IMG/VR virus record: IMGVR_UViG_3300027736_000274
Location: 1-22,272 of that record
Length of the DNA: 22,272 nucleotides
From: a virus
Direction: 5' to 3' (one strand)
In this document: piece by piece, positions 1-22,272 of the stretch
How the letters are laid out: every line of letters begins with the position of its first letter
How positions within the stretch are numbered: position 1 is the first letter of the stretch
The notes under the pieces: model-generated
The model's database searches: none
What the model saw: the letters and a program-made list of their open reading frames with translations, nothing else
Told to the model about the DNA's origin: nothing
Translations under genes and position numbers: made by a program

Positions 1-1
1 G

Positions 2-1555
2 CACCGTTCACGTCATCGCGCCAAAATCGCCGCGGCTCAAGCTGCGCTGCCCTCCTTTCCTGCCGCTCGTCCGGCTCAAGGCGTGCGCGATTTCCTGAAC
101 TACTCCGGCGTCGAAGCCGCACGGTTTACGCCGAATCGCGGCACGATGGACTACGCCCCGCTCGATCCCAGCAAAGTGCTCACCGGCTCCGCGCGCAAGA
201 CTGTCCTGCGCAAATGCCGCTGGCTCGCTGTCAATGACGGCTACGCCAAATTCCTCGTGCATGGCCTCGCGAACTTGATCGGTTATTACACCATTCAGCC
301 TGCTACCAAAGACAAGGCGTGGAACAAACTCGCCGAGAAGCATTGGAAGAACCGCATCAAGAATCCCGCCGTGTTTGATCGCACCGGCAAGTTCAATCAC
401 CCACGCTGGCAGCTCGCGCTCTCGCGTGGCAGCATTCGCGATGGCGACATCCTCACCGTCCTGACCTACGCCGCCAGTGGTGCCGGTCAGATCCTCTTGT
501 ATGGCTCGCATCAGGTCGATGATGGCAACAAAAAAGCCGACAACCTCCGCGATGGTGTCTATCACGACAATCTTTTTACGCACACCGGATACAATCTCGT
601 CGATGCCAAAGACGATACCAAAAGCACCGTCATCAAAGCCAGCGATGCGCTATACTACGGCGATTTCCAAGACCCCTGCGAACTCCGGCCGATGCCGCGC
701 TTCACGCATGCGGTGAACGATCTACATGACATCGCCGAAATCGACCTCGACAGCAAACTCGGCATCAAACGCCGTCAGTTCATCGGTCTCTATAAAAAGC
801 GTCAGTCCGCCAAGTTCGGTGGCCCGAATGGCCTCGGCGTTTACACCGCACCCGTCACCACGGCAGGCCCTACGGTCACCGCTACCGCCGCCGATGGCAC
901 GCAAACCTCGCAGCAAACGCTCGTCTCCGTTGAGTCCGTCACCGAACGCACCGGCATCGCCTCACTCGATGAAGGCGAAGACTACGGCGTCATCCAGGCG
1001 GACAATCCCGGCCCGAATGAGCGCGAGTTCAACAAGACGCTCCTTTCCAAGATCGCTCTCGGACTCGGTCTCTCGCCCACCGTTGTCTTCAGCATGCTCG
1101 GTGCCGGTGGCCCCGAGGTGCGCTTTCACATGGCTATGCTGCAACGCTGGATCGAGATCGAGCTGATCAATCTTCTCGCCACCGTTCAGTCCCATTACTT
1201 CTGGGTCATGGGCACCGATATGGCACGCGGTGCCCTGCCCTTCCCTGATGACGACGAATGGTGGAATCACATCGCCATTCCCTGCGCTGATCTCACCATT
1301 GATCGCGGCCGCGAACTCTCCGGCAAAATCAACGCCCTCAAAGTCGGTGCCATCACCCACGCAGATCTCTATGCCGAAGCAGGCCGCGATTGGGAAGATC
1401 AAATCGAACTTCAAGGCGAAATCATCGCCCACGCCTCCCGCGTCGCTGCGGAAAAAGGTTTGAGCGGCGGACTCTCCGACCTCATGCCCGAGTGGAACAC
1501 GACCCGCAACAACGCCGCCGTCGCTCCACCGAGCACCGAGCCGCTGCCAGAATAA
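2..1555 (+). CDS. Phage portal protein, lambda type, 5' end outside window
   Basis: The portal forms the dodecameric ring at one capsid vertex through which DNA is packaged and to which the tail connector attaches. The reading frame is open from base 2 with no stop, so the gene almost certainly starts upstream; a GTG at 83 lies inside the conserved region and is an unlikely start. The residues after it (DFLNYSGVEAARF, then TGSARKTVLRKCRWLAVNDGYA and LIGYY) follow the pattern of lambda gpB-type portals. The segment NEREFNKTLLSKIALGLGLSPTVV, seen about two thirds along, is also typical of the family. The C-terminus is a proline/glutamate-rich tail. The ClpP-like protease and capsid genes downstream give the usual portal-protease-capsid order. 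Family assignment is by recognition, not by a search. The terminase should lie just before base 1. Confidence 0.9.
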   Translation, partial: HRSRHRAKIAAAQAALPSFPAARPAQGVRDFLNYSGVEAARFTPNRGTMDYAPLDPSKVLTGSARKTVLRKCRWLAVNDGYAKFLVHGLANLIGYYTIQPATKDKAWNKLAEKHWKNRIKNPAVFDRTGKFNHPRWQLALSRGSIRDGDILTVLTYAASGAGQILLYGSHQVDDGNKKADNLRDGVYHDNLFTHTGYNLVDAKDDTKSTVIKASDALYYGDFQDPCELRPMPRFTHAVNDLHDIAEIDLDSKLGIKRRQFIGLYKKRQSAKFGGPNGLGVYTAPVTTAGPTVTATAADGTQTSQQTLVSVESVTERTGIASLDEGEDYGVIQADNPGPNEREFNKTLLSKIALGLGLSPTVVFSMLGAGGPEVRFHMAMLQRWIEIELINLLATVQSHYFWVMGTDMARGALPFPDDDEWWNHIAIPCADLTIDRGRELSGKINALKVGAITHADLYAEAGRDWEDQIELQGEIIAHASRVAAEKGLSGGLSDLMPEWNTTRNNAAVAPPSTEPLPE

Positions 1556-1573
1556 ATTCAAATAATTCCGCCG

Positions 1574-2083
1574 ATGATAAATCAACAGGTAATCGCTGCC
1601 AAGCCAACTAAATACAAAGACGTTACATTCCGTTCTAAAAGTGAAGCGAGGTTTGCGGTGATGCTTGAATTAGCGGGTATAAAATGGTGCTATGAACCCA
1701 TTCATAATGACCCCGATTTGCAATGGAAACCTGATTTTTTGTGTGAGTTTCCAATTAGAAACGGTTCAACCTCGGCAGTATTGGTTGAGTATAAGCCAAC
1801 AGAGCCTAATCCTAATTACAAAGAGTGGTGGTTTAATGAAGCAATCAATTCATTAGAAGGCAGCACTATATTAAGCGGGGGGAGTGAAAGCACGATTGAT
1901 GCCGCAGTTCTACTATGGGGTTCTTGGTTTAACGGGATAAATGGGTTCGATTATATTAATGTGATTGTTAATGAAAAAAAAGCAGGTAGCTATTGGAGTA
2001 TTGTTCAGGAGTATTTTGCCGACAAGTTCTTTGGTGCTATGAAATTCAAGCACTCAGCAAATCATTACCGATTCGATCTTTGA
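1574..2083 (+). CDS. PD-(D/E)XK nuclease-like protein, AT-rich intruder gene
   Basis: This 169-residue protein has the layout of a small restriction-like (PD-(D/E)XK) nuclease. E24 sits in SKSEARFAVML, P53-D54 in WKPDF, and E72-x-K74 in VLVEYKP, spaced as expected for the metal-binding core; E41 lies in CYEP. Related phage proteins with an N-terminal (S/T)xxEARFA motif occur as free-standing nucleases. Base composition differs sharply from its neighbours: bases 1621-1680 and 1741-1800 contain 27 and 26 G+C of 60, against 35 of 60 in 2161-2220. It interrupts the conserved portal-protease pair and has no Shine-Dalgarno sequence. I infer a recently acquired moron or homing-endonuclease-like gene. 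A role in DNA processing or exclusion of competing phages is possible but not shown. Confidence 0.72.
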   Translation: MINQQVIAAKPTKYKDVTFRSKSEARFAVMLELAGIKWCYEPIHNDPDLQWKPDFLCEFPIRNGSTSAVLVEYKPTEPNPNYKEWWFNEAINSLEGSTILSGGSESTIDAAVLLWGSWFNGINGFDYINVIVNEKKAGSYWSIVQEYFADKFFGAMKFKHSANHYRFDL

Positions 2084-2090
2084 TTCTCGA

Positions 2091-2096
2091 TTGACA
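2091..2096 (+). promoter_or_regulatory. TTGACA start-associated motif, 13 bases before ATG 2110
   Basis: TTGACA lies 13 bases before the chosen protease start. Its internal TGA is in frame with that ATG. It is one of eight such sites in the window (see findings). Confidence 0.4.
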
Positions 2097-2109
2097 TGTG
2101 CACTCTCGC

Positions 2110-3228
2110 ATGTCCCGCAAAACTTGGTTTTCCATCACCAACACCGCCGCCGCCATTGAAGTCTCCATTCACGACGAGATCGGTGCGTGGGGCATCTCTG
2201 CCAAGGATTTCCTCACCACGCTGAAGTCACAGCCGCAGAATCTCCCACTCAATCTCTCCATTCATTCCCCTGGTGGTGAAGTGTTCGACGGCTGGGCCAT
2301 TTACAATGCGCTGAAGGCGCGCACCGCGCCGGTGAATGTGAAGATCGAAGGTCTCGCCGCGTCGATGGCCTCCGTTATCGCTATGGCTGGCAGCACGATC
2401 ACCATGCCGCGCAATGCTTACCTGATGATTCATAATCCGATGGGTGTTGCCATCGGTGAAGCTGCTGACATGCGCGATCTCGCCGCGCTGCTCGACAAGC
2501 TCCGCGATGGTATCGTTAACGCCTACGAATCACGCACTGGCATGCCGCGTGACGAGATCATCGCGCTCATGGATGCGGAAACATGGATGGACGGTGCCGA
2601 CGCCCTCGCTCGCGGCTTTGTGGACAACAACAGCGACGCCGTCGCGCTTGCCGCCGCTGCCTTTGACACCCGCAAGTTCATCAACATGCCCTCCGCCGCC
2701 ATCACTCCCGCCCAAGAGATCGAGCCGATCTCTACGCCCGTCGCCGATCCCGCACCCGTCGAGCCTGCCGCTCCGGTTGTCGAAGACCCGCCGACCGAAA
2801 TCATTCCCGCCGCATCCGTTGAGCCTCCGGCTCCTGAAGCCAAAGGATTCTTCGAGCGCATCCTCGCCGCTGTCAGTGGCGATGCTACGCTGAAGACCGA
2901 GCTAGCATCCGCTCGCGCCGCCCTCGCTTCACGCGATGGTGAAGTCGCAGCCCTGAATGCCAAGCTCACCGCCGCCGAGGCCAAGGCCGCGCAGTTCGAT
3001 GCTCTCGTCGCGCAGGTGACGCAGCTCGAAGCCGCTGCCAAGACCACCGGCCAAGCTGCCGCCGAGATCGCCGCCGCTCATGGCCTCAAGCCTGAAGCCG
3101 TTGCCGCGCTCCCGTCACCGTCCGATGACGCCGGTGCCGACATCGTCGCGCAGTTCAACGCCATCACCGATCCCGCTGCCAAGCGTGACTTCTATCTCAA
3201 AAACAAGGCCAAACTCAAGGCCGCTTAA
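2110..3228 (+). CDS. ClpP-like (S14) prohead protease fused to scaffold-like coiled coil
   Basis: The N-terminal ~190 residues are a ClpP-fold serine protease of the phage prohead type. HSPGGEVFDG (52-61), the nucleophile S85 in LAASMAS, H108 in LMIHNP, and the phage-typical METW-like segment (DAETWMDGADAL) followed by GFVDN are all present. A Pro/Ala/Glu-rich linker (about residues 195-250) leads to an alanine-rich heptad region (about 260-320) and a basic end (KNKAKLKAA). This resembles a scaffold joined to its protease, as with lambda C/Nu3. ATG 2110 is preferred over GTG 2098 because it lies 13 bases after a TTGACA motif shared with other starts. An in-frame ATG at 2686, at the start of the linker, could make the scaffold part alone. 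The enzyme is expected to mature the prohead inside the assembling capsid. Confidence 0.88.
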   Translation: MSRKTWFSITNTAAAIEVSIHDEIGAWGISAKDFLTTLKSQPQNLPLNLSIHSPGGEVFDGWAIYNALKARTAPVNVKIEGLAASMASVIAMAGSTITMPRNAYLMIHNPMGVAIGEAADMRDLAALLDKLRDGIVNAYESRTGMPRDEIIALMDAETWMDGADALARGFVDNNSDAVALAAAAFDTRKFINMPSAAITPAQEIEPISTPVADPAPVEPAAPVVEDPPTEIIPAASVEPPAPEAKGFFERILAAVSGDATLKTELASARAALASRDGEVAALNAKLTAAEAKAAQFDALVAQVTQLEAAAKTTGQAAAEIAAAHGLKPEAVAALPSPSDDAGADIVAQFNAITDPAAKRDFYLKNKAKLKAA

Positions 3229-3249
3229 TCCTTCTTCTCTCTCACTCTC

Positions 3250-4131
3250 ATGACTCTCAATTTCAATGATGCCATCTACGCTCAGGAAGTGCTCAACGCC
3301 TTCGTTGCGAATCTCACACCGCTAAACGCGTTCTCTCGCGATTTCTCCGGTGCCACTGCTCAACGCGGTAACGTTATCTACGTTCCCCGCATCGACGCTG
3401 TGACTGCCACCACCTTCAACCAGTCCTACATCGGCACGGGTGGAACGGTGAACACCATCACCGTCAATCTGAATCAACACCGCATTCAGACCATCGACCT
3501 GACCGATGTGCAGCAGCTCAACAGCTCCGCCGCGAAGATCGAAAACTTCGCAGCCCAGCAGGGCAAGGCACTCGCCAAAATCGTCCTTCAGGACATCTGG
3601 AGCATCATCACCACGACGAACTTCACGTCCGCCACGGTGACGACTGCCGCTGCCAACTGGAGCAAGACACAGGCCCGCGCCATGCGTAAAGCTCTCGCTG
3701 CCGACAACGTCAACATGGACAACATCAGCCTCATCCTCTCTGTGGATGCGTATGATGCGCTCCTCGGTGACTCCACCATCAATCAGGCTTACGCCTACGG
3801 CTCCGCCGCTGCGATTCAGGATGGCAAGATTCCGAAACTGCTCGGCATGAGCGTTTACGAGTCCAACGTCATCCCGCTCAATAGCATCAGCCTCAACAGC
3901 TTCGCCTGCCATTCCGACGCCATCGCCGTCGCTATGCGCAACGTGTCTGCTGCTGTGCCTGATGGTGTCTATCAGGGCCTCGAAATGCTCACTGATCCCG
4001 CCAGCGGCATCAGCATGGGCTACCGCCGCTACTACGACGGCACCACAGGTAAAACCCACGCGTCTGTCGAGTGTCTCTTCGGCTACGCGGCCGGTCTCAC
4101 CCCCGGCCTCAAACTCGCCACGGTGCCGTAA
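3250..4131 (+). CDS. Major capsid protein (HK97-fold, P22-coat-like family)
   Basis: The protein has 293 residues and follows the protease by 21 bases, the usual position for the capsid subunit. The start FNDAIYAQEVLNAFVANLTPLN, the RGNVIYVPRID stretch and the later LLGMSVYESN segment (about residues 198-207) match the pattern of P22-coat-like capsid proteins with an HK97 core: an N-terminal arm, a beta-rich E-loop region rich in Thr/Asn, a long spine helix (about 95-118), and a P-domain. I see no separate decoration gene next to it. The upstream sequence is pyrimidine-rich (CTCTCTCACTCTC) with no Shine-Dalgarno sequence. A hairpin pair including a rho-independent terminator follows at once, as expected for a gene expressed at high level. 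Identity is by recognition and synteny. Confidence 0.85.
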   Translation: MTLNFNDAIYAQEVLNAFVANLTPLNAFSRDFSGATAQRGNVIYVPRIDAVTATTFNQSYIGTGGTVNTITVNLNQHRIQTIDLTDVQQLNSSAAKIENFAAQQGKALAKIVLQDIWSIITTTNFTSATVTTAAANWSKTQARAMRKALAADNVNMDNISLILSVDAYDALLGDSTINQAYAYGSAAAIQDGKIPKLLGMSVYESNVIPLNSISLNSFACHSDAIAVAMRNVSAAVPDGVYQGLEMLTDPASGISMGYRRYYDGTTGKTHASVECLFGYAAGLTPGLKLATVP

Positions 4132-4152
4132 TCGCACCCCTCATCACAGCGG

Positions 4153-4175
4153 CGCAGAGAATGGTGCTCTCTGCG
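4153..4175 (+). terminator. Perfect hairpin in capsid 3' UTR
   Basis: CGCAGAGA (4153-4160) pairs perfectly with TCTCTGCG (4168-4175) around a 7-base loop. It lacks a T tract of its own and precedes the stronger terminator at 4197-4236. It may protect the capsid mRNA 3' end or assist termination. Confidence 0.5.
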
Positions 4176-4196
4176 TCGCTCCATCTTGGGAGCAAT

Positions 4197-4236
4197 CCCG
4201 CCCGCGTTCGGAGCACCACCGGCGCGGGTTTTTTTT
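4197..4236 (+). terminator. Rho-independent terminator after the capsid gene
   Basis: CCCGCCCG (4197-4204) pairs with CGGCGCGGG (4220-4228) with one bulged base, and eight T residues follow directly (4229-4236). The next gene's ATG (4237) abuts the last T. That gene must therefore be read from transcripts that pass the terminator, or from another promoter. Confidence 0.8.
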
Positions 4237-4530
4237 ATGACCATGACTAAAAGAACAACCAAAGAAAGAAAGCTAACCAAAGAACTCAGGGCAACAATTC
4301 GACAAAGAAATGAATTAGAAACTCAGTTGGCAGCCATCGGTCAATTCCTTCCTGGTCGCAACCCTCTGTCCCTTGAAGAAACGCAGCGTTGCATCAATGC
4401 CGCGCTTTGGAATGTGAGTGATCGTCTCACATCGCTCGAATCAAAAATGAACGGCATTTTACAAGCCGCTGAAAGCACTGAGTCCGTGATGAAGAAAATG
4501 CACGCTCTTTCTCAATTTCTAAACACATGA
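4237..4530 (+). CDS. Small basic coiled-coil protein of unknown function
   Basis: The protein has 97 residues and a very basic start (MTMTKRTTKERKLTKELRA). This is followed by heptad-like helices (QRNELETQLAAI; DRLTSLESKMNGILQAAEST) that suggest a coiled-coil oligomer. No family is recognised. ATG 4237 directly follows the T tract of the capsid terminator, with a second ATG at 4243; there is no room for a ribosome binding site. Its stop overlaps the next gene's start (ATGA at 4527), so it is translationally coupled to the glycosyltransferase gene. The first ~90 bases are AT-rich compared with the capsid gene, which fits separate acquisition. A role as adaptor or partner of the glycosyltransferases is speculation from position only. 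Confidence 0.6.
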   Translation: MTMTKRTTKERKLTKELRATIRQRNELETQLAAIGQFLPGRNPLSLEETQRCINAALWNVSDRLTSLESKMNGILQAAESTESVMKKMHALSQFLNT

Positions 4531-6230
4531 GCCAAATTTCCCTCTGCATCATCGCTGGCAACGTCGCGCACTACCTGCCGCGTTTCCTTGAATCCTTCAA
4601 ACCACTCGTGGACGAGATCGTTGTCGTCCAGGCCATCGGAAATCAAGCCAGCGATAGCACACTCGACATCGCCCGTGCGCATGGCTGCCATGTCGCCGTG
4701 TATCAAAACGATCCCGCGCATGATTGGCCTCATGTGGATGACTTCGCTGCTGCCCGTAATCTCGCCTTCTCCCTCGCCTCGCATGCGTGGGTTATGTGGG
4801 CAGATACTGACGACACCATCTCACCGCACAGCATCAAGCAACTCAAGCAGGCTCTCGCCACCGCGCATCGCGACACCGTGGCCATCGCCGCGCTTTACAA
4901 CGTGCCCGAGGATGGCTTGTGTGTGTATCGCGAGCGCATCGTGCGCAAAGGTCATGCCCGCTGGATATATCCCATCCACGAGACGCTCGATTTTTCCGAT
5001 GAGGAAAAGACGCACATCATGCGTGTCCCTGCCGTCATCGAGCACATGCCCGATCTCAAACGTGGTCGCGTGGCCAATGACGAGCGCAATGCTCGCATTC
5101 TCGAAAGCATCCCTGCCGAAGTGCGCACCACGGGTCACACCTTCCATTTGTTTCAGTCGCTCCGCGCTCTGGGTCGCATCGGTGAAGCCATCCAGATCGC
5201 CACCGGTCTCCTGCGTTCACCGCCGCCCGATCTCGGTGCGCCAGAGCACTATGAACTGCTCATCGCCCTCTCGCAGCTCAACGACTCACCGGCGAACCGT
5301 GCGCAAATGCTCCTGCAAGCCGTTGGAGTCTGCCCTGAACGCCGCGAAGCCTATGGCGAACTCGCCCTGGCAGAGATCGGCTTGAACCGTCCCGAGGCCA
5401 TGCTCGCATGGACGACGGCCATGATGTCACTGCCTCCGCCCGTTGGCTATCTCTGGAATGCCCGTGCTAAATACTACGGTTGGTGCGGTGTGAATCTGCA
5501 CGCCATGGCACATCGCGCTAATAATCAGCACCACAAAGCCGATGCGCTGGAATTGAACCACTTCAAAGCCCACGGTGCCAAGATCAGCCTGCTGCATGCC
5601 ACGCGCGGCCGTCCTCAACTCGCCGCCAAGTCCCGGCTCATGTGGTTCAATCGTGCAGACAACCCTGATGCCATCGAGCACATCTTCGCCTTCGACCCCG
5701 ATGACGAAGCCAGCAATGCGTTGAGTCTTTATCGGCATGTCGTGCCGATGGATGGCAGCGGTGCCAGTGTCGGTGCATGGAATGCCGCTGCACAAGCCAG
5801 CGCCGGTCAGATACTTGTCCAGCTCAACGATGATTTCATCCCGCCGATGCATTGGGACACGCTCATCCTCGAAGCCTTCGCAGGCAAGATCGGCCAGCCA
5901 GCCGCGCTGCATGTCAGCGATGGCCACCGCACCGACGATTTGCTCTGTCTCTGCATCATCACGCGCGCGCGCTACAAGCAGCAAAATCATTTCCTCCACC
6001 CGCGCTTCAAGTCTGTTTACAGCGACAACTATCATTCCGTCATGGCCTACAATGACGGCATCGTCATTGATGCGCGTCACATCGTCATTGAGCACGACCA
6101 TCCCTATTTCAAAGGCGGCGAAGGATGGGACGAAACCTACGCGAAGCACAACTCCGCCGAACGCATGGCCGAAGGCAAAGCCATCTTCACCGAACTCACC
6201 GGACTCGATCCCGATCAAATGACACCATGA
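4527..6230 (+). CDS. Two-domain glycosyltransferase (GT2/GT-A type)
   Basis: This 567-residue protein transfers sugar from a nucleotide-sugar donor. Domain 1 (about 1-200) starts ISLCIIAGN. It carries DFAAARN (72-78) and the DxD-type metal site WADTDD (91-96), and resembles GT2 enzymes of the SPBc2/TPR-associated type. A helical, TPR-like middle (about 200-345) follows. Domain 2 (about 350-555) restarts a GT fold with ISLLHATRGRP (353-363) and the acidic motif QLNDDF (432-437). No membrane segment is seen, so it should act in the cytoplasm. It overlaps both neighbours by ATGA and stands directly behind the capsid genes. That suggests it glycosylates a virion protein rather than cell-surface sugars, which is inference. 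Lipopolysaccharide modification is the main alternative. Confidence 0.83.
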   Translation: MSQISLCIIAGNVAHYLPRFLESFKPLVDEIVVVQAIGNQASDSTLDIARAHGCHVAVYQNDPAHDWPHVDDFAAARNLAFSLASHAWVMWADTDDTISPHSIKQLKQALATAHRDTVAIAALYNVPEDGLCVYRERIVRKGHARWIYPIHETLDFSDEEKTHIMRVPAVIEHMPDLKRGRVANDERNARILESIPAEVRTTGHTFHLFQSLRALGRIGEAIQIATGLLRSPPPDLGAPEHYELLIALSQLNDSPANRAQMLLQAVGVCPERREAYGELALAEIGLNRPEAMLAWTTAMMSLPPPVGYLWNARAKYYGWCGVNLHAMAHRANNQHHKADALELNHFKAHGAKISLLHATRGRPQLAAKSRLMWFNRADNPDAIEHIFAFDPDDEASNALSLYRHVVPMDGSGASVGAWNAAAQASAGQILVQLNDDFIPPMHWDTLILEAFAGKIGQPAALHVSDGHRTDDLLCLCIITRARYKQQNHFLHPRFKSVYSDNYHSVMAYNDGIVIDARHIVIEHDHPYFKGGEGWDETYAKHNSAERMAEGKAIFTELTGLDPDQMTP

Positions 6231-6820
6231 GCCGCCCCCTTCTCTCCATCCTCACCCCCGCCTGCTGGGAACGTGCCGACAAAGTGCGCACGCTTCGCGA
6301 TGAACTCAAATCGCAGATCGACCAATGCCCATCCGGCACCGTGGAGCATCTTGTGCTGCTCGATAACCGCACGCGCTCTGTCGGCCTCAAACGGCAAGCC
6401 CTGCTCGATGCCGCGCTCGGTGACTACATCGCCTATGTGGACGACGACGACTGGATTGCGCAAGACTACGTCCCCGCCCTTTTGGCTGGCATCGAATCCG
6501 GTGCCGATGTCATCACCTTCGAGCAGCAAGTCCACGTCAACGACCAGCAAGGCAAGGTCGTCATGCATCTCGGAGCCACTGACGAAGTCTGGAAACCGGG
6601 GCGCATCACCCAGCGCAATGCCTGGCAAGTCTGCGCATGGAAACGCACCATTGCCCAGCGCGGCCTCTTCCCCGACATCATGGACGGTGAAGACCTCGCA
6701 TGGCTCCGCCAGATCCGCCCCTTCGCCAAAACCGAGCACCACATTCCCGCAATACTGCACACCTACCGCTTCAACTCCGCGCAAACCTTAGCCACCGGCA
6801 AAACCGCTCCAGGTTCATAA
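6227..6820 (+). CDS. Small GT2 family glycosyltransferase
   Basis: The 197-residue protein begins RPLLSILTPACWER. It carries SVGLKRQALLDAALGDYIAY followed by the acidic metal-binding motif VDDDDW (71-76), the hallmark of GT-A/GT2 enzymes. The late segment MDGEDLAWL resembles the catalytic-base (ED) region. The start at 6227 is chosen because it forms ATGA with the preceding stop; an in-frame extension upstream lies wholly inside the previous gene. It has no membrane anchor and is shorter than most chromosomal GT2 proteins. With the preceding two-domain enzyme it gives three GT domains in one transcription unit, which could build a short glycan stepwise. The unit ends at the terminator at 6948-6988. 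Confidence 0.82.
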   Translation: MSRPLLSILTPACWERADKVRTLRDELKSQIDQCPSGTVEHLVLLDNRTRSVGLKRQALLDAALGDYIAYVDDDDWIAQDYVPALLAGIESGADVITFEQQVHVNDQQGKVVMHLGATDEVWKPGRITQRNAWQVCAWKRTIAQRGLFPDIMDGEDLAWLRQIRPFAKTEHHIPAILHTYRFNSAQTLATGKTAPGS

Positions 6821-6899
6821 ATCTCCGGTTAATCCTGAAAAATTCCGGTTCCGTAAATTCCGTGCATTCCGTGGGCCATCATCTCCAGTCTCTTTGACA
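6821..6899 (+). repeat. Degenerate copy of dispersed repeat family A
   Basis: The 185-base gap after the glycosyltransferases holds CTCCGGTTA and AAAAATTCCGGTT fragments that recur at 9462-9497. It also holds CTCCAGTCTCTTTGACA (6883-6899), identical over 17 bases to 9530-9546. The TTGACA here has no start codon at 13 or 16 bases, so this copy looks like a relic junction. No gene is seen in the gap before 7006. Confidence 0.55.
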
Positions 6900-6947
6900 T
6901 TCCCGCGCACACGTCAGTCGTTCGTTTCATCGTGTGTTCATAGGCAC

Positions 6948-6988
6948 GGGCCGCGCTCTTTTGGTTGGGGGCGCGGCCCCTTTGTTTT
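6948..6988 (+). terminator. Rho-independent terminator closing the glycosyltransferase unit
   Basis: GGGCCGCGC (6948-6956) pairs perfectly with GCGCGGCCC (6971-6979) around a 14-base loop. It is followed by a T-rich run (6981-6988). The arrangement copies the one after the capsid gene: terminator, then almost at once a new gene. Confidence 0.8.
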
Positions 6989-6992
6989 GACT
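6987..6992 (+). promoter_or_regulatory. TTGACT start-associated motif, 13 bases before ATG 7006
   Basis: A one-mismatch form (TTGACT) lies 13 bases before ATG 7006, with its TGA in frame. It supports the short reading frame at 7006 as a gene. Confidence 0.35.
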
Positions 6993-7005
6993 GTGCCGCT
7001 CTGGC

Positions 7006-7095
7006 ATGTCAGCACCTGCCACTGAGACTTGCCCGCCTGAATATGGCGACATCGAACGCGCCGAGTGGGAAGCTCAACACTCCACGCACCGATGA
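7006..7095 (+). CDS. 29-residue peptide coupled to the next gene
   Basis: This is a short, acidic reading frame (MSAPATETCPPEYG, then DIERAEWEAQHSTHR). Three things support it: the TTGAC motif at the standard 13-base distance before its ATG; its stop forming ATGA with the start at 7092, the coupling used throughout this phage; and its position as the first frame after a terminator. Many siphophages have very small head-joining or leader peptides here, but I recognise no family. It could also be a leader frame whose main effect is to deliver ribosomes to the next gene. Confidence 0.5.
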   Translation: MSAPATETCPPEYGDIERAEWEAQHSTHR

Positions 7096-7445
7096 GCCTC
7101 GTCAATGCCATCAAAGCCGCCGAGCTGCGCACGCTGGACTCGCTCACGGCGCAGTATCCCGGCACCGTCGTCATCGACGGCACCACCTACAACAACGTCG
7201 CCGTTTTGGCTGAGCGTGGCATGGTCAAAGACGCCAAAGGCGGCTTCAAACAAGGCCGCATGCTTACCATCTTCATCGCCTATTCGCGAATCGCAGAATC
7301 CACGCTGGTCGATGCCAACCGTGGCACCAATAAGCGTCTCGACGTCACCCACCTCGGCAAATCCTACCGACTCACCGACGACGGTGTCGAGCACGATCCC
7401 CACAAAACCCGCTGGCAACTCTCCGCCGCCGAGTCCGTCTCTTAA
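7092..7445 (+). CDS. Probable neck/head-tail joining protein
   Basis: The protein has 117 residues and is predicted beta-rich after an N-terminal helix (SLVNAIKAAELRTLDSLTAQ). The end, HLGKSYRLTDDGVEHDPHKTRWQLSA, recalls the beta-barrel end of lambda FII-like head-tail joining proteins, which are also about 117 residues. The evidence is only length, position between the head genes and the tail-completion gene, and this weak pattern. The start at 7092 forms ATGA with the preceding 29-codon frame; an alternative ATG at 7065 would overlap that frame by 31 bases. A different neck role is equally possible. Confidence 0.5.
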   Translation: MSLVNAIKAAELRTLDSLTAQYPGTVVIDGTTYNNVAVLAERGMVKDAKGGFKQGRMLTIFIAYSRIAESTLVDANRGTNKRLDVTHLGKSYRLTDDGVEHDPHKTRWQLSAAESVS

Positions 7446-7450
7446 ATCAA

Positions 7451-7488
7451 TCTCCGTTTACTCCGCTATCTCCTGTTCAAAATTCTGG
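7451..7488 (+). repeat. Dispersed repeat family A, copy 1
   Basis: This copy opens TCTCCGTTTACTCCG and continues TATCTCCTGTTCAAAA. It matches 9498-9535 closely and matches, without gaps at 31 of 38 positions, bases 14887-14924 inside the tail-fibre gene. It is followed by GTCTTTGACA and the next start. Confidence 0.8.
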
Positions 7489-7495
7489 ACTGTCT

Positions 7496-7501
7496 TTGAC
7501 A
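7496..7501 (+). promoter_or_regulatory. TTGACA start-associated motif, 16 bases before ATG 7518
   Basis: TTGACA directly follows repeat A and lies 16 bases before ATG 7518, with its TGA in frame. Confidence 0.4.
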
Positions 7502-7517
7502 AAGGCTTCTTCCCCAT

Positions 7518-8144
7518 ATGGCCACACGTTTCGCAGAATCCGTCAGCATCTCCGGCAACCTTCAGGTGGACGGCTCCCTCAATTCCCGCCCGCGCTCTGA
7601 ACTGATCCAAGACAACTTCGCCATCTACGGCATCCCGTTCTCCAATCTCCGCATCTGGGATGCGTTTCAAACTGGCATCAGCACCGCCGCCAGCGACGAC
7701 CTCGGCCTCTCCACCGGCGGCACATGGGGCACGAACAACCCCTACATTTCCGCTGGCGATCTCAAAGCCGCCGGTGCCACCACTCGCCGCACGCGTTTTC
7801 TGTTTACGCTCCCGCCCGAATACGTCGATGGTGAATCCGTGCGCATCGTCGCCACGGCTGGCATGGTCACCACTGTTGCCGACACGAGCTGTACCGTGGA
7901 CTTTGAAGTCTATCTCTGCGCCAAAACCACTCTCGCCAGCGGCTCCGATCTCGTCACCACCTCAGCCACGACGATCAACAGCACCTCCTTCGCGGCGAAA
8001 AACTTCGATCTCACCTCCGCCGGTCTTTCGCCCGGTGACATGCTCGACATCCGCATCAGCATCGCCTGCACCGATGCAGCCACCGTCACCGCTGTCATCC
8101 CCGCCATCGCGCATCTCGCGCTCGCGCTGGATATCAAAGGATAA
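7518..8144 (+). CDS. Structural protein, probable virion decoration/fibre-like subunit
   Basis: The protein has 208 residues, is rich in Thr/Ala/Ser, and appears all beta. It has an N-terminal arm (MATRFAESVSISGNLQVDG) and a body with strands such as TRRTRFLFTLPPEYVDGESV and ADTSCTVDFEVYL. I recall similar proteins from phage regions of Verrucomicrobiota and Planctomycetota, where they are unnamed structural proteins; I cannot check this. The fold pattern would suit a jelly-roll or head-fibre/decoration subunit. It lies between neck-type genes, is preceded by repeat A plus TTGACA, and ends three bases before the next gene. A surface-exposed protein here could be a target of the glycosyltransferases, but nothing in the sequence shows that. 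Confidence 0.55.
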   Translation: MATRFAESVSISGNLQVDGSLNSRPRSELIQDNFAIYGIPFSNLRIWDAFQTGISTAASDDLGLSTGGTWGTNNPYISAGDLKAAGATTRRTRFLFTLPPEYVDGESVRIVATAGMVTTVADTSCTVDFEVYLCAKTTLASGSDLVTTSATTINSTSFAAKNFDLTSAGLSPGDMLDIRISIACTDAATVTAVIPAIAHLALALDIKG

Positions 8145-8147
8145 GCC

Positions 8148-8993
8148 ATGGCCACCATCATCTCGCCTCGCATCAAAATCAATGCGGCGCAGTTGAAAGC
8201 CGAGTTTGCCCGCTTCTCCGCCGTCGAGAAAAAACAAATCCTCGACACCACCCTGCGCAACGACGTGAAGGGCTTCGTGCGTGATGTCATCGCCATCACT
8301 CCACCTGGAAGTGGCAAGTATCCGCTTGCTGCCGGAGATGCTGGTAGCGCCGCCGTGAAGCATCATAAAATCGTTATTTATCGGGATCTGACACGAATCT
8401 TCAACGTGGTTCCTGATTCACTCATTGCCCACGCGATTGAATTGGGTCGGTGGGCGCATGAAGATCGAGTGGTTCTTTACCGGAAAAAAGGCGGTCAGGT
8501 TTATGGGGTTGATCGTGTCTTATTTAAGCCTGACTTAAATCAAGGTGGCTTTTTTGACCACCATCAGAAACACCGTCTCAAAAATGGTCGCGTTCAAAAC
8601 GTGAAATACGTGGGATGGGGTGAGGAAAACACCATCGGCAAATGGAAATTCACCGATTTACTGACCGTGCGTGAATCCTCCTTCAAGGAGTATTGCGAAT
8701 ACGTTTACACCAAATCCGGCATCCTCGCCGGAGGCTGGGCCGCTGCCGCAAAAGAGTTCAAGGTGCGCATGCCTGCCATCATGAAACGCCACGCCACCGG
8801 CTCAGTGCAAGTCACCATCAAAGATGATCACTGGCACATGCGCACGGAAAACACCGTCGGCTATGCCACCGAAGCCGACATGAACCGCCGCGTCGAGTTC
8901 GCGCTCGATTCCCGCAAACGCTCCGCCCGTATCGCAAATAGCATCAAGCATCAAATCATCGCCAAGCTGAAACAGCGCGGCGTCACCTCCTAG
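8148..8993 (+). CDS. Probable tail-completion / HK97 gp10-like protein
   Basis: The 281-residue protein starts with a helix resembling HK97 gp10-type proteins: INAAQLKAEFARFSAVEKKQ, then DVKGFVRDVIAITPPGSGKY, in which an 'A.x.TP..G' segment is typical. It has a basic, helical C-terminus. It is longer than usual gp10 proteins (about 130-180) because of a middle part (about residues 65-150). The middle part is coded with a different, more AT-rich codon choice (bases about 8340-8600, for example TTATTTAAG and GGTTTATGGGG), which suggests mosaic recombination inside the gene. An AAGGAT sequence lies just before the start. Position before the tail terminator and tube genes supports a connector role; the family call is tentative. 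Confidence 0.5.
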   Translation: MATIISPRIKINAAQLKAEFARFSAVEKKQILDTTLRNDVKGFVRDVIAITPPGSGKYPLAAGDAGSAAVKHHKIVIYRDLTRIFNVVPDSLIAHAIELGRWAHEDRVVLYRKKGGQVYGVDRVLFKPDLNQGGFFDHHQKHRLKNGRVQNVKYVGWGEENTIGKWKFTDLLTVRESSFKEYCEYVYTKSGILAGGWAAAAKEFKVRMPAIMKRHATGSVQVTIKDDHWHMRTENTVGYATEADMNRRVEFALDSRKRSARIANSIKHQIIAKLKQRGVTS

Positions 8994-9017
8994 CTTCTGC
9001 CTACTGTCTCCTTCTTT

Positions 9018-9461
9018 ATGCCCGACTACACCCCTCTCCCTCACAAGCTCGAAGCCGCCTTCATCGCTTACCTATCCAGCATCCTCACCAGCATGGGGCT
9101 CACCGGTTTGCAGGTCATCTCAGCGCATCAATCCGCCGCCAATCTCGCCACACCCCGCCTCGTGGTCGAATGCGCCGGCACCACACCGCGCATGCTCGCG
9201 CTCCCTGGCTGGATGGATTGCGACATGTCCATTCATTACATCACGCAGGACGGCAACCAAACCGCCGAACAGCACAAAACCACCGTTGGCACCATCCTTT
9301 CATGGCTGCACGACATTGCCGTCGTGCAGTCCGCGCTCGATGCCAATGACGACCTCTCCATCCTCCTCTACCAGTGGCAGTCCGCCCAGCTCACTGAATC
9401 CGCCGACGACGGCACCCGCGCCACCGAAATGCGCTTCACCCTCATCGCCGCCGGTGCTTAA
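9018..9461 (+). CDS. Probable tail terminator protein
   Basis: The protein has 147 residues. It begins with an amphipathic helix (LPHKLEAAFIAYLSSILTSM) and then a beta-strand/helix alternation including RLVVECAG, MSIHYITQDGN and RATEMRFTLIAAG. That is the general pattern of tail terminator proteins (lambda gpU and relatives), which are 130-150 residues and lie just before the tail tube gene, as here. The ATG is preceded by a C/T-rich string resembling repeat family B (CTTCTGCCTACTGTCTCC) and no Shine-Dalgarno sequence. The assignment rests on synteny, length and secondary-structure pattern. Confidence 0.5.
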   Translation: MPDYTPLPHKLEAAFIAYLSSILTSMGLTGLQVISAHQSAANLATPRLVVECAGTTPRMLALPGWMDCDMSIHYITQDGNQTAEQHKTTVGTILSWLHDIAVVQSALDANDDLSILLYQWQSAQLTESADDGTRATEMRFTLIAAGA

Positions 9462-9497
9462 CCTCCGGTTATGTGAGTCAGTCTGTGAAAAATCCGG

Positions 9498-9535
9498 TCT
9501 CCGTTCCCTCCGTTATCTCCTGTTCAAAACTCCAG
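9498..9535 (+). repeat. Dispersed repeat family A, copy 2
   Basis: The 25 bases at 9499-9523 (CTCCGTTCCCTCCG, then TTATCTCCTGT) recur exactly, inverted, at 22217-22241. The copy lies in the 101-base gap between the tail terminator and tube genes and runs into CTCTTTGACA. Confidence 0.85.
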
Positions 9536-9540
9536 TCTCT

Positions 9541-9546
9541 TTGACA
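9541..9546 (+). promoter_or_regulatory. TTGACA start-associated motif, 16 bases before ATG 9563
   Basis: TTGACA follows repeat A and lies 16 bases before ATG 9563, with its TGA in frame. Confidence 0.4.
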
Positions 9547-9562
9547 CCCCCACCACACTATT

Positions 9563-9949
9563 ATGGCAGCGACAATCCTCGGCACTAGCAAACCCGTCTT
9601 CGGCGTCACCGTTCAAAGCGGCATGATCCTCCGCACCGTCACGGATGCGTATTCCACGGAAAAGAAAGTCATCGTCAACGAAGCCGGTGAAAAAGGCGGC
9701 ATCGTTCTTTACGGCGACCAGCGCGAGATCACCCTCGAAGCCCTCGTGCCTTCGACTTCGGCCTTCTCGACACGCATGGCCGCTGCGTTCACGCTCTCGC
9801 AGACCACTACCGATTTCTATCGTTCCTCCGCCGGTGCCGGTTTTGGTGACATCATTCTGACCGGTGCCACGCAGACCTCCAGCAACGAAGCGGAACAAAC
9901 GTTCTCGCTCACGTTCTGGGCCTCGCCGTTCTTTGACTTCGCTGCCTAA
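9563..9949 (+). CDS. Probable major tail tube protein
   Basis: The 128-residue protein is beta-rich and low in charge. GDQREITLEALVPSTSAF is followed by an alternating C-terminal part (EQTFSLTFWASPFFDF), consistent with the beta-sandwich of a tail tube subunit. It sits between the tail-terminator-like gene and the chaperone/tape-measure block, where the tube gene lies in siphophages. A long inverted repeat follows it, a common arrangement behind highly expressed virion genes. It is on the short side for tube proteins (usually 130-250). Identity is inferred from position and composition; no diagnostic motif is seen. Confidence 0.5.
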   Translation: MAATILGTSKPVFGVTVQSGMILRTVTDAYSTEKKVIVNEAGEKGGIVLYGDQREITLEALVPSTSAFSTRMAAAFTLSQTTTDFYRSSAGAGFGDIILTGATQTSSNEAEQTFSLTFWASPFFDFAA

Positions 9950-9971
9950 TCCGCAGCTTTCTCCCCGCCCT

Positions 9972-10005
9972 GTGCGGGTGCCGATCTCTCTCCCGGCACC
10001 CGCAC
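9972..10005 (+). terminator. 12-bp perfect hairpin after the tail tube gene
   Basis: GTGCGGGTGCCG (9972-9983) pairs perfectly with CGGCACCCGCAC (9994-10005) around a 10-base loop. Only four T residues follow, 12 bases later, so termination may be partial. It could adjust tube versus downstream expression or protect the tube mRNA. Confidence 0.65.
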
Positions 10006-10033
10006 CCACGGCGGCAACTTTTAATCCGAAGAT

Positions 10034-10453
10034 ATGTCCCAAGAAAACCTCACCCACGCCGCCCGTCCTCACTCCCTGAACGACACGCGGCTTTTTGCTG
10101 CCCTGGTCACCCTCGGCATTCAGCCCGCCGAAGGCCCCCAAATCTACATCGGCGAAACCCGCGACGGCACCCCTAAACAAACGTGGTATCTCGAACGCGA
10201 AAGCATCTGCGGCAAATACAAGACCAACGAGATGATCGCCGCATGGAACGATCCGCAGTGGCACGAGGCCAATCCCGAGCACCCCCTCGCCTACGTCAAG
10301 TGCGCGTTCATGAACATGGTGAGTTGCATCGACCACATCAAGCAAAACATGCCTATGCAAGTCATCCGTGGCCGTGGCGGCAAGCTCGGCCTCATCGGCC
10401 CGCACGATTCCAAAAAAGCCACCGAGCACATTCTCAAGACGCTCAAACGCTAA
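10034..10453 (+). CDS. Tail-region protein of unknown function
   Basis: The 139-residue protein is mixed alpha/beta. It starts SQENLTHAARPHSLNDTRLFAALVTLG and ends with a helix (DSKKATEHILKTLKR). The middle part, QTWYLERESICGKYKTNEMIAAW, looks like a compact globular core. I recognise no family. Position between the tube candidate and the G/GT chaperone pair suggests a tail assembly or minor tail protein. No Shine-Dalgarno sequence is seen before ATG 10034; the leader contains the 12-bp hairpin. Codon use (C-ending codons) is like the rest of the late genes, which supports it being a real gene. Confidence 0.6.
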   Translation: MSQENLTHAARPHSLNDTRLFAALVTLGIQPAEGPQIYIGETRDGTPKQTWYLERESICGKYKTNEMIAAWNDPQWHEANPEHPLAYVKCAFMNMVSCIDHIKQNMPMQVIRGRGGKLGLIGPHDSKKATEHILKTLKR

Positions 10454-10458
10454 AGTCG

Positions 10459-10485
10459 CTTTTGCCTCCTGCCTTTTGCCTTCAG
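10459..10485 (+). repeat. Dispersed repeat family B (TTTTGCCTCCTGCC type)
   Basis: CTTTTGCCTCCTGCC followed by TTTTGCCTTCAG fills the gap between two genes. It is built from the same TGCCTYY units as 11371-11449, 16811-16850 and, inverted, 22252-22272. Confidence 0.75.
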
Positions 10486-10486
10486 C

Positions 10487-10732
10487 ATGCACACCCGCCG
10501 CGATGAATGCTTCACCATCATCACCGATTATGATCTCCACGATCACCAATTCACCGCCGCGCATTACCACGGCAACTCCCACATCGACCTAACTCTCCCA
10601 TTGTCCCGCCATGACCGCCGCACCATCCACCTCGGCGGGCATCAATGCCGCCAGTGGGGTCTAAAGCTCCTCGAATTCGCCGAAACCTTCCGCCAATCCA
10701 CTCCCGCACCGAACCACGACTTCCAAATCTGA
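10487..10732 (+). CDS. Histidine-rich small protein of unknown function
   Basis: The protein has 81 residues and about ten histidines (for example TDYDLHDHQFTAAHYHGNSH). Its second half, DLTLPLSRHDRRTIHLGGHQ, reads like an ordinary folded domain. The reading frame starts one base after a copy of repeat family B and has the late-gene codon style. No family is recognised. His-rich segments may bind metal, but no defined motif is visible. It lies just before the chaperone pair, so a tail-assembly function is possible. I am only moderately sure it is expressed. Confidence 0.5.
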   Translation: MHTRRDECFTIITDYDLHDHQFTAAHYHGNSHIDLTLPLSRHDRRTIHLGGHQCRQWGLKLLEFAETFRQSTPAPNHDFQI

Positions 10733-10775
10733 CAACCATAGCCAACAACTGCCAACCACCGCAAACTCCCATCCC

Positions 10776-11132
10776 ATGCGCTCCCTCTCCGCCAATTCCT
10801 ACGCGCTCCTACTGCATCACGACTGCCCAGGCATCGCCCGCGACATCGCCACCGGTGCCGATCGTCTCCGTGCTGCCGTGCTCTGGCACTTTGTCCACAC
10901 CACCAGCATCGACGCTCTGGAACGCATGGACGAGACGCAATTCAAAGCCGCCTGCACAGACCATGGCTACGCCCTGCCACCGCAGGAACTCCCTGCTTTA
11001 TTCAAAGTGATGACCGCCGAGCTTCGCGCTGTCAACGACAGTTTTGTCGAGACTGAAACGGAGGGCCGCCCTTTGGCAATGACGACTCCGACGAACCCGA
11101 CTTCAACACCACCCTCATCTGGCTCGGTGTGA
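10776..11132 (+). CDS. Tail assembly chaperone, zero-frame product (G-like)
   Basis: The 118-residue product is mostly helical (RDIATGADRLRAAVLWHFVH; ERMDETQFKAACTDHGYALP). It stands two genes after the tube candidate and directly upstream of the tape measure, the standard place for a lambda G/GT-type chaperone. Its real domain seems to end near ETETEGRP. The remaining ~18 residues (TTPTNPTSTPPSSGSV) are low complexity and overlap a well-conserved-looking frame in -1. The slippery heptamer at 11069-11075 explains both. These chaperones coat the tape measure and recruit tube subunits during tail assembly. The start ATG 10776 lacks a Shine-Dalgarno sequence. Confidence 0.68.
   Translation: MRSLSANSYALLLHHDCPGIARDIATGADRLRAAVLWHFVHTTSIDALERMDETQFKAACTDHGYALPPQELPALFKVMTAELRAVNDSFVETETEGRPLAMTTPTNPTSTPPSSGSV
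11069..11075 (+). other. -1 ribosomal frameshift slippery heptamer CCCTTTG
   Basis: In the zero frame the codons read CGC CCT TTG, so the bases form the canonical X XXY YYZ pattern C CCT TTG. After a -1 slip, reading continues at 11075 (GGC AAT GAC GAC) without a stop to 11323. The -1 frame is closed upstream by TGA 11054-11056, so it can only be entered between there and about 11075. Confidence 0.72.
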
Positions 11133-11323
11133 GCCACGGGCACGATCCCTACGTCGTCGGCTGGCAGTGGCCCTTGAAACTGCTGCTGCGATTCCTGCAT
11201 GCCGAGCTACGCAAGCAAGGCGTGCGCACCTACAAACTCACCGGACGCACCCCCGTCACACAAGCCACCCTCGATGCCCACCTCTCCGCCTTCCGTAGCG
11301 ATCTTGATGAGTGGGAGCTGTGA
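11075..11323 (+). CDS. -1 frame extension of the tail assembly chaperone (T part of G-T fusion)
   Basis: If ribosomes slip at 11069-11075, the chaperone (100 residues to RPL) is extended by 82 residues, giving a 182-residue fusion. The extension begins GNDDSDEPDFNTTLIWLGVS and continues with aromatic and basic helical sequence (VVGWQWPLKLLLRFLHAELR). This is plainly better coding sequence than the zero-frame tail. A GTG at 11129 could start an independent 64-residue protein, but that would discard the conserved-looking DEPDFNTTLIWL segment, and no start motif precedes it. The fusion form of such chaperones usually contacts the tube protein. The fusion is inferred from sequence only. Confidence 0.65.
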   Translation, partial: GNDDSDEPDFNTTLIWLGVSHGHDPYVVGWQWPLKLLLRFLHAELRKQGVRTYKLTGRTPVTQATLDAHLSAFRSDLDEWEL

Positions 11324-11334
11324 GGGAGGGAAAG

Positions 11335-11449
11335 GCAAAAGGCATTAGGCAACAGGCAAAAACTCAGACTCTTGCCTCCTGCCTCCTGCCTGCTGCCTTC
11401 TGCCTTCCCTCTTTTGCCTTGTGCCTCCTGCCTCTTGCCTTCTCTCCCA
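11335..11449 (+). repeat. Repeat family B array with inverted half
   Basis: The gap before the tape measure holds G/A-rich units (AGGCAAAAGGCATTAGGCAA, from 11335). These are followed by a run of C/T-rich units (TTGCCTCCTGCC and variants, 11372-11447). GGCAACAGGCAA (11348-11359) can pair with TTGCCTCCTGCC (11372-11383) at 10 of 12 positions, so the RNA could form a long imperfect hairpin between chaperone and tape measure. Confidence 0.75.
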
Positions 11450-11452
11450 CCT

Positions 11453-11458
11453 TTGACA
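11453..11458 (+). promoter_or_regulatory. TTGACA start-associated motif, 13 bases before ATG 11472
   Basis: TTGACA lies directly after repeat B and 13 bases before the tape-measure start, with its TGA in frame. Confidence 0.4.
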
Positions 11459-11471
11459 AACCCACCCCATC

Positions 11472-12623
11472 ATGGCTAAAGCAGTCGTAGAAATCGACGC
11501 GTCCACCGCTGGCTTTGACGCGGCGGTGGCATCGCTGCCTGAGAAAATGAACCGCGCCGGGGCGCAGGTAAGCAAAGCGGGCAATTCCTTCACACGGAAT
11601 CTCGGCGGTGCCGCCATGCAGTTTCAGGACATTGCCGTCCAGCTTCAATCCGGCACGAAGGCCAGCATTGTTTTTGCACAGCAAGGATCACAATTACTCT
11701 CTTCTTTTGGTGCGGGCGGTGCGATTGCAGGCGGTGTGATTGCGATAGGGGGAGCATTTTACACCATGGGCGAAAATGCCCGGAAGGCTTTTGATGATGC
11801 CAAGATTTCTGCTGATGCGTTTGATGCAGAGTTGAAACAGATCAGTGCCGGAACCATCCCTGAAATGTTGGCTGGCATGAGTAAATTGGACGAACGCGTC
11901 CAGGGTTGGACATCTGAACTCGGCAATCTGAATGGTGCTTTTTCATTTGGTGCCAATATCGCGGATGTCTTTGGTGGCCCATCTGTTGAAGAACGAATGA
12001 GCTTAGCCGGTGAACAGTTGAATGCTCTTGGCACGAAACGAGTTGAATTGTTAAACCAAATTCTTTCACTTTCTGATCAAGATGCATCCATTGCAAAGCT
12101 GCGGGCGTCTGGCGAGAAGGAATTAGCTAACGAGAAGGAGCGTGAACTCAAACTGGCCCGTGAAATCGCTAAGATCAATGCCCTACCAATCCCGCGTTTT
12201 GCACGTGATCAATTAACCGCCAATGCCACTGCGATCTCAGAATCTGGGAAACTGAAACCGCAATCTCAGAGCATGTTTGAGCGTGCCGCCGGTGGCGTCT
12301 CATCCTTCCTCGGCTCCAATACCGCTCCCTTCAAATCCGCGCTCGCTGCCAAGCTCAACGACGAAGCCAGCAAGTCAGCCTCGAACACCACCTCCCTCGC
12401 GCGCGCTGCCTTCTCCCCGCTCCGTGGGGATGCCGACATCTCCACCGGTCGCGGTCGCAGTGTGAACCCCCTCGTGCAAAATGCCTCCAAGCAGATCGCC
12501 GAGATGACGAAGCAAACGAACCTGCTCAAACGGCAGGCTGATGCCCTCGGTGACTCCAACAAATACCTCGGCAGCATCGAGAAAATCGTCAGCAAATTCA
12601 AATCTACTCCCATTTATAACTGA
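11472..12623 (+). CDS. Short tail tape-measure protein
   Basis: The 383-residue protein has the N-terminal signature of lambda H-type tape measures: a start of alternating helix (DASTAGFDAAVASLPEKMNR), then MQFQDIAVQLQSGTKASIVF and AQQGSQLLSSFGAGGAIAGG, leading into a hydrophobic glycine-rich helix (about residues 75-100). Helical sequence follows to the C-terminus. Tape measures set tail length at roughly 1.5 angstrom per residue, so this one predicts a short tail of about 55-60 nm if unprocessed. The middle (about 11690-12260) uses more AT-rich codons than either end, suggesting recombination within the gene. The stop overlaps the next start by one base (TGATG). Confidence 0.82.
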   Translation: MAKAVVEIDASTAGFDAAVASLPEKMNRAGAQVSKAGNSFTRNLGGAAMQFQDIAVQLQSGTKASIVFAQQGSQLLSSFGAGGAIAGGVIAIGGAFYTMGENARKAFDDAKISADAFDAELKQISAGTIPEMLAGMSKLDERVQGWTSELGNLNGAFSFGANIADVFGGPSVEERMSLAGEQLNALGTKRVELLNQILSLSDQDASIAKLRASGEKELANEKERELKLAREIAKINALPIPRFARDQLTANATAISESGKLKPQSQSMFERAAGGVSSFLGSNTAPFKSALAAKLNDEASKSASNTTSLARAAFSPLRGDADISTGRGRSVNPLVQNASKQIAEMTKQTNLLKRQADALGDSNKYLGSIEKIVSKFKSTPIYN

Positions 12624-13390
12624 TGGCCTCCACGAAGCTCGGCGTCATTGAAACGATCATACCTGGTGCGGAAGTGCAGATCACCCGCACCGGCGTCACT
12701 TACACGCTGCCGAAGTCCATGGCCACGGCGGTCGCGCTCGATCCCACGCGGCATCCGCCCATCGGCACGGTTCTTCAAATCATGGGACACACGACCACCC
12801 TGGAGTCTTATACAATTGTCGATACCGAAGGTGCCGTTGCGACGGTCAATTACAACTACGTCGGCACCAACGCAACCACCGGAGAAACAAACATTGGTGA
12901 CAACACGCCCCCGCTTCCAGCCTTCAATTTTTCATCGCAACCGGCTTCACGCTATGATCTTGATGTTACTACGGAAGCGGTGAGCCTCCTGCGCCATTAC
13001 CGGTTTAGTAGTATCACTGCTGCTGATCGAAACATTCTCGGCAGGATGATTCAGGAGGGTGTGCTTGATGCTAATGGGGCTGATCTTAGCCAATCACTGT
13101 CTTTAGACCCGAAGACGCTAGAAATGTCAGCGTTGATCAAGGGTGGCACGGTCTCATATGAAGCTCCAGCCTTAATTTGGCGTAAAACCACATTCAATAC
13201 AACATGGTCAAATGTCCTGCTTCCAGGCTTCATCATTGAACCTCCTGGCCCATGCCCTAACATTAGCGGCAACTGGATTCTGGCTGGATTCTCTGGCACC
13301 GGTTACGAAGACTTCGCCGAATCCCTCACGGCGACCTATAAGTCATCCATTCGAGGTGAGGAATGGAACAAAACACTTTACGGACGATGA
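12623..13390 (+). CDS. Distal tail / tail-tip protein, unknown family
   Basis: The 255-residue protein directly follows the tape measure, where the distal tail protein (Dit or gpM-like) lies in siphophages. It starts with short beta strands (AEVQITRTGVTYTLPKSMAT; VLQIMGHTTTLESYTIVDTE). It contains a helical block (VSLLRHYRFSSITAADRNIL) and ends with small-residue and aromatic sequence (ISGNWILAGFSGTGYEDFAE). I recognise no named family. Bases about 12960-13240 are richer in A/T at third positions than the start and end of the gene, another sign of mosaicism. Its role in the tail tip is inferred from order only. Confidence 0.55.
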   Translation: MASTKLGVIETIIPGAEVQITRTGVTYTLPKSMATAVALDPTRHPPIGTVLQIMGHTTTLESYTIVDTEGAVATVNYNYVGTNATTGETNIGDNTPPLPAFNFSSQPASRYDLDVTTEAVSLLRHYRFSSITAADRNILGRMIQEGVLDANGADLSQSLSLDPKTLEMSALIKGGTVSYEAPALIWRKTTFNTTWSNVLLPGFIIEPPGPCPNISGNWILAGFSGTGYEDFAESLTATYKSSIRGEEWNKTLYGR

Positions 13391-13941
13391 TCGACACGCT
13401 GCCCATGCCACGTGTCGGTGACACGATCAAAGCCGAGCACATCGCCGCCATCAGCCGTGCGCTGAAGAAACGCACGCCGCGCAATTCGCCCACGGTCAAG
13501 GTGCATGAGACAGCGGACGGTTTTTATTTAGACGCTGCTCCCGGTGGTGGTGCATCCTCAAGTTTTCGTGGGGCGTGGTATCCCACCAAGGTAAATGATG
13601 AACTCATCAATCTGACCCCCGGCAGCATCACGGATGGCGTCACCACGCGCATGCCTACGGTGACAAACATCGTCGTCAGCGCCACGGCATCTCAGTATAT
13701 TCATCTGGTATGCGAACTCACGCCAACGGTTGTGGACGGCTACGTCACCGGCGGCACCATTGATTCCGCCACCGTGCAGGCGTTTGGTTCTTTGCAGACC
13801 AACACGAACACCACAGGCTATATTCTGCTCTGCACATGGCAGGCTGGGGTGCTGGGTGCCCGTTACAAATACTTCAGCTTCCAGGCTGAGCTAGGTAACC
13901 GTAACACCGGCGAGACGGTCTTCCGCGTCTGGGACCAATGA
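13387..13941 (+). CDS. Tail-tip/baseplate protein, unknown family
   Basis: With ATG 13387, which forms ATGA with the preceding stop, the protein has 184 residues. An ATG at 13363 has a Shine-Dalgarno-like GAGGTGAGG before it and would add eight residues. I prefer 13387 because ATGA coupling is the rule here, but the choice is open. The N-terminus (PMPRVGDTIKAEHIAAISRA) is a small helical region, then KVHETADGFYLDAAPGGGAS leads to a beta-rich C-terminal domain (TVTNIVVSATASQYIHLVCE; YILLCTWQ). The layout, a short helical anchor plus a beta domain, suits a baseplate or tail-attached protein. Confidence 0.55.
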   Translation: MIDTLPMPRVGDTIKAEHIAAISRALKKRTPRNSPTVKVHETADGFYLDAAPGGGASSSFRGAWYPTKVNDELINLTPGSITDGVTTRMPTVTNIVVSATASQYIHLVCELTPTVVDGYVTGGTIDSATVQAFGSLQTNTNTTGYILLCTWQAGVLGARYKYFSFQAELGNRNTGETVFRVWDQ

Positions 13942-14333
13942 CCGTTCCAACTCCCAACGCAGCGAATCTTTACCGCACCCGTGATGCCAGCGATTCTAGC
14001 CCCAGGCAGGCCAACACACTGCATCAGTCTATGTATGTCCGTCAGGTCTTTGATGGCAGCACATGGGAATACAGCGATGACACACAAGTCATCATGGGTG
14101 AAACCTATGCCACAAATGGGGCGACTTGGATTGATTTTGTGCCAATGGATGAATTTGCCTCGCCATGCACTATTGAACTAAGGGGTGCAAAAATGCCTAT
14201 TAAACTGATCATCACGGATGACCTCGCCGCCGAGACTGAATACGAGATGGGAAACTCAAACACGGCGCAGGTCATTGACCCCCCGCCAATGGATCGCACC
14301 TATACAAGTGCTAGGATTATCCGCCGCTTTTGA
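13938..14333 (+). CDS. Tail-region protein of unknown function
   Basis: The 131-residue protein starts in an ATGA overlap (13938). It begins with a polar segment (NLYRTRDASDSSPRQANTLH). A beta-rich domain follows (VRQVFDGSTWEYSDDTQVIM; FVPMDEFASPCTIELRGAKM), and it ends YTSARIIRRF. No family is recognised. It is coupled to the preceding gene and ends inside the TTTTGACA motif that precedes the next gene, so it belongs to the same tail-tip cassette. A small adaptor between tail tip and fibre is one possibility, from position only. Confidence 0.5.
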   Translation: MTVPTPNAANLYRTRDASDSSPRQANTLHQSMYVRQVFDGSTWEYSDDTQVIMGETYATNGATWIDFVPMDEFASPCTIELRGAKMPIKLIITDDLAAETEYEMGNSNTAQVIDPPPMDRTYTSARIIRRF

Positions 14334-14335
14334 CA
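14330..14335 (+). promoter_or_regulatory. TTGACA start-associated motif, 13 bases before GTG 14349
   Basis: The TGA inside this TTGACA is also the stop codon of the preceding gene (14331-14333). It lies 13 bases before GTG 14349. Confidence 0.4.
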
Positions 14336-14348
14336 CTGTCGCTCGTTC

Positions 14349-14885
14349 GTGGAAGCCACGATCTACGTCAACACCAGCACCAAGAAAGCCACGAGCACAC
14401 TGGCTGGCACCGTTCCGCCAAGTATCCCCGTGGTGCTGCAAACGCACCTGAAGCTAACGACGTATTTCTTCGCCACCGGTGCATCTCCCGCACTGCTCTC
14501 CGGTGCCACGTTTCGCGTCGCGCTTAAAGACAAACTGACACCCTCCGGCTCCGTGCTCGCCCTGCTGAGTGCCGCCACGGCGACGGGTGCCACCTACTAC
14601 GAATTCGAGTGGACAAGTGTGGATTCCGCCGCTCTACGCACCCTCATCGGTGACGCTGAAACCTGCGAAGCCGTCCTCGACATCGAGTGGACGATTGCCA
14701 CGACCATCGAGCGTGTGCAGATCCCGGTGGTTATTACCAACTCATGGCTGCGCACCGCTGACTCCGCCCCTGACTTTATCGCCTTCGCCGCATCGATCAC
14801 CTCGCTCGGTTATCTCCGCCTCGTGAATAGCAGCGGCACCGTCTATCACCTCGGCCTCAACACCGGCGAACCTCCCTCCACATGA
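14349..14885 (+). CDS. Probable baseplate upper protein / fibre adaptor (BppU-like pattern)
   Basis: The protein has 178 residues from GTG 14349; the only support for this start is the TTGACA motif at the standard distance and the onset of good coding sequence. Beta-strand pairs around ATFRVALKDKLTPSGSVLAL and YYEFEWTSVDSAALRTLIGD recall N-terminal domains of BppU-type proteins. These attach receptor-binding fibres to the baseplate and specify default linear material properties in their 'kV..G' strands. The protein ends HLGLNTGEPPST and overlaps the tail-fibre gene by ATGA (14882), which supports a functional pair. The family call is a pattern impression and unsure. Confidence 0.5.
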   Translation: MEATIYVNTSTKKATSTLAGTVPPSIPVVLQTHLKLTTYFFATGASPALLSGATFRVALKDKLTPSGSVLALLSAATATGATYYEFEWTSVDSAALRTLIGDAETCEAVLDIEWTIATTIERVQIPVVITNSWLRTADSAPDFIAFAASITSLGYLRLVNSSGTVYHLGLNTGEPPST

Positions 14886-16786
14886 GTCTCCGTTTCCTCC
14901 GTTCTCTCCTGTTCTTGTTTCTGGCGTCCTCAGCGTCCGCGCAAACTATCGAACAATACGAACTCCGCAAACGCACCAGCACCGGCTTCACCGCCTACGG
15001 CATCACCTTATCTAATGGTGATGTCCTTGGCTTAACGAGCAGCGTGCCCGCCGCACGTCCAGTGACATCCGGTGCACTCGCTGCCAATGCTGGCAAGATC
15101 GTTGAATTCTCCACCGCAGGAACCATTCATGCGACTGCCATCAACGCGATGTCTGAAGGCTCCGCCGCGCCTTATACACAAGCCGCACCGACCGCTTTCT
15201 ACTTCGTGCCGTCCAACGGTATCACCGGCACGCTCGCCACTGCGACGCTTACCACGAACCGCACCTGGACGCTGCCAGATACCACCGGCACCCTCATCAC
15301 CACCGGCGACACCGGCACAGTGACGAGCACCATGCTCGCAGGCAGCATCGCCAACAGTAAGCTCGCCACCGATCCACTCAACGCCAGCAACCTCACCAGC
15401 GGCACCGTGCCCACCGCCCGCCTCGGCAGCGGCACCGCGAACAGCACCACCTATCTTCGCGGAGACAACACTTGGCAGACCATTTCCAGTGGCGGCGTCA
15501 CCAGCATCACTGGCACCACCAACGAGATCGCCGTCACCGGCACCACCACTCCCACGCTCTCGCTGCCATCCGCGCTCACCTTCACCGGCAAGACGATCAC
15601 CGGCGGCACGTTCAGCAGCCCCACACTCACCACGCCAGCCCTCGGCACCCCGAGCGCCATCGTGCTCACCAATGCCACAGGCGCACCGACTGGCATCAGC
15701 CTCACGAAGGCACAACTCAACACCATCGTCAGCGATGATGATCCCGCCTATGTGGGCACCGCGAATACCTTTTCCGCTGCGCAGACGATCTCCGTCGCAG
15801 GTGCTAACTCCACACCACCGCTTTATTTAACGGGTGCACTCAATGTCGGTGGATCGGCGACGACGACATTCCCTCACATATTCCACCAACCCACGGGTGC
15901 AACAGCAGCCACGACATGGAGCGCTGGGGCGAACGCTGGCACGGTGTTCGGAGCGAATGAAGCAACGGGGTTTAGTGGCAATTTCTTTGACGGCAAGGTG
16001 GCAGGAGTCACCACCTGCAAAATCATCGGCTCCACGGGTGCCATGAGCGTTTACACTTACAACGCCATCAACTGGGCGGTCTATGACAGCGTCGGCGGCA
16101 CGCTCCGCTCCTATGAACAAGGGGGTCGTTGGTTTGCGAATGACGGCTTTACCACGACGGGCAGCAGCCTCTCAATGCAGGATACCTACTCTGGAATCCG
16201 CCTGCGCAATGGTTTCTGGATCGGCTGGTCGGCAGACACGACCTATTATGGCACCAATGATTTGATTCTTGGCCGCGACGCGGCAGCGACGCTACAACTG
16301 GGCGCAGACCACGCCACCACGGCAACCAACCAACGCATTAAAGCCCACGATGTGACAACCGGCACCGGGGCCAGTCTCACTCTCAGCGGTGGCACGGGTA
16401 GCGTCGCAGGTGGTTCGGTCATCCTCGCCACCAGCGCCACCACGGGTGCACCCGTCGCTCATTTAACCGTTAGTGCTAGCGGTGGCATCACGCTCGGCAG
16501 CGGTGGCGCTGCCATCACCAAAGTCCTCACCGCCACTGCCACCCTCGACTTCGGCGACACCGCCCCGCAGGCCACCACTGACCTCACCATCACCGTCACA
16601 GGAGCGTCAGATGGCGACATCGTTGTCATGGGTATCGTCAACGCGTCACAGCCTGCTGGTGCGTGTGATTTTCGTGCATGGGTAAGCGCAGCCAACACCG
16701 TCACCGTTCGCTTCTCCAACAACAACCTCGTCGGCAACATCAATCCTGCCTCCGGCACCTTCCGCGCCACCATCATCCAGCATTAA
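14882..16786 (+). CDS. Tail fibre protein with an N-terminal signal peptide
   Basis: The 634-residue protein is rich in Thr/Ser/Gly/Ala. It has a shaft typical of phage fibres: TWTLPDTTGTLITTGDTG, then ASNLTSGTVPTARLGSG and STTYLRGDNTWQTISSGG, around residues 130-205. A central beta domain follows (about 320-450). The C-terminal domain (about 545-634, with TATLDFGDTAP and FRAWVSAANTVTVRFSNN) is one widespread in fibres. It should bind the host surface. Oddly, residues 1-20 form a clear Sec signal peptide: Arg-Leu-Phe-rich core, ASA before Gln21. Virion fibres are normally assembled in the cytoplasm. The next in-frame Met is near residue 69, so no better start exists, and ATG 14882 sits in an ATGA overlap. 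The signal-coding bases match repeat family A (see findings). Confidence 0.82.
   Translation: MSLRFLRSLLFLFLASSASAQTIEQYELRKRTSTGFTAYGITLSNGDVLGLTSSVPAARPVTSGALAANAGKIVEFSTAGTIHATAINAMSEGSAAPYTQAAPTAFYFVPSNGITGTLATATLTTNRTWTLPDTTGTLITTGDTGTVTSTMLAGSIANSKLATDPLNASNLTSGTVPTARLGSGTANSTTYLRGDNTWQTISSGGVTSITGTTNEIAVTGTTTPTLSLPSALTFTGKTITGGTFSSPTLTTPALGTPSAIVLTNATGAPTGISLTKAQLNTIVSDDDPAYVGTANTFSAAQTISVAGANSTPPLYLTGALNVGGSATTTFPHIFHQPTGATAATTWSAGANAGTVFGANEATGFSGNFFDGKVAGVTTCKIIGSTGAMSVYTYNAINWAVYDSVGGTLRSYEQGGRWFANDGFTTTGSSLSMQDTYSGIRLRNGFWIGWSADTTYYGTNDLILGRDAAATLQLGADHATTATNQRIKAHDVTTGTGASLTLSGGTGSVAGGSVILATSATTGAPVAHLTVSASGGITLGSGGAAITKVLTATATLDFGDTAPQATTDLTITVTGASDGDIVVMGIVNASQPAGACDFRAWVSAANTVTVRFSNNNLVGNINPASGTFRATIIQH
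14887..14924 (+). repeat. Repeat family A copy inside the tail-fibre signal peptide
   Basis: The bases coding residues 2-14 of the fibre match 7451-7488 at 31 of 38 positions without gaps. They match 9498-9524 with two mismatches in the first 27. Four mismatches in the 7451 comparison are the AAAA to TTGT change that would otherwise place a lysine-rich break in the hydrophobic core. Confidence 0.72.
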
Positions 16787-16788
16787 TT

Positions 16789-17238
16789 ATGAAACATATC
16801 CTTCTTCTGTCTTTTTCCTTGTGCCACCTGCCTTGTGCATTCTGCCTTGCCGCCGATCCCATCGTCATTGTCACCAGCGCCACCAGCGTCACCGTTGATA
16901 GCACTGATTACGGTAAACCCGCCGATGCCATCGCCAACAATAAACAGCTCGCACCACTGATTCAGTCCGCGCTGGAAAAATACGCCGCAAAGCTCGAAGC
17001 TGACAAAGCCGAAGCCATCGCCGAGCACGGTGCGCTTAAAGGCCGCATCGACTCAACGCTGAAAGGTCTGCTCGAAGCCGAACTCAAGACCGGCGACGGC
17101 CCGCGTGCGCAACTGTTGCGTGATTTGATAGAGCAGGCCGGAAAGTCTGACGCTGAACTTAAGCTGGAAGCAGCTAAAGCCGCCGAGGCCGCCGCCATCA
17201 AAGCCCGCCAAGAAGCCGAAGCCGCCCTTGATAAATAA
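16789..17238 (+). CDS. Exported coiled-coil protein at the head of the lysis cassette
   Basis: The 149-residue protein starts with a Sec signal peptide (MKHILLLSFSLC..., cleavage likely near FCLAA before D). A short beta segment follows (IVIVTSATSVTVDST), then a long charged helix (LEKYAAKLEADKAEAIAEHG; AKAAEAAAIKARQEAEAALD). The heptad-like helix suggests a coiled coil in the periplasm. The start lies three bases after the fibre stop; upstream extension in frame is inside the fibre gene. Neighbours are a membrane coiled-coil protein, a lipoprotein, a holin candidate and the endolysin, so a role in lysis or envelope disruption is likely. It could also be a fibre-associated factor. The signal-coding bases resemble repeat family B. 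Confidence 0.6.
   Translation: MKHILLLSFSLCHLPCAFCLAADPIVIVTSATSVTVDSTDYGKPADAIANNKQLAPLIQSALEKYAAKLEADKAEAIAEHGALKGRIDSTLKGLLEAELKTGDGPRAQLLRDLIEQAGKSDAELKLEAAKAAEAAAIKARQEAEAALDK
16811..16850 (+). repeat. Repeat family B copy inside a signal peptide
   Basis: CTTTTTCCTTGTGCCACCTG (16811-16830) matches CTTTTGCCTTGTGCCTCCTG (11411-11430) at 18 of 20 positions, and 25 of 30 when extended, without gaps. Here it codes part of the signal peptide of the exported coiled-coil protein. Confidence 0.7.
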
Positions 17239-17242
17239 CGCT

Positions 17243-17554
17243 ATGAGTCACGACGAATCCAGCGCCATTGAAAGCATGCGCCAAACCATCAAATGGTTGA
17301 TCGGTGGCATCGTCGGACTTCTCAGCGTCGCCTTTGCGGTCGGTGCGTGGGTGGCATTACAGGAGTCTAAAATCGCCAACCTCCAAGACGCTGACCGTTC
17401 CAGTATTGCCGACCGTGGGGATCTGCGCGGCCAGTTGCGCGGGCAGTCTGAATTGATCAACACACTCCGTCAGGACACCGCCCTGCAAAACCGCGACCTG
17501 CAATACATCCGCGAGAGCGTGACCAAGATTGAGAAGATCATCACCAAGCCGTGA
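17243..17554 (+). CDS. Membrane-anchored coiled-coil protein, candidate inner-membrane spanin
   Basis: The 103-residue protein has a short N-terminal part and one membrane helix (about residues 16-40: IKWLIGGIVGLLSVAFAVGAW). A coiled-coil domain follows (about 42-103: SELINTLRQDTALQNRDLQY; IRESVTKIEKIITKP), presumably in the periplasm. Topology, length and the lipoprotein gene directly behind it fit an i-spanin (Rz) that pairs with an o-spanin (Rz1) to fuse inner and outer membranes at lysis. A class of holin or a haemolysin XhlA-like protein is an alternative, since XhlA proteins share 'SHDESSAIESMRQTIK'-like starts with a C-terminal rather than N-terminal anchor. ATG 17243 is chosen over a TTG at 17228 that overlaps the previous gene. 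Confidence 0.6.
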   Translation: MSHDESSAIESMRQTIKWLIGGIVGLLSVAFAVGAWVALQESKIANLQDADRSSIADRGDLRGQLRGQSELINTLRQDTALQNRDLQYIRESVTKIEKIITKP

Positions 17555-17557
17555 GCA

Positions 17558-17563
17558 TTGACA
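17558..17563 (+). promoter_or_regulatory. TTGACA start-associated motif, 13 bases before ATG 17577
   Basis: TTGACA lies 13 bases before the lipoprotein start, with its TGA in frame. Confidence 0.4.
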
Positions 17564-17576
17564 CCGCTGCCAGTTT

Positions 17577-17759
17577 ATGAAGACCGCGTTGATCCTCGCA
17601 TGCTGCATGCTCACCAGTTGCTCCGCTCTCACCTCCTTCATCATCGCTAACGAGCCAATGATCGAAGAGGGCATCGTCTATGGCACCCGTCTCGCCGTGC
17701 GCGCTGGCACCGCTCGACTCAAAACCGCTGCGAAGAACCCCGTCAACGTGCAGCCTTGA
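17577..17759 (+). CDS. Small lipoprotein, candidate outer-membrane spanin
   Basis: The 60-residue protein has a lipoprotein signal: [15 protein letters not shown] with a lipobox (MLTSC or LTSC), giving Cys15 as the acylated residue. The mature part is short (about 45 residues) and basic ([19 protein letters not shown]). Small size, lipid anchor and position after a membrane-anchored coiled-coil protein fit an Rz1-like o-spanin. Unlike classic Rz/Rz1 pairs the two genes are separate, not nested. Many o-spanins are proline-rich; this one is not, which lowers certainty. The start is supported by the TTGACA motif 13 bases upstream. Confidence 0.6.
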
Positions 17760-17809
17760 AGCCGCCGAATTATTTCCATCTCACTCGCAATCGCACTCTG
17801 CGCCATCTC

Positions 17810-17995
17810 ATGAAAAAGAAATCTTGGAAAACCACACTCGGCGGCATCATCTCCGCCGCTGCCCTCCCCGTCAAAGGTATGGTGCCACCCAGTTGGTCAT
17901 GGGTCGGTGATGCCATGCTCTCTCTCGGTGCCCTCCTCATCGGCCTCGCTGCCCGCGACAACAGCGTCACCAGCGAGCAAGCAGGCATCAAGTAA
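17810..17995 (+). CDS. Holin candidate
   Basis: The 61-residue protein starts [20 protein letters not shown]. It has two moderately hydrophobic segments (about 9-22 and 31-47) and ends [16 protein letters not shown]. The basic start, the KTTLGGI motif and the [12 protein letters not shown] ending match a pattern I recall from small phage holin-like proteins next to endolysins. A holin would form membrane lesions and time the release of the endolysin, which has no signal of its own. A TTG at 17756 overlaps the preceding stop and would add 18 polar residues; ATG 17810 is preferred because the basic MKKK start is typical. Confidence 0.6.
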
Positions 17996-18003
17996 TTGAA
18001 CAA

Positions 18004-18027
18004 GGGAACGCGGGCACTCCTGCCCGC
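18004..18027 (+). repeat. Repeat family C, + copy (hairpin GCGGGCA/TGCCCGC)
   Basis: GGGAACGCGGGCACTCCTGC (then CCGC) forms a perfect 7-bp stem (18010-18016 with 18021-18027) and a four-base loop. Its reverse complement matches 20249-20272 at 20 of 24 positions. It lies between the holin candidate and the 25-codon frame. Confidence 0.7.
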
Positions 18028-18043
18028 TTCATCCAATAAAACT

Positions 18044-18121
18044 ATGGCCCTCGCCCTCGGCATCCTCTTTGCGGTCTTCGCGTTGAGCATGTTTATCGCC
18101 TGCGCCACCTTTCGCGCATGA
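18044..18121 (+). CDS. 25-residue single-span membrane peptide coupled to the endolysin
   Basis: This tiny frame codes a hydrophobic peptide (MALALGILFAVFALSM, then FIACATFRA) that is a single membrane span. Its stop forms ATGA with the endolysin start (18118), the coupling used across this phage, and this supports real translation. It sits in the lysis cassette between a two-segment holin candidate and the endolysin. It could be a pinholin, an antiholin, or a holin partner. No sequence family can be claimed at this size. Confidence 0.55.
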   Translation: MALALGILFAVFALSMFIACATFRA

Positions 18122-18615
18122 GTGCCTTCACTGAGCGTCTTGTTCAAATCGCCCTCACCGAGGTCGGTGTGAAAGAAGATGGCACGAGCAATCGTGGTAA
18201 GCGTGTCGATGATTACCAACGTTCCACGTGGCTCTCTACCAAAGACTGGGGTGCCTGGTGTGCCGCTTTCATGTGTTGGTGTATCCGTGAAGCCATGCAC
18301 GCCGAGGGCATCAAGGAAACCACCGGCTTCGCTCGTCCGCAAACCGCTGGCGCGTGGGACTTCGAGCGGTGGTCGCTCGCTCAAGACGCCACCACCAGCA
18401 CCCGCAAGCCTGCCGGAATGGATATCAAGCGCGGCGATCTCGTCATCTTCAAATTTAGCCACATTGGACTCGCGCAATCCGCGCCCGATTCACACGGCAT
18501 TTTCACCACCGTTGAAGGGAATTCCAACGCTCGCGGTTCCCGCACCGGTGGCATGGTTTGCGAAGGAAAACGCAGCATTGATCAGGTGCGCTCACGTATT
18601 CGGTTCACGATTTGA
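18118..18615 (+). CDS. Endolysin, CHAP/NlpC-P60-like cysteine peptidase
   Basis: The 165-residue enzyme carries the order Cys-His-polar residue of the papain-like CHAP/NlpC fold. C48 is in DWGAWCAAF, H115 in KFSHIGLA, and EGNSN (133-137) supplies the third site. RGDLVIF before the histidine is typical of the CHAP 'GD' strand. It should cleave amide bonds in peptidoglycan. There is no signal peptide or membrane span, so export depends on the holin candidates upstream. It is a single-domain enzyme with no binding module. It is translationally coupled to the 25-codon frame and faces the integrase gene, which is on the other strand. Confidence 0.85.
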   Translation: MSAFTERLVQIALTEVGVKEDGTSNRGKRVDDYQRSTWLSTKDWGAWCAAFMCWCIREAMHAEGIKETTGFARPQTAGAWDFERWSLAQDATTSTRKPAGMDIKRGDLVIFKFSHIGLAQSAPDSHGIFTTVEGNSNARGSRTGGMVCEGKRSIDQVRSRIRFTI

Positions 18616-18639
18616 AAGCAACCCATTCCAATATCCCTC

Positions 18640-18747
18640 ATGATGTGGCACGTTGTAATGGCGTCGGTGATGCCGTCAATGGCTGGAGACAAGGCTGTGA
18701 AGAATGCTTACGGCGGACGGCGCCACGACTTAGTGGGCGGCATGTAG
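18640..18747 (+). CDS. Possible 35-residue peptide (weak)
   Basis: The 177-base gap between endolysin and integrase holds an ATG frame with several Met codons. It ends in readable sequence (MAGDKAVKNAYGG, RRHDLVGGM). There is no Shine-Dalgarno sequence, no TTGACA motif and no coupling. A TTG frame at 18612-18821 competes with it and overlaps the integrase end. Neither is well supported; this may be the remnant of a gene. Confidence 0.22.
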   Translation: MMWHVVMASVMPSMAGDKAVKNAYGGRRHDLVGGM

Positions 18748-18766
18748 CCTTGATTGAACCGCCTTT

Positions 18767-18792
18767 GATACTCGCCTTTGAATGCGAGTATC
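18767..18792. terminator. Perfect hairpin between convergent endolysin and integrase genes
   Basis: GATACTCGC (18767-18775) pairs perfectly with GCGAGTATC (18784-18792) around an 8-base loop and abuts the integrase stop (18793-18795 on the other strand). T tracts are weak on both sides. Position between converging genes suggests a bidirectional terminator. Confidence 0.55.
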
Positions 18793-19827
18793 TTATCGAG
18801 CCGCCCGCCAACTCGCGTTAATCTCGTCATCCTGTGGGATCAGGTGCCCATAATGCGTCTGCACCGTGACTAGTTCATCACCGAGCCATTTAGCGACCTT
18901 GTAGAGAGACACACCTCGCGACACCAACAATGACGCAAACGTCCGGCGGAGATCGTGAAACGTCACCGCCAGTCCGCACCGTTTCACCAGTGCATCAAAT
19001 GCTTTCCTGAAGTCGTAGCGATAGCGGTATTTCCCATGCTTCACCGTCGGTGCCAGCATAAACGGCTGATGCAATCCATAGACATCACGCAACCATTCCC
19101 GCAGCTCCGCCGTCATCGGCACCGTGCGATTGTCCCTGTCCTTCGGCTGAAACGTCGCCGTTGCCTGGATGTGAATCAGCCCCTCATCCAAATCGAACCA
19201 CTCAGGCCGTGCCTCGATGATCTCCAGCTTGCGCAGCCCAGCGTGCAACGCGCAAAAGATCCCGAACTTCAGTCCCGCATCAGCACACTCATCGAGCACC
19301 CGCCGCGCATCGGCTGGCAATAAGAAAACCTTACGCTGCCGCATCTTCAACTTCGGCACCTTGATCTCGCTCGTCGGATCTCGCGACACAATCCCCTGCT
19401 CGACCATCCACCCGAACCACCACCGCACCTGGTTCAAGTAACTCACCGCCGTGTGCGCATGCCGCTTCAGCCTCTCCTCAAACCATCGCCGCACCGCCGC
19501 CGCACCGATATGCCTCGGCATCGCCGCCCCCGTCTCCCGCGCAAACTCTCGCAGCACATACCGCCGCGACTTTAATGTAGAATCCGCCAGCCCCTCTTTT
19601 CGTTTCGCTGTAATGTATCTCTCAATCTCCGCCGTGCACGTCTGCGCCTCTTCACGTAATCGCGGCCCCTCCCGTCTCCTCACCCGCTCCGCCTCCTTCA
19701 TCGCCTCGCTCAAATCCCGCGTCCCCATAGACACCCGTTCCTGCTTCCCACCCGTCACAGGTGTCCACCGCAGCCACCACGTCTGCTTCCCTTTCTGCTG
19801 ATAGAGTCCGGCAGGTATGCTTTTCAA
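18793..19827 (-). CDS. int: Tyrosine site-specific integrase
   Basis: The 344-residue recombinase has an N-terminal part with QKGKQTWWLRWTPVTGGKQE and a SAM-like core-binding domain (about 62-150, YITAKRKEGLADSTLKSRRY). The catalytic domain carries R199 (LHAGLRKLEI), K229, H291 and R294 (HDLRRTFAS), and the nucleophile Y326 (THYGHL). The usual second His is Asp (WLGD, 317), a common variant in phage integrases. The only workable start is TTG 19827: an in-frame TAG lies nine bases upstream and no ATG follows before conserved sequence. The start codon sits inside the left pair of GTATGCT repeats, so the protein or a partner bound there could repress its own gene. It integrates the phage at tRNA-Pro(GGG), whose 3' half lies about 70 bases upstream. 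Confidence 0.92.
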   Translation of the reverse strand: MKSIPAGLYQQKGKQTWWLRWTPVTGGKQERVSMGTRDLSEAMKEAERVRRREGPRLREEAQTCTAEIERYITAKRKEGLADSTLKSRRYVLREFARETGAAMPRHIGAAAVRRWFEERLKRHAHTAVSYLNQVRWWFGWMVEQGIVSRDPTSEIKVPKLKMRQRKVFLLPADARRVLDECADAGLKFGIFCALHAGLRKLEIIEARPEWFDLDEGLIHIQATATFQPKDRDNRTVPMTAELREWLRDVYGLHQPFMLAPTVKHGKYRYRYDFRKAFDALVKRCGLAVTFHDLRRTFASLLVSRGVSLYKVAKWLGDELVTVQTHYGHLIPQDDEINASWRAAR

Positions 19828-19838
19828 AGTATGCTAAT
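19814..19838 (+). repeat. Left pair of GTATGCT repeats (integrase arm sites or iterons)
   Basis: GGTATGCTT (19814-19822) and GTATGCTAAT (19829-19838) are spaced 15 bases start to start. The same two sequences in the same order and orientation recur at 19989-20014. They overlap the integrase start codon. Confidence 0.75.
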
Positions 19839-19846
19839 TCACGCAG

Positions 19847-19863
19847 AAATAGCACAAATAGCA
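19847..19863 (+). repeat. Short direct repeat AAATAGCA x2
   Basis: AAATAGCA occurs at 19847-19854 and 19856-19863, period nine, between the left GTATGCT pair and the att core. It could be an accessory-protein site. Confidence 0.4.
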
Positions 19864-19869
19864 ACATCA

Positions 19870-19952
<83 letters not shown>

Positions 19953-19988
19953 GGGTGTGGGGTGTTGAGGGTGTGTGGATTGTGACGG

Positions 19989-20014
19989 GGTATGCTTGAG
20001 TGGGGTATGCTAAT
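19989..20014 (+). repeat. Right pair of GTATGCT repeats (integrase arm sites or iterons)
   Basis: GGTATGCTT (19989-19997) and GTATGCTAAT (20005-20014), spaced 16 bases, repeat the left pair (19814-19838) on the other side of the att core. Confidence 0.75.
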
Positions 20015-20063
20015 GGGTGATTTATTTGGTTGGCGATTAATGAAAGGTGGTGTTGTTTGGGGG

Positions 20064-20240
20064 ATGGATTTTCAAGCATGGGGCGGCGTTTTTATGATGT
20101 TTTGGGCGATTGTGTTGATCGCTCTGGCGGTGTTGGCAGTTTTGATGCCTTACTTTGTTTATTGCATCATGCGGCACCTTGAACGGATGCGAAAGATTAT
20201 GGAGCGATGGGAGCATTGGCAGCGGTCGCAGCAAGATTGA
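20064..20240 (+). CDS. Small membrane protein of unknown function
   Basis: The 58-residue protein has one long membrane helix (FWAIVLIALAVLAVLMPYFV, about residues 12-34) and a charged, helical C-terminal tail (RHLERMRKIMERWEHWQRSQ). Starts at 19992, 20007, 20013 and 20040 are in frame; 20064 is chosen because a run of five G precedes it and the 19992-20014 starts fall in the repeat region. It is the first early-side gene beyond attP and is followed by a terminator, so it forms its own unit. It could be a superinfection-exclusion or lysogeny-associated membrane protein, or an accessory factor; no family is recognised. Confidence 0.6.
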   Translation: MDFQAWGGVFMMFWAIVLIALAVLAVLMPYFVYCIMRHLERMRKIMERWEHWQRSQQD

Positions 20241-20248
20241 TTGATGAT

Positions 20249-20278
20249 GCGGACAGGAGTGTCCACGCTCCCTTTTTT
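20249..20278 (+). terminator. Rho-independent terminator made from repeat family C (inverted copy)
   Basis: GGAGTG (20256-20261) pairs with CGCTCC (20266-20271, one G-U pair) around TCCA, followed by six T residues (20273-20278). GGAC/GTCC (20251-20254, 20261-20264) offers an alternative stem. Bases 20249-20272 are an inverted copy (20 of 24) of 18004-18027. Confidence 0.72.
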
Positions 20279-20290
20279 AGTGGTTAGGCA

Positions 20291-20296
20291 TTGACA
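20291..20296 (+). promoter_or_regulatory. TTGACA start-associated motif, 16 bases before ATG 20313
   Basis: TTGACA lies 16 bases before ATG 20313 with its TGA in frame. A TATTAT (20309-20314) follows after only 12 bases, too close for an ordinary sigma-70 spacer of about 17. Confidence 0.4.
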
Positions 20297-20312
20297 TCGG
20301 CAGGGCTGTATT

Positions 20313-20564
20313 ATGGCCTTGAAACCGGTTACGTGTTCGGGTGACGTGTTGCCGCTGAATCAGCGGATCTTGCGATTGGCTAAAAAGCTGAAGGCGGGGC
20401 AGTGTTTTGTGATTCGTGATGTGGCTCAGGAGTTCGGTGTGACCCCTGAAGGCGTCCGAAATGCGGCGCACCGTGTCGGGGCGATTGCGTATCGTGCGGG
20501 TGTGCAGGGTATGCGGGTGCGGGCGGTGATTATAAATCCGGCGCATGTGGGGGTGAAGTCATGA
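20313..20564 (+). CDS. Small helix-turn-helix DNA-binding protein
   Basis: The 83-residue protein has a recognisable helix-turn-helix in its centre: GQCFVIRDVAQEFGVTPEGV followed by RNAAHRVGAI (about residues 29-58). It resembles the winged helix of small phage regulators. The beta-rich end (GMRVRAVIINPA) would be the wing. It starts 34 bases after a terminator and overlaps the metallophosphoesterase gene by ATGA (20561), so it heads a four-gene early operon. A role as a regulator of early or late transcription is likely; a replication-initiation accessory role is possible because it lies close to the putative origin. The start is supported by TTGACA at 16 bases. Confidence 0.65.
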   Translation: MALKPVTCSGDVLPLNQRILRLAKKLKAGQCFVIRDVAQEFGVTPEGVRNAAHRVGAIAYRAGVQGMRVRAVIINPAHVGVKS

Positions 20565-21613
20565 GCTTGCGCAGGACGAAGATCGCGACGGCGGAGGAAG
20601 TGCAGCGGCTTGCATTCGAGGCGTCGCTCCGTGGGATGCGGGGTGAGCGGGATGAGGCGCGGCGACGGGTGACGGTGATGCAGGGGGAGTTGCAGGGATT
20701 GCAAAAAAGATTCGACCAACTGGCGGCGGTGCGCGCTCCGTTTGTGTGTGCGCCGTTTGTGCGTGATGTGCGTGGGGGGGCACAGGATCAGGGGGTATCT
20801 CTAGCGATGTGGAGCGACTGGCATGTGGCGGAGCGGGTGGACAAGCGGCTCATCGGTGGGCGGAATGCTTACACGCCGGAGATCGCGGAGAAGCGTGCGG
20901 CGGCGTGTGTGGCCTCGACGATCCGCATTCACCGGCATTTGGCGAAGTCGTATGCGGTCGCTGAAATGGTGTTGTTTCTAGGTGGGGATTTCATCACGGG
21001 TTATCTTCATCCCGAGCTGGAGCAAACGAATGCGATGGGGCCGGTGGAAGAGGCGCATTTTGCGCAACGTTTGTTGGCCTCGGCGTTGGATGAATTGGCC
21101 GGGGAGAAGACGATCAAACGGCTGCGGGTGGTGTGCATGCGTGGGAATCACGGCCGCACAACGAAGAAGATGCAGTTCAAGAATGATTACGAGACCTCGC
21201 TGGAATCGTTTATCTACTGGACGCTGGCGGATCGCTTTAGGTCATCGGGCAAAGTCGTGATCGAGGTGCCGCGTGCGGATGTCCATGAAATCGAAGTGGT
21301 GAAGGATTGGCGGCTGCGGATGTTTCACGGGCACCAGGTGAAATACAATGATGGCATCGGTGGGCTGACGATTCCGCTCAATAAATGGGAGGCGAAGCTG
21401 GATCGCACTTCGCAGGCGGATTTTAATTTAATGGGGCATTACCACACCTACTCGCTGCCGAATCCGCGCACGATCTTGAATGGATCGCTGAAGGGGTGGG
21501 ACGAGTATGCGATGAGCCATGGTTTCCCGTATCAAGAACCGCTCCAGGCGTTTGCGCTGCTGGATGTGCGGCGCCGGATGGTGGCGCAGCATTTACCGAT
21601 CTTCTGCGCATGA
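20561..21613 (+). CDS. Calcineurin-like metallophosphoesterase
   Basis: The 350-residue protein shows all five blocks of the metallophosphoesterase fold: D86-x-H88 (WSDWHVAE), G142-D143 (LGGDFITG), G195-N196-H197 (MRGNHGR), G257-H258 (FHGHQV) and G292-H293-x-H295 (MGHYHTY). They bind a two-metal centre. The N-terminal ~60 residues are a coiled coil (ASLRGMRGERDEARRRVTVM, then QGELQGLQKRFDQL), which suggests oligomerisation. Phage members of the fold include nucleases and DNA repair factors (SbcD/Mre11 relatives) and nucleotide phosphatases. The early-operon position favours DNA or nucleotide metabolism, but the substrate cannot be read from the sequence. It is ATGA-coupled on both sides. Confidence 0.85.
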   Translation: MSLRRTKIATAEEVQRLAFEASLRGMRGERDEARRRVTVMQGELQGLQKRFDQLAAVRAPFVCAPFVRDVRGGAQDQGVSLAMWSDWHVAERVDKRLIGGRNAYTPEIAEKRAAACVASTIRIHRHLAKSYAVAEMVLFLGGDFITGYLHPELEQTNAMGPVEEAHFAQRLLASALDELAGEKTIKRLRVVCMRGNHGRTTKKMQFKNDYETSLESFIYWTLADRFRSSGKVVIEVPRADVHEIEVVKDWRLRMFHGHQVKYNDGIGGLTIPLNKWEAKLDRTSQADFNLMGHYHTYSLPNPRTILNGSLKGWDEYAMSHGFPYQEPLQAFALLDVRRRMVAQHLPIFCA

Positions 21614-21939
21614 AGCTGCACCCTCACCTCTCAGTGCTGGATGAAGCGGCAGCGGCGACGAGTGGAGACCGGCGGCGGGATTATGGGACGGCGACGGCGA
21701 ACCATGAACGTATCGCGGATGGGTGGAACTGGTATCTGAATGCGCGTGCGGTGAAAGATGCGCCGATCTCCTCACTGGATGCGGCGATGATGATGATCGT
21801 GCTGAAGATTGCGCGGTCGGTGCATCGGCCCAAAAGGGACAACTTTGTGGACATCATCGGCTATGCGAAATGCGGGGCGCAGATTGCGGGATTTGAGCCT
21901 GAATTTGAACAGGAGAAAACGGAGGGAATGGAGAGATGA
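21610..21939 (+). CDS. DUF6378-like early protein
   Basis: The 109-residue helical protein has the pattern RRRDYGTATANHERIADGWN followed by MMMIVLKIARSVHRPKRDNF and VDIIGYAKCG. This matches, from memory, the DUF6378 family of phage proteins. The all-helical build with acidic and lysine residues recalls MazG-like nucleotide pyrophosphohydrolases, but the MazG metal motif (ExxE...ExxD) is not clearly present. ATG 21610 forms ATGA with the preceding stop; longer in-frame starts lie inside the previous gene. It overlaps the next gene the same way. A nucleotide-pool or replication role is a guess from family context. Confidence 0.72.
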   Translation: MKLHPHLSVLDEAAAATSGDRRRDYGTATANHERIADGWNWYLNARAVKDAPISSLDAAMMMIVLKIARSVHRPKRDNFVDIIGYAKCGAQIAGFEPEFEQEKTEGMER

Positions 21940-22202
21940 GCCGGACGATCACGGTGATACGACGGAAGCTGGGGCGGCACCGTGCATTAGGGCAGGCCGA
22001 TGGGGCGGGAACGATTGAGATAGATGAGAGGCTGAAGGGGAAACCGCATTTAGAGATCCTGATTCATGAATTTCTGCATGAATGGGAGTGGCTGCTGCCC
22101 GAGGTGATCGTGGCGAGTTTGGCAAAGAAACTGACACGTTTTCTGCACAAGAATCGTGTCAGGGTGATCGAGCCTGATGTGGAGCCGGTGATCGGGGAGT
22201 GA
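21936..22202 (+). CDS. Tiny HExxH metallopeptidase-like protein
   Basis: The 88-residue protein contains a zinc-binding HEFLH motif (H-E-x-x-H, about residues 44-48) in ILIHEFLHEWEWLLPEVIVA. A possible third ligand is the downstream Glu (WLLPE, about residue 55). It is preceded by a beta-hairpin (GTIEIDERLKGKPHLEILIH) and followed by an amphipathic helix (SLAKKLTRFLHKNR). I recall similar ~90-residue HExxH proteins in phage-like regions of Verrucomicrobiota and Planctomycetota, without known function. The domain is smaller than SprT or ImmA/IrrE peptidases. An ImmA-like role, cleaving a repressor, would fit the early position but is unproven. A Shine-Dalgarno-like GGAGAG precedes the ATGA start. 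Confidence 0.7.
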   Translation: MSRTITVIRRKLGRHRALGQADGAGTIEIDERLKGKPHLEILIHEFLHEWEWLLPEVIVASLAKKLTRFLHKNRVRVIEPDVEPVIGE

Positions 22203-22216
22203 TGCCGGAAATTTTT

Positions 22217-22241
22217 ACAGGAGATAACGGAGGGAACGGAG
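22217..22241 (-). repeat. Repeat family A, inverted copy
   Basis: These 25 bases are the exact reverse complement of 9499-9523. This is the only family A copy in the early region and the only one in this orientation. Confidence 0.88.
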
Positions 22242-22251
22242 ATTCAGAGAT

Positions 22252-22272
22252 GGGCAAGAGGCAAGAGGCAAG
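22252..22272 (-). repeat. Repeat family B, inverted copy running off the window
   Basis: GGGCAAGAGGCAAGAGGCAA (last base G) is the G/A-rich strand of the TGCCTCT units seen in C/T orientation at 10459 and 11371. It continues past the window end. Confidence 0.75.

Follow-up and report, generated by a model that had tools for sequence, protein, structure and literature searches.

Signal peptides evolve fast and tolerate a wide range of sequences, and to our knowledge the source of a new signal peptide is rarely visible. In Yersinia, RU-2 (one of the RU-2/YPAL small mobile repeats) contributes to the signal peptide of YPO1552 (Delihas 2007, PMC2229807, PMC2759123). Rickettsia palindromic elements, as reviewed in PMC2229807 (Ogata et al. 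2000), place repeat DNA in frame within genes, and the abundant TAACTGA repeats of Beggiatoaceae, as outlined in PMC4679880, are short direct heptamers in intergenic positions. Phage boundary (linker) sequences, in the account given in PMC3029335, are short and lie at module boundaries. In the phages described here repeat DNA is likewise found in frame within genes, one repeat family (B) consists of short direct heptamers like those of Beggiatoaceae, with another unit and in other organisms, and a mosaic joint lies at or beside a repeat slot.

The phage window and its relatives

The window, meaning the whole stretch of DNA that was analysed, is the 22,272-base record IMGVR_UViG_3300027736_000274, in which portal, head protease, major head protein, tape-measure and endolysin genes are present; a scan of the window for tRNA found none. 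The sole named-phage match of its portal is Akkermansia phage Moulinsart (27% identity), and relatives of its capsid, at 38% identity or less, occur in sampled genomes from the phylum of an Opitutia assembly. Together these matches make a host in the Verrucomicrobiota likely. Fibre- and decoration-like proteins of phages do not usually carry signal peptides. Two neighbouring genes of the window carry predicted ones, and searches of PHROGs and Pfam returned no match for either gene.

14882 to 16786, + strand: fibre-like gene (open reading frame); predicted signal peptide MSLRFLRSLLFLFLASSASA, mature start QTIEQYELRKR
16792 to 17238, + strand: coiled-coil-like gene (open reading frame); predicted signal peptide MKHILLLSFSLCHLPCAFCLA, mature start ADPIVIV

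Comparisons were made with R1 (IMGVR_UViG_3300009163_002696), R2 (3300032282_003236; L132/L133, reverse strand), which is colinear with the window at ~90% identity, R3 (3300027736_000008) and R4 (3300010885_036151). Three relatives at ~70%, P14-P16 (L134, L135 and L137), are without repeat families A and B.

Dispersed repeat families

Family A, of period 9, was scored against the consensus TCTCCGTTNCCTCCGTTATCTCCTGTTC; family B, of period 7, consists of arrays of a heptamer, (TTCTGCC)n; and family E is TTTCGTGTG, of period 9. Read directly from the consensus, the pyrimidine-rich strand of all three has zero stop codons in all frames and gives hydrophobic peptides in most of them: LRSLRYLLF and SVPSVISCS in two frames of A, FVCFVCFV in one frame of E and FCLLPSA from all three frames of B, since 7 cannot be divided by 3. 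Five A sites and five B sites were found in the window, with one A held by the fibre signal codons and one B by those of the next gene; the reversed sequences of the window, R1 and R2, scanned as a control, gave zero A or B matches.

6849 to 6874, + strand: possible intergenic family E copy (weak, 75%); similar copy in R2
7451 to 7478, + strand: intergenic family A copy; R2 has family B at this slot
8994 to 9023, + strand: family B array that runs up to the start codon of the open reading frame 9018-9461; array 14 bases longer in R2
9498 to 9525, + strand: intergenic family A copy; R2 has family B at this slot
10453 to 10491, + strand: family B array; at this slot R2 has ~2.4 kb of extra genes between B arrays
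11323 to 11364, - strand: family B array in reverse orientation (repeat scan, R2 comparison)
11363 to 11449, + strand: family B array; the R2 array has three more units (21 bases)
14887 to 14914, + strand: family A copy in the fibre signal peptide; 26/27 to the A consensus, reached by 0/3000 shuffles
16803 to 16857, + strand: family B heptamer array in the coiled-coil signal peptide; 21/24 over 28 bases, codon-order p=0.0013
21907 to 21934, - strand: antisense family A copy that encodes the DUF6378 gene's C-terminal tail; antisense B in R2
22215 to 22242, - strand: antisense family A copy; R2 also has family A

In the window and R1-R4 the majority of repeat copies lie between called genes, and coding copies are restricted to signal peptides and C-terminal tails. 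As in MITE-like elements, copies are many, dispersed and mostly intergenic, with A and E multi-copy in bacterial genomes. There they often form inverted pairs that can fold into long hairpins and whose arms, separated by 50-120 bases or more, enclose unrelated DNA (for example L012:1290-1500 and genomes G004, G007, G008 and G010). Two examples fold into hairpins; in the phages single arms predominate, and B is arranged in tandem. A literature search for families A, B and E by their literal sequence returned no relevant paper. Downstream of the repeats, just ahead of three gene starts (window 7490-7520, 9536-9565 and 11450-11472), lies CTTTGACA, which may be a promoter or leader element.

The gene junctions of P14-P16 hold two other dispersed families, C (a heptamer, AACCCCT/AACTCAT-like) and D (an octamer, TGTCTGAT-like). 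Both contain TAA and TGA and so have stops on the coding strand, and at the P14-P16 fibre slot they precede ordinary signals. These few cases suggest that open repeats become coding and that stop-bearing repeats do not.

Signal peptides of the fibre gene

A sequence-only reading of the window had proposed that dispersed repeats became the signal peptides of the two neighbouring genes. Its fibre alignments were reproduced: 14887-14924 matches the intergenic A copy at 7451-7488 at 31 of 38 positions in an ungapped alignment, the AAAA of intergenic copies being TTGT at 14915-14918, and 14887-14914 differs from 9498-9525 by two mismatches, over 28 bases. The repeat does occupy early signal codons, but the limits of 14887-14924 are the third base of codon 2 and the first of codon 15, which differs slightly from the residues 2-14 that had been stated. 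The fibre N-termini are as follows, with a slash at the presumed cleavage site.

Window: MSLRFLRSLLFLFLASSASA/QTIEQ (family A)
R1: MRSRLCLLPSASCLLALAFCLLPCAFLSA/QTIGQ (family B; own ATG within a TTATGC unit)
R3 and R4: MTRLFLSCLFVCFVGSLSA/QTIGQ (family E)
R2: MIRLLLILLLVSLSPTLRVLG/QTIGQ (ordinary)
P14: MMSRLLLSLLLLSTFAAA/QTVGQ (ordinary)
P15: MIRHLLPLLLLSTFAAA/QTVGQ (ordinary)
P16: MIRFFLPLLLLSTFAAA/QTVGQ (ordinary)

The mature start (QTI.QYELRKR in summary form) is kept across the window, R1-R4 and P14-P16, so that in eight phages an A, B, E or ordinary predicted signal stands ahead of the same mature fibre start. The R3/R4 signal matches, over all 27 bases and with one inserted base, a variant of family E that occurs verbatim in bacterial genome G004. 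The earlier reading had weighed the possibility that related phages carry the same signal peptide; close relatives instead have other repeats at the same place. Since the distant relatives without A and B have ordinary signals with the same cleavage site, the repeats appear to have replaced existing signals, not to have created them.

Signal peptides of the coiled-coil and decoration-like genes

The match of 16811-16840 to the intergenic B string at 11411-11440, put at 25 of 30 in the earlier reading, was confirmed. Homologues of the coiled-coil gene are found in R1, R2 and P14-P16, with the following N-termini.

Window: MKHILLLSFSLCHLPCAFCLA/AD (family B)
R1: MKTLISVLFVLSCSISGLFA/QTS (family A, in a frame that differs from that of the window fibre)
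R2: MKTLFISFAFCLLPLASGLA/QTS (family B)
P16: MKHIILILTAFALAITALHA/SD (ordinary)
P14 and P15: ordinary signals

In these predicted signals the hydrophobic core is swapped, and the basic start and cleavage region are retained. A third gene, coding for a decoration-like protein, was compared at L018:6285-6860, L019, L382 and L383; in R1 its predicted signal peptide is coded by family B. The L019 relative has an ordinary predicted signal and an A copy ~14 bases 5' of the ATG, and the relatives in L382/L383 (49%) have no signal at the start (MAALSIT).

Comparison with shuffled and control signals

The match of the window fibre signal to A (26/27) was reached by 0/3000 codon-order and 0/3000 synonymous shuffles. 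For the window coiled-coil signal against B (21/24), codon-order shuffles gave p=0.0013 (0.13%) and synonymous shuffles p 0.18, the latter being weak because the peptide is the repeat's own peptide. With gapped local alignment against codon-order shuffles, p<0.0005 was obtained for both genes. Six of the 14 scored phage signals matched a family: these two, the R1 fibre (B, 23/24), the R1 coiled-coil (A, 23/27), the R2 coiled-coil (B, 23/24) and the R1 decoration-like gene (B, 23/24). The remaining signals, which served as controls from relatives, scored 13-17/27 for A and 13-15/24 for B. In 90 rule-predicted signals from 1.5 Mb of an Opitutia genome that bears family E, no score exceeded 17 in any family, and their shuffles reached at most 19. 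The outcome that the sequence-only reading had named as counting against its idea, shuffled signals scoring as well as the real ones, was thus not obtained in the codon-order and gapped-alignment tests; the 90 Opitutia signals likewise spoke against chance resemblance, and no repeat-coded signal was found among them.

A rule-based scan of called genes in the window and R1-R4 found a basic start, hydrophobic core and small-x-small site in the fibre and coiled-coil proteins of the window, R1 and R2 and in the R3/R4 fibre. Of the 10 signals in the window, R1, R2 and R3 that are clearly of signal-peptidase-I type, 7 are repeat-coded, where R3 and R4 are counted once, the membrane anchor, the lipoprotein and low-scoring calls are excluded, the boundary between clear and low-scoring signals is our own judgement, and the seven cases come from a few phages that share ancestry.

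Repeats at gene starts in bacterial and other viral genomes

In 376 genomes from one phylum, ATGA followed by family E was found at 44 sense versus ~86 antisense positions among the places listed. Thirty sense loci were read, of which 7 had a frame of at least 80 amino acids through the repeat and 1 had a weak signal, and longer DNA read at eleven selected places gave no convincing case. General recruitment in bacterial genomes was rejected: in those sampled, E showed no excess on the sense strand behind ATGA, and no repeat-coded signal was convincing. No general habit is therefore claimed. The earlier idea of repeats as ready-made signal peptides is thus partly supported in these phages, whose signal codons are repeat DNA, and finds no support as a general bacterial habit in the genomes sampled. 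Among the matches listed, wider viral contigs with A or B include few sense N-terminal cases outside this lineage.

Exchange at gene junctions

Compared with R2, the window has A exchanged for B in the intergenic slots near 7449-7451 and 9498, and unit numbers differ at 8994 and 11363. The tail after the DUF6378 domain contains antisense A in the window (21634-21939) and antisense B in R2 (oriented 26422-26751). At the window slot 10453-10491, R2 (oriented 12757-15301) has ~2.4 kb of extra genes with B arrays on both sides and ~175 duplicated bases, as if the genes had been inserted by recombination at B.

Trees of the genes on either side of the fibre slot conflict: for the upstream gene the window and R2 form a group (support 98/99), whereas for the mature fibre the window falls with R1 (support 100/100). 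A crossover therefore lies in or beside the intervening slot of 63-129 bases, and the recombination joint, placed only to the slot and its flanks, is at or beside the fibre signal-peptide slot. By phage, this slot holds A, B, E or no repeat, and the partners are without a common repeat. The earlier picture of repeats landing at a gene start is modified accordingly: the slot is a gene junction that recombines and that also swaps A and B elsewhere, and the signals replaced there were probably pre-existing.

Discussion

The signal codons derive from repeats, the slots have been swapped and the mature N-termini are conserved. We infer that the repeat-coded N-termini would act as working Sec signals and that the route was recombination or template switching at C/T-rich tracts. 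In the reading that we consider reasonably probable from the sequences, gene junctions of this phage lineage would be points of exchange at which short dispersed repeats are gained, lost and swapped. Where a repeat takes the place of the first codons of a gene whose product bears a signal, the frame would stay open and the repeat would supply the hydrophobic core; the signal peptide would survive the replacement because the repeats are without stops and hydrophobic in most frames. Three genes show candidate events of this kind: the fibre gene has A in the window, B in R1 and E in R3/R4; the coiled-coil gene has B in the window and in R2 but A in R1; and the decoration-like gene of R1 has B.

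It is rather unlikely that the repeats fill junctions neutrally, or provide patches of homology at which modules are exchanged, with the signal-like peptide an unselected by-product. The majority of copies between genes, the C-terminal tail in which A and B are likewise swapped, the joint near the fibre slot and the R2 cargo between B arrays would all fit this explanation, but a basic start, core and cleavage-like site are present in every relative at the fibre and coiled-coil loci, whatever the sequence, and the coiled-coil swaps occur only in the core, as expected under selection for a signal.

A stronger version of the favoured reading, in which the gene-start slots are a dedicated exchange site where host-type repeats are repeatedly installed as interchangeable cores, and open, hydrophobic families are kept for that purpose, is given little credence. 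If it were true, export tags would evolve by repeat swapping instead of point mutation.

Still less probable is a role of the repeats at the level of DNA or RNA, such as that of C-rich leaders which stay unstructured and influence termination or translation, with coding incidental. Many copies do lie immediately 5' of genes on the coding strand, and P14-P16 carry other G-poor repeats (C and D) at the same positions; yet copies occur in both orientations and also in C-terminal tails. Miscalled starts, with translation beginning 3' of the repeats, are very improbable: the starts were taken from open reading frames only, but the next ATG in the window fibre frame is already inside the conserved region, the chosen fibre start overlaps the preceding stop codon, and a signal-like N-terminus is present in all relatives, repeat or not. 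Chance similarity of any C/T-rich hydrophobic signal to C/T-rich repeats was rejected as barely credible, for although CTC, CTT and TTC codons are abundant in signal cores, the repeat-coded signals stand clearly apart from shuffles, the 14 phage signals and the 90 Opitutia signals.

Replacement of signal-peptide starts by repeat swapping at gene junctions would make these orthologous phage genes a natural swap experiment, in which one mature start is preceded by cores from three unrelated repeat families or by ordinary sequence. This suggests that repeats can serve as ready-made export tags; dispersed repeats as a reservoir of export signals become testable, and signal-peptide turnover is linked to phage module exchange.

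A repeat contribution to a signal peptide was already known from RU-2 and YPO1552, at one locus and with one family; new here are three families alternating at orthologous slots ahead of conserved mature starts. RU-2/YPAL elements are ~170-bp, whereas the phages carry short arms or arrays of heptamers. Rickettsia palindromic elements, as far as the review describes them, occur at many protein positions, whereas the coding copies in these phages occur only in signal peptides and C-terminal tails. A linker sequence would be the same in both partners of a joint, whereas the partners here carry different repeats there.

Follow-up and report, generated by a model that had tools for sequence, protein, structure and literature searches.

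Why would a tailed phage place a secretion signal on the protein with which it binds its host? To our knowledge, the tailed phages studied so far add their fibres in the cytoplasm, and the locus considered here encodes a long tail fibre that opens with a predicted Sec signal peptide. It lies in a virus record of 22,272 bases (the whole stretch that was analysed, hereafter the window), the gene content of which reads as that of a temperate tailed phage. A partial portal gene, a ClpP-like protease, a coat-like protein and tail genes (with a tape-measure match) lead up to an adaptor gene at 14349; the fibre gene at 14882, a small gene at 16789, a holin-like protein, a CHAP endolysin and an integrase-like gene follow it, the portal, coat and integrase names having been assigned by reading the sequence and by comparison with phage P8625. 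The features on which the argument turns are as follows.

14349..14885, + strand: BppU-like adaptor, 178 aa, GTG start, without signal peptide; residues 1-137 correspond to the BppU N-terminal fold
14805..14882, + strand: adaptor C-terminal tail GYLRLVNSSGTVYHLGLNTGEPPST, a putative fibre docking site (presumed function)
14882-16786, + strand: fibre open reading frame, 634 aa
14882..14941, + strand: Sec/SPI-type signal peptide MSLRFLRSLLFLFLASSASA at the start of the fibre open reading frame
14942..15061, + strand: type A N-terminus of the mature fibre, QTIEQYELRKRTSTGFTAYGIT..., conserved; the side proposed to dock
15062..16786, + strand: distal fibre region, comprising shaft plus C-terminal domain, which differs between relatives
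15377..15493, + strand: shaft motif NLTSGTVPTARLGSGTANSTTYLRGDNTWQT, common to the fibres of many phages
16789..17238, + strand: second signal-peptide protein (MKHILLLSFSLCHLPCAFCLA followed by AD), 149 aa, Ala/Lys/Glu-rich and coiled-coil-like
17243..17554, + strand: small holin-like protein, a single transmembrane stretch; XhlA and holin PHROGs matched weakly, under the curated cut-off
18118..18615, + strand: CHAP-domain endolysin; Pfam CHAP above cut-off, PHROG endolysin

Elsewhere in the window, two glycosyltransferase family 2 genes lie within the structural block (4527-6820), and glycosyltransferase-like genes are also present near the tail genes of the related prophages L158 and L160. 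An 88-aa protein encoded at 21936-22202 has an HExxH-like motif (HEFLH), the signature RKLGRHRA and no Pfam match, and is common to many otherwise different phages, low-GC ones included; tried as an unbiased phage sampling marker, it was dropped from the counts, matching as it does many low-GC phages, probably of other hosts. Rfam and tRNA scans gave no matches.

The preliminary description had called the protein at 14882 a phage tail fibre, and the comparisons bear this out. The long tail fibre distal subunit of Synechococcus phage S-SRM01 has a matching shaft motif, and in cultured phages the C-terminal module of several relatives bears, among other annotations, those of tail fibre, tail spike and minor tail protein. 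The C-terminal module of seven related fibres (L153, L169, L171, L173, L175, L179 and L224) occurs in 261 cultured phage records, and the fibres of cultured phages with this module, among the representatives checked, have no signal peptide. One relative (L166) matches a PHROG tail fibre family and another (L005) a PHROG virion structural family; the window fibre itself has no Pfam, PHROG or NCBIfam match. The same C-terminus is common to two fibres with one kind of N-terminus (L009 and L016, type A below) and one with another (L185, type B), which reads as the module shuffling typical of receptor-binding proteins. No muralytic domain was found on the fibre by Pfam or PHROG, and the window has a separate CHAP endolysin at 18118.

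The signal peptide has the anatomy of a Sec/SPI leader by an n-h-c test, with two arginines (R4 and R7), an unbroken Leu/Phe core (LLFLFLASS) and A18-S-A20 immediately before Q21. The coordinates first proposed for it are right: the ATG is at 14882, ASA comprises residues 18-20 and Gln21 is encoded from 14942, so that the open reading frame opens with MSLRFLRSLLFLFLASSASA followed by QTIEQYELRKRTS, with predicted cleavage before QT. This start does overlap the upstream gene (14349-14885) through ATGA; the overlap is also present in L050, L051 and L053, and spacers of 2-73 nt occupy this position in the other viral relatives of types A and B. The start had been called secure, and it is: the ATG is the sole one in frame, 20 codons ahead of the conserved mature sequence, and because the window fibre has no in-frame ATG, GTG or TTG before mature residue 34, a later start cannot yield the conserved mature N-terminus. 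Signal peptides were called by a home-made n-h-c rule and by eye, and this scorer gives false positives, S-SRM01 for example scoring 3.66 against a cut-off of 3.6. About 2% of random stop-free stretches from the same loci pass the simple n-h-c test. Some 23 of 281 genes in 19 loci lie above the cut-off, and 18 of these roughly 23 encode the fibre or its immediate downstream neighbour. Residue +1 of the window fibre is Gln, and there is no Cys at the cleavage site such as a lipobox would place there. Pfam and hydropathy revealed no anchor such as an autotransporter barrel, a PEP-CTERM or a T9SS domain, and no clear transmembrane stretch, in the mature protein, the top 19-residue hydropathy being 1.41, although absence of a profile match is no proof. 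Export of the fibre is a well-supported prediction from sequence, and we infer that export and cleavage before Gln21 would also take place in vivo.

Comparison with relatives places this leader above chance. The type A mature N-terminus, of the pattern QT[IV]GQ[FY]ELRKRTS[ST]GFT.YG[IV]T, recurs in five further loci (L009, L016, L049, L050/L051 and L053), and a 1.5-Mb contig contains a divergent member (L225, G522) within a prophage-like region. Each of the six loci, the window included, has its own signal peptide, unrelated in sequence to the others, and it is because the five other loci with the same N-terminus all carry such unrelated signal peptides that the one in the window exceeds chance expectation. 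Across the six loci, which like the other loci compared here are not all independent, the first 40 mature residues have a mean identity of 76% (pairwise 60-100%) and the last 40 residues of the upstream protein a mean pairwise identity of 69%; for the signal peptides the mean is 32% vs 26% shuffled, and for the distal parts of the fibre 29-34%. The fibre is conserved at its putative docking end and shuffled at its distal end. Between L050 and L053 the DNA is 92% identical upstream and 98% at the mature start, and the signal peptide 56%. In none of the type A loci is there a start codon within the first 20-34 mature residues. The type A leader is conserved in function but not in sequence. In two loci (L016:7960-8060 and L049:7890-8006) the signal-peptide codons contain CT-rich repeats (CTTCATC and TGCCTTC units), and the same repeats are also present in the non-coding spacer before the start, which suggests that repeats of this kind gave rise to some signal peptides or reshape them. 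Their presence in both spacer and leader would also suit a leader that is no signal peptide at all and serves as a hydrophobic plug for virion attachment or as a translated spacer. We regard this as highly improbable, given that a start codon is found only upstream of the leader, that the leaders hold the n-h-c order and mostly end in an AxA-like stretch before Q, and that the sequence conservation expected of a plug is absent from them.

The trait extends beyond type A. Type B fibres, defined by a mature start of the form Q[TV]K.V.K.........L.. plus a GKTLTI.SG-like motif, were found at 20 viral loci with a GC of 0.55-0.63, and a signal peptide is present at all 20 of them, in eight unrelated kinds. 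It is present at none of 15 homologous low-GC loci (GC 0.34-0.47), and most of those with the start covered begin MSE[IV]KVNKISPR. Among prophages, type B with a signal peptide is found in L224 and in L165 and L166, which belong to a single genome (contigs of 567 and 780 kb), and L153 has a further fibre N-terminus, again with a signal peptide. Type B is found both on a podo-like backbone (L167/L168, contigs of L034/L037) and beside tape-measure genes (L166); its occurrence on differing backbones fits a physical adaptor-fibre pair, although linkage alone could also give the pattern. The signal-peptide fibre is a recurrent trait, broader than first described and present also in unrelated phages.

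What such a fibre might bind is suggested by the gene directly ahead of it. The 14349 protein has no profile match, and its AlphaFold2 model (pLDDT 82.7) finds its best structural matches among phage neck, baseplate and tail-tip proteins, including the N-terminal domain of TP901-1 BppU. By VIA-align, the model reaches Z 9.5 to the TP901-1 baseplate (4v96; 118 residues, rmsd 3.5), Z 8.3 to the T5 tail tip (7qg9_L) and Z 8.2 to the ORF48 N-domain (3uh8), which like 4v96 is a phage baseplate entry. Residues after about 130, where the BppU C-terminal beta-sandwich was looked for, are modelled at a pLDDT of 51-65. Homologues of this adaptor are present in all type A relatives and end in ..H[LI]GLNTGEPP at all type A loci, and the adaptors of type B loci (L167-L186, L165/L166) have another ending, a PDD......WK-like tail. 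The type of adaptor tail pairs with the type of fibre N-terminus, a pairing that could be mere linkage of neighbouring genes. The idea that the adaptor tail is homologous to the fibre N-terminus was unsupported by hhalign.

Two layouts can be distinguished among the relatives. In eight prophages (L154-L156, L158-L161 and L164) the BppU-like domain starts a protein of 394-814 residues without a signal peptide, whereas in loci with a short adaptor the fibre is a separate gene and has one. The apparent rule is that a separate fibre gene carries a signal peptide and a fused adaptor-fibre does not. A fibre in L002 (7542-9098) is 68% identical to residues 245-504 of the window fibre, starts with a leader that is no signal peptide and is not preceded by a short adaptor; one distal module would thus be used both with and without export. 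The fused relatives also show that cytoplasmic assembly is possible, and the signal peptides vary between loci in length and hydropathy, so that export efficiency may vary. Both observations would accommodate a leaky export in which a cytoplasmic fraction of the fibre is assembled normally and an exported fraction has a second role, such as decoy, debris adhesion or sharing with neighbours. All signal peptides nonetheless appear strong, with an acceptable cleavage site retained in each, and the sequence gives no hint of an internal start, which makes this dual use improbable.

The gene that follows the fibre frequently encodes a signal peptide too, a point absent from the preliminary description. 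Homologues of the window's 16789 protein with signal peptides are present in L049 and L053, with a conserved C-terminal and a differing N-terminal part; a LamG (concanavalin-like) signal-peptide protein replaces it in L009, L016 and L185, and other small signal-peptide proteins follow the fibre in L050, L165, L166, L175 and L180. One phage contig (L005:7351-16317) has five signal-peptide genes around the fibre, at 7351, 7734, 9377, 10870 and 13825. In a prophage-like region (L229:4759-6528) a protein of 589 residues carries a signal peptide (MKKLLLSLFLLPSLVAA), matches SGNH hydrolases weakly and is possibly another exported fibre type.

The conserved export signal and an accessory exported gene, lectin-like LamG in L009, L016 and L185, are what would be expected if the exported fibre were not a virion part, or not mainly one, and instead covered receptors on the infected cell and on debris, limiting superinfection and progeny loss while the virion binds via the adaptor or another protein. 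Phage lipoproteins such as T5 Llp block receptors and provide a precedent. Such a secreted receptor decoy is nevertheless unlikely: the tail module of the window has no second long fibre gene, the fibre's conserved docking-type N-terminus adjoins a dedicated adaptor, and with neither lipobox nor other anchor the protein should remain periplasmic until lysis. The same export signal, together with host-like leader sequences, could mark a moron gene product of the lysogen exposed on the cell surface, and bacterial surface proteins can have fibre-like domains. The gene, however, sits in the late block between the adaptor and the lysis genes and is ATGA-coupled, promoter and terminator scans gave results near shuffle level, with promoter-like sites near chance, and neither an outer-membrane anchor nor a transmembrane stretch was found in the protein by Pfam or hydropathy; a lysogenic conversion adhesin is therefore quite improbable. 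We rank the receptor decoy first among these rivals, the dual role next and the lysogen adhesin after it.

We give an even chance to the explanation that the exported, BppL-like fibre docks on the BppU-like adaptor at lysis and so completes a split adhesion device. The preliminary description had left open attachment of the fibre after lysis, a decoy and a lysogen adhesin; the comparative evidence favours attachment at or after lysis and speaks less for the other two, because the adaptor lies directly ahead, the gene belongs to the late block and is the only long fibre, the docking side is conserved and no anchor was found. The secretion signal on this host-binding fibre is real in Verrucomicrobiota phages and prophages, and it implies that the fibre probably leaves the cytoplasm and joins the virus only when the cell bursts. 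In the proposed sequence of events, the adaptor would be synthesised in the cytoplasm and attached to the tail there, and the fibre, the receptor-binding half of the device, would be made with its cleavable signal peptide, sent out through the Sec pathway of the host and trimmed to leave Gln21 as the first residue. The mature fibre would then wait in the periplasm, where it should stay since neither an anchor nor a clear transmembrane segment was detected in it. Once the holin opened the inner membrane and the cell began to lyse, virions and periplasm would mix, and the conserved mature N-terminus would dock on the C-terminal tail of the adaptor to complete the particle. Docking may precede full destruction of the envelope, which would limit dilution. 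The signal peptide, the fibre modules, the fold of the adaptor, the two layouts and the recurrence of the trait follow from sequence and comparison; attachment to the virion and its timing are, together with export and cleavage in the cell, the parts of this scheme that we infer. Several points count against it: assembly after export must outpace dilution at lysis, the adaptor appears to lack the long C-terminal domain with which BppU holds BppL in TP901-1, and a cultured verrucophage, P8625, manages without an exported fibre.

The prophages allow a host to be proposed. Signal-peptide fibres occur in chromosomal Verrucomicrobiota prophages (L165, L166, L153, L224 and L225), and these relatives point to Verrucomicrobiota as the host phylum of the viral contigs. 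Among 387 genomes sampled from the phylum to which a Verrucomicrobiota MAG (L054) belongs, the adaptor profile matched two, in one case weakly; in one family it matched 10 of 68 genomes, and a wider profile matched 18 of 288 genomes of the order. Both fibre N-termini are rare in genomes: type A was found in 1 of the 288 genomes of the order, type B gave no clear fibre match in the 387 genomes of the phylum, and a scan of the genome collection with a three-sequence fibre N-terminus gave zero matches. A broader proposal, to which we attach a little less than even odds, is that a recurrent class of Verrucomicrobiota tailed phages completes its virions outside the cytoplasm, a Sec-exported fibre, often with a second lectin-like or coiled-coil protein, meeting the virion-borne adaptor only after the inner membrane has been breached.

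Among known systems, the closest in organisation is that of TP901-1, in which BppU holds BppL receptor-binding trimers, other P335 phages having one long BppU (PMC3893620, PMC5301393). Both there and here an adaptor with the BppU N-terminal fold is followed by a separate receptor-binding gene, and both have a fused layout as well. The TP901-1/P335 host is Gram-positive, unlike here; the window adaptor is shorter than BppU, with a low-confidence C-terminal tail apparently in place of the BppU C-terminal domain; and no signal peptide is mentioned for BppL (PMC3893620), whereas the window fibre has one. Verrucophage P8625 (KP792622) shares the head module of the window (ClpP-like protein 50% and coat-like protein 26% identical), and its gp22, annotated as tail fiber protein, has an N-terminus that looks BppU-like by eye, though not by profile. 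Unlike in the window, adaptor and fibre appear in gp22 as one protein without a signal peptide, and its authors report a signal peptide in none of the P8625 proteins (PMC4642752). According to PMC6199706, the DGR target proteins of phages are without the signal peptides seen on their bacterial counterparts. Sec-exported endolysins (Lys44 of fOg44 and SAR endolysins; PMC6116005) resemble the window fibre in that a late phage protein crosses the inner membrane via the host Sec pathway before lysis. They are lysis enzymes, however, and the fibre in the window matched no muralytic domain. In filamentous phages pIII, the virion adsorption protein, is made with a cleaved signal peptide, and is thus an adsorption-type protein with a signal peptide like the window fibre. 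Those phages leave the cell by extrusion across the envelope and do not lyse it, whereas the window belongs to a tailed dsDNA phage that encodes a holin-like protein and an endolysin. No precedent for a Sec-exported tail fibre was found in the open-licence PMC literature or the cultured phages searched. We class the finding with the split BppU/BppL adhesion device, the probable export of the receptor-binding protein being the new element.

If true, this would be an unusual way to complete a tailed phage. A fibre made for export would separate the host-range protein from the virion until lysis, and it could be swapped between co-infecting phages. The joining step would coincide with holin triggering, which makes it directly testable, and the layout rule, with a signal peptide on separate fibres and none on fused ones, can be checked on cultivable verrucophages. 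For annotators of these phages, a signal peptide is no ground for discarding a fibre gene.
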